In this document: in pieces, positions 1-64,000 of the stretch
Layout: every line of letters starts with the position of its first letter
Position numbering within the stretch: position 1 is the stretch's first letter
Source: Parietichytrium sp. I65-24A
Taxonomy: Eukaryota > Sar > Bigyra > Thraustochytrida > Thraustochytriidae
Direction: 5' to 3'
Assembly (NCBI GenBank): GCA_012862575.1
Contig: BLSF01000006.1
Coordinates: 620,001-684,000, forward strand
DNA length: 64,000 nucleotides
The notes under the pieces: model-generated
Told to the model about the DNA's origin: nothing
What the model saw: the letters and a program-made list of their open reading frames with translations, nothing else
The model's database searches: none
Program-made: the position numbers and the translations under genes

Positions 1-985
1 GCGGTCCATGGCGGTCCAGTGCGTTCCAACAGCTTTTAACTCGGTGGTCAAGTGGAGAGATGATAACAATAAGAGAGATAGGAGATGATAGATGATGATA
101 GGATGGGAAGAGCATCTTGCACTGGGCCAGTGCAAGTCGCACGGTGTGACTACTGTGTGACTGCACCTTCGGACACTTACACGTTCAAGTCTCAGACTGC
201 CAGTATCTGCCAGTGTTGTTTTGCAGTTATACTGTTCTCCCCACCCTCCCATTGTCGCAACTTTCTGGTGGCACCGTCGCCGCGTCAGACCATGTCAGAT
301 CCGTCGGTCTCAGTGAGCTCTGTCTGGCTGGCACAAGAAGGATCTGTGCAGCTGCAATGGCACTGACTGTGAATTGCATTTTTTGCTGTTTGTCGAACTG
401 TCTCTGCTCTGCCAGCTGTCGTTTTTCATTCGCTGTCCACCGAGTCCACAATGACAACAATGGTGTCAACATGTGTCAACGATGACGAAGGAGGGCTGAC
501 TTGCATGCTGGCTTGCTTTTACTGGCTCGTAAGTTGCACGCTGATTGCTTGGCTGCTTTGGGCTGATGCAGTAGCAAGTCGCGCACTACGACGCACCCGG
601 CGCAGAGTAAGACGCCTGCAAGACCAGGAGCAGTGGCAGATAATGGCAGATAGGGAGTGAATGGATGCCGTACGAGTAGCTTTACTCGTTAGTAAGTGTT
701 CTTGTTCAATCATCAATGCAAGCAGAAACGAAAAAGGGTGAGCAGCGGAAGATAAGAAAGATAGATTATCTTGGCGCGAGACGACGTCGGAGCGACTCGG
801 AATCACAGCCAATTGGCACCTGGGAAGAGGCATTTGGTTGTTGCGAGTTTGGTGGGCGTTTGGAATCCGCCAGTCCGTGATCTGTGGTTTGTGATTTGTG
901 AGCCTCGGTGTGAGTGCGAGACAGTGGCCCCAAGTCCGTTCGAGGAGAACACCCCGACACCGGTAGCTGTGCTGCGGTTTGAGAC
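1..985. other. Gene-free leader region upstream of the carrier gene
   Basis: No convincing gene was found here. The overlapping frames on both strands are short and have no recognisable family. The first 30 bases hold a short direct repeat of GCGGTCCA-type units. The segment probably contains the promoter and 5' UTR of the carrier that starts at 986, but no TATA box or other signal could be singled out. Confidence 0.5.
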
Positions 986-1837
986 ATGTCCAAGTCCAAA
1001 GACCCCGTGGTCGCCACTCTGGCGGGCGCCATTGCAGGATGCGTGGAGACCACCGTGGTGTGGCCGATGGAGAGCACCAAGACACAGTTGCAGCTAGATA
1101 AAACGAAACGATACAAGGGCATGGTGGACTGTGCAAGGCAGACTGTGAATAAACACGGCGTGCTTGGGCTCTACCGCGGGCTCCTCCCTGTACTTATTGG
1201 CTCAATACCGAAAGCAGGAATCCGTTTTGGAGGCTTCAACTATGTCCAAGGCCTGCTCCGCAAGGAAGATGGGACGATGTCTCCGGCGAGAAACTTTGTG
1301 GCCGGGCTGTCAGCAGGAGCCCTGGAAGCGATTGTGGCCGTTACACCGATAGAGACAGTCAAGACCAAACTCATTGACGGCAACAAAAGCTTTGCAAAGG
1401 GTATGCAAGAGATTATTAAAACGGAAGGCATTCGTGGAGTGTACAAAGGCGCTCTCGCAACGGTCGGCAAGCAAAGTAGCAACCAAGGCCTTCGATTCAT
1501 GGCTTTTGGCGTGTACAAAGATCTGATTACTGGCGGAGATCCTAATCGTGCGCTCAAATCGCACGAGGCGCTCATCGGGGGAATGTGCGCCGGACTCTTC
1601 TCTACTCTGTGCAACAATCCCTTTGACATGATCAAGACTCGGATGCAGGGACTTCGTGCTTCTGAATACAACGGATTTGTAGACTGCTTTCTGAAAGTTG
1701 TTAGGGAAGAAGGTGTCCTCGCACTTTGGAGTGGTACTATTCCACGCTTGTCCCGTGTGGTACCTGGGCAAGGTGTCATCTTCATGTCCTATACCAAAAT
1801 ATCAGAGCTTGTGGCAACTGGCCTCGGCCGAGAATGA
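986..1837 (+). CDS. Mitochondrial tricarboxylate (citrate) carrier, SLC25 family
   Basis: The 283-residue protein has the normal length for the mitochondrial carrier family. It has three tandem units of about 95 residues, each with the family signature P-x-[DE]-x-x-[KR]: PMESTK at residues 27-32, PIETVK at 121-126 and PFDMIK at 212-217. Each unit should supply two membrane helices of a six-helix inner-membrane antiporter. The segment around residues 63-83 (GLYRGLLPVLIGSIPKAGIR) and the KQSSNQGLRF stretch near 162-171 match the citrate/tricarboxylate branch. That branch exchanges mitochondrial citrate for malate and feeds cytosolic acetyl-CoA. The ATG at 986 is the first in frame, in a purine-rich context (GACATGTCC). 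There are no introns. The substrate is inferred from family resemblance; the carrier fold itself is clear. Confidence 0.9.
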   Translation: MSKSKDPVVATLAGAIAGCVETTVVWPMESTKTQLQLDKTKRYKGMVDCARQTVNKHGVLGLYRGLLPVLIGSIPKAGIRFGGFNYVQGLLRKEDGTMSPARNFVAGLSAGALEAIVAVTPIETVKTKLIDGNKSFAKGMQEIIKTEGIRGVYKGALATVGKQSSNQGLRFMAFGVYKDLITGGDPNRALKSHEALIGGMCAGLFSTLCNNPFDMIKTRMQGLRASEYNGFVDCFLKVVREEGVLALWSGTIPRLSRVVPGQGVIFMSYTKISELVATGLGRE

Positions 1838-2405
1838 GCTCATAAATTCCTCCTCCCCCGGTCTTCTTGTGTGGTTTTGCGCGAACATGCCAGATTTTGG
1901 GCTCGAACCAACTCTAGATCATGGTACCACAGCGCGTGATGATCCGGAAGTTATCGCCCACCCAACCAGAAATGAATTAGTTAACGACAAGGCGGAAAGA
2001 AAGATCCTGTTCATATCACGTTTTTGCACGGTAAGAGTGCCGTCACCGCAGAGTTTTGAAGCGTCATCGCTCGTGAATTTCCACTCCACCCAACATCTGT
2101 TTGAGCGCAAAAGACGAAAGCGACTCCCCAATCCGGATAGAAAGCAAAGCACCAGGGTCTATTGCACACTCACGAGTTCCTTCTCATGCGAACACATGCG
2201 AACACATTCGGACACCCGCTCATCCGGAAACCATCCAAGCGACTTGCAGCTTGCCCTTGCATGTTCATAAACCCTCTTGCAAGCATCCTCCTGCTTCTGT
2301 TCCTGCCCACTGGCATGGCATGCTCCATCCCAAACGCATCTCATAGTCCTCCCAAAAGCTAATCTCTCGTTTCTAAACTTGTAAACTTCTGTATTCTGAA
2401 CTCAA

Positions 2406-2434
2406 CATCCTACATCCTACATCCTGCATCCTAC
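2406..2434. repeat. 7-nt tandem repeat, CATCCTA unit
   Basis: About four copies of CATCCTA, one with a G substitution, lie 200 bases before the PC4 start codon. Confidence 0.8.
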
Positions 2435-2572
2435 TTGCGTCTACATTCAAGTTGCAATCCTGACTTACCGGCACTCGTACATGTTAGTAAAAGTAAAACG
2501 CTCCGCGCCGAGATAATTTACGGGATAGGCAAGAGCGCACAAAGCGTAGACGTCAGACGCCAGGCAACCAGG

Positions 2573-2611
2573 TCTCATCTCATCTCATCTCATCTCGTCT
2601 CATCTCATCTT
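2573..2611. repeat. 5-nt tandem repeat, CATCT unit, in the PC4 5' leader
   Basis: Seven to eight copies of CATCT, one with a CGTCT variant, end about 25 bases before the ATG of the PC4 gene. They are probably transcribed as 5' UTR. Confidence 0.85.
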
Positions 2612-2635
2612 GCCTCACGTGTGTCGCTCAAGAGA

Positions 2636-3290
2636 ATGCTGTCCGCCAAGGTCAAGCGCGAGCGCGAGGAGAGCAGCAGCAGCTCTTCTCCGGTGGTCAA
2701 GCGCGAGCGCGTGGAAAGCGCTGCAGTCAAGCACGAGCCCGTCAAGCAGCACGCGGGAGCAGACGAGGACGACGACGATGATGTGGACGTCGAGGCGCTC
2801 TTGAAGCAGCTGGAAGCGTACAAGAAGGAGATCGAAAAGCTGCGCAACGAGAAGGCAGCCAACGTGGGGGCGCAGCTTGGGGTGTCGCCAGAGTTGGCGC
2901 CAGAAAAGTACGAGAACGATAGTAAAGATGCGACGTGGGATCTGAGCTCCACGAAAAGATGCACTGTCTCAAGCTTTAAGGGAATGAGACTTGGTAAGTT
3001 TCGCTTGTGACCGGATGTTTTGTTGCGGGAGCTGGGCAGGGTACTAATCCCAAAAATCTGAACGTCGCTGCAGTTCAAATCAGAGAGTACTTTCAAAAAG
3101 ACGGCAAGTGGTTGCCAACCAAAAAGTGAGTTGTCAAATCTTTCTTTGCGATTGCATGACGAAGTATCTCATACTGACAGCTAGCTGATCCTTTTGGTGA
3201 TGTCTCCACAGGGGTATTGCTCTCACTACCGAACAATTCGAGAAAATTTGCGCAGCTACTCCTCAAATTCTTGCCGAGCTGGCAAAATAA
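2636..3290 (+). CDS. SUB1: Transcriptional coactivator PC4/SUB1 (three exons)
   Basis: Exons 2636-2993, 3074-3125 and 3212-3290 join into a 162-residue protein. The introns (80 and 86 nt) have GT-AG ends, and the total of 489 nt stays in frame. The N-terminal half is charged and Ser-rich, with repeated VKRER motifs, an Asp run near residues 42-48 and a short coiled helix. This is the usual disordered regulatory tail. The C-terminal 65 residues form a PC4 domain: a CTVSSFKGMRLVQIREYF strand, DGKWLPTKKGIALT and a closing helix. PC4/SUB1 binds single-stranded and melted DNA in the nucleus and assists RNA polymerase II initiation, elongation and repair. The second and third exons are too short to stand out on their own, and splicing is needed to complete the domain. 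The perfect rejoining of conserved residues across both junctions makes the model strong. Confidence 0.92.
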
Positions 3291-3563
3291 AGTGTTTCGC
3301 TGCGGTGTATCAACACAAAAGGTTTCCAGCGGCACTACATGCAAATAAACCAATAAACAAATGTAAGGTCGGTGCAGGTTCTGCGAAGGTGCTACGCCAG
3401 CTTTGGTCGAAGCCAACCATTCGAGACACATGTGAGCCGCAAAATTTGGGGACTTGAAATAATTGGTTCTTAAAAAAATGTTTTCTTCTCGGATTCCCTC
3501 TGGAGAAAACGTCGCTGACAGTAAGAGAATTTTAAAATAGATCAGTCACGTAATGTGGCCAGT

Positions 3564-4844
3564 TCAAACCGCAACAAAGTCTGCAAGAAGGTACTTTTGC
3601 ACCAACGCTGGCAGCTTCAGAGTGTCATAGTTCATGAGCCAGACCGCAAAGAACCAAAGCTTGCGGACTAGGGGCTGGAGCTTCTTTTGGCCCCTCTCAA
3701 AGAGATGTCTAGTGTCAAGGAGGGCATCTAATGCCAAGATTCGAGGGTGTGCAAGAAAACGGGTTAGCTCTTTGCAGTGAAATAGAGCTCTCAGCTCTGT
3801 ATCACTTGGAGCGCTAGTGTCTCCAACACTAAACTTTTTTAAAAACTCGTTTGAGGCTTCACCTTTGAGTTCTTGCAAAGAAGCACCAGCGCGGCCTTCA
3901 GTGCAGGGGGTGCGCCTCTCGATATCTTCGAGCACCTCATGCAAACTGGTCGGCCTAAAACTAGGGTCATCGAGAATTCCACTCCTGGAGACCATCATTT
4001 GCATAGCCTCGCGCTCCACTTGACGGTCTTCTGTACAAATCCAAGTCCCACCGAAATCGTGTTGAGTATGTACATATGCTAGCAAGACGCTGAAGATGTG
4101 TAGTAAAATTGTGTCTGGGACACTTGCTGGGGCGCCAATGGACTGTAAAGTGGACGATTGGAGTTCTCTGTTCAGCTTTCTACGAGATTCCAGCGCTCCT
4201 TCCACACCAAACCAAACCGCAGGCCCTGTGGCTTCCTTCGGCAGTAAATTCGCTTGCAGGCTTGCTCCGCCGACATCTTCTATCAAGGCTGGTTTCAGTC
4301 TCGCTGCTCTAGCTAGTTCATAGCGCTCCAAGTCTACATGCCACCAAGGAGCTTTGTGCAACGGCGCCTCTTGCTCCAGCAGTCTGAAAATTCCTCCATC
4401 GCGCAGCTGCGAATGAAATCGTGCCAAGCCGTCTTCGCCTAATGCGCTTTCTAAATCTTCAACACGGAGTGAGTTGAGGAGGTCTTTGGTGATTTCTAAG
4501 TGCTCGGCGTCTTCCGAGATGTTGAGCAGCTCGCGTAGCGTTTCTTCCAGCTTTTCGCCATCGATCGAGGAGCGGACACTCAAAGGCTGGTCGCTGGCAC
4601 TTTGCAAGTCCCGCTCTTGTTGCCGCAATCTCTCCTTCAGCGCCTGCGCACTGAGGACGGGGTCCGCAGAGGAGTTGCCAACCGAAGCTCCATCTTTCCA
4701 CGCTTGGCGGACTTGGTCCTCGAAAAACGCTTCCGTGCAGCGCGTGCCGTGAGACGTATAGCACGCAGCGCTGCAATACGCACAGGAACAGCGCGGACAC
4801 TTGTACTTGGCCGCTGCCCTGGCGCACACCTGGCACACAGACAT
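3564..4844 (-). CDS. Zinc finger HIT domain protein, ZNHIT2-like
   Basis: The 426-residue protein opens with a zf-HIT finger at residues 4-36: CQVC, CPRC, CSAAC and a final His/Cys pair, ordered C-x2-C, C-x2-C, C-x3-C, H, C. The rest is mostly helical. The C-terminal block runs from HPRILALDALLDTRHLFERG to LRKLWFFAVW-like residues and matches the region conserved in ZNHIT2 proteins. In animals and fungi, ZNHIT2 works with the R2TP/RUVBL chaperone in assembling the U5 snRNP. The role here is inferred from that family. The ATG at 4844 is followed almost at once by the first zinc ligand. The gene lies head-to-tail with the coiled-coil gene upstream on the same strand, about 100 bases away. No intron was seen. 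Confidence 0.8.
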   Translation of the reverse strand: MSVCQVCARAAAKYKCPRCSCAYCSAACYTSHGTRCTEAFFEDQVRQAWKDGASVGNSSADPVLSAQALKERLRQQERDLQSASDQPLSVRSSIDGEKLEETLRELLNISEDAEHLEITKDLLNSLRVEDLESALGEDGLARFHSQLRDGGIFRLLEQEAPLHKAPWWHVDLERYELARAARLKPALIEDVGGASLQANLLPKEATGPAVWFGVEGALESRRKLNRELQSSTLQSIGAPASVPDTILLHIFSVLLAYVHTQHDFGGTWICTEDRQVEREAMQMMVSRSGILDDPSFRPTSLHEVLEDIERRTPCTEGRAGASLQELKGEASNEFLKKFSVGDTSAPSDTELRALFHCKELTRFLAHPRILALDALLDTRHLFERGQKKLQPLVRKLWFFAVWLMNYDTLKLPALVQKYLLADFVAV

Positions 4845-4948
4845 CTCTTTCGCGGACTGTGGGATGGTTAGTACCTTGAGTGGCCCGACCAGCAGAAGAC
4901 TACAAGGATGGGGTAGGATTGTCTACACTATGGTAAATGCAATGGGGA

Positions 4949-6352
4949 TCATGACGACGACATCTGGCGGGAAGGGATGCCCCCCCCTTTTGTGAAAACC
5001 GGAATGCCGCTCACCCTTCTGCGAAAAGGACTGGCGGCTGAAGCTAAACTGTCTTTGGACATTTGCGCCAGGTTGTTGTCCATGGCTACAAAGTTATGTT
5101 CGTAGGCCTGTCCACGGTCAGAGAACCATTCTACAAAGCGAAGAGCTAATTCGACTTTGCGCTCCAGGTTCTCACGTGCTTCGTCTGCTCCAACAGACCA
5201 GTCCCGCAACTTGGTCAAATTGCGAACATCCGCGTCTAAATCCTCAAGCTTTGCTTTTACTGTTTCGAACATCTGGTTGCAGAATTCTCTGGTGGCAAGA
5301 GTTTGCATCACTTGGAGAGTGTCCGTCGCCGACTTTTCGTGCTGTGCGGAGGTCTGCAGGCCTTCCTCCTTGATCGCACTGATGCTACCCAAGATTGAGT
5401 TGAGATGTTTATTGTGCTGCTTGACTTTTTCTGACAAGATGATCAGATCCTGTCTCGACGCACTTGTCTCGGAGGTCTCTTGCATTTTGACGATCAATTC
5501 GGCGAGATGCTCCACGTCTTGCTTTGGCGCGCAAAGGGGAGTTATCTTGGTCAAAGCTTCCACCTTTCTCTCTAGTTCTTCAATGCGCGTGAGAGACTTG
5601 CGCTGGTCGGCGCGCAGGTCAGCTATTGTGCTGCGAGCAACCTTCAAATCTTCAATCGTCTTGCTGTGGTGGACTGCGAACTGCTTAACCTTTTCGATGG
5701 ACTCCTCGAGCTCGGACAAATCTACACCGTTGTTTTCCGAGAGCAGGTGTGTAAGTCAGTTTGCATTAGATTGCCCAGTCGTGACAGTAAATTAAAGACA
5801 GAACTTACCAAGCGCATCCATTTTCGTGTTGGCCAGCTCTTGAACAAGCTTGAGCTGGTGTAGAACAGCCTGTTGCGACTTTCTCACCCGTTCCAGCTCG
5901 GTGACGGAAGCCCTTTCCAGGCACACCTTGCGCTCCGCATCGTCCAATTTTCGATCTAAATCCTCCTTCAAGATCTGCACTTCCTGTCTCGTTGCGGCGG
6001 CCTTCATGTTTTCGGCAAGTTCCTGCACTTGCTCGATTGTATACTTGGCTGCCTGGCCCACCGTCCAGGCGGGCCCCTCTTCTGGTCCCACAATCATCTC
6101 TGCGCCACTTTCCCTAATTCCACGCCCGCTTTGTCGCGGCATGTGCAACTGCCTCACAATCTCGCGCACCCTCGCATCCACGTCACTCAGGCGTTTGTCT
6201 AGGTCGTCTCTGACAGTTCTTACCGCGGCGCCGTCTGCTTTGGCCAGCAGCTTCTCCTTTGCATCTTTTATTTCGGCATTGTGAGCCGCCAGCGACGACG
6301 AGATGTTCCCCAGCGCACGCTCCAGCCCGTCCAAGTTCAACAAACCGCTCAT
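4949..6352 (-). CDS. Coiled-coil protein of unknown function (two exons)
   Basis: Exon 1 (6352 down to 5809) and exon 2 (5721 down to 4949) flank an 87-nt intron with GTAAGT and TAG ends. Together they encode 438 residues. Splicing joins MDALG-type exon 1 codons to LSELEESIEK without a frame change. The protein is almost entirely heptad-like and rich in Leu, Lys and Glu. An interruption near residues 85-115 contains MPRQSGRGIRESG and a PAW segment. The tail is basic and Ser-rich (FRRRVSGIPVFTKGG). It has no catalytic motif and no membrane segment. It may be a structural or cytoskeletal component, but I do not recognise the family. The start is the ATG at 6352; an upstream TTG extension has no support. 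Confidence 0.75.
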
Positions 6353-9200
6353 AATGAAATGAAATATGAAATGCTTTGCACAAAGGTTCCGCAACTTGCG
6401 CTCGCGTTAATTGAGAGTAGTGTGCGCTAGTAACTCACTGTACGCGCCGCGTACACCCTTTTTTGAAAATTTCAAAAATTTTCCCACAAGCAAAACTGCC
6501 CAACAGGGGGGAAATTTTTGCGTTCCGCAAATGCATGTAGGACTTGCGTATGCTCGACTGTCAGAGTATTTGGCTTGTGCGGAGGCTAGGAAGGAGTGGG
6601 CGGTGCGGAACGCAAGCGAGCGATCAAAAAGAACCCAAGGGAAGGTGGCACTTTGGTTGTACAAGCAGGTGTTGTGGTGGGAGAACCACGACAGTTTTTG
6701 CCGTTTCGATCTCGAGTGGCAAATTGAGGAGAAGCTGAGCGCCGTTTCAGAAACGGTCCCCCATCGCAACGCGGCAAGTGCGGGGAACAGGCGGGTGTTT
6801 TCCGTACGCTCTGAGTGTACTAGAACCGGTATCCAGTACTCACAGTCAAAACCACACTGCTCTTCTTTTCCAGAACTCAGGCTCAGAAATATTTGTTTGA
6901 AATTGTTTTCATTGAGATCCGCTTCTTTCTAATTGAAGATTGAAGATTGATTGAAGATTACTGTTAATTGAAGAATAAAGATGTGAGATCGAGAAGTCTA
7001 CGGCCGATAATTTATTCCTTTACTCTCGTTTGGTTTTTTCGAGCAGCATCCAGGGAAGCCAGATGAGAATAGTCGAGAGATGCTGCTTGGGTACCGTGTA
7101 CATCCGTGTACCGTGAGTACTGACGTGGCCTGGGCACACCTTCACTACTTTCACATCAATTCACTGTCAATTTACCGCCCGTTTGACAGAGATTTCCTGG
7201 AGCTTGAAGTGTTTTGCTCAGAAAGTTCACGTGCTCGCTGTGCGAATTGTGAATTGAGGAATTGGCTGCGTCAAATTGCTGTGAAACAGCTACTAGCTAG
7301 GAAGCGCGACTGTGCGAAGCAAGATTGCAAAGCGTGGACGAGACGCGTCCATCTCCATCTCCCCCTCGCAAAGTCTCCACGCGCCTTTTCCACTTTACAT
7401 CTTGACTTCGCGAACACGTGATAGACGCGAGCTACGAGCTACTATGCGCACTGTCCGCTGATGAGACAATCAAGCACGATGCCATCCATGTCGATGGGAC
7501 TTGTTGGAAGAGAGCGAATACTTCTTTCATTTTTGTTTAAGGTTAATAACTTGAATTAATCTGCGATGTAGGAAACTCGTGAATCAATTGATTGATTGTT
7601 CAACGATGTCATACTCAGTTAGCTGAACAACTGAACAGCAGAGGAGGTGAAGTCCAGAATTCAGGATTTAGAACTCAGAATTAACTTACAAGTCAAAAGT
7701 CAGAAGTCAAAAATGCCGCCCAAATCGCCCAAACCACCGTTCATGGATGTTCATGGTTGGCTCATCAGACAGGCTTGGAGGATCACGCCAGTCTTAACAG
7801 AATTGATTGCAAGGAAGAACCACGATCGCATTAATATTCATCTTCAAATTGCATTGATTAGTTTATGAAATTCAAGGAGGAGAGCCTGAGGTTTTCGCGG
7901 CCTATGGACTCGTGAACGCAGCGAGTCGCTCGAGTCACTGAGCAAACTCGCGTTCCTGCGTTCCGTTCCACTGAACATGTAAAAATAATCAAGCCCAAAA
8001 CTTTGAACATTTGAACTTTCGAACCCCGAAGCATGTCGCATACCTCTTGCTGACATGAGTGTGGACCCACGGCTCGCTCTCATTGGTCGCTCCGCGTGTC
8101 CAAGCACCAAGATGTTGGTCGGCCGAGAAGGAAGTCGTACGATCTTGTTTCTTTTAGCGTTCCGAAACAGCTTTTTTTGAGCAAGCAAGTTCGAGAAGGA
8201 TGATGCTTAGAAATCTCATCTGGTCAGCCTTATACACACTGATACCCAAACGTATAGCCGCCGCGCTTATGCTTGCACTAAGGAAGACCCGGGATCATAC
8301 TTTGGGCTCCCGAGGTTAGATAGTTCTATCGTTATCTTAGTATAGTCTCAGTTAGATTAGTCTCTAGAAACTGGTAGTAGTCTTCACGTCGACGACGGCA
8401 GTCATATCAAGATAGATAGAGGACGCTCTACTAGTCCGGTTGGAGTATTCTTACAGTTTCAGCCTGGTGGTGCGGGGAGAGGAGAGAGGAGAGAGGGACA
8501 TTTACATAAAAGCCTCGCCTGGCCCGCAAGCTCCAGTTACTCTCGTGCTCCAGTGTTCTCGCAATTCACAATCACTTGCTCAAGTGGTATAGCAGCCGAG
8601 TCGTATTTTATTGTTTTGGCTTGTAGTTGGGAGATCGCGCAGAGCGACAACTCGAGGAATGCTGATGACCGAGGTTTCACAGTCACCCAATTGTGGACTT
8701 TGTCTGCGCACTTGGCACTTCAAACTTGACTACTGAGTCCTACTTTCTCACATATCCACAGCCTTAGCACCTCCCGCAAGCCCAGCCTTCACCTACGGCG
8801 TTCTCATACCAGTCTCTAGGCCCCACGGTTACCTGGCACCTACTCTTCCTTCCTAATCCCTCCTCCTCCTCCTTGTACAACCTTTGCTCCTACCGCGCGG
8901 TTTACGTACTCCTATCGCAGCTTAGGCGCCCCGTAACCCCTCTGCTCCGTAGGGTCCTCCTACCATCGCGCGTAGCCGCCTGCTACATTTTTTTTCCACG
9001 ATACACGTCTTAATTTAGAGCCAAGTCTGATCAAGTCTGTCAAGTCACACCGGAAAAGCGCCCACACACAAACACACACAAACACACACCGCGTACATCG
9101 TGTAGGTGACAAAGGGTCCCCGCGGACCAATCCCGATCCGATCGAAGGCTGGTGTGGGGAGTGAGCACGCGAGAGAGCCGCCACGCCACTGACTAGCTAA

Positions 9201-9283
9201 CGCAGAAACTCAGAAACTCAGAAACTCAGAAACACAGAAACGCAGAAACGGAGGAACGCAGAAACTCATAAACGGAGGAACGA
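9201..9283. repeat. 10-nt tandem repeat, AGAAACTC-based
   Basis: Degenerate copies of CAGAAACTCA/CAGAAACGGA lie in the presumed promoter or 5' UTR of the gene starting at 9446. Confidence 0.75.
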
Positions 9284-9288
9284 GCGAG

Positions 9289-9299
9289 TGTGTGTGTGT

Positions 9300-9334
<35 letters not shown>
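9289..9334. repeat. GT microsatellite followed by GA microsatellite
   Basis: A (GT) run at 9289-9300 passes directly into a (GA) run at 9301-9334 with one interruption. It lies 112 bases upstream of the ATG at 9446. Confidence 0.9.
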
Positions 9335-9445
9335 GAGTTGTTGGAGTGTGGTGGCCACACAGGTGTTTAGGTGCTGTAATCACTGGTCTGCAGAGCGAGC
9401 GAGGGCGGTCGTTAGTGGGAACGGTGAGCGGTGCGGGTGGGAGCG

Positions 9446-12105
9446 ATGGAGGTGGAGTTTGAAGATGGTTTCGAAGAGCGGTATCAGAGGAATAATAAAA
9501 AGGTTGGGCAGAAGAACTTGAGGTGTTTCCCACAATGCAGCGAATCGGGGCACACGAGCACAGCGTTCTGTGGGAGAAGCGTCACGTGTGTGTTTCGGCG
9601 CGAAGGGTTGCAAGGTCTCCATGTTTGGACCTGGGCGGAATTCGTCGAGGCGCTGTCGCCGGAGAGGTTTCGAGTCGGCAACAAGGTTTCTCTCAAGTAT
9701 GCTGAAGAGCTTGAGCGCAGTAAAGAGAATCCGACGCGGGTTTGGATCCGAGGAGATGTTTTGATGGATCGCGGCTCACCGAACGAGGCCACAGTGGTTT
9801 TTAACAGGCAGTTGGTGGGATGGTGCTACAGTTGGACGAGCAGCAAGCACACGTGTGATGCCTTACACTGTCTCCGAGTGTACGTGTTCGTCAAAGAGCG
9901 CGAGTCGGACACCACTGTGAAATATATCGGATCCGCCAGCAGCCCTCGTTTCCGAATCTTTAGTCGTCGACGAACCTTTGACACCCCTTCTGAAACGAAA
10001 AGTAGTGCTGCAGCTGCTTCTGCCAAGTCTCCGTCCACCGTTTCCTCACGCAAACGTGAGCGAAGCGACCTTGTCTCCCAGAGCTCGGGCGCGTCTCGTG
10101 TGGCCATCTCGTCAGAGACCTCAACCGACAGAGCTACCCTAGGCGGGGACGCCGCCAACGAAAACCACCCGAAAAAACATGTACCAGTGAAGGCCTTCAC
10201 ATTGGCAGCGGATGACGCTGCTTTCGTGGATGGGCTGATGTGCGAGAGATCTACGGAGCTGTTGGAAAACAGGTGCTTAGACCGCCTCTATTTATTTGCC
10301 CAAACGTTCGAGCCGGAGGATGGGCCTCTTGGGGACTTATCAAAGACTTTTCAGAGACAGACGTCGTTTGGGTCGCCAACATCGAGCAATGGTCAAAGCA
10401 CGCCTCCGTTTGAGCCGTTTCCTGGTGAGACCGAATTTTGGGAGGCTTTTGCGACAGAGGCTTTCGGGGTGGATGTAATTGCGCTTGATCAGGTGGACAG
10501 AGTAAGCACGGAAAAGCGCAAGAGCGTGAAGGAATCGTCGCGCTGGATGCAACGTTTCAAGACGGTGCTGAGGACTGATCTGAACTATATGCCGTCTCAG
10601 ATTGAGGACGTTATCGACCGATTCAAGCGAGTGATGGAATCGATGCTCTACGCCTCTCGCGGAAACACTGGCTTCAAGCGAATTGTAGACCATTACTCCT
10701 CGTCGAAAGGCATGAATGACTTGAAAAAGCAAGTCATGAAAGAAATGAAAGAAGTTGAACTCTCTTGGTCGCCGGAGCGCGAGGACGAAACGTTCAATGC
10801 TCTCAATCGGTCCGAACTCCTGGAAGACTCCCTGTTCGCTGAAGTTCGCCAGCAGCTCCGCTTAATCGTAAAAAACGCACTTGACGCAAATGGGTGGTCC
10901 ATCGAATCCGTAAGACCATTGATGGACTTGGTGTCTTTCCACGGGCTGCTAGAGCAGGACCCATTCTCGCCGCCCAGCGTTCGAGCAGCAAGGCTGATGC
11001 ATGCTCAGTTGTACAATGAGATGGGCCGCTTCGAAGAGCAAGACTATGGCTCGAAGAATGGTCGCTTTGAGAGTGAAGAACAGCAGCAGCTATATGCAAG
11101 AGATCTCCTTTTGACGAAGCGAATCGCTTACCGCCGTCAGGTTTGCCTCGCGGTGTCGCAGCGGAGACACATGCCACGTGTGGACTTCTCCCAGGAGGAT
11201 CCTCCACCAGAGAGATGGGATTTCAGTGGGTCTTGGATACACACCAAGGACGATTGGCAGCGGGAGGCCGGCTTCCTGACTCGCAAAGAAGGATTGCAGC
11301 GGGTGTTCAGCTTGTTGACGGTCGGAACTGGTGTGTTTGCCGGCCATGTATTTGACTCCATGTACCAGCAGATCGAGCTGCAAATGAGTACGAAAACCTT
11401 GTTGTTTAAGGGCATGGATGTGTTGTTTGGAAGCCCTTGTATTGCGATTCCATTCACAGGTCCGCCGACCACACTTCGTGCTGCTGTACCAATTCCTGTT
11501 CGAATGATGATGCACGACAAGATGTGTACTGGCTGGTATGACAATGACTTGGAAGGCAGGCCGCGAGTGAATGTGAGCTTCTTTTGGCATGGTTTCCCTG
11601 TTGGTATGGTGCGCAACTTGACGTTTAACGAAAAGCTCGTAAGTTTGTTTTGCGTAAATTTCCCTTTGAAAGGCCACTTCACAGGAAGGAGTCGAGAAAC
11701 TGAATGAAAGCACTGACTCTTGCATGTCATCGTGATACACATTAGGATGACCCTGATCGATCAGAGTTTATCAAGAAGGCCCGAAATTTTATGATCGAGA
11801 ATTCGGGAGACAACGTTACGGGAAGCGGTATGCTTTTTCACAGCCTGGTGCTGCCCTTCGCGGATGATGATGATGTGCAGGGGGTTCGTCTCGACAAAGA
11901 TAGAATTGAGCTTACTCAGCAGCTTTTCTTATTCGGCGACTCTAAACATATGCCAGATGTCAGCGACCGCAAAAATCTAAGCAGATTTCTTGACGACGAG
12001 GGCAACCGCAGCAGAGCATTCCATGTTTTCGTGGCGAAAGAGAGGTATCTTCGAAATTATATGAATGAAGAGGACACTGCTATGGTCCTTGACCTCATCG
12101 CTTGA
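9446..12105 (+). CDS. Large unrecognised protein, possible transcription-related factor (two exons)
   Basis: Exons 9446-11638 and 11746-12105 flank a 107-nt intron (GTAAGT...TTAG) and join in frame to 850 residues. The N-terminus has a Cys/His cluster (CFPQCSESGHTSTAFCG) that could bind one zinc. A globular block to about residue 180 follows, with WTSSKHTCDALHCLRVYVF and FRIFSRRR. A Ser-rich linker with KRKRER-like basic residues (about 185-240) is next, then a helical middle. The C-terminal 300 residues start with WDFSGSWIHTKDDW and look like a beta-rich domain. I could not assign the C-terminal domain; a lipocalin-like barrel is one guess from the W-x-F-x-G-x-W opening. The Cys/His cluster and basic patches suggest a nuclear protein, but this is inference. 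The ATG at 9446 is the first in frame. Confidence 0.75.
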
Positions 12106-12897
12106 AGAGTGAGTGCCATCTATGAGTTTTGGTGCTGCTCTTTCTGCCAAGTCCTTATTCTGTGATTGGGAGACTCGAGCACATGATTTGGCGAACAGTT
12201 TGGAGTTGAAGTGTTCTCCCTCGTTTCCCCCCGCGGGGGTCTCGTTGGTCCTTTTTCTGTTTTTCTACTTCTGATAGCGCATGTCCTGACCTGACTGTGA
12301 ATATATAATTTGCCAAAAAAAAATGTGTATAATCAGTGTCGGCCCTGTTGTTGTTTTTAAACGCCATGCCGAAATTTCTCAGCAGTGCCTATGTATGAAC
12401 TGCCAATGCTGCCGGTGAGAATTTTCACGTCTGTTTATGCAAGGCGAGAGTGGCGAGAGAGCCGGATGGCATACTTGAAATGTGAGGTATATGCGAAATG
12501 AAAGCGGCGAAAACAAAGAAGCAGCAAGCACACCATCAGCCTGTGTCGATTTTGACCATCTCCAAGTGTCCGGCCCTCTCGGAGATTCCAAAAAATTAAC
12601 TTCACCCTCTCGTCCCTGAAGACAGGCTTTGGAGCAAAAGAAGAAGGGAGAGCTAAAGCAGACACAAATATAGATTGATTGATACGAAGGTGACATTTCA
12701 AAAATAGCGAAATACAGGTTTTAAAACAAAAGGCACAACAGCAGCACAGAAACGGCCGACGCGTATAAAAGAACTTCGAAGAGGAAGGAAGGTCAGCACA
12801 CACAACTTGAGAGCAACAGAGCTAGCTAGCTACCTGACCACACAGTGTTTGTCAAAGGTGCTCTTTCAAAAGTTGAGACTCTGCGCCACTACAATTC
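12106..12897. other. Convergent 3' region
   Basis: This stretch lies between the 3' ends of the plus-strand gene ending at 12105 and the minus-strand GPCR ending at 12898. It should contain both 3' UTRs. No additional gene or clear repeat is seen apart from an A run near 12317. Confidence 0.5.
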
Positions 12898-15333
12898 CTA
12901 GTACATGGTATCGTCTTTGCTGTGCTCAATCGAGCTCATCATGTAGGAGTTACCTTTTGTGTAGATGGCTCCTTCCTCGGTATGATGCGAAGTTTCCTGG
13001 TGCGAGCTCTTGAGGAAGGACTCGAAGGTCTTTCCGCTGCGAACAGCCAGGATCTTTGGAACGAAGACAAGGAGAAGCACGCTAAGATCGTTCAGGAACA
13101 CCACACCAGAGCGAAGAAACATTGTGGAGCTCGGATTATCAGCAACAATGACAAGGACCGGAATGGCAATCGCGAGAACCTGGAGGTTGCTCACCATTGC
13201 AACTGCGACGTATTTGCCCTCATTTAGTGCGGTACTGACGTGCCGACACTGATACGCAAACACATTTCCGATGATCAGCAAGGAAAGATGAAACGCTCCA
13301 ATGATGCTTAGGAAAAGGGTGGACATGTCTGAGACACACTGGCCTGTGCTCTCGAGAGGATTGTTGTAGTCATCGGAGCTGGTCACCTCTCTCTCGAATC
13401 TGAGAGGGGCAACGACCTGCCACGCGGCGATGATGCCAACATCGATCAACATGCACATCCCCATGATTCCGAAAAGCTGCTGATTGGAGATGATCACCTT
13501 CTTCATCTTTTTGTTCTTGAAAATCTTCTTGATTCGCCAGATTTTGGATGCCAGACTGCTGTATGTGATGGTGAAGCCCACCGAGTAGAGCCACACCGAC
13601 AAATTGCAAGCAACGTTGGCGATCGTGTAGTCGCCGTCGAGGATGATAGTCTGGGAGGTGTTATAAAGATCAGCAGGCGCGTTCTGGTCGTCCACTGAGA
13701 GAGGGAATATCGCACTTGAGCTGATCAATGTTCCAAGGGCGATAAGACCAAGGAACTTGGTCTGGGAAGCCTTGACGACGATGTGATTCCTGTAAATTAT
13801 CGTCCAGAAAACAAAGAACAGAGCCAAAAAGACATTGATGCCAAACAAGGCGTATGAAAACGACTTGAGGTTGCCCGGCCAGTTCATGTCGTGATAAGGA
13901 GCCACAAAGTCGCTGATTGCAGCGGAGCTTTCCCCGTTATAAACCAAGTCAGACTCCAAGGTCCAAGTGCCTTCCGAGGTGTCATAGTAGCCCCGAGCGA
14001 CAACGTTCACAACATTGTCCCCTAGCAAGATATTGGAGATCTCGAAAGCTGACGACGCGGTGTTGCGGTTTCCGATGTCGTCGAATTGAACGGTGCCAGA
14101 GAGACCTTTGAAGTTGATGGACTCCTTGTTATTCCAGAACCTCGTCCCAAAGCTCTTGCCATTCACCTCACCGAGGCCAATCGAGCAAGCTGTCAACCCA
14201 ACAGCGGCGATTGCGTCAAAGCCGAAAGTTCCAACATCTTTAATCTCCAAACTGGAAGGTTGGATGTCTGTGAACATACTGGAGGTGATCTGCCAATACG
14301 AAGGTAGGAAGCTGTTGATAGAAGCCATCGTAGTAGCGGAGGTGACCGAAAAATCGCTTGCGAATGTCGTCCACTTGGCGTTGTTCGAGGTGCCACCAGC
14401 AGAGACGATGCGCAGCGACCCACTGACAGCATCGCGGACATCTCCCGTCAGACTCTCGATGGTACTGCTTGTGATGCCATCTGAAAGCATCCAGCTGGAG
14501 CCCTCCCCAAGGATTCCAAGCTTGTACGCTTCGTCCGTAACAATATCAAAGCCAGTGTTTGTTGTCACCAAAAGAATCACGCGGACTCCAGTTTTCGACA
14601 TGGCTTGTACTTGCGCGCGAATCTGAGTTTCAGAGTCGATGAAGGGGAAGGTGTACACCTCTGTCATATTGGCATTAGCGCAGTGCTCTGCAATGGCGTC
14701 CTTGAAAGCTTCGCCGTACTCATCGTTGTTGTAAATCATGGCAGCGTACTCGTATCCTTGGGAACGCCAGTATTTGCAAATCGAATAGGCCACGTCGTTA
14801 TCGGTGGGGATTGTGCGCATGAACCTTGGATAGCTGCTGGTGTCGTCAAGGTCGGCAGAGGTTGCCCAGTAGGAGATTTGAGGAATGTCCAAGACCCCAC
14901 TGATTGTGGATGTTGGGACAGAGGAGTCGCTGGTATCGGTTCCAATAATGACATCTGGATTATTTTCCACGGCCTTGAGAAGGTTGCGAATTGAAATCGT
15001 TGGATCTGAGCCGGTATCGTATACTGACACGTTCATCTGAAGATCGCAGGAGCTCAGTTCTCCAAACTGGCTGACGTACCTACTCGACCTGGTGTTGAAT
15101 TCGCGAGCAGCAAGCAGGGTCGTGAATGCGAGCATATGCTCCGTTCCACTGGTAAGAAGACAAACATTTCCGAGGTCAGGGTCCTCATAGATGGTCTTCC
15201 CGGACTCGCAGCTCGTCACCCCAGTTTCTCCGTCCGTCAGAGGAAGGAACACAGCAATCTGGATTGTGGAGTCCTGCGCGGCGGCGACTCCTGCGAGAAG
15301 GGCCAGCGCCTTTGACCATGCAGGCAGCTTCAT
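12898..15333 (-). CDS. Class C G-protein-coupled receptor, GABA-B receptor-like
   Basis: The 811-residue protein has three parts. Residues 1-19 form a signal peptide (ALALLAGVAAAQ). Residues 20-480 form a periplasmic-binding-protein-like Venus-flytrap ectodomain, opening IQIAVFLPLTDGE and containing PDVIIGTDTSDSSVPT and IPTDNDVAYSICKYW. Residues 492-765 form a seven-helix bundle of the class C (metabotropic glutamate/GABA-B) type. The short Ser/His-rich tail is cytosolic. The direct link from ectodomain to TM1, without a nine-cysteine spacer, resembles GABA-B receptors rather than glutamate receptors. The ligand is unknown and may be an amino acid or related small molecule. The protein should sit in the plasma membrane and couple to heterotrimeric G proteins. 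The ATG at 15333 gives a clean signal peptide. No introns were seen. Confidence 0.9.
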   Translation of the reverse strand: MKLPAWSKALALLAGVAAAQDSTIQIAVFLPLTDGETGVTSCESGKTIYEDPDLGNVCLLTSGTEHMLAFTTLLAAREFNTRSSRYVSQFGELSSCDLQMNVSVYDTGSDPTISIRNLLKAVENNPDVIIGTDTSDSSVPTSTISGVLDIPQISYWATSADLDDTSSYPRFMRTIPTDNDVAYSICKYWRSQGYEYAAMIYNNDEYGEAFKDAIAEHCANANMTEVYTFPFIDSETQIRAQVQAMSKTGVRVILLVTTNTGFDIVTDEAYKLGILGEGSSWMLSDGITSSTIESLTGDVRDAVSGSLRIVSAGGTSNNAKWTTFASDFSVTSATTMASINSFLPSYWQITSSMFTDIQPSSLEIKDVGTFGFDAIAAVGLTACSIGLGEVNGKSFGTRFWNNKESINFKGLSGTVQFDDIGNRNTASSAFEISNILLGDNVVNVVARGYYDTSEGTWTLESDLVYNGESSAAISDFVAPYHDMNWPGNLKSFSYALFGINVFLALFFVFWTIIYRNHIVVKASQTKFLGLIALGTLISSSAIFPLSVDDQNAPADLYNTSQTIILDGDYTIANVACNLSVWLYSVGFTITYSSLASKIWRIKKIFKNKKMKKVIISNQQLFGIMGMCMLIDVGIIAAWQVVAPLRFEREVTSSDDYNNPLESTGQCVSDMSTLFLSIIGAFHLSLLIIGNVFAYQCRHVSTALNEGKYVAVAMVSNLQVLAIAIPVLVIVADNPSSTMFLRSGVVFLNDLSVLLLVFVPKILAVRSGKTFESFLKSSHQETSHHTEEGAIYTKGNSYMMSSIEHSKDDTMY

Positions 15334-16108
15334 CGTGGTTTCTGTTCGCGCACGGCTGCAAGCTATTGCACGTTTGCTGAACCGCCGTGAAACGCTTCCG
15401 CGATGGAGGCTCCAGCAAGTAACGTATTGGTGTTTGTTCGTCCAGCTCTTGCCACTCGACCACTCTGCGCCTCTTCACCTCTTCCCCTGCTTCTCTCTCT
15501 CACGCTCACACCCCTACTCTCACTCAGAGTATAGAGTATAGGCTCTGTCTCCTTTCACGCTCCCTCTCTCTCTTCCTCTCTCTCTCTTTCTCTTTCCTCC
15601 CTCGCTTCTTCTTTCCTCCCCTGAGATGCCTGAATGGCTTGAAAATCAATCAAACCAAATCAAATCAATCAACAAACAAACATGAACAAACTAACAGCCA
15701 ACAGTGTGCGACCATCTTAGTTAGTCTTGCATGTCCTTGTGTCCTTATGTCTACGTGTTAGCTTGTGTCGATTGGCTTTGTTTGTACTGTGACAAAAGAG
15801 ACATAGGCTTACATATCGATTTGTGTCTTCAAGAGCTTTGATTGCACTCACTAGCAGCTGTCCCTCTTCCCGAGTTTTGACAATTCTGACAATTCTGACA
15901 CCCGGAAGACAGCGACGAGAGAGGCAGAGAGATAAATACTCGGTATAGGCCAAAGAATTATTTGCGAAAATGGTGAATTGCGTCCTCGCTCTCGCTCCCA
16001 GTCTTGAGCTGGAGAGACTTTAACGGAGTTTCTTGTAAATGAGAATAAGAAATAGTACTGAGTGTACTACATCTCCTTCGCCGCCAACCCTCGCCTTCCA
16101 AGCTCTCC

Positions 16109-16153
16109 TACATTCCCTCTCTCTCTCTCCCTCTCACTCTCACTCTCTCTTTT
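16109..16153. repeat. CT microsatellite
   Basis: CTCTCTCTC runs are interrupted by CC and A bases. Similar pyrimidine tracts occur at 15565-15600. Confidence 0.8.
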
Positions 16154-19100
16154 CTACTTTACTTCTTTTCAACCCAACCATGGCTTTGACCTCTTCTCTG
16201 TTTTTTTGATCGTAGTTTCCGAGACCTTTGCAGCGGCATCGACTCTGTCGACCACAGTTTGGAGATGGTCAGCAGCAAGGATTTGGAATTTGTGTACGGT
16301 TGGTAGATACTCCACGTCTATGTGCGGCTAGGGTTGCTGCACGAGCGCTTTTGGAAACCCGTGCACACCGACACTTTTTCTTCTTCTTCTCCATTTTCTC
16401 CATTTTCTTCTTCTGTGCTGCTTGCCCTAGGCCTACTTTCCTTTGCTTTCCTTTGGTGCAGGTAAATGAGTTGGGGGCCATTCATTTCCTGGCTTGGATT
16501 GCTGCTGACACAGCCGCACTGGAGAGGGAGCGAAACTTGTGATTGTTTGCTGAGTCTCCACAAAGAAAGTACTTTGGATTACAACAAACTAAATCAAATA
16601 AATGTCCGGCCTGAGACAGATCAAATCGAAAGAAGTGCAAAATCCAACTTGGAGACCCCAAAATAAAAGAAAACGCCTCCGCAATTGCAAGAATCGCAAG
16701 AATTGCAATGACCTTTCATATCTCTCTCTCTCTCGGTTGTCTTTCACTTCCCATTCCTTTCTTCCACCCTGTCCACTGGTGCACACGTAGGCTCGACTAG
16801 GACCAGGGTTTCCGAAATTTCGGTTTGTCTCTTGTCTCTGTCGCAGTACTAGTACCAGTAATTGATAAAAGTTGCTATGCCCGACAGTGACAGAGTATAC
16901 TGTGACTGTAAAATGGTAAATGCGAAAGTGTGCGATTGCCGGCCAGCTCTGCCAATGCGATGACGCTGGTTGATCCATTGCAAAAGAAAAAGCTGTTCGA
17001 TTTACAGTGTGCTCAAAGTACCAGACTTTGCTGCTTCTTATCGACATGCGAATCATAAATTCAAATCGTTCGGCTCGGATCACTGCGCGCGATCTGTATT
17101 TCAAGATAGACAGGTAAACTCAACGCAGGCGACGATGAGAGGAAAACAACATCCTCTCTATAATTAAATATAAGCTTTGTCCATCGAGGGGAGAAGGAAG
17201 GTCTTGGACAGGTGAGCACCGAGTACTCGAGTACTAGCAATGTGCGATAAGCTTAGATACTGTGTCCTACAACCAGGTCTCCAGAGCGAGATGAGAAGTT
17301 GGGAATGCCACTTTCGAGAGGTTGGAACTTGACAAACTTGACAATGAATGATAGACCAACTGTAGCGCAACTATAGCGCCTGAGTTGTGAAGCTTTATGT
17401 GAGTTGCATTGTGACTGTGGCATGAACACTCTCACTCTCTCTATGTGCGCGTAGGAACGAAAACTACCATTGGGTCCAGCTTTCAGCTCTCAATTCGCCG
17501 CTGTTTTTTAAATCTCACAGAAGATGCTGGTTAGTTTTAAGATTTATTTTAGTTAGTACACCAAAAGAAAAAGGAAAAGGCCGTCGTTCCGGGATGTTTC
17601 CACACTGAGGTGAATCAATCTAATTTATTTCTACCTGAGAGTTGGCTGTGAATGTTCTGAAATGCATGTCAAGTTTGGAGATGTTCTGGGAGTCCGGGGG
17701 ATCCTGCTGCTAGTCGACCTAAGGTTGGATGAAGCTATGTTTCCAGGATTCACGCTAATGCACACACTAGAAACCCAACCTTCGGTCCACAAGTCTGAAT
17801 TCCAAGCTTGCAAGTATCGAGCGGCTGGAGCATTTCGGCGTTGCTTATTTTATCTTCATTTATATTTTAAGAAAAGGAAACGTTTCAATCATTTTCGTTT
17901 TTGAATGTCAGTTGACCACGAACGAGAAAACGAGAACGCATCGAAAATGTAACGATGGAAACGTCCGAACCCTCGTAACCCAGTGATTGCACTTGAAACC
18001 GCGCCAGCGCTATTACCCTCGATGGTAGCGACTCCCCACGACCGGAATTACCATTTTTGCTGACTGTGACTAGCTGTCCCTTGCCCAAGCTGTCTCGGCA
18101 CGTGCCAAAGTGCACTTCCGCAGACCGCTCGGAGCGCCTACATACCTGATAGCATAAGAGTTGATGAGAATTAGAATTTAGAAGATTGCTGCTTTTGGTC
18201 AGTCTTATTGCGACATTAGGTTGTGATAGCGGCTGATGGGAAAAGTGCCAAAGTCGAAAAGATCTCGTCTTGACGAGACAAATAGAAAAATAGAAATGAA
18301 GAAAATAAATGGAAAAGACGTTGGTTCTGACGGGTGTCTTGATGACTACGGCGCCGAAGCCTCGGAAAAGAGTGAAGGATTAGTCTGGCATCCCAGAACA
18401 GCGGAGAAGGAGAGGAGATTCTTCTCATGCTCCGATCGTGTCATGGGTTGGCGCCAGCAACACTTTGCTCGTCGAAGGTTCACAACATTAGGGTGGGACG
18501 ATCAGTCCTTGAGGTGCAACTTTTGAGCTCGCCTGTTCCCACTTTGAGCTTCCACAGTTCGCATCCCTCTTTCTCCAGGAACCTGCCTCGCCGAAGGGGC
18601 AAGGGAGCAAGATGAGAATGACCTTTCGCGCTCTTGTGCAATGTCTCACTCTAAGTTCCGAGGTGGGCAAACAGGAGGCAGTGTCTGCGCAGGTTGATCG
18701 AGTACTCCAAAGCGTCCAGAAATTCTTCTAGATCCATGAATTCGCACGAACACATGATCCACGGACAACAAATAGATAAATTTCTTCCGACTCGCCGTTC
18801 GGCAAAAGGTGCGAGTAACTTACCAGTGAATGTCCGAACTCTCCGTTTCAGAGCGCCTGAGTTCCCGAGGTCTCGGGCGTCGCTACATAAACAATTAGTT
18901 CAGAAATCGCTTATCCATCTTTGCGTCGAGTTGCTTGAATTTTGCGTTTCAGATGCGGTGCGATGGGAAAGCTATCAGCCTCATAAATTTTGGTTAGCCG
19001 ATCCTTTGCAGCTGAGGGTTCGGAGTTGCTTTCCGGGTTTGAGTCACGACTCACAGTCAGTCACGAACAACCGCCTTTCACAAAGAGTTGTGGGAGCAAA

Positions 19101-21425
19101 CTATTTGACGGCTGTTGGCCTCGCGACATGTGCAAAAGTTTGCAGCCAAAGATGACCATTCAAGTTCTCCGCACTTCTCTCATCATTGACCATGAGACTG
19201 ATGGTTAGGCATACGTATGATGCATCCGGCTCTCCAGGCAGTGGCTCTGGAAAGCTGTTATGCCCGGCTGGCCTGCGCTGTTCGCGCCTTGGATCCCGAG
19301 AGTATCTTCCTCCCCTTCAGCTTCGTATTGGTTGGCGAGCAGCTGCGATACAGCACGTGCCGATGTACCGCTTTAAAGGTACTATCCTGTAAAACGGTAC
19401 ACGTGTACTGGCTGTGAAAGTAAAAGCAGCTTTAACAATTATCCTGCTCGGTTCGGACGAGTGGACGAGAAAACATCTCTTTTAAGTTTAAATCGTTTGC
19501 TCGCTGGATATAAGAGAAAGTGATTCAGGCGGGTTATAAACCGAATAGATCTCGTGCACTGCATTCCCTTGCGCTCAGGAGAGACGCCATACGTCTCCAA
19601 AGCACCCGGTTGGCCTATAAACTGTGCCATGTCTTGCCCATCAGAACCGAGAAGTGGGCTGACGAAAGGTGGTGGAAGGGACCATAGCTACGAATCGTTC
19701 TTGTAGTGGCTTGGAGAGGGTTGTAGCGAGTGAAAGGAGTGTAGGAACCCAATCGAAGCGGGATCTTTGCCCGTTTACACCGTGTCGACGCCACAGTCGC
19801 ATCGCATGCTGCGCTCGCTCAGAAATGTCGAGCCCAAGAATGCCGCAACTCTACGCGTTTTAACGCCACAGCCGTATGCCGGTGTGGCGAAACTCACAGT
19901 CAGCACGAACAGAAAGTGTTATGCAGAGGATTTGGCAGTTCTTGGGGGTTGTGCTTCATGCCCCAGAGCTTTTGTTCGGTTCACAGCATCGTAGAATGTT
20001 TGAGTCGGAAATTGTGCTCCTCCTTGGCTTCGTGCTTGACGTAACTGTTGGGATGGACGCAGCTCATCGCAGCGCAGAGTGCCCTTGCGCGAACACGACG
20101 TTCCGACTGCATTGCTCGTAGCGCTGACCAATCCTTACCTGCGAGAGCCAGCAAAAACTCCATCGATCACGTTTGAAAATCTCAGAGTGGAGCCAGGCGG
20201 AAGGCCGATTGACTCACTGTATTGACAGTGAGATCATGTTATCGAGATTATCGAGCTTCTGATATCTCCCTGCCTACCCACCCTACCCTTCGAAACCACT
20301 GCCAAACAGAGGAAATGCGCCCTTGCTGGTATCCTAACCGTCGACGCAATACCGCTGACGCTGGAGTGTCAACAGGGCCCATCTCCTCTGCATCGAAGCA
20401 TGACGACACCTCTGAAATGGTTCACTCACCTTCATTTCACGAACACATCGCACAACTCCAAAAGTTACCGATTTTGCAGAATCCAGAATTTCAGATTTCA
20501 GAATTTGCAACTAGATGAATGTGTCCTGATTCGAATCATTATGCTTTGTTGAGCAGTGCCCAGCGAAGACGAAACGTTCGTGAGCAGTGAGTAGTCGGCA
20601 GTGATCACTGCCCGTCTCGTCAATTCTCGTCATGTCTCGCTCCTTCTTCCATGATCTTCCATGCACGGTCTTCGATGTTGTAGCGATTGTGATGACCATG
20701 GAAAGACTGCCTCACTGTCAGCGTTGCATCGAAAATCTCCAAAAAAATTATGAAGAAAAAGAAAAAGAAAAAAGAACTAATTACTGTGAAAGAGAATGAA
20801 GTAAGAACTGTAAAAAAGAAAAGAAAAAGAACCAGCGTCTCCGAGTCCTTTGCTCACGGACCCGACCCATCCATCCAGCGCTCTCGTCTTCTCACTGCAT
20901 TGCATAGCCAACCGACTATACAGAGCTACGCCGCTCGCTACAGACGTTGCTATCTCAAAAGTACGATTCTGCCAAAGCGTCCCACTTGGGCCGTCTTGTA
21001 TCATCCGCACCGTCTCCCGGACCGCGCTCAATACTGCGCTGGAGTCTACAGTTATCAACGGACCCAGCCACGGAGAATCGTCTCTTCAGGGAGACCCAAA
21101 CGTATTGTGCTCAGTAAACCGACCCTACGAGTTACCTCTATCTTGGCCATAACAGGGACTAAGCCGGGACAGATGACGCTGGTAAGACAAAAAGGTAAGG
21201 CTATATCTATCATTTATCCCTAATCAGCGGTAACCCGGGGCGTCGAGTTTCTAAACGTTTTGCGGATGATGGAGCTCATCCGCTTATCTAAGCAAACGCC
21301 TAAGGGAGTTGTATACAGGGATGGTACGCAGTATGTATTGCGGCTACTAGAGCTAGTTTAGTACTGTCTGTGGTCGATCTTACCGTCTTACTGTCAGTCA
21401 ATCATTTCAATACATTGCTCAATCA

Positions 21426-21446
21426 CTCAATCAATCAATCAATCAA
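21426..21446. repeat. 4-nt tandem repeat, TCAA unit
   Basis: About five perfect copies of TCAA are followed by TAAG. Confidence 0.85.
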
Positions 21447-21602
21447 TAAGAGACATAGAGTGAGACAGAGAGAGATACATTCGAAGGACGAAAACAGTCG
21501 GTCAAGTCATTGTTCAATGAAGGAAGCAAAGCATTGAAACAGACCATCGATCAGTCGAGACAACAGTTGACAGTTGACAAACCAGACGTTCGTTCGACCA
21601 GA

Positions 21603-21660
21603 GGAGCAGTGGAGCAGTGTGGAGCAGTGTGGAGCAGTGTGGAGCAGTGTGGAGCAGTGG
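21603..21660. repeat. 10-nt minisatellite, GGAGCAGTGT unit
   Basis: Five to six nearly perfect copies of GGAGCAGTGT end 54 bases before the ATG of the seven-TM gene at 21715. They are probably part of its 5' UTR. Confidence 0.9.
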
Positions 21661-21714
21661 AGCCGAGGGTCAGAGGTTGCATCGAAATTGTTGGGAGACT
21701 AGTTGTCAGTCGAG

Positions 21715-23130
21715 ATGAAGTGGCTGGCTTGCTGCGCGGCGCTGGCGAGTGCTCGCAGTGCGGTGGCGATGGTGAATTACTTTGAAAAGGAAAAGCTTGG
21801 CGGGAATTTCCTGGTGTACCGCAAGAATGCAATGTACGCGCTGGGCGAGGCGCCGCAGCAGGTCTCGAATGATCCGCGAGCCAGCATTGATATCAAGCTG
21901 GAATTCACGTTCAATGATACCACGAAAGAGAATCAGAAAGTTCAGGTCAGCGTGTTCCCTGAGGAGGAGTATCAGTATCTTGGAATCGAAGTCGAGACTG
22001 AAAACGGAGAGCGAGAGCGAATTTATTGTTGCACGGAAAGCCATGCAAGGGAAGGCAGTATCTGCTCGTCACCAAATGCTCTGATCGTTGACAGCCGAGC
22101 GACCAGCATGGTTTCGTTCGAAGTGGAGCCAGAAAGTGACTGGCCTGCCAGACTTGCTACGACCTACAACATCAGGGAAACTGGATTTCACTACCTTGTC
22201 GTGTCATACTGCCAAGACGGGCCATACGAGGTTGAAGTTTCCGGCTCTACTAGGTGGTTAAATCCATATGGGTACCTTCCTGGTGAAGCCTTTGGGTTCT
22301 TGCCGTTCTACTCTTACATGTCGATGGCGTATCTGTTTTGCGCAATGGTGTGGGCTTACTTGTGCGCACGCCAGTGGCGAGAGCTCCTCATGTTGCAAAA
22401 CTGGTGCACCGTAGTCATCGGGTTCAGCTTGATCGAGGTTTACTTGCGCTACATGGACTTTTATCATTTCAACGCTGATGGTGAGAGGAGCAAATTTATC
22501 ATGCTCAGCTCCGTCTTCTTCCTATCTTTGAAAAAGATGGTGTCTCGCGTCCTGGTGCTCACTGTCAGCATGGGATGGGGTGTGACTCGGCCATCTCTCG
22601 GAGAAGTTTCGAGCAGAATCGGAATTCTTGCCGCAGCTTATTTTGGCTTTTCGTGCATCCAGCTCACTGTGGAAAGTCTTTCTCGGGCAAAAAACCTCTC
22701 TTTCAGTGGGTACCTGCTGGTCTTGCCGTTGATTGCTTTAGACTTCGTTTTCTGGACTTGGACTTACAGCTCGCTGTCCTCGGTAATCACGAGCCTGCAG
22801 AATCGCAACCAAGAGTCCAAGCTGGCTCTGTACAAAAATTTCCGGTTTGTCCTCATCATTTGTGTTTCCATGGGGGCCTTGTGGGGTATGGTGTTTACCT
22901 ACAGCGTGGTCAACAAATTTGACGAGAAACACTGGGACACGTTTTGGAGACTGGAGGCATTTTGGGATGTCTTGTATTTTGGAATTCTCATCATGGTTCT
23001 CATCTTGTGGCGTCCAACGGGCAACTATTTACGGTATGCTTACAGCCGTGTCTCGGACCATGATGTGGAAGCTTATGACGATGAATTGGAAGATGTTGTC
23101 GGAGAAAAATTGGCCAAGTCTGGCCGGTAA
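21715..23130 (+). CDS. Seven-transmembrane protein of the GPR107/TMEM87/PTM1 (lung 7TM) family
   Basis: The 471-residue protein begins with a signal peptide (WLACCAALASARSAVAM). A luminal beta-rich region to about residue 190 contains two conserved-looking Cys pairs (IYCCTE, SICSS). Seven hydrophobic helices follow from about 200 to 440, including FYSYMSMAYLFCAMVWAYLC and the PTGNYLRYAY end typical of this family. The cytosolic tail is acidic (DDELEDVVGEKL). The luminal GOLD-like domain followed by 7TM is the architecture of GPR107/108, TMEM87 and yeast PTM1, which act in Golgi and endosome trafficking. The ATG at 21715 is preferred over an upstream TTG because it starts the signal peptide directly. 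No introns were seen. The exact subfamily is not settled. Confidence 0.85.
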   Translation: MKWLACCAALASARSAVAMVNYFEKEKLGGNFLVYRKNAMYALGEAPQQVSNDPRASIDIKLEFTFNDTTKENQKVQVSVFPEEEYQYLGIEVETENGERERIYCCTESHAREGSICSSPNALIVDSRATSMVSFEVEPESDWPARLATTYNIRETGFHYLVVSYCQDGPYEVEVSGSTRWLNPYGYLPGEAFGFLPFYSYMSMAYLFCAMVWAYLCARQWRELLMLQNWCTVVIGFSLIEVYLRYMDFYHFNADGERSKFIMLSSVFFLSLKKMVSRVLVLTVSMGWGVTRPSLGEVSSRIGILAAAYFGFSCIQLTVESLSRAKNLSFSGYLLVLPLIALDFVFWTWTYSSLSSVITSLQNRNQESKLALYKNFRFVLIICVSMGALWGMVFTYSVVNKFDEKHWDTFWRLEAFWDVLYFGILIMVLILWRPTGNYLRYAYSRVSDHDVEAYDDELEDVVGEKLAKSGR

Positions 23131-23516
23131 GATGTTTGCAAACCAGACAGTTAACATGTATCAAATTAGTGCGCACATTACGGCTTAGCCCCGTTCATTA
23201 AAAACACGAATTTTCGAAAAACAGAATTGCTTTTGGCAAGGTCCAATTTCAGTCTCGGTCGCAAGCATAATTTCTTCTCAGCATATGTTTCGACGTTTGT
23301 TTTGCAGTGCAGACTTCTGCGGCAGAAAAAACTTTAAGTTTATTGTTTCACTTTAGAGGAAGCAGGAGTGCGTGCTCCCTGATGTAAACCACACTGATGC
23401 TTGCTCAAATTGAACGTTATCAAAATCCTTCCTCCCCTGCTCTCATGTGATGAGCGTCGTCGTCTTCAAGTACCGGGGCACGCGATTGAAGGAAATAAGA
23501 CGAAAGCCAGAGAGTC
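23131..23516. other. Convergent 3' region
   Basis: The stretch lies between the stop of the plus-strand 7TM gene and the stop of the minus-strand mutase gene. It is AT-richer than the flanking genes and holds only the two 3' UTRs as far as can be seen. Confidence 0.5.
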
Positions 23517-25934
23517 TCAAGCCTGGTTTTCGACAAAATTGAAAAATAGACAGTACCAAGCACTTGCAACTTTTACTGCAAGGTGTTGCACCGGCCCTTT
23601 TCCAGATAGTATGAATTTGGGCATCACGATATCGCTCATGGCAGTGCGATGAATCGCAAGCATCCTGCGCAGAGCAGCATCTGTGGCGACAAATTCAGGG
23701 GATTGCGAGAATTTGATCGGACAATTGTGCTGCGAGATGCTTGGAAATAGTCGGCTCAGGTCCGCTACCGATCGGGCGTGAAGTGGAACAAGATCTGATA
23801 CGGGGATGATGTGGAAGATGTTTCGTGCCGCCACAGGCTTGTAAGGTTCTGCTTGCAATTGGAACCAACGAAGATTCCAAACATCCGTCTGCCCCAATAA
23901 TAGGCTCGTTGAACTCGCTTTCCTAACATCGGACGTTCTCACATTGTAGTCCGACGCCATCGTAAGAGTCTTGTCAAACAGAGCGCTTTTTTGTAGATCA
24001 AGTCCGCCAATAATGTTGTCGATGTTGGAGGCGCCAGAAGAATCGTGGAGAAAGACGTTCATATTCCCAAAGGAATACGACTCTTCCAGCAAATGTTTCA
24101 TCCATGCCTGCTCAATTGTTGCGGTGTCGCCCATATGTCTGATGTGGGCCTTGATGCTCACATCAGGTATTTTTCGTGTTGCAGATTCGCATTCCCTCGT
24201 GAACGTTTGCACGTGCATCTTCAGGTTGTCTGGACGTACGCCTCTATGGTAGAAGAAGAAACGAAATGAATAGCGATCCTTGGCACGACAAAGAGGCGCC
24301 AACCAACGAAAGCTAGGTTTGTTCTCAAGAAAGGCGATCACGTGCACCTGGGGTCTGTCGTCTTTACGAATACGAAGTGAGCCTTCGTGCAGAGCGGATT
24401 CCAGAGAGTCATTGCCCTCCAGCCGCTGATACAAGCCTAGGGCGTTGTCAATTGCATCGTCCATGTTGAAGTACTTGTAATTAGCCAACCTTCCCACAAA
24501 ATGAACATTGTTGGCTCTTTCTTCCTCTGCTGCCAAAGCCTTGTACTGCTCAAATAAAGCGCGATTTTTAGCATCTGGGAAAGGGTAATAAGGCTCCTGA
24601 TCGAAACTCGGGTCCACAGAATACTCTCGCACGATGATACTGTTGTGCGACTCCTGATGAAATAGGTGCTTGTACTCTACCGTCCGGGTAGACTGGCCGC
24701 TAGAAAATTGTGGCGAATTCACCACAAAGCTCGGCTGGAAAGAATGCGCACTGGAGGACACCAAGGACGCAGCAAAATTGATTGAGCGGTACTGCAGCGG
24801 CTGTAGCTTTGTCCCCTTTCTGTGAATAAAGTATTGGTCGATTTGTCCCGTGAAAAAAGTCTTTTCGAACATGTGCTCCTTGAAAGTTGGCGTGCTCGCT
24901 TCAAGCTCGAAATAATCTACGTCTGTATAAACATCAATGTTTGGGTGGTCAAAAGCGCGCTCAAACCACTTGGTAAATCCCTCTTTTGGCAGCCCCTGGT
25001 GAACATCGTTTGGAAAATAGCGATCATCCCAGTCAGACTGAACGGGTATCCGAGCGAGGACCTCTGGCCCAAGGTTCTCAGGAAATACGTTCCACTGTTT
25101 CTTAGTGTATTCGCGGAATATTTTTTCGTAAAGCCTTGGACCGACCCGGCTCATTCCCACATCACGGCTGTTCTGAAAATTTGACCGACTCGTGTGATCA
25201 GCCTGTGCTCTCTCCTGCTCAAGCCAAGCTTCCATTTCTGCAACAGACCGAATCTCTGTCCCAAACAGCGAATTCACCGTGTCAATATTGACTGGAATTG
25301 CAACCAATTTAGAGTCTACTCTGCCAAGCACTCTGTGTTCATAGTGCTCCCAGTCTGAGAACCTGTGAATGTACTTCCACACATTATCCTTGTTGGTGTG
25401 GAAGAGGTGCGCTCCGTACAAGTTCATGAGTGCTTTGGTGTTCAACTCTCTAAAATCAAAGCAATTACCACCTATGTGGGGCCTGCGCTCCAGCACCAAC
25501 ACCTTGCGATCTAGGAATCGGGCATAAAGATCCGCCATGACCATCCCGGACAGTCCCGCACCTACTATTAAAACATCAAACTTGCTGAAGTCGACTTTGG
25601 AAATATCGCGAGAGTACCTTGGGTCTTTTGGCCCCATCAAGCTGCTCAAAGACAGATTGAGCTCTGCAAACTTGACAGCGGCCGTTGGATCTTTCAACTC
25701 GAAGTCGGGATCTTGCGCGGAACTCAAAGCGGTGAAAGAGGTGAGCTTCGCGGATTCCATATGTCTAGAAAACGCCACTAGACTACGAACGGCCGTTATG
25801 ACAATCAGGGTGGCAATAACAAACAGAATCTTCGGGCTCACTAGCAGCCTTCTCGCGATCTGCTGCACCGACATGCTCCAACGTTCTCTGTGTGCCTTCC
25901 ATCCCATTCCCGGGTCCACTCGCCGCCTGTCCAT
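23517..25934 (-). CDS. UDP-galactopyranose mutase with N-terminal membrane anchor and extra C-terminal domain
   Basis: From the first ATG (25934) the protein has 805 residues. Residues about 36-56 are one hydrophobic helix (ILFVIATLIVITAV), suggesting a type II membrane anchor. Residues about 118-510 form a full UDP-galactopyranose mutase. It has the FAD-binding GAGLSG, RRPHIGGNCFD, GAHLFHT, EYTKKQW, DDRYFPND, YRSINF and GRLANYKYFNMDDAI motifs. The enzyme converts UDP-galactopyranose to UDP-galactofuranose for cell-surface glycans. Bacterial and fungal mutases normally end near here and have 380-510 residues. A further 296 residues follow, with HVIAFLENKPSFRWLAPL and MNVFLHDSS. This extension faintly resembles the DUF3431 glycosyltransferase-like group. 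Two later in-frame ATGs (25907, 25874) could also start the protein. The mutase assignment is firm; the role of the extension is not known. Confidence 0.92.
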   Translation of the reverse strand: MDRRRVDPGMGWKAHRERWSMSVQQIARRLLVSPKILFVIATLIVITAVRSLVAFSRHMESAKLTSFTALSSAQDPDFELKDPTAAVKFAELNLSLSSLMGPKDPRYSRDISKVDFSKFDVLIVGAGLSGMVMADLYARFLDRKVLVLERRPHIGGNCFDFRELNTKALMNLYGAHLFHTNKDNVWKYIHRFSDWEHYEHRVLGRVDSKLVAIPVNIDTVNSLFGTEIRSVAEMEAWLEQERAQADHTSRSNFQNSRDVGMSRVGPRLYEKIFREYTKKQWNVFPENLGPEVLARIPVQSDWDDRYFPNDVHQGLPKEGFTKWFERAFDHPNIDVYTDVDYFELEASTPTFKEHMFEKTFFTGQIDQYFIHRKGTKLQPLQYRSINFAASLVSSSAHSFQPSFVVNSPQFSSGQSTRTVEYKHLFHQESHNSIIVREYSVDPSFDQEPYYPFPDAKNRALFEQYKALAAEEERANNVHFVGRLANYKYFNMDDAIDNALGLYQRLEGNDSLESALHEGSLRIRKDDRPQVHVIAFLENKPSFRWLAPLCRAKDRYSFRFFFYHRGVRPDNLKMHVQTFTRECESATRKIPDVSIKAHIRHMGDTATIEQAWMKHLLEESYSFGNMNVFLHDSSGASNIDNIIGGLDLQKSALFDKTLTMASDYNVRTSDVRKASSTSLLLGQTDVWNLRWFQLQAEPYKPVAARNIFHIIPVSDLVPLHARSVADLSRLFPSISQHNCPIKFSQSPEFVATDAALRRMLAIHRTAMSDIVMPKFILSGKGPVQHLAVKVASAWYCLFFNFVENQA

Positions 25935-26207
25935 TTGCCCTATCTTTGCGTCACCGTCAGCCCACTTGGCAACCAGCAAATTGCACGGCTCGCTGGCCCC
26001 CAGAATCTCGCGAGACGCGAGCAATCAACCAGAGCCCAATGCCTTATGCCTTCAAAGCCTTCGATGCCCCCAAGCAAGTCCCCCGAACACAAGGAGTATT
26101 AACCCAAGAGATCCCAAGAGCGCCACTCGCCTTCGCCTTCTCTCGAGCACCCTCTGCTCACACACTTGCACTCCGAGAGACGCACGGTAGCTAGCTCCTC
26201 TCCAGCG

Positions 26208-26290
26208 CTTTGTACTTTGTACTTTGTACTTTGTACTTTACACTTTGTAATTTATACTTTGCACTTTTTACTTTGTACTTTGTACTTTGC
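26208..26290. repeat. 7-nt tandem repeat, ACTTTGT unit
   Basis: About eleven partly degenerate copies of ACTTTGT lie about 270 bases upstream of the mutase start codon. Confidence 0.88.
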
Positions 26291-26754
26291 GCTTTCCTTT
26301 GGCAGACAACACAACAAAAGACTTGACTTTTTGCTTTGCCCTTCCTTCTCTCTTCTTCTCTCTTTGTGGAAATGTGTGGAAACACGTGCACCCGTGGTCT
26401 TGTAGCGCGGCACCGCAGAAGGCGAGTCTGTTGTGACCGCACGCCCAGAAGACCGTTCAACTCACATGTCAACTTGAAATGAAGTAATTAGTTCACAGTC
26501 AGTTGAAAATAGTTGAAAGTTGAGTTGATTGATTTGATGTTTTGATGATGGTGAGCAATGTTGCAAAAGCAATGAGGAGAAGAAGCTTCAGTTGATTGGT
26601 TGGCCAAGAACTAGTTTCACTCCGTCAAACTGTTCATTGTTCAATGTTCATTGAATTGACAGCGAGGAGGAAGAAGAACAAGGACCACTCACATCTGACA
26701 TACCGAGCTGCTTTTCACAAGTTGGCGCAGGGTTGTTTTGTGCACAGCATTGCT

Positions 26755-26802
26755 AACTCGTAACTCATAACTCAAAACTCGTAACTCGAAACTCGTAACT
26801 CG
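26755..26802. repeat. 7-nt tandem repeat, AACTCGT unit
   Basis: About seven copies of AACTCGT, AACTCAT and AACTCAA variants occur. Confidence 0.85.
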
Positions 26803-26899
26803 GGCTTTGCTGTTTGGCCGCGCGTGAAAGAGAGAGCAAGAGCAAGAGCAAGATCAATGAAAAAAGCAATAGAACGCGAAAGAGAAAGCGAAAGGTGAA

Positions 26900-27011
26900 G
26901 GGAGTGCGGGAGTGCGGGAGTGCGGGAGTGCGGGAGTGCGGGAGGGCGGGAGTGCGGGAGTGCGGGAGTGCGGGAGGGCGGGAGTGCGGGAGTGCGGGAG
27001 TGCGGGAGGGC
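26900..27011. repeat. 8-nt minisatellite, GGGAGTGC unit
   Basis: About fourteen copies of GGGAGTGC occur, with GGGAGGGC variants recurring at intervals of four or three units. This pattern suggests expansion of a higher-order block. The array begins 335 bases before the WW-domain ATG. Confidence 0.9.
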
Positions 27012-27118
27012 GCGGGGTAGAAGGAGTTGAGTGTGAGCAAAGAATGCTCTGAGGCACGGTCCGTGGAGGAAAAAACGTTGGAGAGAAGAAAGAAAGCAAG
27101 CAAGGCAAGAGAGGGCGG

Positions 27119-27202
27119 TGTCATTGTCATTGTCATTGTCATTGTCATTGTCATTGTCATTGTCATTGTCTTTGTCATTGTAATTGTAATTGTCATTGTC
27201 AT
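27119..27202. repeat. 6-nt minisatellite, TCATTG unit
   Basis: Fourteen copies of TCATTG, a few with TTT or TAA variants, end 32 bases before the ATG at 27235. They are very probably within the 5' UTR. Confidence 0.92.
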
Positions 27203-27234
27203 AGCGCAAAGGAGGGCGGAAGAGGCTGAGCGAG

Positions 27235-30200
27235 ATGGACGGCACGGAGTCAAACTGGGCCAAGGTGCTCGATCCGTCGAGTGGGAGATACTATTACTAC
27301 AACCAGCAGAGCGGCGAATCAACATGGGACCCACCAGAGGCACAGTTCGTAGCGCCGGCGAATATGTGGAGCGGGGAGTTGCGTGCTGCTGTTTGCATAC
27401 AGCAAGCTTTCAGAGCCAAGATGGCTCGCAGAGCTTTGCGGCAGCAGCGCGCACAACAAGTTTGTGACGTCCAGGAGCAGGAACAAGGTGGTGGCGGCGT
27501 TTGGGAGTGGCGCGGCTGGAGAAAGCTGCGCGACCCAGCGAGCGGGTGCGACTACTTCTTCGAGATGGCGACTGGCAGGGTGGAGTGGAGCTTGCCTGGG
27601 AGGTGGTGCGCTGCCCGCGACGAAGTATCTGGGAAGGAGTACTTTTATGACGTGGTGACTGGGGAAGCAACCTGGGAGCGGCCACCAGAAATGGAGCAAG
27701 CTGCCAGAGATATAGAGGCTCACAGCGGCACCGAATCCGACGAGGCCGGGTTTGAAGCGGAGCTTCGAAAGAAAATGAGAATGGCACTAGAAGGTAAATT
27801 GCGAAGAGTGTCTCCGGACATGGCGAAACGTATGCGTGAGGCTCGTGAAGAACAGCGAGCAGCCGAGATCCGAGAGGGCAAGAGCCGATGGTGCGCAGTT
27901 TATGATCAGTCCAATGACGCCTACTATTATTATAACGTGGAAACTTACGAGACGAGTTGGGAAAAGCCCGTAGATTTTACTTTGGAGGCAAGTGATGAGC
28001 TCTTACATGCTGCTCTCCTACTTCAAGGCGCATTCAGGTTGAGATTGGCTAAGCGCGCTGTGCAAAGAAGGCGGGAAGCCATTGCAGATACAAGAATGTT
28101 GCCCGAGATGCTGGAGCAGCAAGAGCCAAATGCCGTAAGGTCTTGTACCCCAGATTCAATTGATTCTGAAGGCGATGTTCACGGACCAAGTACTGAACCA
28201 AGTACAAGCGCTGAACAAGTGCAACAGGAGGTCGCGGACGACCCAAAAAAAGCCTCCGACATGAAGGGTGGCGATGAAGAAACTGATGCAAAAGAAGGTA
28301 CGGAATCAAAAGCTCCGGGAAGCACAAGCCTCCGTGAAGACGATGAGCACATTGACGCGCCCACATCCGCAAAAGACACTGGCACATCCGATCCAGCTTC
28401 TGGGAAAGACCTGAACTCGGATGATAATAAGAGTTTGAATGAGAGCCAGTCGGAGCCTGTTCAGGCGCGTTCCAAAGCTGGGACGGTCTCTGAAGTCGAT
28501 AAGTACGCAGAGGATCAGTTCGAGGACATCGAGGAAATTGCAGCCGAGGTGAGCAGCATTTCGACTCCGGCCACGGACAAGCAAGCGCAAGCTGAGGAGC
28601 CTAAATGTTTGTCTCAGGAATCTACGATTCCTTCTGAGGAGGTTACAAGTTCACCAAAGCAGCTCGTTGTTGAAAAAGCTGCAGAGCTTGCAGTTGGTAC
28701 CTCGCAGACAACTTCGAGTCAAACAAAAGCGGCAATGCCAACTGAGTGTGGCGTTGTGAATGCCGTTGCAGCGAGTGAATCCCAGGAAAATGGAGATCGA
28801 GGAGACAAGTTTGCCGAACTTCAAAAATCAAGAAATGGAGACATTGATGTCAAAACGGATGAACCGAAGGAATTTCGTTCTAATGGTTCCATCCGGGCAA
28901 TAAAAATGAAACGGCTTGCGCTAGAATCGCACGCAAAGGAGCTCTCACTTTTCTCGAAAAGAAAAGACATCAACACCATCAATATTGAACTTGTGCGTGA
29001 CCGACTAGGCGTGCTGAAGAAGTTTCTAAAGAAGCTGGACAGCACCGGAGAGAAACGCGGGGATGACGAATTGAAGAGGCGTTTACACGCAATGCAGCAG
29101 TCTATTCGCGTATCAGAGCTTCCTATTCGAGAGGCTATGGACAGTTGTCGCGAGAGCCGCGATTTTGTCCAGGGTTTTTCTTCAAACGTGGAAAGTGATG
29201 GTGCAGAAGCCTCAGCATCTCTCACAAAATCTCTGCGGGCGATCGTGTTTGCTGAAGCACAACTTGTGGTTGCAGCTCGCTCACTCTTTACTTTGTGCGC
29301 ATCACTTCACCAATCAGTCGCGAAAAGCCTCGCCAAATTCCAAAGCGAAGAGGAGTGCGCGGCTTCTCTGGATTCCATAGCAGTAAGGCGTCGCGTGAAG
29401 GAGTGCCAAAAATCCGTGTTGGATGGGAAGCGTCGTATCCAATTTGTTGACGCTGTCTCACACCAGCGAGTTGTTACGGAGGGAACTATTTCTAAACGGT
29501 ATCAGCAGCTGGAGAAATTCTTCAGACAAGACCTTGAGGATGTAGAGTTGGCTCAACAGCTTGACCGCTTAGAGAGCCTGGAAGACCAGGCATATGAGAA
29601 ATGCTTTAACGATGCAATGAATGCATCACAACAGAGTGACTCAGGCGAGTTCGTGTTTTCTGTTTTGAGTGAGGAACGGACGACTGTTCCATGGTGGCCA
29701 GCAGTCTCCAAAGCGATTTCAGCTACCCTGTCCGCCCGCGAGATGCTGGCAGAGCTAATCTTGTTTGTCGGCAAACACTCTGAGATTGTCGCCCAACAGA
29801 GAGAAGCGAGACTTATGCTAGCTGAGGAGGCCTGTCAACGTGCAAATGAAGCCGCCCGAAGTGGCTTTGAGTTCGAACAAAACTGTCGAACTAGCTTTTT
29901 GGAAATGTGTCAAAAAAGCTGGGCGCGAGGCAGGCGAATGAAAGTACGTGGTGCGGGCTCATCGGCTGATTCAATCGAGAGAAATATTAGTGTGGGAAGC
30001 GGCACGGCGACAAGTATAAAAGCAATGTCTAAAAAATCAAGATCGGGGAAAGCCGGGGCAAGGGGAATTTCGATTGTCCAAATCGGTGGCTACAAGAATG
30101 CGTGGCATGCGATACAACAACATTGTTCTGTTGCGGACTTTGATGCAAGCATTAGGGACGCGAAGCAGCGGTCGGCATACCAGGAGTGTCGGAGCTTTAA

Positions 30201-30744
30201 CATCGACACTCCAGACCGCGAAACAGGTAGAACTTTGCTGCAACTCGCTTGCTGGTCAGGCAGGGCAGATATTGTTCGCTACCTCGTGGAGCATGGTGCT
30301 TCTCTAGGCGCATATTCCAAGCAAACAATAGATCCTTCCACACCACTTATAGTCGCCGTGCGTGCCAAAGCTGTCGAAGTCGTGAAGTATTTGTTGTCTT
30401 GCATGCCGGAGGAGGCTGTTCTAGAGCTTGACATGTCTGGTGATAGCGCCCTGCACTGGGCGTGTAGGGTCGAGTCTCTCCCGTGTGTCCGGTTACTAAT
30501 GCATTATTCATCACCGGCTGGTTATGGTGGCAATCAGAGTGAGACAAAGGTGAATTTCAGAATCATAGGAATGTTGAATGGGAAGGGGAAAACGCCCTCT
30601 GAAGTGCTGCCAAGGAACGTTGAGAGGCAGAAAAAGCAGCCACTTCCAGGTTCAAAAACTGATGAACTCTCGTACACCGGTAAGCGAATTCACGGGCTTC
30701 TGCGACCTCTGGAAATTGAGTCTCAAGCTCTTCCGTTAGAATAG
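27235..30744 (+). CDS. WW/IQ/ankyrin multidomain scaffold protein
   Basis: The 1169-residue protein starts at the ATG at 27235 (GAGATGGAC). WW domain 1 is at about 8-34 (W...RYYYYNQQSGESTWDPP). An IQ motif follows at about 52-70 (AVCIQQAFRAKMARRAL). WW2 is at 95-121 and WW3 at 124-150, back to back. WW4 lies near 218-245 (YYYYNVETYETSWEKP), and a second IQ-like helix (LLLQGAFRLRLAKRAVQRR) follows. A long acidic, Ser/Thr/Gln-rich region of about 250 residues looks disordered, and a helical, coiled-coil-like region runs to about 930. The C-terminus has three ankyrin repeats, including GRTLLQLACWSGRADIVRYL and DSALHWACRVESLPCVRLL. WW domains bind proline-rich ligands and IQ motifs bind calmodulin or EF-hand proteins, so a scaffold role is likely. 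The target is unknown. No introns are needed. Confidence 0.88.
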   Translation: MDGTESNWAKVLDPSSGRYYYYNQQSGESTWDPPEAQFVAPANMWSGELRAAVCIQQAFRAKMARRALRQQRAQQVCDVQEQEQGGGGVWEWRGWRKLRDPASGCDYFFEMATGRVEWSLPGRWCAARDEVSGKEYFYDVVTGEATWERPPEMEQAARDIEAHSGTESDEAGFEAELRKKMRMALEGKLRRVSPDMAKRMREAREEQRAAEIREGKSRWCAVYDQSNDAYYYYNVETYETSWEKPVDFTLEASDELLHAALLLQGAFRLRLAKRAVQRRREAIADTRMLPEMLEQQEPNAVRSCTPDSIDSEGDVHGPSTEPSTSAEQVQQEVADDPKKASDMKGGDEETDAKEGTESKAPGSTSLREDDEHIDAPTSAKDTGTSDPASGKDLNSDDNKSLNESQSEPVQARSKAGTVSEVDKYAEDQFEDIEEIAAEVSSISTPATDKQAQAEEPKCLSQESTIPSEEVTSSPKQLVVEKAAELAVGTSQTTSSQTKAAMPTECGVVNAVAASESQENGDRGDKFAELQKSRNGDIDVKTDEPKEFRSNGSIRAIKMKRLALESHAKELSLFSKRKDINTINIELVRDRLGVLKKFLKKLDSTGEKRGDDELKRRLHAMQQSIRVSELPIREAMDSCRESRDFVQGFSSNVESDGAEASASLTKSLRAIVFAEAQLVVAARSLFTLCASLHQSVAKSLAKFQSEEECAASLDSIAVRRRVKECQKSVLDGKRRIQFVDAVSHQRVVTEGTISKRYQQLEKFFRQDLEDVELAQQLDRLESLEDQAYEKCFNDAMNASQQSDSGEFVFSVLSEERTTVPWWPAVSKAISATLSAREMLAELILFVGKHSEIVAQQREARLMLAEEACQRANEAARSGFEFEQNCRTSFLEMCQKSWARGRRMKVRGAGSSADSIERNISVGSGTATSIKAMSKKSRSGKAGARGISIVQIGGYKNAWHAIQQHCSVADFDASIRDAKQRSAYQECRSFNIDTPDRETGRTLLQLACWSGRADIVRYLVEHGASLGAYSKQTIDPSTPLIVAVRAKAVEVVKYLLSCMPEEAVLELDMSGDSALHWACRVESLPCVRLLMHYSSPAGYGGNQSETKVNFRIIGMLNGKGKTPSEVLPRNVERQKKQPLPGSKTDELSYTGKRIHGLLRPLEIESQALPLE

Positions 30745-32445
30745 GTGCTGCGTCGGTTTGCCCGGTTTCAAGAGTATACAACTTGAATGGAGCAAAGATC
30801 GAAAGAGTTAGTTCAAACTTCGTCAGGTGGATAAATCATTAATCTTTTTCATGAGGCGTGTTTTTTGGTGATGGTACGACCTGGCCTTGCCTCCTTTCGT
30901 TGAGAAAGGCGAGAGGTCTTGTATGTGAAGAAGCCCGATTGCCTCGTCTTTGTCGTGACTTGTTTTCAAGTAGCTCTAGCCTAGCTAGCGGAAGCGGAAG
31001 ATAACTTAATAAGTTATGTGTAAAGAAAGCCGCAATTGATGCTCGATAAGGGAGTACTGACTGTGAGTACACCCCCTCATTTCCAACAGGGTGTATTTAC
31101 GCTCAACTTTGTGGCTTCACTTGGTGAGTAAGTACTCAGTACATGTCTCTAAGGCTGAGGAGAATTCCCAGCTGCTGATTGGTCATTCGAAGACCAATCA
31201 GGTGTCTTTCAGGCTCATCATCCGTCTAGTGAGAAATAGTAACTCCCTGCATCTCCAGACAGTATTGTTGCTTTCCGCCGTCCACCGTGTCCACCGAACC
31301 TTTCGAGAAATTTGAGCGAAAAAGAGGACCGTTATCTTGGAGCCCCTCAGGCTGTGAGCCAAAACTCAAAATTGTATGGCAATTTTGCCACGGTCTATTT
31401 TATCTCTGCGACATGATTTTGAAAGACCTGAGCTGAAATCTTTTGAGAATTTTTTAATTGTCTTGGCATACGTTGGCGGTGTACAGAATTGTTTAGGAGA
31501 AGCAAGATAAGTAAGTAGAGTAGTTCTAGTGACTGGGGTCCATTGGAGTCACTACCGAAGTGGGACTATAATAGAAAAATTTTGAACGGACTGTGAGTCC
31601 AAATAAGTTGGAATGAGTTTTTCGGGATGTTTGATGGGGGAGGGATTGCTTCTTCACGCTCTCTTCACGCCACTAGTACTGCGCAAATAATTTATGCTGA
31701 TATATATATAAAAGACCTAAAAAAAAATTGCGATAACTTAGTTCGTGTGCTAGCGAGCGATTCACACTGGATTTCGTTCCAACGGAGTCGGACGACAGTG
31801 AGGAGCTGTGTAACCCCTTCCATACATAGTAGGGTGTTTTTTTTCGTCCCTCTGACTTTCGGTGCTTGCAGTTCTTGCAGTTATGGGTTTTTCTTGAGTG
31901 AGGAGCGCAGTAGACAAGAGGACTTTCTCTTTTTTTTTCAAGGTTTTGTTTGGAATGGACATCAGTGCAGACGGCACAAAGGTGTCCCTATCGCATGGAA
32001 GGGTTTGGCTTAGACAGCTTCTTGCTATCTTTGCGAGGGGGGCGGTTGGCGGTCGACGACGCAGGTATCCAGCGTGCGCGGGGTCACTTTGTTCGAAAAA
32101 CGGGGATGTCGGGATATTCTCGGCGAAAACCTACGGAAATAAAAATATATTCTGCGGCGGGAGACCACACGCACACAGAATCGACATAATTCTGCCGTCT
32201 CGTGATATGTACTTCTCTCCCAAGCAAACAGTAGGAGAAAGAAGAACGACCAAATCCAAACTAACAGTGCCTGTATCGTAATCTGTACTCAGTACACGTC
32301 GCTTCCAGCTTTTTCGAAATGCGGGAACTTCAAAATTTATGTCTAGCAGTTCCGTTTTGAATGTAACGTTGGTCTCCGAAGGCCAACCATATCAAACTTG
32401 ATCCAAGGGCGTTCCTGCAACCCGTGCTTTGTGGTGCCGCACGCG
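30745..32445. other. Gene-free 1.7 kb region
   Basis: No supported gene. The sequence contains several GTACTCAGTAC-like short palindromes (for example 31053-31069, 31131-31142 and 32285-32296). A pyrimidine tract ending in AG at about 31926-31942 looks like a 3' splice site but could not be linked to an exon. The right end is the promoter of the small basic protein at 32446. Confidence 0.45.
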
Positions 32446-33231
32446 ATGACCCCTGCCTTTGAGCTTGAATACGACGAGGTCGGTGATGATCGAGCGTCGC
32501 CACAAGATCATGGCGCAGTAGGGGTACACGCGGCTCATGTCTGCTTTGTCGGAGAAGGCTCGAGCAGCTCGTGGTCGATGGACGAGACTAGATCCTACCT
32601 GGAGTGTCTTTATCCGCTTCCTTATTTAGAGGAACACAGCGACCCTGAACATCTCTCGAGAGAGAGCACTGCGCTGAAAAGATCAATAGCTGCCGTCATC
32701 TCTGACGGAGATGCACAAGCGCAATCACAGGCAGCGTGCTCGCCACTCTTGGGCGATCTCGATCTCTTTTGCGATACAGTCTTTCCATTTCCACACGATC
32801 AAACTACAGAACATATTGTTGCGGAAACAGAATATTGCAACCCAAAGCACTGTAGGGCTGCAAATGCAGTTTCTGATTTGGTTTGGTCAAAACCGCTGGA
32901 AGCGGACGCAATTGCGAGAGTATCAGAGTCTGACGGGGCTCAGTCCTACAGAACAAGTGTCGAGCTCGTTGAGCGTAGTCACGAATCAACCCAGAAGAGA
33001 TGCGCGGGGCATCAAGTTCACGATAGTGTACAGTGTAGTTGCATGAGAAGAGCAGGAGGCGAGGTAAAACCCGGCGCGTTGAAAAGTGGCAAAAGGCGGA
33101 AAGCAATCACCACGTGGAAGAAAAACACCGTTCCGACCATTCCGCTGCTTGCACTGAAAAGGAAGAACAAGCGCATGGCGCAACGAGCTAAAAGTCGCGA
33201 TGTATTTGTCGAGGCCCAACAAAGCAAGTAA
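32446..33231 (+). CDS. Orphan protein with acidic N-terminus and basic C-terminal tail
   Basis: The 261-residue protein has an intact frame and no recognised domain. The N-terminal two thirds is acidic and Ser-rich, with small hydrophobic clusters (SYLECLYPLPYLEE, LLGDLDLFCDTVFPF) of the kind seen in activation segments. The last 55 residues are strongly basic: KSGKRRKAITTWKKN and LALKRKNKRMAQRAKSRDVF. They hold likely nuclear localisation signals and perhaps a nucleic-acid-binding helix. The spacing of the basic residues weakly recalls the end of the plant CCT motif, but key positions are not met. A nuclear regulator is the best guess. The ATG at 32446 is used; codons upstream in the same frame lack an ATG. 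The gene converges on the bS21m gene, whose stop is 140 bases away. Confidence 0.6.
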   Translation: MTPAFELEYDEVGDDRASPQDHGAVGVHAAHVCFVGEGSSSSWSMDETRSYLECLYPLPYLEEHSDPEHLSRESTALKRSIAAVISDGDAQAQSQAACSPLLGDLDLFCDTVFPFPHDQTTEHIVAETEYCNPKHCRAANAVSDLVWSKPLEADAIARVSESDGAQSYRTSVELVERSHESTQKRCAGHQVHDSVQCSCMRRAGGEVKPGALKSGKRRKAITTWKKNTVPTIPLLALKRKNKRMAQRAKSRDVFVEAQQSK

Positions 33232-33371
33232 TCTGGACATCCTGTGCATAAGACGAGCTTTCGTTTACGTTAATAGTTTCTTGTTTTGAAGAAGGGAGCA
33301 ACGACATGTTTCACTACCACAAAAAATGAATAACAATTTGTTTTTTAATCGTCGCAAGCCAGCCCAGCGTA

Positions 33372-33535
33372 TCAATAGCCCATATTCTTCATCCGCACTG
33401 CTTCCTTGATAAGCTTTTGCACTTCAGCCTTCTCTTTCCTGTACTCTAATTCTAACTTCATCCGGTATCGTCTTGCAGCAGGTTTTTCATGCTGAAGCAA
33501 AATTCACAACGTGCACAAACGATCGCGAAGGCCGC

Positions 33536-33607
<72 letters not shown>

Positions 33608-33902
33608 CGAGCACCACACCAGTCAGCACACCCGTTCTCGATCATCCAAACCAGATACACACATACACATACACACACAGACACATACACACACAACGTA
33701 CCCTAGTCACCTTCGGCCAATCCAGCTCGCCCTCTTCGCGCAGCTGCCTTTGCATCCTTACAAATGCCGCCATCACATTTCCATTTCCGCCAACATTCGC
33801 CACCAGCCCTGCCCTCTTCAGAGCGTGTTTCTCCCTCACTTGCTGCACCTGACCAAAGGCTCCTGCCGCCCCACGGCTCACGCTGCGCACTGCCGCCCAC
33901 AT
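33372..33902 (-). CDS. Mitochondrial ribosomal protein bS21m (MRPS21), two exons
   Basis: Exon 1 (33902 down to 33702) and exon 2 (33491 down to 33372) join in frame across a 210-nt GT-AG intron to give 106 residues. Exon 1 supplies an Arg/Ala/Val-rich leader (MWAAVRSVSRGAAGAFG) suited to mitochondrial import. The start of the bS21 core follows: NVMAAFVRMQRQLREEGEL. Exon 2 completes it with RHEKPAARRYRMKLELEYRK, matching the family hallmark of an EKP motif followed by Arg-rich helix. bS21 sits on the platform of the small ribosomal subunit near the mRNA 3' end exit. Bacterial versions have about 70 residues, and mitochondrial ones are somewhat longer with a presequence. The intron is largely made of TTG and TG repeats. 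A plastid destination is possible but less likely. The identification rests on the EKP block at the junction. Confidence 0.78.
33535..33607. repeat. CAA trinucleotide microsatellite inside the bS21m intron
   Basis: About 24 perfect CAA units on the plus strand occur, that is TTG units in the sense of the gene. They lie inside the intron between the two bS21m exons. Confidence 0.95.
33655..33697. repeat. CA-rich microsatellite inside the bS21m intron
   Basis: An imperfect ACACAT/ACACAC run reads TG-rich on the sense strand, directly downstream of the 5' splice site at 33701. Confidence 0.85.
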
Positions 33903-33939
33903 CTCACCGCCTGTGTCCGCGCGCGGAGTTTCTAGTCGA

Positions 33940-33945
33940 TTTATA
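33940..33945 (-). promoter_or_regulatory. TATA-like box of the bS21m gene
   Basis: TATAAA on the minus strand lies 38 bases before the ATG at 33902. It is the best TATA match near any start codon in the window. It is close for a TATA box unless the 5' UTR is very short. Confidence 0.35.
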
Positions 33946-34287
33946 AGGAGTTTAGGTAGCCCCCGCACCTAGCCCCACCCCCACACCTGCACGGAAACCT
34001 CGAGGACACCTGCGTTTTCAGCCCCCTCACACGCGGTCGCTAGCGTCAGCTACTTGATTCGGTAGCAGTACGAGGATTGGGTGGCGCTGCGGGGAGGGGT
34101 GCGTCGCGACATGGATTCGTACCCATTGGGATAGATAAAGTGGTATAGGGTTGAGGTTGGCTTCGGTCTAGGTCGTGGAGAACAAAGAGCTGTTCAGAGT
34201 GGTAACGGCCACAAGGACTACCGCAGTACTACAAGAAAGTAGTTATCGAGTATGACCTGCCGCGGAAGGGTGCCCGGTGACCCCTAT

Positions 34288-34328
34288 GTGACGAAGTTTA
34301 CGTCACTTACACTGATGTGTTACGTCAC
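34288..34328. promoter_or_regulatory. Pair of TTACGTCAC motifs with inverted repeat (candidate bZIP sites)
   Basis: TTACGTCAC occurs at 34298-34306 and again at 34320-34328. The first also forms a perfect inverted repeat, GTGACG (34288-34293) with CGTCAC (34301-34306) around a 7-base spacer. TTACGTCA is the core bound by CREB/ATF-type bZIP proteins. The sites lie about 570-600 bases before CEP41 and about 390-420 before bS21m. Function is inferred only. Confidence 0.35.
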
Positions 34329-34898
34329 GTAGACGTCTATGTGACTGGGATGTAGCATTTACTGTTCATTTCCAAGATGACTTCAATGACTTCTATCATT
34401 TCTAAATTCTATCTATCAAAATCAAATCTCAATCAACAATCAATCTCAAAATCAACAACAAAGTAACAAAGTCCAAGTAAGAATGACAGAGTTTGTTCAA
34501 TGACAGCGAAAGAGAGAAAGGAGGAAAAGGCGAAAGGAGTTGCGCGACACCTCTCTGCTTTCCGGGCGATAGTCGTTTGCGATAGAAGGAGATCGTGGAA
34601 GGTTGGATCGCAGTTGTGTAGATCATCACAACAAAAGGGGAAAACAAGAAAGGTGAACGAACGTCGTGGGTGGAGTGGCGTTTGAACGACTTGTGACTTG
34701 GACGTTGTGTGACGGTGTTTGACTCGGAGTCTCAAGCCGCAAGACGAATTTTTTTCTGTGGTTGCCATCGGGAATTTGGTGGAACGGCGCGCATCTTGAC
34801 GCCACGTCATTTGCGGAGATTGCACCTTTGGCGCGGACAGCCAAGCAGGTTTCAGAAAGCGTTCGAGGAGCCAGGAGAGTATAGTTGTAGTCGGGAAG

Positions 34899-35903
34899 AT
34901 GTACATCGCGAAGGCTAATAAGAGCGGGTTAAATGTAAGTGTGCGTGCGGGAACAGCGTCGTATATCTTTGGCTGGCGGTCCTGACGTGATATATGTCCC
35001 CATCTTTAGCCTTTAGAGAGGAAGGTGCCGAAGAATCCCAAGTACGCGAATGTGCGTGGGAGCCTGGACACCGGCAGCTCCGCATCGAAAGTCAAAGCGA
35101 TCACCACAAAGGAATTCTTGAAAAGGCGTGACGAGCTTTTTGAGCGCATTCGACCTCATGATCTCTCTGGACTCCTCTTGCACGACGAATTTTCGGTGCG
35201 GGAGGAAGGAGACGAGCACAGTGGTGCGAAAGCAGGTAGGGAGGAATATAACTCTTCAAAAAGCCAGCAAGCGAGCAGCCGTGGCCCGCGCGGGCCAATT
35301 GGCGATCACGAGAGGGACGCTGGCGAGGACAGAGAGCTTGCTCGATGGCAAAGAGACCAGGACATGAGCCACGGTGTGCTGCTTTTGGACGTTAGAGACT
35401 TGGAGCAGTTTGAGGAATGTCATATAGAAGGCGCCTTGTCCTACCCGCTCATGAACATCAATCAAGATCGGTTTACGACCGCCATGTACAGATTTAAAAA
35501 TAGGGACGACAAGCTCATTGTGGTATACGACGAAGATGAGACGTTAGCAAGCGTTGGCGCAACTGGGCTCGTCCAGCGCGGTTTTGAGAACATCCGATTG
35601 TTGAGCGGAGGTCTGAAAGTATTTGGGAATAATCACATGAGCCAGTTGAGCGCAGCGCTGCCGCTGCGACTTGTCAAACCTGAGAAGACGAGCCCAACAA
35701 GTGTTTCTGTATCATCCCGCCGCGACGAGCGCCGGAGAAGGGCCGAGCAAGACATGCAGTCAACTGCTGCAAGTGTGTCTGGATTCTCACAAGCGTCGAG
35801 AATGACGCACAACTCCACCTTTTCAAGGGCGCCAAGGTGGGGGGACGACAAGCACCGCCACAAAGAAATCGTTGCTCGGATGCACCATACGGGAGAGTTT
35901 TAA
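34899..35903 (+). CDS. CEP41: Centrosomal protein CEP41 (rhodanese-like), two exons
   Basis: Exon 1 (34899-34934) encodes only 12 residues. After a 75-nt GTAAGT...TTTAG intron, exon 2 (35010-35903) gives a total of 309 residues. The N-terminal motif KVPKNPKYANVRGSLDTGSS closely follows the conserved start of animal CEP41, as does the KRRDELFERI helix. A rhodanese-like domain occupies about residues 125-220, with VLLLDVRDLEQFEECHIEGA and GFENIRLLSGGLKVF. The usual catalytic-loop Cys is replaced by YDEDET, as in human CEP41, so no sulfurtransferase activity is expected. CEP41 acts at the basal body and cilium, where it is needed for tubulin polyglutamylation of the axoneme. Its presence indicates a flagellated or ciliated life stage. 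The tail is basic and Ser-rich. Confidence 0.9.
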
Positions 35904-36709
35904 CTGCCATCTGATTGCGGAAGACAAGTTTGGCAAACTTGAAGCCAAGTTGCGAATTCGGGCGCAGACAGGAGACAACTCTAAATCACAAAACAAATTA
36001 CTCGGTATTATTGTATGTAACTTAAAATGAAAGCTTTCCGCCAGCAATGTGAAGGATTTGCCTTGAACTGTAAGCTCGAGCCGCATAGTCAATAGATTCG
36101 CCACTCCCCCAAACCTTGAAGCAAAGGCACGCGTGTCCAACTCCATGGTGAGGAATCTAGCTACCATGTGGGGTTACGGGTATCGGATTCGTCTGGTGTT
36201 TGGGTTCTGGATCTGTTTTGGTGTTCAGATGTTGTTTCCAAAAACAAGGGTAGAGAGCTTTCAAAGTTTGGATGAATAGAAAGTGTCGAAATGCGAAATC
36301 TGAATGAAAAGTAGCTGTCTGCCCTTTGACTTGCTGTAAACAGCCATTCTGAAACCACACCAACTCCGCCAGGGTGCGGCGAGCCAGAAGTTCAGGTCAC
36401 TACACGTCTGAATCGAAGAGTGGCGAGAGTGACAATGACCCTCCCCGGCCCACAGAGGCGCAACTCTTTTGAGCACGGAAACGACTGGACGCACTTTGGC
36501 TTGGAACACAGAATAAGTAAATAAATAATACACAGGGCGATGCGGAGACATGGACTTCGGCGCGTGATATCTCGTGGTCCGCGCAGGCTAGCGGTAAATA
36601 AAGGAGCAAACTCAAAATCCAAAATCTTATTCAGTAAAAATTGAAAAAAAATGGAGCAAATTTCACAACGATGCTCCTGATCAAAAAGAGCAAAATAAAT
36701 GCCGCGGCT
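35904..36709. other. Convergent 3' region
   Basis: Eight hundred bases lie between the CEP41 stop and the end of the Q-rich gene on the other strand. Both 3' UTRs should fall here. No gene, array or RNA structure is evident. Confidence 0.5.
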
Positions 36710-38833
36710 CTAGGCCGCTGCGCCCTTTCTAGACAGTCTACTCTCCAGAGCGCCCTGATTCGCCTCAATGGGCGCGTCAGGCTTGCTAGAGTTGAAGGTC
36801 TTGTGCTTCTTTCGCACCTTGTCGTCAGAGTCATTCTGAGGACTATCGCCCGAGTTGTCTCCGGGGCTTCCATTGCTCCCGCTCGAAATTTCCTCGGTCT
36901 TGCCGCCTGAAAGCATAGACGTGCTGGAGCCAGATCCGTTCCCAGAGGAAAATTGCTCTGCTGGAGTCTGGTCCGAGTTGGACGTGGGGTGGGCGTCCTC
37001 TTCAAAATCATCGTCTTCTTCCTCGCCCCCCTCCTCGGCAAGTTGGTCTTCGGCATCATCTTCCGCATTTTGCACAAAGTTCTCCTTCACCTTGAGTGCC
37101 ATCTCGTGCTGCAAAAGGCGGTTTATTTCTTCTTCAATCTTCTCCAAATCCTCCTTAACGGAGTTGATCTTGACATGCAAACGCTTCCGCCTCTTGAGAT
37201 TCTTTTCGTAAGTCACGCCTTTCCTAGTACCATCCTTGTTTCTGCTCTCGATCTGATGGTTGGTGACCTCTAGCTCCGCCTGGAGCCTAGCCAGCAGGCG
37301 TCGCTTATTGGAGCGACGAGACTTTTGGGAGCGAGTGTCTTGAACAGCCTGCCGGAGCTCTTTGGAGTACTGGTCCGTACGTCGCTGGCGGCGCTTGATA
37401 ATTCCTGCTGCTGTCGAGGACGGACCAAAGGTAGTAGCGAAGCCTGGCTCGTGAAGAATGTTCTTGCTTTGGCTAGCACTGATGGACTCGGACTCGGTGG
37501 ATCCCGAGTTATTCATTTTGCGCTCCTGATCCATGTTGTGCAGCTTGCTAGCGGCGGCAAAGGCTCCTACTTGAGAAGGTCCATACAAGGACGTCGCGGA
37601 ACTGTGGGCGACAGGTACAGGCTGCTGCATCATACCTGGGTCAGCAAAAGGTCTCTGTGCTGGCAAATTCTGGTGCGGGGGCATTCCCTGATTCATCTGG
37701 AAACCGTGAGCGCTGTCGCCATTGCGCTGTTGCCCTTGATGCATCGGTTGCACCATAATCGGGTTCTGGTGATTGTTGTTCGCAGACGAGCTGGAGTTGG
37801 CGGGGTTGACAAACATGCCAGAGTGGACGCCATGTGGAGAACGAGAGCCATTGTCCATCTGCTGCTGAGAAGATTGAAAGAGATTCTGCGAGGGGCTGTG
37901 ATGGTGTGCCCTGTTGGAATCGCTTGAACCGTTATGATATTGTGTCGGTTGCTGCTGATGGCCAACCGACTGCTGTTGATGCGCAAGGTTGTTCGCGTTT
38001 CCGTTATTGGCCATCGCTTGCTGAAAGTGGTTGCCGTTCTGCATGGAACCTTGCGGAGATGTGTTGTAAATGTAGTGCTGCTGTCCGTTGTCGCTTGTGC
38101 TTGTCCCAGAGCTGGAGGACGGGTTTATACGTTCCCCATTTGGTACGGAAGGTGATTGGTTCCCAGGGACCATTTGCTGCCCCGGGTAAACGCTGTAGGG
38201 CAGGACGTTGGGGAAGTTGGCGCCAGGGTGAGAGAACTGCATCTGGCCGATGGACACTATCCCCGATTCAGTCCCTGATGGTATTCCGAGTGCGTTGTGC
38301 TGCCCATTGATAACAAAGGTGGGTTGGTTACCGCTGTTGTTACAAGATTCCTGACCACCGCGCTGCTGCTGCTGCTGGAATTGCGGCTGTTGCATTTGAT
38401 TCTGATGATATTGTGGGTTCTGAAGTTGCATTTGTTGCCCTTGCATAGAACCATGAGGAGCTTGGATGATATGTTGCGGAGCAATCATTTGCTGTCGCGA
38501 ATACTGGTCGAACTGAGGCATCGATGCCACAGGACCTACGTGTGGCATGCCGGGCATCGCAGCGACAGGAATCTCCTGAAGAACGACCTGGCCTGAGGTG
38601 TTGGAGCTCACAGGAATATAAATCCGGCCACCGGGCCCGATCTGAGCGATCAAATGCCTATTGTTCCTAGGGTTCATCGGGCAAGTGTGATGTGTGATCC
38701 GAAGGTGGTCAGTCGCACCACATCTGCACGAAGAGAGTTCGTCTCGCGCTCGTTTTCTTCGCTGCCCCAGAGTGATCTCGTTCAACTCGCGCAGCGTGCT
38801 CGCGTGCTCATTCTCAACTTCTTCAGAACTCAT
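36710..38833 (-). CDS. Glutamine-rich zinc-knuckle and coiled-coil protein, likely nuclear regulator
   Basis: The 707-residue protein starts at ATG 38833. Near residues 36-56 it has CRCGATDHLRITHHTCPMN, a C-x-C-G...H...H...C pattern like small zinc knuckles (C-x-CG-x3-H-x-R-x-[ST]H-x2-CP). Residues 60-440 are very rich in Gln, Asn, Pro, Met and Ser, with QQQQQ runs, and resemble glutamine-rich activation or condensate-forming regions. At about 480-590 a basic region (IKRRQRRTDQYSKELRQAV, SRRSNKRRLLARLQAEL) leads into a heptad-rich coiled coil. This is the layout of a basic-leucine-zipper-like DNA-binding unit, although the bZIP N-x7-R signature is not clear. The tail is acidic with EEEDDDFEEDA. 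The composite suggests a transcription or chromatin factor. No family was identified. No intron was seen. Confidence 0.72.
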   Translation of the reverse strand: MSSEEVENEHASTLRELNEITLGQRRKRARDELSSCRCGATDHLRITHHTCPMNPRNNRHLIAQIGPGGRIYIPVSSNTSGQVVLQEIPVAAMPGMPHVGPVASMPQFDQYSRQQMIAPQHIIQAPHGSMQGQQMQLQNPQYHQNQMQQPQFQQQQQRGGQESCNNSGNQPTFVINGQHNALGIPSGTESGIVSIGQMQFSHPGANFPNVLPYSVYPGQQMVPGNQSPSVPNGERINPSSSSGTSTSDNGQQHYIYNTSPQGSMQNGNHFQQAMANNGNANNLAHQQQSVGHQQQPTQYHNGSSDSNRAHHHSPSQNLFQSSQQQMDNGSRSPHGVHSGMFVNPANSSSSANNNHQNPIMVQPMHQGQQRNGDSAHGFQMNQGMPPHQNLPAQRPFADPGMMQQPVPVAHSSATSLYGPSQVGAFAAASKLHNMDQERKMNNSGSTESESISASQSKNILHEPGFATTFGPSSTAAGIIKRRQRRTDQYSKELRQAVQDTRSQKSRRSNKRRLLARLQAELEVTNHQIESRNKDGTRKGVTYEKNLKRRKRLHVKINSVKEDLEKIEEEINRLLQHEMALKVKENFVQNAEDDAEDQLAEEGGEEEDDDFEEDAHPTSNSDQTPAEQFSSGNGSGSSTSMLSGGKTEEISSGSNGSPGDNSGDSPQNDSDDKVRKKHKTFNSSKPDAPIEANQGALESRLSRKGAAA

Positions 38834-39386
38834 CTTGCGCTCCAACTTTTGTGTTTCGTGTCTGATCTCGCCGCCTGAGTCTGAGGCAAAAAGCCTGCGA
38901 CCAGTTTTTTAAAGGGGAGATTCTAGCGAGGCGCTTGTCTCATGAAACGCACTGCTTTCTCGTCAAGTCGACCCAAAAATCCCACTCGAGAGCACGCAAC
39001 AGCCCCTGTGCTGTCGATATCGAATGTCCTCTCTTCCGAACTACGCTGCGTGAACACCTCCAGACTCGCGCGAGGGGTCCTCTTCTTCGCGTCTGCTTCC
39101 TTGCTGATCCGCGGGCCTGCGCTCGAGAATAGAGAATAGCTTTTGCTTGCGACTCTGCCTCCTCCCTTATTTCCCAACAACAAAAGTCGCCGACTGAGAG
39201 GCAGATAGGTAGCTGCGGCCAGACTGTGAAGACTGTGAAGAGTTTGGAGGGAAGGGGAGGCTGAGAAGAGGCTCGGAGATGTATCGGAGAGAGCGATGGG
39301 TGACTAGGGTTGTTGAGTTGTCGAGTTGTTGAGTGCACGGATGGGTGGCGGAAGGAAGGAAGAAGAAAGTCTCAAGAGTGTGGAGA

Positions 39387-39409
39387 CTTCTTCTTCTTCT
39401 TCTTCTTCC
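39387..39409. repeat. TTC microsatellite
   Basis: About seven TTC units occur. Confidence 0.85.
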
Positions 39410-39629
39410 TCTGCTCCTTGCCGTCTGGGCTAACGAAAGGGAGGGCGCTCTTCTTCTTGCCTTCGGCACTCTTGGCCGCAACAGCAACAACACCAACGCA
39501 GCAGCGGAGAGGAGGCCACGGAATAACAGCAGCAACTACAACCACAACACCAACCGCAACCACAACAACAAACCAAACAAAACCACTACTACACGCCTGC
39601 AACTACTCTCTGCGCGCTCACCTCTCTCC

Positions 39630-39662
<33 letters not shown>

Positions 39663-39665
39663 GTG
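39630..39665. repeat. CT microsatellite
   Basis: An uninterrupted run of CT units is followed by TGTGTGT. Confidence 0.9.
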
Positions 39666-42600
39666 TGTCTCTCTTTCTATCCTCCTTGCTCCACTCTGCA
39701 ATGCTCTCGCCCGCTGCCCCTCCCTCCTTCCTCCTGCCGCACTGCTGGTGTTGGCGTGGTGGGATCGCTGTGAGGGCGAATTGGGTGAACGAAAGCAAGC
39801 TGAGAGGCCAGGGAAATTTCAGTTGTAGACGCTGAGGGCAAAGCGAGGAGGGAGGTGCGCGAGGTCCTACGGGAGGAGTAGGAGGAAAGGAGGGAAAAGG
39901 AAGGGGCGGAGAGAGACAAGAGTGGATGCAGCCGGTTGTGAGGAGGCGGCTACACAGTGTCGATGTGTGCTGGCCACATGCGATGGGCGAAGATTGCCGC
40001 TGTGAGGGAAACCAGCGGGAGGAGGCAAGAGCGTGTATAGCCGATGAGTACCTGGGGCATAGAGTCTTTATCTTGCGCCAAGTTTAGAATTTTAGGAAAG
40101 AAGGTGCTGGTAGAGTATGAGATAGTGGAAATGCTAATCAAATCTAAGAGAACACGTGAAGTTCTTGGCTGTCTATGGACTTCACCGCTACCACTCATTA
40201 CGGATCTACAAGGTTCCTACTTTTGCATAGGCCCTGCATACTGACAGCGTAGCACTCCTTTCGAAGAGCGACTTTGTTACAATTCTATAAGCCCGCGGGA
40301 GGAGTAAGAATGAGGCGGTTCAAATCATTCTTTGTTGTATAGAGGACCCTTACCCGGTCGGGTACCCGATGGTTGTGAGAGAAGCGAGATTTGAGGATTG
40401 CTCTTTGGAGGCGACTGGCGAATCTTAGGCGGCTGTGAAGTTGTGGAGTTTGAACGCAAGAAGGACTGTGAAGTGTTTCTTGCCTCCTTGGACTTGGCGG
40501 GGAGACTCCAATCAGCTGATTCGAAGTTTCAAATACGCACTTCACCTTGTCTCCGAGTCGCACTTCGCTGAGATACGAGTACAGTACTGAGTGACTTGAT
40601 TGCAATTGTACCATTGGAAACAGACTGGCCACGCTCTTCCATCACTTTTCAGCTAGGAGCAACATGGGACTGCACTACTGACGTCCCTAAGAGTCCAAGT
40701 TTCATCTCCCTCTTTTCGAAGCAACAGGCCCGCCATTATGACTAAATCATAACGAGGTGTGGCGGTGTTCTTGTGCAAGTTTCCTCTTCTTCGCCATCTT
40801 CAGAATTCAGAACAGAAGATGCTTCTAGCACGGTGTTCAATCCTAGCGATACTAGTAGCTCTAGCCTAATGGATACTCCAGGTACTGGGTACTGAGTGCC
40901 ATTTGCCCAATTTGTGAGGCGCTGTGAATTCTTTGACTGAAATTCCTCCTTTTTTCTTCTGTTCTGAAATTCTGGAATTCTACATCATGAGGTGCTATGA
41001 TATGTACTAGCTGGAGAAATAAGCATCCTAACTCGGCCCTAGTGCTAGCGTCTGATCATATTTCCTCCCTTACTCACAGAGCCACGTCTGTGGGTCGGTG
41101 GAAGCGATAGCTAGAGAATGTTCTTATCCTAGTCCAGCTAAACTTGTGTCTATTGTTAGCAGTTAGCCCTAGGGAGCTTGACAAGGGGAGTGAGGAAGTT
41201 GATCATCAAATGTGGAAGGCACAGAGGCAGAAGAGAGGAAAAAAAACAAGAGCAATCTAATCAAATAATCGATTCTGAAAGAGTACAAAAAGACTGTGAA
41301 CGAACTTACTACAAATCAGACTCGCGCTGTGGAAAACAATCGGCTGGTTGCGAGAGCGTAACTGGCGAGTATTCTAAGTGGACTTCCCGCATTTTGATTC
41401 CTGGCTTTGGGGCGGCCGCCCTCACACAACGTCTACACAACGATTTACAGCAATTTATAACCTTTATAACCGGCCGCCAGAGCGGTTTTAATCGCAGCCC
41501 CTCACAGCGCAGCTTCTTCTGCGCACAACTCGTCCACTGTGAATCCGGGCAAGACACCTCCTTCCTCTCCTATAGTTTAGGCTGATGGCAGCCTACCTCC
41601 CGAGGTGTTGTCAGCGTCTCGCTGTGTTTGAGACTTGCGAAAATTTCATCCACTCCTGCTCGCCAAGGCCAACACAGCGAGGACAATGGAGGTACCGGTC
41701 CGTGCACAGCCAACACAGATTTTCGTAGGACTGGAGGAATTGAATGAGTCTGTGTGAAAAGAGGGAAGAAGAAAGGGAGGAGAGGAAAAGTAAGAAAGAG
41801 AAATTCATAAAGTGAGAAAGTTCAGAAACTCAGAAACTCAGACTTCGGATTGCAGAATGCGTTCGGATTTTAGACGAGTTATCACAGTCATCACAGTCGG
41901 TTTATAGCGTTGCTATCACCGTAATTGCCGTCATCATTTGCGAAACCAAATTGAAGATTCTCCTCCGACAGGCTTGGGATTTTGCAGATAAATAAGATAA
42001 ATGTTCAATAAAGACTGAATTTATCTCGAATTTGGTGAGTTCGCAGGGCAAGTTTCTCGAAACTAGTGGTGACAGCCATCGATAGATCAGCTTTTGCCCA
42101 CGGACGCTTGCCATCTATTTGTCAATAAATCCAATACGAAGCTCCAGTATACCAACCCAGAACTGTGAGCGCAACCAGGCCCTGGTCTTTTAAAGTCGCG
42201 ATATAAGCAAGCATATCCTCCGCAAACACTTCAAATACTTTGCTATCTGTCGGTTGGGCTAGGCAATTTATCGATGTTGTCGATGAGTACAAGAATGTCA
42301 AACGAAGTTATTCATTTTTTGGAGTTGTTGTGACGGCAGCAGGCACGGTATTTTCTCGGTACCTTTGCTGGTGTCAGTGTGTGGAGAGTGTGGAACGTGA
42401 CATCCTCTGTGCGAGCATGGCTTATGCAGGTGTAGTGAAGGGGGTGAAATTTTCGCAAGTAAAATGCACCACAGAAAACGTACTTTGACTCAGCCAGTGG
42501 AAGCTAGCGAGTATTACTGCACCAAGAAAAACTTGGATCTTAATAAGCGTATACGTGAGCCCATAGCCCTTCTTCCCCTTCCCTTCGAATTGCTAGCGCT

Positions 42601-45600
42601 CACTACACTGCGCCCACAAGACACTCAAGTTTCGCGGCAGTACAGTGAAAGTTGAAGTTTAGCTGCAATCAGTGAATATGGCATTAAGGGTCCTCTCACA
42701 GTGGAATATACTTGACGTTTCTTTGACTAGAGGTAGGGAATGTTAGATCAATCTCTGGTTTCATTCTTTCCCCCTATCCACTTGATAATAGGGCATGTTG
42801 ACTCAGCATGTAGTTCTACTTCTTTCCCGGTAGGTTCCAATACGCAAGCACTAAGACAAAGCCGGTAAAAAGCACCACCCGCCTAAGTTGATCTTCACAT
42901 CCCTTCACAGTTTTTTCACAGTTGATCCACACACTTCGAGCCTTTTCCTCTTTCCAGAGTACTTTACTGCCAACTTTTTTTCATTTTCCGTGGCTGATTG
43001 ATGATTTAGTTCTGAGATGTTGTTCGGTGTTGATGTCGAGACGAATAAAAGGCCTTTCTTGTGCTAGTACTCATACCAAACCAGTTTCCGGAACGGGATT
43101 CATCATCTCAGGAATTCGCTCTCGAATTTTTTTTTGTCCTAGGCGTCCCGCATTCGGCGGCCACGCTTCTCTGATTCCAACAACTCCTCCCTTTCAGCAG
43201 CTACTAGAGATATGTTGTGTTTATGGACTAGCGCAGCCAATATCGGGATTCTGGACAGTGCGCATTGGAGACTTGTGCCGAGCTGTAAACGTCTGTAAAC
43301 AGAGAGACAGACGCTGGTAGGAGAATGAAAGAAGCCAGATAAGAAAGGAGCGGGAAACATTTTTTACTTTTTATAACCCTGGTAAATGAGCAGCCTTACT
43401 GCATTTATATTCTGCGCCGCAGAAATTGCAGCCCCCTCCAAGGCCGCCGGGTTCTGCTGGCACTCCACGCGCATTGCCTGCTGCTATTCGTGGCTCACGT
43501 CAGTGCTTCACAGTGTTTCACAGCGCTTTTACAGCTTTACTGCGGCCACCGTGGTGTGTAATGGGGAGAGCTTTTAGTTTCCTTCGTTGCCCGGTTCCCA
43601 AATAACCATCTCTTCCAGCTTTGAACACTCTGAACAGTTTTTAATATATGTTGAAAGTGTTGGAATTGTGCTCGCCGATCGGTTCATTTGAGCGCCTCGC
43701 GCTGGTGAGACGTTGAGCATGATCGTAAGATGATCACGAGAAATATAATAGCTCTTTCTGCTTTTTGTTTGGTTGCTCTGCAGGTGCTCTGCGCAAAGCA
43801 CAAGTGCAGCATTTGATAAGAACGAAATTCGCACAACTTCTTGAGTGGCGGATGGTTACAACTGCGAAAAGAAGAAGGGAATGGAAATCCTTCAAATTCC
43901 AATTCCAATTTCTCAGCGCGGCGATGATTTAAGAGGACTAACAGTCCAAGAGTTGCAGCTCATAGCAACAACACTGCAATGACATTCAACCTTCTCCCAT
44001 GCTGCGAGAAGTTAGAATTTAGAATTTGCAGAGCTGAGAGAGAGAGAGCGACAGAGATATCTGTTGCGTTACTGTTAAATGCTCGCAGGTACTTATCGTT
44101 ATATTGCATGGGGGTGTGAGTGTTGTTGGCTGAACATTGCCGATCAGTTGCAACGAATTGGGTATTGATTGAGCGTGATAGGAGAAGCTCAGGAGAACCA
44201 GATTCTCAACATTGAAACGTTGCTCATCCAAATCCACATTTTCAGAAAGCTTCCCCCGACTCGTGAATTACACAGTGTTGTTTTGTTTCCCATCTTCTCG
44301 TCTCGTGATGGGTACGGACTGGAGAGAGCAAACCACTCTCAATCATCTCTCCGCTCCTTTAGAGAATACTATACCAATATCCGGGTAAAAGAGGAAACAA
44401 GGAGGAAGAGGAAGGCAAAGAGTGGGAGAGAGAGAGAAAATTCGTCGGGAAAGTTCCAAACAACTAGCTAGCTATCGTGTACTGGTTTAGCGAACAAGGA
44501 GTGCGGTCTCAGGAGTGGGTTAAAAAAGTGCTTCGTGCTCCTTGACTTTGGAGAATTCGCTTCTGCTGGTGCGGTGCTCGCTCGCGACGCTTCGCTTTTC
44601 TGACTCTGACCATACAAAAAACAAAAGGGAAGCGAACTGCGGTGAGGATTTACATCATGTGTCCACCTCGAGCTTTCCACTGTGCAAGTGAGCGAGAACA
44701 AGTCTTATACTATTTACCATAGCTTTGCAGGCACTGTTGTATCATTATGGTATTGACGTGATTCGCTCTGTGAGGGGGAGAAGCTCAGTTTTCTCACTGT
44801 GTAGAGGAAAAGAGTTCGATCTTTCACTCACTGCGTCACAGTGGAGAGCCAGGGTTGAACTCGGCCCTCTAGCTACTGATTTCACTAAATGATCTCTAGC
44901 GCGAGCACTTGGAGAGTGCTTCCAAAACTTTTCTTTCCAAAGCAAAGAAATTAATGCTCAGCGTTTCTTTCATTATTTCTATGTGCAGCGTTTGAGTTCA
45001 GTAGATAGGCAGAGACGACAGTTTGCAGCGTCAAACGTCAGCACAATTTACTTCGCCTTGTCACAATTTCCTGCTTTCTTTCGATTTGGTTCAGGGCTTA
45101 CGAATTTTATTAAAAGCGCCAAACTCCGACTCCGAAGCGCTTCTTCCAATTGAAAAGCTGAGGTCTCCTAAAGAAATCACTAAAAACAAGTTCTTGCCCC
45201 CTCGGAGGGCAAAGTATACTAACTCTTCACAGTGCCCCACACAACAAGTTTCACAATGCCGTTCTCCTATCTCATAACCTAACAAGATAGAATAGTGTCG
45301 TCAGATTCCTTTCCACAGTGGAGTTATATGCTTTCCCCGACCTCCAAGTTAGAGATTGTTTTTCCCTGTGAGGACGTTGCACCTAGCGTAAAGTCTATAA
45401 AGCAAAATCGACAACGCCGCACTGTACACCTTCGAAATAATCTCTGATACTCCGGTGCGGGAGCGCCAATTAGCAACGACCAGGAGATGATGGCTGTGAA
45501 ATGAAATGATGACTTCACGATACAGAATTCGTTTGGGCTTCCGTTTTTGCAGATTCAGTTGCAGAATTTTCCATTTCTTACTATACTACACAAAAAAGGT

Positions 45601-46204
45601 GATATGATTGGCTCACTCGTAGGAGTCTTAAGAAGAGCCCAATTCTGAAAATACTTTCAGAAGCAAGCCAACTTTTGCCTCACATCAAATTGGGCATGGT
45701 GCTCTTCGCACAAGTTCACAGTGGAGTTATTCGCGCTCAGTGAATTAAGTCTTCAAGCGTTGTTAGATGTTAGTTGGGCCTAAATATAGTACTACATCTT
45801 CCCCATTCGTGTCCATTTTTATTCCGAGAATCGCGTGATCGCTGATGAGGCCCCGGGACAGTCGCTCATTCGGCGCATCACTGGAGGAAACTATACAAAG
45901 GCGGGAGAAGGAAGAAGTTGACGATATGCTCGAGTCCGAGTCTCGGACATGCTCAGACGTCTCGGACTACAAAGTGAGACGGTAGGTTGGTAAGTCAGTG
46001 CTGTAGTCACGAGACCTACGAATAAGCAACTATAAGGGAATTACGTAGGACGGCAAGAGAACTAAAAAGAGCTTTTTAAAAGAACCAAATGAACCTTCCG
46101 GAGAACCTTCAAAAGAACCCTAAACCAAATCCTGTTTTGTATGTTTTTTGAAATATAAATTTTAAAATTTATAATGTTGGTTTTGGTGACTGTGCAAGTA
46201 TAAT

Positions 46205-46342
46205 CTGAATCCTGAATCCTGAATCCTGAATCATAAATCATGAATCATGACTCCTGAATTCTGAATTCTGAATCCTGAATCCTGAATCCTGAATTCTGAC
46301 TCCTGAATTCTGACTCCTGAATCCTGAATTCTGAATTCTGAT
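46205..46342. repeat. 7-nt minisatellite, TGAATCC unit
   Basis: About nineteen copies of TGAATCC with TGAATTC, TGACTCC and TGAATCA variants end 44 bases beyond the stop codon of the vWA-RBR gene. The array is likely within or next to that gene's 3' UTR. Confidence 0.92.
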
Positions 46343-46386
46343 TGACGAGAGGCAAGCTCTTGATTCGCTAGCTTAGGTTAGACTCC

Positions 46387-49300
46387 TCATCGTCCTTGGA
46401 AGCATGCGTGGCCGTAGATTGTGGAGCCACTAAACTTGCTGCCGTCCTTGCCTTTGTGCAGCCCGCACCTCCAGCACCAATGCGTCCCGCAGGTGCAGGT
46501 GATGTGGTTGCAGCCGCCGATCTTCTCCGTGAGAACCTTGCACACCGGACACCGATGCACGTTCGCCTGCTTTGGGTTCCATCCGGGCGGAGGCGCGGGT
46601 GCTCTGCGCGCGGCTAATCGTTGCTGTTCCTGCATTTGGGCCCACGCACGATCCCTCTGCGATTTTGTGCAAGGAGGGCAAGTCTTGTCCAGCGCCTCGA
46701 GTCTCACGCGGCAGATCTTGGGCGCCGCCGCGAAGGTATGCTTGCAAGACTCGCAGATGAGGACGAAGTTGTCGGCGAGCTGATCGCGAGATTCCTCAAG
46801 CATGTGGGCCAGCTTGGTGGACTTGCGCTGGACGAGGTACGGGAATGAAATGTTCGTGCGGCAATAGGGACACGCAGGCTGCACCAGCTGACCGCTTGTC
46901 GGTGCGCTGGTCCACTGGTCCAGACATTCCGAGCAAAACTTGTGGCCACACTCAAGCGTCTCCCAGCGGAATGACGTCGCAGAGAACTCCGTCAGGCAGA
47001 TCCCGCACGCCTCAAAAGACGTTGAGGTCGAGTCCAGGCCGTACGCGACTGCAGATTCTGACAAGAAACGAGGCTTCAGGTGACTCCAAACTGCCGCAGA
47101 TACCATCTTAAGATTTTCGCTGGTCAGCGTGATGGTGCTTCGGCCCGGAATGCTCTTCACGGGGAGCTCCACCGGTCCTATTAGGCTTTCGTCAAAATAT
47201 CGGCGATGCCCCAAGTCACCGCAGGCATCTCGGTGAAGAAGAAGGAGTTCCTGTGCTTGCTCTAAAGTCACCCGTCCTGAATGGGCAAGAGCAATTCGGA
47301 GAAGGTGGCGATCAAGGCTGAGGTAGCGCTGCGCTTGCACATTCGAAACGATCTCGCGCACTGAGTAGCACAGCGTCTGAGTCTTTTTGACGAGCTGTAC
47401 GCGTCCCTGGCGATCCATAAATTGCTGCACCACCCTCTCAGCTTCTTCGACGTCGCTGAACGTTGGGATGTCATTCCAATCGCCGATTTGAGACAAAACA
47501 CTGTCGGCATGTCTATATATTAGCCGGTACCACATTGCTCTGAGGACTGTGGCTTTTGCCCTCCCCTTCATAGCCAGCTTGTGCCACAGGTGCCAGACAG
47601 TTACGTCCTGGTTCAACGCGAAAAGCACCTCATCAACTACTTCCCCTGTTTCCGCGTTCACGGGAACCCCAAGAAGGAATGGTAGAACTTGGCGAGGTGA
47701 AATCTTCTCCTCGATGGCCATACCATAAAATTGGGAGATGAATGCCCAGAGTCGTGGGTGGCAGTCTCTAAAGTGGGCTGCCTTCGGTTTTGTCACTTTG
47801 CCGGGCGGAGCGATTTCGTAGCTTGCTTCGAAGCGAACAACTGCATGTCGATTCTCAAGGACGCTGCGCAGCCTCTGCAACTTGGCTAGCAGGACATACA
47901 TCTTTAACGTTTGATGCGAGCAATTCAGCAAATCAGAACAATCTGAGACTGTATTACAGACGAGCTGCACAAAAAAGTAGCTGTGGTTCTCGTGCCGGTG
48001 ATCGTCTAGCGCCAAGATCTCGTCCAAATTCGTTTCGCTCAATGCCCGCACGAGAGTCTGTGCAAGCGCTGGCTCAAGCACCCCGTTGTGGTTGGATTCA
48101 CTCGCTGGCTTCAGAAAGGAGAGTGCTAGCATACATATCTGTGTCGCAGCGCGCGCACTCCAGGATGCTCTGGGGTCACAAAGGCGAGGCAACAACTTTG
48201 CAATTCGAAAACAGTCTTGACCGGACGCACCCAAAGGCACGGACAGGGTGCTATACTCCTCAGAACCGAGTTCATTTGCTTGTAGCGCAGATGCGGGAAA
48301 AATCTCCAGCGAGGAAAACCACTCTAGGATTTGCTTCTTTGAAGTCTCTTTCGGCGCTGGAGTTGAAATGTCCACGAGGGTCATGTCTGAGACGCGATAC
48401 AACGACTTGGTTGCGATGACGAACTCTACGCCACGTTCTCGACACAGCCTATCATTCGTTGCCTCCCACTCGTCAGCGGCAGGATCACGCCTCGCCTCCA
48501 TAAGCATTTCTCGGATAGTGTCGCGGTGCTCAATGTCAGCTTGCGAAGCGACGGCGCCTCCCGAGTGCAAGTTACAAAGATGGGCAATGGTGTTCTTCAA
48601 CCGCTGTATTTCTTCGCAGAGCTTCGTTTCCTGAGGGAACAGGTGTGGAACTGTCAAAAGTCCCCCGTAGAGCGATGCGAAAACCCTGTCGCTTCCCAGT
48701 CGGTAGATCTGCTGCGGATCAGCAGCAGACGATTCTATCGTAGCCGCTGCAGAGAGCGCTGCCAGCGGATTGGCCACCATGACTTGAGCGACTTGTTTAC
48801 GTGACGCTTGCCGCAAGTTTCGATGAAGTACGAAGGGGGTACTGGAGTGAATACCTTGGTAGACAGTATTCTCCCGCAGAAGGGGCTTCATGTCTCGATG
48901 CGAGTCCGCGACGCGCTTCGACCACGGAGTATCAGAAATGGTGGCGGACGAAAACGCCGACAGAACCAAACCATCGACTAAATCGCAGATCTGCCTGCCG
49001 TAATGAAGCAGCTCGCCGATGACCCTGGGGTTAGAGTGAGGTGAAGGAACCACAGAGATTCGCACAAAATGCCGCAAAATACCTTTGTGGAAGAGCCCGC
49101 TAATACATGCTCGGAATTCTTCGACGCCTCCGTTGAAGCAGCCATCGCCAATAAACATCAGAGCAGCTTCTTTGCCTTCAAAAAATCCTTTGTTGGCGAG
49201 GAGCTCGAGGCCCACCGAAATAGCGTCTGCGTTCGTGGACCCTCGAAATGGAAAGGTGCTCTTATCTCTGGCATCCTCAAAAAGTTTGCGAGCAAAATCT

Positions 49301-49713
49301 CCCATCGCTAAAGGGGCGTGGTTGCGCATGGGCACAAATTCGTTTGTGACAGCAACCTTCTGGGAGTCATATAGCAGAAGTCGTTCTCTGGCACCAAATG
49401 GAATAACACGAACGCTCTCATTGGCATCTCCGAAGACCTGTGCAAGTTGCTCGGACAAATTTCGCAAGGCTTTGAAGGATGCTGTTTGGGATCCAGAGAC
49501 GTCAAACAGGATCACGCAAGCCATGCCGCTGCCTGATTCTCCGGTAGCTGACGATTCCCCTCTTGCGAGGTAAGTCCTCGACCATTCGCACGAATGCAGC
49601 TGGTCCTTCGTAAGAATCAGCTTTGAGGCTAATTGGGCATCATCGAACACTCGGAGTGGAATCTCACGCTCTTCCAGAGCTCGAAAAGGGTTCCCGTCAT
49701 CCCACACCGCCAT
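46387..49713 (-). CDS. vWA-domain RBR-type E3 ubiquitin ligase
   Basis: The 1108-residue protein combines two modules. Residues about 64-240 form a von Willebrand A domain with an intact MIDAS start (DVSGS, 71-75) and a second GDG loop. The middle 600 residues are helical and unrecognised. RING1 begins at 903 (CGIC...CGHKFCSECL...CPYC). A reduced in-between-RING segment (CESC...CPPC, about 985-1020) has fewer ligands than the usual eight. RING2/Rcat starts at 1055 with CPVCKVLTEKIGGCNHITC. In RBR ligases such as parkin, the Cys of the GGC turn receives ubiquitin before transfer; here it is Cys1068 and is present. The enzyme should therefore act by the RING-HECT hybrid mechanism. The vWA part probably recruits substrate or partners. 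The ATG at 49713 is the only reasonable start, and no intron was seen. Confidence 0.88.
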   Translation of the reverse strand: MAVWDDGNPFRALEEREIPLRVFDDAQLASKLILTKDQLHSCEWSRTYLARGESSATGESGSGMACVILFDVSGSQTASFKALRNLSEQLAQVFGDANESVRVIPFGARERLLLYDSQKVAVTNEFVPMRNHAPLAMGDFARKLFEDARDKSTFPFRGSTNADAISVGLELLANKGFFEGKEAALMFIGDGCFNGGVEEFRACISGLFHKGILRHFVRISVVPSPHSNPRVIGELLHYGRQICDLVDGLVLSAFSSATISDTPWSKRVADSHRDMKPLLRENTVYQGIHSSTPFVLHRNLRQASRKQVAQVMVANPLAALSAAATIESSAADPQQIYRLGSDRVFASLYGGLLTVPHLFPQETKLCEEIQRLKNTIAHLCNLHSGGAVASQADIEHRDTIREMLMEARRDPAADEWEATNDRLCRERGVEFVIATKSLYRVSDMTLVDISTPAPKETSKKQILEWFSSLEIFPASALQANELGSEEYSTLSVPLGASGQDCFRIAKLLPRLCDPRASWSARAATQICMLALSFLKPASESNHNGVLEPALAQTLVRALSETNLDEILALDDHRHENHSYFFVQLVCNTVSDCSDLLNCSHQTLKMYVLLAKLQRLRSVLENRHAVVRFEASYEIAPPGKVTKPKAAHFRDCHPRLWAFISQFYGMAIEEKISPRQVLPFLLGVPVNAETGEVVDEVLFALNQDVTVWHLWHKLAMKGRAKATVLRAMWYRLIYRHADSVLSQIGDWNDIPTFSDVEEAERVVQQFMDRQGRVQLVKKTQTLCYSVREIVSNVQAQRYLSLDRHLLRIALAHSGRVTLEQAQELLLLHRDACGDLGHRRYFDESLIGPVELPVKSIPGRSTITLTSENLKMVSAAVWSHLKPRFLSESAVAYGLDSTSTSFEACGICLTEFSATSFRWETLECGHKFCSECLDQWTSAPTSGQLVQPACPYCRTNISFPYLVQRKSTKLAHMLEESRDQLADNFVLICESCKHTFAAAPKICRVRLEALDKTCPPCTKSQRDRAWAQMQEQQRLAARRAPAPPPGWNPKQANVHRCPVCKVLTEKIGGCNHITCTCGTHWCWRCGLHKGKDGSKFSGSTIYGHACFQGR

Positions 49714-50540
49714 TCTCCCTCAAGCCGTCTTGTGAAGCTGGATTGCAAAACGAAAACGCAGGCCAGTTTGGGATCTGCTCGCACTCGATCCTGCTCGCAC
49801 TGACGACATATAAAGTCTCAATCATCGGGCGCACTCATTCTTTTTGAATGAAAACATGTTCCCAGAATTGCATTTGGACTCTTTGAGAACAATCTCAGAA
49901 CTTCTTGGAACCAACAACTACTTACTCAAACCGTAACAGTCAATGTAAGGAGATCCTACCTTTACAGTCAGCCACTTCTCTAATCCATACACTCACATCC
50001 CCTTACTCCCCGCAGCTCAGCTACCCTCCCAACCTCTTCTACAGTACTGCACTAACCAGGCGTTCACTACTCATGAAGCTATCTCTGCTCTATGGGGAGT
50101 TACAGGCGTAGTTCCGAGTGCTACTATATGCTACTGCATATTATGGATCGAAAGTACTGTAGAACGACTTGCCAATATGCACGTACTAGTACCAATACGC
50201 AAATTGTAAATGATTGGCACTCAGCATTTTCTTCACTTTCCTTTTTTGCTAGCGAACAGGCTATCACGACCACTAGACAAATGACAAGCATACCACTCCT
50301 AGGAAACTCCCGCAGCATGTCAGTAGCAGTGAATTGCCAACATACACAGAACACACAGTGTCAGTGTGCGAGTGAGTACGAGTACGTTTACTACTAGGTG
50401 ACATAAAAGGCCGTCTACTCTTCGGGAAAAGGTGGGAAGGCTCGTGTCCTCAAGTACCGGTACTGTGGGAAGTTTGGAAGTTGAAAAGTTGAAAAGTTGA
50501 AAAGTTGGCAAGTTGAAAAGTTGAAAAGTTGGGAAGCGGG
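49714..50540. other. Divergent promoter region between vWA-RBR and Smr genes
   Basis: Some 830 bases separate the start codons. A TATAAAG string lies at 49809-49815 and a CATAAAAG string at 50402-50409. The latter is 132 bases before the Smr ATG and is a plausible TATA variant. An 8-nt array fills the last part of the Smr leader. No other gene is visible. Confidence 0.5.
50479..50531. repeat. 8-nt minisatellite, GTTGAAAA unit
   Basis: About six copies of GTTGAAAA, one with GGC, end only nine bases before the ATG of the Smr-domain gene. Confidence 0.9.
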
Positions 50541-51518
50541 ATGGAGTGCGAGGACTGGGCGGTGGTGGACGCCCTGGAAGCGGACGCAGCGGACGAAGAG
50601 CTTGCGAGAGAGCTTCACCGATTGCTAAATGCATGTGACATCGGCTGTGATGCGGACGAGCGCCTGGCCAGGGAAATGCAGCTGGAGTTGGAGCTGGAGG
50701 AGCTGCTTGAGCGCTTGGAGCAGGAAGACGCTGGGTTAGCCGCCGCCAAGGAGCTGGAATATGTCCTCAATGCGCCTGCGTCCGAGCTGGAAAAGTCCGA
50801 CGCTGCTATTGCCAGGGTGATTGCGGCATGCGAGGAGTCGGCTGCGCACATGGGGCTGGATGGTCAGCGCTCGTACGCGCAAGTTGCGGGCGGGGCGGCA
50901 CCCATACCGTCAGAGCCAGCGCCGACGAAGGCGATTGAGAAGTGCGAACTTGGTGGAGATGATTTTGTGTGCGTGAGTGCGCCGAGGGGTGGTACTAGCA
51001 TGGGGCTCGCTGAGCTTGAAGACGATGTCAGTCGTTATGAGAGTTTTGGGGGAATGTCGTTTGCCCGCTCGTTAAGACAGGAGGCATTTCAACGGTGCAA
51101 TACGCTTGGAAATGTGGATGGTCGGCGAGCTGCAGTCATTCAGCGAAAGATCCAGCAGCTTAACGAGCATGCAGCAGGTGTTATCTTTGTTCACAAAAAC
51201 CGCGAACTGGTGAATATGATGCTTGCTCGCGGGAAGGCTTCGCGCCGTTTGGAATCAGTCACAGTAGATTTACACTTTTTATTGGTTAGCGAGGCTCTGC
51301 GGCGATTGGAACTTGTTTTAGAAGTCTCCCAGTCGCGCGACTGGAAGCGCGTCTTTATCGTGTGTGGTGTAGGTAATAACTCATCGGGAAAGGCCCGCCT
51401 TGGTCCACAGGTCAAGCAAATGCTTCTCAGCGAGTTTGGAGAGCAGGGTCGCGAAGTGGAGGTCCGCGACCAAGGCAGTGGTAATTTTATGGTGACTTTC
51501 CTCTCCAATTTGGCCTGA
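50541..51518 (+). CDS. Smr-domain protein with DUF1771
   Basis: The 325-residue protein starts at ATG 50541 (GGGATGGAG). The first 120 residues are acidic and helical (LELELEELLERLEQED). A DUF1771-type helix pair lies at about 175-220 (EAFQRCNTLGNVDGRRAAVI and VIFVHKNRE). It is followed by a C-terminal Smr (small MutS-related) domain with VTVDLHFLLVSEALRRLE, RVFIVCGVGNNSSGKARLGP and GSGNFMVTFLS. DUF1771 plus Smr is the usual pairing in eukaryotic N4BP2-like and CUE-Smr proteins. Smr domains act as endonucleases or RNA-binding modules in translation quality control. Here the LDLHG motif reads VDLHF, and the Gly-x-Gly-x-His-Ser loop reads GVGNNS. The His is therefore lost and nuclease activity is doubtful. 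No N-terminal CUE domain could be confirmed. Confidence 0.85.
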   Translation: MECEDWAVVDALEADAADEELARELHRLLNACDIGCDADERLAREMQLELELEELLERLEQEDAGLAAAKELEYVLNAPASELEKSDAAIARVIAACEESAAHMGLDGQRSYAQVAGGAAPIPSEPAPTKAIEKCELGGDDFVCVSAPRGGTSMGLAELEDDVSRYESFGGMSFARSLRQEAFQRCNTLGNVDGRRAAVIQRKIQQLNEHAAGVIFVHKNRELVNMMLARGKASRRLESVTVDLHFLLVSEALRRLELVLEVSQSRDWKRVFIVCGVGNNSSGKARLGPQVKQMLLSEFGEQGREVEVRDQGSGNFMVTFLSNLA

Positions 51519-51920
51519 CTGAACCTCGCGCCTCTTTAATTCAGTATTTGTATTTACTTTTTTTTGGTTTTGGAAAAAAAGAACGATAAGTATATGTATA
51601 TGTTGTATATACTCGCGTGAAGCGTTTCCAGCTTTTTTGTCTCCCTGCATCTTGTCAATAGCTATTGTGAAGTCTCCCTTGCCTACTCTAATGAACTGTA
51701 AAACCAAACTATCTGCTGACATTGTACACGTTTTAATTTCGAATGGACGAAAAACTGCTTTAAGAGTGTGAACCACAATGATAACGATACTACATCAAAC
51801 TAACACAATGGAGACTGACTTGGACACTTTCCAGCGGTAGCAGGCGCTTGATTGCTCTGCCCGAATTCCCAAAACACTCCCTGGCCCCAAGAATTCAGAA
51901 TTCAGGAAAGATGCCACTAA
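51519..51920. other. Convergent 3' region
   Basis: This holds the 3' ends of the Smr gene and the alpha/beta hydrolase gene. An A/T-rich tract with ATATGTATATG near 51592-51610 is the only visible feature. Confidence 0.5.
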
Positions 51921-54059
51921 CTAACTATAAAGCTCCTCGTTTCTATTCTGTGGGGAAGACGCGGACGGTGCCGGTGGCCTCGCTTTACTGGAGCCCTTTG
52001 AAGGGGAGGTATTATTGAGGACCCCAGGAGCTGGTGGCCGAGGTCGGTCACGTTTGTCTTTCTTAACGGAGTGTCCTCCGCGATCACCGTTGGAGTCTTC
52101 GCGGTTCGTTGCAGAGGTTGCCAGCTCGGTTCCGTCCGTTGCACTTGGACGCGGAATCTGGCTGGCATCAGCTTCTTTCGAAAGGGAAGGGGACTCCCCT
52201 GCTCCAACAGAAAAGGCAGTCCCGCCTTCTTCGGACGACCCATCCCCTGCTATTGTTTGCATCGCGCTTACGTTCGTAACTGCGTTTCCAACATCAGCCC
52301 CCGTATCCTTCACTTGCTGGATACCATTGCGCGCTTGTGAAACCTCCAGGTGTCCACGGACACCAGGTGCAGAATCAATCTCGGAAGTGACTTGCATTTC
52401 TGCCTCGCGCGGGGATATATCTGGGCAGGGGTCTGCATTTGCAACCAGCCCGGCAACGGTGTGAAGGGCTTCGTTCAAGTCCTCTGCAATTTGTTCAGGG
52501 TCTTTAACGTCGTCGCTGGATTCTGGCTCTCTCAAGTCGCCGTTAGTGTTAATTTCATTCGGGGATGGAGCTTCTTGCTCCGCCACTGATGGAGCAGGCA
52601 GACTGGGCTGGGCTGGTGCTTGGACTAGGGGGGCGGGAACTGGAGCCGGAACAGGCTGATCGGTGTGACCAGATTGCGGGGTAGAGGACAACGAAGAATC
52701 AGAATAACAACGGGACTCTGCTTCGGGCTGAAAAGTATTATGATCATCTGGGACGGAGGCCTCAGCCAGCGAAAGCTCGATTGCATGGCGAAGCATCGCC
52801 TGCTCATAATAATCTTCCTCTTCATCTTCGTGACCACCGTTTTCCCGGGACAAGGTAGGATGTTGCCCCGGAACTCCGACATTAATACCTAATCCAGCTC
52901 CTGAAGGAGATAACGGGGCGGGCATATGGTATGAATTTTGAAAGCTTGAAAACACTTCCGACTCCGACAACCCTTCCAGCTCGCCAAGATCTGCTTCCTG
53001 AATATATGGCGCGAGCATTGTGTTATGCAGCCATATTCCTACGGATGAACCGAAAAACTGCGGCCTTGAGGTATTATGGTCGCCATCAAAGAGAATTATG
53101 TTCTTGTCTCCTGCATAACTGTCGTAGATCTGCTGTGAGTGGTGAGGCCGTATGAACTCGTCCCCTTCGGCAGCTCCAAACAAAGCCGGGATAAAGCATT
53201 TGTGAGCGTTTTTGCCCGGCTCCAGTTTATTTATATCGAAACCCGCACGAGACTTTACGGATGACCTGACCATTTTGAGAGCTAGGCCAACGGCAAATTT
53301 AGGTACTGATAACTGTGCATGATCGACTAGCTCTTTCGCAAGTTGCTTCAGCGAGGCAAAAGGGGAGTCTAACACCATGCACGCGATGGTGGGATCACGA
53401 TCGCCAAACATGAGCGCGGTGACTGCCCCCATCGAGCGTCCCCACAACCCAATGGTACTCACGTAGCCGGTGCCACGCAGGTACTCCACTACCGTTTCTA
53501 CATCGTCGCGCTCGAACCAGCCAAGCGATATGTACTCGCCTTCGGACATTCCCGAACCGGCGAAGTCCAACGCAAAGAGAGACATGCCCGACGACAGAAT
53601 CAGGGGCAAGCACTCCAGAGCTTCTGCTCTGCACGACGCGTTCCCGTGCAAGTACACCATGCACGGCCGCGGCGCGTTCTGGGCGGCGTCTCTGGGCCTC
53701 CAGTGTGAGCAAACCAGTCGGAGGCCACGCTGATTGCGCAACTCGAGGTCCTCACGGACATACGCCACGCCTTTCACTGTAAAGCTTCCAGGACCAAGAA
53801 CGGCAGGGTCATATACAGCCCTTGGTGGCCTAATAATCGCGTTCACCAAATCATTGTAGCCACCGCGTACCAGCTGCCAATAGCTCAGTCGTGGCCGGCC
53901 GCCATCCTCCTCTTCTCCTTCAGCGGCTGCCGCGCATTCACCATCTCCCGCTCGCTCTTCTGAAGCCCGTCTTCCGGTCCGTGAACCTTTCCGGCCCCGG
54001 CCTCCCTCGCTCCCAGAGCTGCTGCTATTCCGCCGCGCCTTGTCTGCGCGGTTGCCCAT
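51921..54059 (-). CDS. Alpha/beta hydrolase with C-terminal ubiquitin-interacting motif
   Basis: The 712-residue protein starts at the first ATG (54059). A basic, Ser/Gly-rich, low-complexity head occupies residues 1-55. An alpha/beta hydrolase domain spans about 60-350. It has the HGN oxyanion strand (138-140), nucleophile elbow GRSMG with Ser209, Asp300 in EGDEF and His328 in DGDHN, so the catalytic triad is complete. This is the bem46/S9-like serine hydrolase group found widely in plants and protists. At about 411-434 an acidic stretch leads into YYEQAMLRHAIELSLAEAS, which fits the ubiquitin-interacting motif (acidic-x-Ala-x-x-x-Ser). The remaining 270 residues are Pro/Ser/Glu-rich and probably disordered. 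The substrate is unknown. The UIM points to a role on ubiquitinated partners, which is inference. The GC content of the first 400 coding bases is visibly higher than the rest. Confidence 0.85.
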   Translation of the reverse strand: MGNRADKARRNSSSSGSEGGRGRKGSRTGRRASEERAGDGECAAAAEGEEEDGGRPRLSYWQLVRGGYNDLVNAIIRPPRAVYDPAVLGPGSFTVKGVAYVREDLELRNQRGLRLVCSHWRPRDAAQNAPRPCMVYLHGNASCRAEALECLPLILSSGMSLFALDFAGSGMSEGEYISLGWFERDDVETVVEYLRGTGYVSTIGLWGRSMGAVTALMFGDRDPTIACMVLDSPFASLKQLAKELVDHAQLSVPKFAVGLALKMVRSSVKSRAGFDINKLEPGKNAHKCFIPALFGAAEGDEFIRPHHSQQIYDSYAGDKNIILFDGDHNTSRPQFFGSSVGIWLHNTMLAPYIQEADLGELEGLSESEVFSSFQNSYHMPAPLSPSGAGLGINVGVPGQHPTLSRENGGHEDEEEDYYEQAMLRHAIELSLAEASVPDDHNTFQPEAESRCYSDSSLSSTPQSGHTDQPVPAPVPAPLVQAPAQPSLPAPSVAEQEAPSPNEINTNGDLREPESSDDVKDPEQIAEDLNEALHTVAGLVANADPCPDISPREAEMQVTSEIDSAPGVRGHLEVSQARNGIQQVKDTGADVGNAVTNVSAMQTIAGDGSSEEGGTAFSVGAGESPSLSKEADASQIPRPSATDGTELATSATNREDSNGDRGGHSVKKDKRDRPRPPAPGVLNNTSPSKGSSKARPPAPSASSPQNRNEELYS

Positions 54060-55601
54060 TCTCTTCCAGGCAGTTAATTCGACGCCGATGCGTCTTCCAC
54101 CGGGAAGCCTGGCAACCCCCAAAAAAAATTACAACCAGATTTGGACTCCAGGGAATGCACACCTTATTTGCGCCAAAGATCTCTCTTCTCCGTTCCGATC
54201 TCAAAGTCAACTTCAACTAAAAACCGCAAAGGCCATAAACCACAAACCACAAACAACGATGTGAACAGTCAGAGACCAAGCTTATATAATCCAAATTCTA
54301 CAAAATCCAACGTGGTTTTCATTCACAACTTACCCAAATTCCAGCAACGAAAACACAACTCCTTTCCAGCAGCAAACCTTTTGCTCTCTTTCTCCTGCCA
54401 CGTCCCACGGCCGTGGCGGCTCGCCCCGCGCCTAAAATTCCGTTCCGCAACCCTTCGCGCCTGGGCGCGCGTACTCTCCACGCGAGTACACCTATGTATG
54501 CACGTATGTATTTCCAGCCAAACTTTCAACCTACTCTATGTAACGGCTGCCCTTACAGCCCAACTACTCGGACGGACGCCGAGTGGTGGCTAGGATGACC
54601 GACCCAGCAACGGCCCGCGCCGCCCGGGAGGAGGAAGGGGAGGGGTCCTCGCCCGCGGGAGAAGGTAGAAAAAGGGGAGTATGTGCGCCGGCTCTTTTTT
54701 TTTTCGCTGGCGAGGACGGCGTTTTTGCCCGTCTCTCGCTAAGAGTTGGTAGGAGGATGCTAATGGGGCTCGTATCGCCGTGGGATAGCGTATTCCGTAG
54801 GGGTGTGTCATACCAGCAGCAGTACGCTGTGACCTGGCGGAGCATTAAGAATCTCGATAGTAGAGCACTAATGATCTCGACTATCAACTCGTATGTAACT
54901 GTACGTAGGGAGTGTGCGAAATATTAGGAGTTTCAAGTGGTACTGGTGTAAGGAAGCCAGGCTTCAAGATTAGACTAACAACACGGTTAATGTGAATGCT
55001 GTGCTAAGAGTTTCGTCTAGATCGAATAACAGCAGCTACCGCTCTCTATCTGTATCTATAGTAGCTACCCACTAGTAGCGAATAATTAGACACATACCGT
55101 ACTGGGTAGTTTGAGGAGGAATAATCTCTACTATAGTAATCAGATAGAGCTTTTTTAGCATCTCTGTACAAATGTAAGGCATATGTGTACTACTAGAGGC
55201 ATAGCACAACTAGTAGCTACACAGTGAGTTGCATCAGCGATCCACGACGCAGTAAAGGCTAAGTGAAGCCACGAAGGCAGTCATCGGAACGATAGAAAAA
55301 GTCCTGCAGTATGCACGTGGCAGTACGAAAATTTGGTGACAATGGCCACCCATCGTGACACGAGAAACATCGAGAAACACCCCCAAGAAGCAATATGCCT
55401 GTGGGCCCACTTTACATTGTCTAAATTCTACTTAGTTTAGACACTAAAGTCACTGGTCATTTGGTCATTCGCGTGCCCCGTCTTGCGCATCCTAACAGCG
55501 TAATTACTCGCCGTGAGTACGACTCGTGCTCGCAAATTTGCCAATCTCCGAGACAAGACGAAAGGCAAACCCCCAAGACGACCAAGACGACGACGAGCAA
55601 C
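54060..55601. other. Gene-free 1.5 kb region
   Basis: No gene is supported. A run of eight A (54121-54128) sits near the hydrolase start. The rest is unremarkable, with TAGTAGC-like short repeats near 55060-55210. Confidence 0.45.
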
Positions 55602-55721
55602 ATGTGCTATCAAGTAAAGTGCGGCAAGTGCGGCAAGATCACCTGGGGCGGGTGCGGCAAACACATCCAGAGCGCCTTGGCTGGCGTTCCAGAGAAGGAC
55701 TTGTGCAAGTGCGGCAAGTAA
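55602..55721 (+). CDS. 39-residue Cys-rich conserved small protein
   Basis: The ATG at 55602 opens a 39-residue protein starting MCYQVKCGKCGKITWGGCGK and ending in LCKCGK. It has seven Cys, arranged as C2, C7-x2-C10, C18 and a closing C-x-C pair, with a conserved-looking ITWGGCGKH centre and a VPE turn. Very short proteins of exactly this pattern (MCY.V.C..C.K..W.GCG.H, then C.C) are widely predicted in fungi and plants and have no known function. A single zinc site is a reasonable guess. Metallothionein-type annotation would be wrong because the Cys are too few and not in repeated C-x-C blocks. The short length and intact pattern make chance unlikely. No intron is needed. Confidence 0.8.
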   Translation: MCYQVKCGKCGKITWGGCGKHIQSALAGVPEKDLCKCGK

Positions 55722-56006
55722 AACAAGGCTGAGCTTTGGTGGGTCGCTCAGTGGCTATAAGAGGATCGTGATAGTGCCGATGGCGCAGATGAGTCCCAGC
55801 GGATAAATCAGCCACGAAAAGAAGGTGACGATCGGCCACTCAGCGATTGAATGATTAAAAGTAGAGATGATCAACAAAAGTACTTGGATTGCATTTTGTT
55901 TCTTTACGGCACCCCGTCAGCTTCGTGCGCAACAGGAGAAAAACGATTGATTGAGTGATTGATTGGTCGATTGGAGAAAGGTTCCCAATCCTCTAGATAT
56001 TTTCTC

Positions 56007-56819
56007 TTACAGCTTTAAAAAGGCGGCCTCAGACTCGTTCACTTTGCACTCGTGCTCTACGTGCTTGACCGCCTCCTTTTCTTGACCAAAAGCTTTCTTC
56101 GCATCGAACTGCATTGGGTTCACACCCATGCCCATTTGCTGCTGCATCATCTGAGTATCGTCGGGAACGGCATTGTCCCCAAGAAAAAGCGAGAAGACGC
56201 CTCTTGCGCCGAACCTTTGAAAAGCGATGGAAGGGAAAGGCAAAAGTTAGCAAAATCGACCATGCGAAACCGAAACACAGACGCAAACCACTTACATGAC
56301 CAGAAAATACCAGCTCAGCGAGCTCACATATGACACATCTAACGTCTGAAGCTCCACCCCGCGCTGAAGCATTTGCTTAAACCCTTCCGTGAGAGTAAAA
56401 GGTATTTTGACAAGCACAAATCCAGAGAAGAAATAGCTGATCCAGCCCATCATGACAATATTCGGTACCATCATTGAGAGATTCCCTTTGAGCATATTCT
56501 GCATCTGGCTTGGGTCAGAAACAGGGTTTTGTGCCCCGCCCTCCACCTTGGCGCGAAGCTTTCCAGTTCCTTTTCCAATCAAGTACTCCTTACGCATGTT
56601 GAAAGCGGCAGTCGTCAGCAATTTGTTGTTCGCCCTGGTCTTGGCGGACCGCTGCAAAAGCTGTACGTGCCGCAGCTTGTCTGATTCTAGCGGTTTGTTG
56701 TCCTTCAGCAGCACCTGCACCCAACTTCTGCAAATCGTCACGAGGAACATGATGGCCAAAATCGGCAGTAGCACCCAGTTCCTGATGGACGGATCCAACA
56801 TGAGGTCCGTCGACGCCAT
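56007..56819 (-). CDS. EMC3: ER membrane protein complex subunit 3 (two exons)
   Basis: Exon 1 (56819 down to 56296) and exon 2 (56214 down to 56007) flank an 81-nt intron with GTAAGT and AAAG ends. They join in frame, within the Met codon of FLVMFGARG, to give 243 residues. The protein shows the EMC3 layout: TM1 near 17-37 (WVLLPILAIMFLVTICRSWV), a cytosolic region with LQRSAKTRANN, the conserved NMLKGNLSMMVPNIVMMGW and FFSGFVLVKIPFTLT, then QRGVELQTLDVSYVSSLSWY and a third helix after the junction. EMC3 belongs to the Oxa1/YidC/Get1 superfamily. It forms the insertase core of the ER membrane complex, which inserts tail-anchored and multipass proteins. Length matches the family (about 250-260). 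The second exon lacks a stand-alone start and is easy to miss. Confidence 0.95.
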
Positions 56820-57989
56820 TTTGCGCTTTCCTCTCTTCAACACCTCTATCGATCGCCTTTGCACTTTGCACTTTTCACTGCACTTGTCTTCTGCTGGCCC
56901 GTATACTGTCCGCCTGCGTTGCGACGCGCACCAGTCTCCTCGCGCGAGCAAGCTGTTGTTTTATGTTGTTTTCCTGCCACGCAACCGCAACAAGTGCGTC
57001 ACATTTGGCACCCTTGTGACGAGAAACGGATGACCATCGCACCAACCTGGAGTTCGCGAACCGTTCGTTCATTCCAAAGAACAATCGAACAAAGAAGTGA
57101 TCGAGAATACCAGCGAATACCCATAGTGGAGTACCAGTAGTCCACGTCACAACTATAGCGAGTACGACTAAACTAGTAGTGCCAGAACATCTACTACTCA
57201 GTACACAAGCTCTTTCCGAGACATTCCGAGACTTTGTGTCAATAAAAAGAGTTTTACAGCCCCTACTGCCACGGAACTTGACACGCAAGCTCCCGATTAT
57301 AATAAAATAAGCACTGTGGCGCAAGCTCAGACTGAGCCTCTGAGACTGAGCCTCGGAGCCACTGAGTGCACCGGTACAACCGGAAACATGGTACTGTGGT
57401 ACTGATAGTGCCGGTGACAGTCTCGGCGCTAACCAAACTCCTTCCGACTCTGTGCTGGCCGCCTAGTCTTCTCTAGCGAATTCTCTTTTTCCCAGTCCGT
57501 CCGAACGAACAAAGACTCCTTCCTTCCTGTCCTACACCCATCGATTAATACGAACTGTAGCAGTGAATTGCGCCGACCTCTTATGCTACCCCTCCTTATA
57601 GCAGTCCACTAACCACCTTCCCGCGCCGTAGAAACTCACTATAGAACGCAAGACGATGCGTACTCTCATCCATTAAGAGTTCAATTTTAGTTAAGAATAT
57701 TTAGGCGGGCTCGTAGTGAAGCAGTCTCCCTTATCGTGGCGTAAGCTAAGAGTCTCTACGCAAGTCGGAAAAACAAATAAGAATCAATCAATCAATCACT
57801 TTTCATTCTTCAATTGTGTTTATCCATTGGAAAAGTTTGGAAGCAGACAGACAGTGAGCTTACTCAGCTGCGGGAGCAAGGTGCACACAGAGACGAAAGA
57901 ACGAGGGCGGACATCTCCACGCAGATATCGACGATCAGAGACGGAGGACCGAGTCGAGCGTGTCGGGGAGCAGTGCGTGAGCGGGATAC

Positions 57990-57995
57990 TATATA
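57990..57995 (+). promoter_or_regulatory. TATA-like element of the LOV-like/GCH2 gene
   Basis: TATATA within ACTATATAG, 119 bases before the ATG at 58114. A typical placement if the 5' UTR is about 90 bases. Confidence 0.35.
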
Positions 57996-58067
57996 GAAGC
58001 GCGGTGCGAGCGCGGCTCGAAATCAAGATCTGGAAGTCGTGCTTGGAGCTCGGAGCCAGGGAGGGCA

Positions 58068-58093
58068 AAGAAGAAGAAGAAGAAGAAGAAGAG
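58068..58093. repeat. GAA microsatellite in the 5' leader
   Basis: Eight to nine GAA units end 20 bases before the start codon at 58114. Confidence 0.9.
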
Positions 58094-58113
58094 TTGGGAG
58101 GTCTGCGTGAGAG

Positions 58114-59610
58114 ATGGCAGGTGGAGACGCCACGAGCAATGGAGGCGTGTCGTTGCAGAGGAGCAATTCGCTGGAGTTTGGGAACGGGTTTAAAGTGGTG
58201 GAAAAATCGGCTCGAGCGAGAGCTCAATCCGCGTCTAATGTGCTGAACGGGTCGCCGATGAACGTGATTGAAACAGATAAGGATGGCGTGGTGAGGACAG
58301 TGACTCCGGAGTTTTGCGAGTTTACTGGGTACGAGCAGAACGAGATGATTGGGAAAAAGTGCTCCTTTCTTCAGGGGAAGGAAACCGACCCTGACGATAT
58401 CCAAGAGCTCCGCGTTGCTATCAAGCAGGAACGACAAACCAGCGTGGCGATTCTGAACTTTTGCAAGGATGGAACGCCATTCTGGAATCTTCTTACGATT
58501 ATCCCAGTGTACCAGCCGGGAACACGCGCTCTGGACCACTACAAGGGAGAAATCATCAACTTTGAAATTCCTCCGCAAATGCGTAACCGCCCACGCTTCT
58601 GTGTGGACGACATCCTCGCCCTGGTGGAGGTCTATTCATCCATTCCGAGAATGTTAGGTGATAAAGACCGCCATCTTGTTCAGGGGTCCCTGCTCGAAAA
58701 TGGCGAACCTTCTATGGAAAGGGTGGTCATTCACGAGGACGAGGAGGAGGAGGATGACAGTATTCGTCGGGAGCCTACGCACGACAGCAAGAGTAACGAA
58801 AAAGGGGGTCATGCCGAGTCTTGTACATGCTGCTCGGAAAATACCACTGAGGGCGATGCGCCTTACCTCTTTAAGCACCAAAATTATCACACAAAGTTCG
58901 GATCGAAAAATATAGAGCCAAAGAGTCATTACAAGTTCGTGGCAGAAACTGGACTCCCCACCAAACACGGGCGTTTTAGGTGCCGGGCCTACAGAGATTG
59001 CGAAAGCGGGGCAGAGCCTCTTGCTATGATTGTAGGCAACATCGAGGGCAAAAGTGACGTCATCGTTCGCGTCCATGACCAATGTGTAACCTCAGAGGTA
59101 TTTGGATCGTTCAAGTGCGATTGTAAGGAGCAGTTGGACTTTGCGATGGAGTTTATTCAGGAGCACGAAGGGATGGTGCTTTATCTCCCGCAGGAAGGCC
59201 GCGGCATTGGTATTGCGAACAAGATCAATGCGTACGCAGCGCAAGAGCGCGGACTTGACACGGTTGAGGCGAACAGATTTCTTGGGCTTCCGGACGACGC
59301 GAGGCAGTACGAGTCTGTCCGCGACATACTGACGGATCTTCGCGTGAAGAGCATAAGGCTGCTCAGTAACAACCCTCGAAAATTTCGCTGCCTGGAGGAG
59401 CTCGGGATCAAGGTTTCAGACCGCCTTCCGTGTGTCGTAACTCCAAACTCGGACTATGCTATGAAGTACGTGCATTCAAAAGCACAAAAAATGGGGCACA
59501 TGATTGACATAAAATCGCTTCAATCCGGACGACTCCCGCTTTCCTCGCCGCTCTTGAATAATGAAGATCGGCCCTCTACTGCACCGGAGAAGCAAAATGA
59601 CGAAATATAG
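58114..59610 (+). CDS. LOV-like PAS domain fused to GTP cyclohydrolase II
   Basis: The 498-residue protein starts at ATG 58114. Residues about 50-155 form a LOV-type PAS domain: FCEFTGYEQNEMIGKKCSFL, then ILNFCKDGTPFWNLLTIIPV. The Cys that forms the flavin adduct in LOV photoreceptors is present (Cys83), as are two flavin-contacting Asn (115, 125) and the Gln after FL. However, the usual Asn before that Cys is Lys, the Arg after it is Ser, and the signalling Gln near the end appears as Ile. Residues 200-245 are an acidic linker. Residues about 272-470 form a GTP cyclohydrolase II with zinc Cys324, Cys335 and Cys337 (CVTSEVFGSFKCDC), Tyr374 and Arg397, opening HYKFVAETGLPT and ending KAQKMGHMID. 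GTP cyclohydrolase II catalyses the first step of riboflavin synthesis. The HDQCVTSE wording, instead of HSECLTGD, resembles the URC1-like branch linked to uracil catabolism. The exact reaction is therefore open. Confidence 0.88.
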   Translation: MAGGDATSNGGVSLQRSNSLEFGNGFKVVEKSARARAQSASNVLNGSPMNVIETDKDGVVRTVTPEFCEFTGYEQNEMIGKKCSFLQGKETDPDDIQELRVAIKQERQTSVAILNFCKDGTPFWNLLTIIPVYQPGTRALDHYKGEIINFEIPPQMRNRPRFCVDDILALVEVYSSIPRMLGDKDRHLVQGSLLENGEPSMERVVIHEDEEEEDDSIRREPTHDSKSNEKGGHAESCTCCSENTTEGDAPYLFKHQNYHTKFGSKNIEPKSHYKFVAETGLPTKHGRFRCRAYRDCESGAEPLAMIVGNIEGKSDVIVRVHDQCVTSEVFGSFKCDCKEQLDFAMEFIQEHEGMVLYLPQEGRGIGIANKINAYAAQERGLDTVEANRFLGLPDDARQYESVRDILTDLRVKSIRLLSNNPRKFRCLEELGIKVSDRLPCVVTPNSDYAMKYVHSKAQKMGHMIDIKSLQSGRLPLSSPLLNNEDRPSTAPEKQNDEI

Positions 59611-59836
59611 GGACAAAATAACAATAGACATCCTTCTGTGATTTAAAAAATAATGGAAACTATTTGCCAACGAATGAACGCAAGAGCGAAAAACTCTCTA
59701 TCAAAACAAGCCGCTTTCTCGCCTTTGGCTCCTTCGCGCTAATGCGAAGGAATAGTGAATATTGGTCCCGATGAATACACTGGTCCTCCCGTTGCCTCGA
59801 AACAAGTGCCTTCCATTCGGTTTTGACAGTGCATCA

Positions 59837-61564
59837 TCAATGGCTATCACTGCCACCTTGTCGAAGGCCGAGATCCATTGCCCGCAAGGCCGCCCGTGAC
59901 GAAGCCTCAGGGTCCCCTCCACATGCTTTGGCTCGAGAAAACCAGTCCCAAACCTTCGGAGAGCTAGGTACTCTGCAGCTTCGTTCGTTTATGAGAGCTT
60001 GCGCCAGGAGCAAATAGCCCATTTCCGAACCGGTTCGAGTACCCTCGGACAGGAACGGGCGGACGTCACCATCCGCAACTTTTCGAATGTCCTCTGTAAA
60101 GTGAGTCGGCACGTTTGCTGCCTTGAGGGAAGCAAAAATGAGCGTTTGCTCCAGCAGATCCTGTTCGACCTTGTTTCCCATGCTGTCGCCCCAGTGTTTC
60201 CGGGCAGCCATCAAATGATCAGTCGCCTCCGCAAAGTCCTCCTTTGCGAGAGAGACTAAGCCTCTCGCAACGGGGAGGTGCACATTCCTGCGAATGCTGG
60301 AAAGAGTGATAGCCGGAGGCAAAAAGATGGACTCTTGCTCATTGTCATGGCTTGGATCCACCTCCGTGTCCGCCCCCGCCTCCGTTCGGCTGAACCTGTC
60401 CATATCCGAAATGTACTTGTCTGCTTTGGCGAATTCCTTGCATCCGAGCAAGGTGCTTACACTGTACAGGTCGTGCATCAAATAGAGTTGAGTAGGCTTG
60501 CATTCCTCCACCATCGGCAAAATATCCCTGTAACGATCGCCCAAGAGCCTGGTCGCTCCCTCCCCAGAATTGGGGTTCTTGCCCAAAAATCTTCCAAAGA
60601 TTCCACTCTCGAATTTATTCTTTAAGCGCGCAACCTCGGAGACGAGAAACTCGTCCGTGAGTCCGGCAAGTTGCAGTCTCCAGAGTACAGAGGCGATAAA
60701 GTCCATGTTCTCGCGTGGATGGCGAAACAGATGCTCGTCCAGGAGGAAGAGCGCATTGCCGAATTTCGCCGGCTCGATCTCGAAGATAGCGTTCAACATA
60801 ATGAGCTCGCCGCTCATATAGCTGGTCTGATCCCCCGCGTGCTCGGTCGCGTACGAGTCCTTGAGCTCCGTAAGGAGACGTTTCCCCTCTCTGAACCGCC
60901 CCGACAGATAGAACCCTCTCGCCGCGGCTCTGATGGCGACCACATTTTCCTCCATCATGGCCAGCGACCGACCGGCGGCCTCTTCTCCCGCGTTCAAGAG
61001 CCCGTTCTGGAAAAGAACGTCAGCGTACAGCCCCACCACCGGCGAGTACCCTGGCACGCCCGGCTCCCAGCTCGGCAAGACCCTCTCCACCGCCGCCAGC
61101 GCGCACCGCGGTTTCCCCAGCATCGAGTACGCCGTGGTCACGCCCAGCACCGCCAGCGCGTCCAACGGGTTCACCACCAAGCAGTCCTCCCACATCCTGC
61201 TCGCCTGCCGCGCATCCCCTCGCGCCAACGCCGTCCCCGCGGCCACGTGCCTGCGCGCGTACTCGTCCATCGGGGACCCCCCCGTGCTCGCTTCCTCCGC
61301 CGCGGAACCCTTTTCGCCCGCCACCACCGCGCATGCCGCGCTCACGGCCTTCCCCAGCGCGCACCCCTCTTCCGCGAGGAACGGTCCGCGACCGAAGCCG
61401 GAGAGCGCCGTGCGGAGGTGCGCGTCCGCCTGGTCGCGCGCTCGCGAGGACGAGAAGACGAGCCCGGCGAATTCCGAGCGCACGTCCGAGGATGCCCTGG
61501 CCCAGTCGCCTTGCAGCGACCACCCGCCGCGACCTGCCGCGCTCAATGCCCTGCGCAGACCCAT
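59837..61564 (-). CDS. TPR-repeat protein, TTC38-like
   Basis: The 575-residue helical protein starts at the ATG at 61564. Tetratricopeptide-like helix pairs begin near residue 105 (HVAAGTALARGDARQASRMW, then NPLDALAVLGVTTAYSMLGK). They continue with YSPVVGLYADVLFQNGLLNA and AIRAAARGFYLSGRFREGKR. This arrangement matches the TTC38 family found in animals, bacteria and many protists, whose function is unknown. The human protein has 469 residues; the extra length here lies mainly at the N-terminus. The first 550 coding bases (61000-61564) are much richer in G and C than the rest of the window. The gene converges on the LOV-like/GCH2 gene, with only 226 bases between their stops. No intron was seen. 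Confidence 0.75.
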   Translation of the reverse strand: MGLRRALSAAGRGGWSLQGDWARASSDVRSEFAGLVFSSSRARDQADAHLRTALSGFGRGPFLAEEGCALGKAVSAACAVVAGEKGSAAEEASTGGSPMDEYARRHVAAGTALARGDARQASRMWEDCLVVNPLDALAVLGVTTAYSMLGKPRCALAAVERVLPSWEPGVPGYSPVVGLYADVLFQNGLLNAGEEAAGRSLAMMEENVVAIRAAARGFYLSGRFREGKRLLTELKDSYATEHAGDQTSYMSGELIMLNAIFEIEPAKFGNALFLLDEHLFRHPRENMDFIASVLWRLQLAGLTDEFLVSEVARLKNKFESGIFGRFLGKNPNSGEGATRLLGDRYRDILPMVEECKPTQLYLMHDLYSVSTLLGCKEFAKADKYISDMDRFSRTEAGADTEVDPSHDNEQESIFLPPAITLSSIRRNVHLPVARGLVSLAKEDFAEATDHLMAARKHWGDSMGNKVEQDLLEQTLIFASLKAANVPTHFTEDIRKVADGDVRPFLSEGTRTGSEMGYLLLAQALINERSCRVPSSPKVWDWFSRAKACGGDPEASSRAALRAMDLGLRQGGSDSH

Positions 61565-61790
61565 GCCGACAAGCCGACAAGCCCACCTACCCAAAATCGT
61601 AGGGCGCGCTAAAGTGTCCGCGTGTGTCGCGTTTGTATCGCGGAATTGTTCCGCGTGTTGTTGATGTGTCACGCCACGCGCGACCCACGCTCTTCTGAGG
61701 AGAGAGACCTTCTCGTCCAATTATAAAGGTTTTCCGGTTCTTGTCTGTGTTTTGGGGTTCTTCGCGGTTCTTGGGTTCTCCATAGTCGTG

Positions 61791-61820
61791 GTTCTTGGGT
61801 TCTTGGGTTCTTGGGTTCTT
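61791..61820. repeat. 8-nt tandem repeat, GTTCTTGG unit
   Basis: About four copies of GTTCTTGG lie about 227 bases upstream of the TTC38-like start codon. Confidence 0.85.
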
Positions 61821-61981
61821 CCGCCTCTTTGGTTTCTGTGGTTTCGTGACGTTCGTGACGTTCGTATTTGGCACGGTTTTCAGAGGGACCTTTGTTCGGC
61901 TGCAAGCGAAAAGAGGAAGATCAAAGGATCAGAGCTTGCGCAAGAGGCGAAAAAGGTGCATTTTATTTCAATTATCTAGAC

Positions 61982-62006
61982 ATGGAGATGGAGATGGAGA
62001 TGGAGG
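61982..62006. repeat. 6-nt tandem repeat, ATGGAG unit
   Basis: About four copies of ATGGAG lie just beyond the stop of the dioxygenase gene. Confidence 0.8.
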
Positions 62007-62099
62007 AGTTATTGCAGAGTCAGTCAAGGTGGGCGTGACGTAGACTGCGACGCACGGGCTGGCGGACAAAAACCGGATGTGAAGGAGCAAATGCGCTTG

Positions 62100-63122
62100 C
62101 TAGTATGGGATGGTGCCTGAGACCATGACGCGGTGCATTTCGCGACGCTCAGTATAGTCGGCATTGGCTGCGTGCTGCGTGTACCGGTTGTCCCACAGTA
62201 GTGCTTGTCCGGGCGACCAGTTGATGTCAAGGAACGACTCCGGGTGGGACATCGGCATTGCATCGATGTGGGCCAAAAGCCCAGCCAAAAGCTCGTCATC
62301 CGCACCCTCGATGCGCCGAGAAAATGCTCTATTCACAAAGAGCGATGGTCGGCCGTCGCGGTGGTCTTTGCGAATGACAGGATGTACTGCCTCAATGCCT
62401 GCCCCGTCGCTGTGGATGGACTGAAGCGAGCGAATGCAAGTCTGATTCTCGAGAGGAAGGGTGTCGAACGCGGCGCGCATGTCTAAAAAGTGTGTGTTCC
62501 CTCCGTGCGGAGGCAGCTCTCTAGAAACCAAGAACGCTGCGTATGGGGTCGCCTGGCGATAAGTCAGGTCCGAATGCCAGCCTTCACCAAATGCCACAAG
62601 GTCACTCGGCTCTTTAACTATACGTGTCACTTCGGACGGAAGCCCACCTGTTTGGGCTGCTCTGCGCATTGTAGAACCCAGTTGGTCTGCGCCCAGACCC
62701 GAAGCCGCTGCGCGTTGAACCTGCACCGGAGAGTTGAAGACTCCACGGCTGAGGTAGCTTGGTGTCCCTGAAATGGCCGGATCAACTGGTCCGATCATTT
62801 TAGACAGCTGAACTTGCACCTCAGGAGAGATTGTCTCCGAGACATTGTGCATCAACAACACAAGGTGGGTTTCTAAGGCATGCCGAAGCTGAGCCATTGT
62901 TTCGCCGTTGTCATGGAGCGCTTGAGAAGGATCAAACCCGTAAACCTCCGCGCCGAATGTCTTGCCCTCAAACGGGACAATTCGCAATTCTTTCGGGCCG
63001 TACTCCATGTACGTTGACGGATTACTTCCCAGCTCTTGTGGCAGGAAATAGTCCATCTCACCTCTTCTCTGCGAGATGGACCACATGACTGCAAGAAGCA
63101 GTCCCGCAGCCCAGTCCTTCAT
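62100..63122 (-). CDS. TauD/TfdA-family Fe(II)/2-oxoglutarate dioxygenase
   Basis: The 340-residue protein contains the iron-binding HxD pair (WHSDLTY, His183 and Asp185) and the distal His317 in NRYTQHAANADY. Arg331 in MHRVMVSG should bind the 2-oxoglutarate carboxylate. The order and spacing fit the TauD/TfdA fold, whose members hydroxylate taurine, sulfonates, aryloxyacids and other small acids. The first 20 residues (MKDWAAGLLLAVMWSISQRR) are hydrophobic and could be a signal peptide or anchor. That is unusual for the bacterial enzymes and suggests targeting. An extra loop of about 40 residues (130-170) separates the N-terminal part from the HxD motif. The substrate cannot be told. The ATG at 63122 is the first in frame. 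Confidence 0.88.
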   Translation of the reverse strand: MKDWAAGLLLAVMWSISQRRGEMDYFLPQELGSNPSTYMEYGPKELRIVPFEGKTFGAEVYGFDPSQALHDNGETMAQLRHALETHLVLLMHNVSETISPEVQVQLSKMIGPVDPAISGTPSYLSRGVFNSPVQVQRAAASGLGADQLGSTMRRAAQTGGLPSEVTRIVKEPSDLVAFGEGWHSDLTYRQATPYAAFLVSRELPPHGGNTHFLDMRAAFDTLPLENQTCIRSLQSIHSDGAGIEAVHPVIRKDHRDGRPSLFVNRAFSRRIEGADDELLAGLLAHIDAMPMSHPESFLDINWSPGQALLWDNRYTQHAANADYTERREMHRVMVSGTIPY

Positions 63123-63584
63123 CGTTTTGCTGCCAATCTATTGCCTTGCTGATCTGACTTGGAGTTTGGGATCTGCTCTCAACAGGCATCGACACTGTTC
63201 TTCAATCCGAGCGACCAGGGCGTAGAATCCCCGGAGAATCGTCACCAATGTCGAGAAAGCTTCTGAAACCTTGGTGAAAAAACATCGATCCGGGCTGATT
63301 TACACTATTGCCCCGATGCTGGTGGCAGGCTATGGCTCTAGCTAGATAACTTTCTATTGAAGCAACTATTAGAGCTCATTCATGGCATCCGGTAGTAGTA
63401 CGGTAGGTTTCAGTTCCGCAAAAATAGTGAGCAGCTGCCCTTTAAGTGAAGCCACGAAGTGAGAGCGTAAACAAACCCTATCGGAAGGTGGGGTGGCTGC
63501 CCTTACACAGGTTCAGACTTTTTGGAGGCAGCTGAAAAGCCAACGATGGGGGAGGGGAAGGGGAAGGTCAGGGTAGTTTTGCTT
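63123..63584. other. Intergenic region upstream of the dioxygenase
   Basis: This lies between the dioxygenase start (63122) and the end of the NDUFAF7-like gene (63585), both on the minus strand. It should carry the dioxygenase promoter and the 3' UTR of the next gene. Nothing more specific is visible. Confidence 0.5.
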
Positions 63585-64000
63585 TCAAGGTTTATCTACA
63601 GTTGGGATAGTTGGATTTGCCTTTGGAGGGAAACCGACAATGTCATCGCTGACCTGCAAAGTCCCTGGGACTGGCGCAACAACAGCCATTGCTTTGTAAG
63701 ATTGGCCCATCCCGTAAACTGGAGTACCGTCGTCGTCAATTTGGTCATGGTCCACCAGACGCTTGAAAGACATGAAAATATTCTCCTGAGTATCCTCGTC
63801 AGCTGTGCCCTGTAACAAAACTGCGACTCGAGTCTCGATTCCCATGTTTCGCAGGAAGTCCCCTTGCGTAATTGGCCCGTGGACCTCAACTTTGCATGTG
63901 CCGTCCTTCTTCGCAAGCTCTTTCGCGTAATTTTCCGTCACAGTGCGGAGGAACCGAAAGTCAACATCCGCGGAGAGATCAACCAAACCAGGCTCGGAGA
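63585..64000 (-). CDS. NDUFAF7-like protein arginine methyltransferase, C-terminal part
   Basis: The 137 visible residues are the end of a longer protein that runs past the right edge of the window. SEPGLVDLSADVDFRFLR, KVEVHGPITQGDFLRNMGIE and GMGQSYKAMAVV match the C-terminal part of NDUFAF7 (MidA, DUF185). This mitochondrial enzyme symmetrically dimethylates an arginine of NDUFS2 during complex I assembly. The reading frame is open to the edge and ends with a TGA at 63585. The catalytic SAM-binding half is outside the window, so activity cannot be judged. No intron is seen in the visible part. The assignment to the family is strong; the exact ortholog is likely but not proven. Confidence 0.88.
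   Translation of the reverse strand, partial: SEPGLVDLSADVDFRFLRTVTENYAKELAKKDGTCKVEVHGPITQGDFLRNMGIETRVAVLLQGTADEDTQENIFMSFKRLVDHDQIDDDGTPVYGMGQSYKAMAVVAPVPGTLQVSDDIVGFPPKANPTIPTVDKP

Follow-up and report, generated by a model that had tools for sequence, protein, structure and literature searches.

A predicted LOV domain–GTP cyclohydrolase II fusion protein in the thraustochytrid Parietichytrium sp. I65-24A

Introduction

Kinases, cyclases and transcription factors are among the signaling outputs to which LOV domains are known to be attached. An open reading frame in the genome of Parietichytrium sp. I65-24A appears to join such a domain to GTP cyclohydrolase II (GCHII), and this locus raises the question whether the pairing is genuine and, if so, what the sensor would report to the enzyme. 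The frame lies on the plus strand at positions 58114..59610 of the window, the whole 64,000-nucleotide stretch of contig BLSF01000006.1 that was analysed; coordinates without a contig label refer to it.

Gene Structure and Integrity

The frame encodes 498 amino acids arranged as LOV domain, linker and GCHII, and is uninterrupted by stop codons, in agreement with the initial annotation, which had assigned both domains to one open frame. The in-frame TGA at 58108..58110 (+) fixes the start at the ATG, provided that no splicing occurs. In codon statistics covering the linker as well, this frame was the top-scoring one in 12 of the 13 segments; the exception (residues 281–320, inside the GCHII domain) scored 0.11 bits per codon, as compared to 0.14 in a reverse frame. 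The score was trained on ten other long open reading frames of the window, which include unconfirmed genes: no Pfam match was obtained for two of the seven that were scanned. All segments of the linker (residues 161–280) favor the same frame, and the two halves are therefore most likely parts of one protein. The competing explanation, that neighboring genes were fused by chance or through an assembly error, has next to no likelihood in view of the 498 codons without a stop, the location of both domains on the same strand and in the same frame, and the codon bias of one frame running through the linker. It was on this continuity of codon bias that a chance joining or a split gene was rejected.

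The linker begins with two predicted helices following the LOV core (residues 164–180 and 183–192; 58603..58689, +), modeled by AlphaFold2 with a block pLDDT of 53–79, which are candidates for a J-alpha-like element. The remaining part (58690..58932, +) is acidic and is coding according to codon statistics. It contains a CTCC cluster with Cys237, Cys239 and Cys240 (58822–58833, +), a possible metal or redox site.

GTP Cyclohydrolase II and the Riboflavin Pathway

The C-terminal half (residues 274–466; 58933..59511, +) is a GCHII of the RibA type, predicted from its sequence to convert GTP. It matches Pfam family PF00925 with 193.2 bits (cut-off 23.3) and the RibA subfamily model NF001591 with 216.4 bits (cut-off 148), while narrowly missing the cut-off of the ribA model TIGR00505 (200.2 vs. 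205.85 bits). Sequence identity is 43% to E. coli RibA (2bz0) over the aligned enzyme half and about 49% to the best bacterial RibA among the matches listed. In the structural model, the core block of this half has pLDDT values of 90–98. The zinc site is formed by Cys324, Cys335 and Cys337 within HDQCVTSEVFGSFKCDC (59083..59124, +), and Tyr374, Asp395 and Arg397 (59233..59304, +) align with Tyr105, Asp126 and Arg128 of E. coli RibA, to which catalytic roles are assigned. The three cysteines, Asp395 and Arg397 are invariant in comparison with 12 bacterial RibA proteins, and Tyr374 is invariant in a three-sequence alignment; all residues on which the initial annotation had based its GCHII assignment (three zinc Cys, Tyr and Arg) were thus found. 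The protein shares the zinc cysteines, Tyr, Asp and Arg with the E. coli enzyme and differs from it by the fused LOV domain and by the sequence at the first zinc cysteine, HDQCVTSE instead of HSECLTGD.

The latter sequence had been taken to leave open a URC1-like role in pyrimidine catabolism, a suggestion that did not hold up. Its departure from the HS(E/Q)CxTGD motif, present in 12/12 bacterial RibA proteins compared, and the narrow miss of the TIGR00505 cut-off do favor a URC1-type or other specialised cyclohydrolase over a riboflavin enzyme. However, the NF001591 cut-off is clearly exceeded, and the URC1-like model NF005536 gives only 46.2 bits against a cut-off of 403. Moreover, six-frame, intron-blind profile searches of the genome (42.5 Mb, 172 contigs) revealed PF00925 twice, namely in the window gene and, on another contig, in a 458-codon frame (G000:C9:710294-710731; 457 aa), in which a GTP_CH_N domain (277 bits) is followed by GCHII (59 bits). 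This architecture is that of URC1-type proteins, with which the window protein has the PF00925 domain in common; GTP_CH_N was absent from the LOV-GCHII protein in the Pfam search. On the basis of the NF005536 score and the separate GTP_CH_N-GCHII gene, URC1 identity of the window protein was rejected, and a specialised cyclohydrolase of any kind is very improbable.

No second RibA-type GCHII was found in the six-frame PF00925 search, making the window gene the sole one detected by a method that, being intron-blind, could overlook a split second RibA or LOV gene. The genome also contains one locus for DHBP synthase and one for lumazine synthase, which fits riboflavin synthesis.

The LOV Domain and Its Flavin Pocket

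Residues ~49–150 (58258..58563, +) form a genuine LOV domain, as evidenced by profiles, PDB sequence matches and the predicted structure. The N-terminal half matches Pfam PAS_9 with 52 bits, and a LOV profile derived from 63 LOV domains of bacteria and archaea with 105 bits over residues 47–143; the score was again 105 bits after realignment without the row of the window protein. The best PAS-side NCBIfam model was YtvA_fam (84 bits, residues 44–134), below its whole-protein cut-off of 250. The NCBIfam photoreceptor models remained far under their whole-protein cut-offs, as expected for a protein of different architecture. The PDB sequence search yielded 142 distinct chains at E ≤ 0.001 (the best 60 of the 142 listed), headed by LOV1 of Chlamydomonas phototropin (1n9l, E 3.6e-21). 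An AlphaFold2 model of residues 22–200, computed from 64 sequences, has block pLDDT values of 90–98 over residues 52–151 (mean 78.9 for the whole piece) and contains the expected strands and helices, with Cys83 at the start of a short helix. Foldseek returned 598 PDB matches to this model at E ≤ 0.001, and 50/50 among the matches listed are LOV-bearing entries, including MrLOV (9vf8; rmsd 1.0 Å over 105 columns). Profile searches, proposed beforehand for each half as a check, place the N-terminal domain inside the LOV group and the C-terminal one in GCHII, and the LOV-type PAS assignment of the initial annotation is upheld.

Phototropin LOV1 of Chlamydomonas (1n9l) and the YtvA LOV domain share with this domain the fold, the adduct Cys, Gln87, Arg100, both Asn and the KDGTPFWN sequence. 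They differ from it in the Asn and Arg flanking the Cys and in the signaling Gln, all replaced here, and in their effector, which is a kinase or STAS domain in place of a biosynthetic enzyme.

Alignment with LOV loci shows that the pocket residues Cys83, Gln87, Arg100, Asn115 and Asn125 are all kept. Asn115 and Asn125 lie within NFCKDGTPFWN (58456..58488, +) and correspond to the Asn pair that, according to the excerpted text of PMC9098866, holds the flavin ring. The GxNCRFLQ motif reads GKKCSFLQ, so that the adduct Cys is present in the triplet Lys82-Cys83-Ser84 (58357..58365, +) while the neighboring Asn and Arg are replaced; both replacements, as well as the presence of Cys83, Asn115 and Asn125, had been read correctly at the outset. 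Among the best 80 of 559 confirmed bacterial and archaeal LOV loci, a set biased to the consensus because it was selected by LOV motifs, the position before the Cys is never Lys (0/80; Asn in 70/80, Ser in 7/80). The position after the Cys is Arg in 71/80 and Ser in 6/80 of these loci, the two ring sites are Asn in 80/80 and 79/80, and the signaling Gln is present in 74/80. In the available part of PMC3836802, N61, R63, Q66 and R79 of YtvA are described as holding the ribityl chain and phosphate. The corresponding residues here are K82, S84, Q87 and R100, and of the phosphate-side Arg pair (R63 and R79 in YtvA) only the R79 equivalent, Arg100, is therefore retained, with Ser84 at the place of R63. 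The missing Arg is not counted as excluding LOV membership, being absent also from 9/80 loci of the same best 80 of 559. Natural precedent for the loss of both Cys neighbors is provided by 2/63 aligned bacterial LOV domains (L029 and L065), which read Ser-Cys-Ser and keep the Cys, both Asn and the equivalents of Gln87 and Arg100.

The place of the signaling Gln falls within Ile147-Ile148-Asn149 (58552..58560, +), in an uncertain register. It is Ile147 if the H-I hairpin carries a one-residue insertion, or Asn149 if the insertion comprises three residues; MAFFT prefers Asn149 by means of a two-residue gap and gives Ile147 without it, and the HMMER alignment ends at or before residue 143, short of the site. 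Residues 143, 145, 147 and 149 are on one predicted strand (140–150) and would share a face, for which reason the secondary structure of the model cannot choose between the two. Of the initial statement that the Gln is replaced by Ile, the loss of Gln stands, and Ile147 is only one of two registers.

The use of this loss as an argument against photosensing is weak, given that the residue may be Asn149 and that some LOV receptors are known to do without the Gln. The excerpt of PMC9098866 mentions about 350 natural LOV receptors lacking it, mostly with Leu or Ile at the site, and a Gln-less LOV-GGDEF protein with Met there that responds to blue light. The responses of YF1 and AsLOV2 were attenuated when this site held Asn (PMC9098866). 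With these Gln-deficient receptors, termed LOV-deltaQ in the excerpted text, the window protein shares a kept Cys and an active site devoid of Gln; the tested one carries a GGDEF effector, as opposed to a cyclohydrolase.

Taken as a set, the three pocket changes (Asn to Lys82, Arg to Ser84, Gln to Ile or Asn) and the long, predictedly poorly ordered linker could indicate a relic or structural domain, whose LOV fold aids only pairing, stability or localisation and whose signaling is gone. The retention of Cys83, Gln87, Arg100, Asn115 and Asn125 argues against this explanation, as do L029 and L065, in which the Asn and Arg are likewise lost and the Cys and Gln kept; it is accordingly judged improbable.

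Possible Regulation by Light and Flavin

The preferred, tentative reading, to which a probability of about 45% is assigned, is that the window gene encodes the GCHII of the cell's riboflavin pathway with the N-terminal LOV domain as its regulator, and that the flavin-loaded LOV domain gates the enzyme, probably by blue light through Cys83. The LOV domain would bind flavin (FMN or riboflavin) via the conserved ring-binding residues, and blue light would lead to a Cys83-flavin adduct. The ensuing change could travel through the I-strand and the post-core helices (residues 164–192) to the GCHII half, coupling the two domains. There, dimer pairing or packing would probably be altered, with GTP cyclohydrolase activity turned up or down.

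The kept pocket residues Cys83, Gln87, Arg100, Asn115 and Asn125 speak for flavin photochemistry, as an unused domain would be expected to lose them. Blue-light gating is also favored by the LOV identity found at the levels of profile, PDB sequence and fold, by a RibA-type enzyme half in which every catalytic position compared is retained, and by the sole RibA-type GCHII found being accompanied by one DHBP synthase and one lumazine synthase. The lost signaling Gln does not exclude light sensing, since Gln-less LOV domains can signal (excerpt of PMC9098866). Counting against light gating are Lys82, seen in none of the best 80 of 559 LOV loci, the Arg lost at position 84, the Gln lost in either register, the low scores of the NCBIfam photoreceptor models, expected though these are for a different architecture, and the low confidence with which the post-core helices are predicted. 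The gene content of the organism also counts against it. Profile searches revealed no chlorophyll-binding proteins in the genome (0 matches), and the organism seems to be non-photosynthetic. Other candidate blue-light flavoproteins are present, as two loci of the photolyase/cryptochrome type (PF03441) were found at G000:C39:102186-102839 and G000:C33:354110-354888, the latter match being in three pieces and perhaps split by introns.

The main rival of light gating is a light-independent flavin sensor: the LOV domain would register whether it is loaded with one of the end products (riboflavin or FMN) and would inhibit GCHII, or release it, providing feedback on the first step. Replacement of the Asn by Lys82 and of the Arg by Ser84, with ring contacts kept, could reflect a changed affinity or preference. 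The R57Q mutation of miniSOG reportedly favors riboflavin, and PDB entry 7qf4 is titled as this mutant with riboflavin supplied during growth. Flavin binding by a LOV domain can fall in a range suited to sensing, as apo-YtvA-LOV has KD values of 715 nM for FMN, 351 nM for riboflavin and 224 nM for FAD, the phosphate adding no binding energy (PMC3836802, available part). On the other hand, the adduct Cys is kept, though pure ligand sensing would not need one, and the flavin-sensor reading is considered somewhat unlikely.

Gating by blue light and sensing of flavin can also hold together. Their boldest combination would be a self-referential photoreceptor enzyme. Such a protein would catalyse the first committed step towards its own chromophore and gain light sensitivity only after enough flavin is available to load its LOV domain, whereupon light and flavin would jointly set flavin synthesis; pigment and pigment synthesis would then form a closed loop within a single polypeptide. 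In this full form, the proposal is unlikely. More generally, the presence of a LOV domain on the same chain as the sole RibA-type GCHII found suggests that synthesis of the sensor's pigment may itself be under the control of light or flavin. If true, light or flavin would act directly and allosterically on vitamin and cofactor metabolism, which would explain how flavin supply could be regulated in a eukaryote without a riboswitch, and riboflavin production under light control would have a natural model to build on.

Occurrence of the Fusion Elsewhere

No GCHII was encoded in the examined flanks of the best 80 of 559 confirmed bacterial and archaeal LOV loci (0/80), and no contig with both halves was found in 17 LOV-bearing genomes, the source of 17 of these 80 loci. 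Searches of 398 genomes (cut-off 1e-8; 321 matched) and 386 genomes (cut-off 1e-30; 371 matched) gave, among the matches listed, only the enzyme half, with start positions of at least residue 231; this negative is weak, few candidates being scored per genome and LOV matches ranking under those listed. Conversely, LOV was absent from 12 RibA loci (0/12), ten of them from the 398-genome search and two from the 17 LOV-bearing genomes. None of 441 plasmid records covered >80% of the query in one place, the 15 matches listed being single pieces of the enzyme half, and none of 19 and 93 pattern stretches in viral contigs was confirmed. For the bacterial and archaeal, plasmid and viral sequences covered by these searches, the initially proposed tabulation of genomes with both halves in one protein gave none outside the source genome among the matches listed. 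A bacterial origin of the fusion was rejected on this weak negative, namely the lack of a LOV and GCHII pairing in the bacterial loci, genomes and plasmids searched.

A full-text literature search, judged by titles and excerpts, listed no paper describing a LOV-GCHII fusion, and the word cyclohydrolase does not occur in PMC12558739 and PMC10468136. Fusions of GCHII to another enzyme of its pathway are known from ochrophytes, in the form of DHBP synthase-GCHII (excerpt of PMC5462543), and a Phytophthora protein is named 'GTP cyclohydrolase II Dihydropteroate synthase' in the accessible part of PMC2705460. The window protein resembles RibBA and the ochrophyte proteins (PMC5462543, excerpt) in having GCHII inside a fused riboflavin-pathway protein. 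The partner in those is a pathway enzyme, whereas here it is a sensor, with DHBP synthase encoded by a separate gene. The sensor-effector pairing is real, built from two known domains and, as far as could be seen, undescribed.

Genomic Context

PAS_9 was detected in 12 places of the genome, including the window gene, and in a motif scan of the pieces around these matches the LOV Cys motif in PAS context was found in the window gene only. Several PAS-bearing frames of 1500–1700 codons (L008–L011 and L013–L016) are present, with TmcB-type TPR repeats in all four scanned (L008, L009, L010 and L014).

The LOV-GCHII gene is preceded by an EMC3-like gene on the opposite strand and followed by an open reading frame without Pfam match and by a gene for a TauD/TfdA-family dioxygenase (62100–63122, –). 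There is no riboflavin gene among the neighbors scanned by Pfam, and nothing therefore suggests a cluster. Elsewhere in the window, 12898–15333 (–) encodes a class C G-protein-coupled-receptor-like protein with an ANF receptor domain and 7tm_3, and 23517–25934 (–) a UDP-galactopyranose mutase-like protein that has a long N-terminal region.
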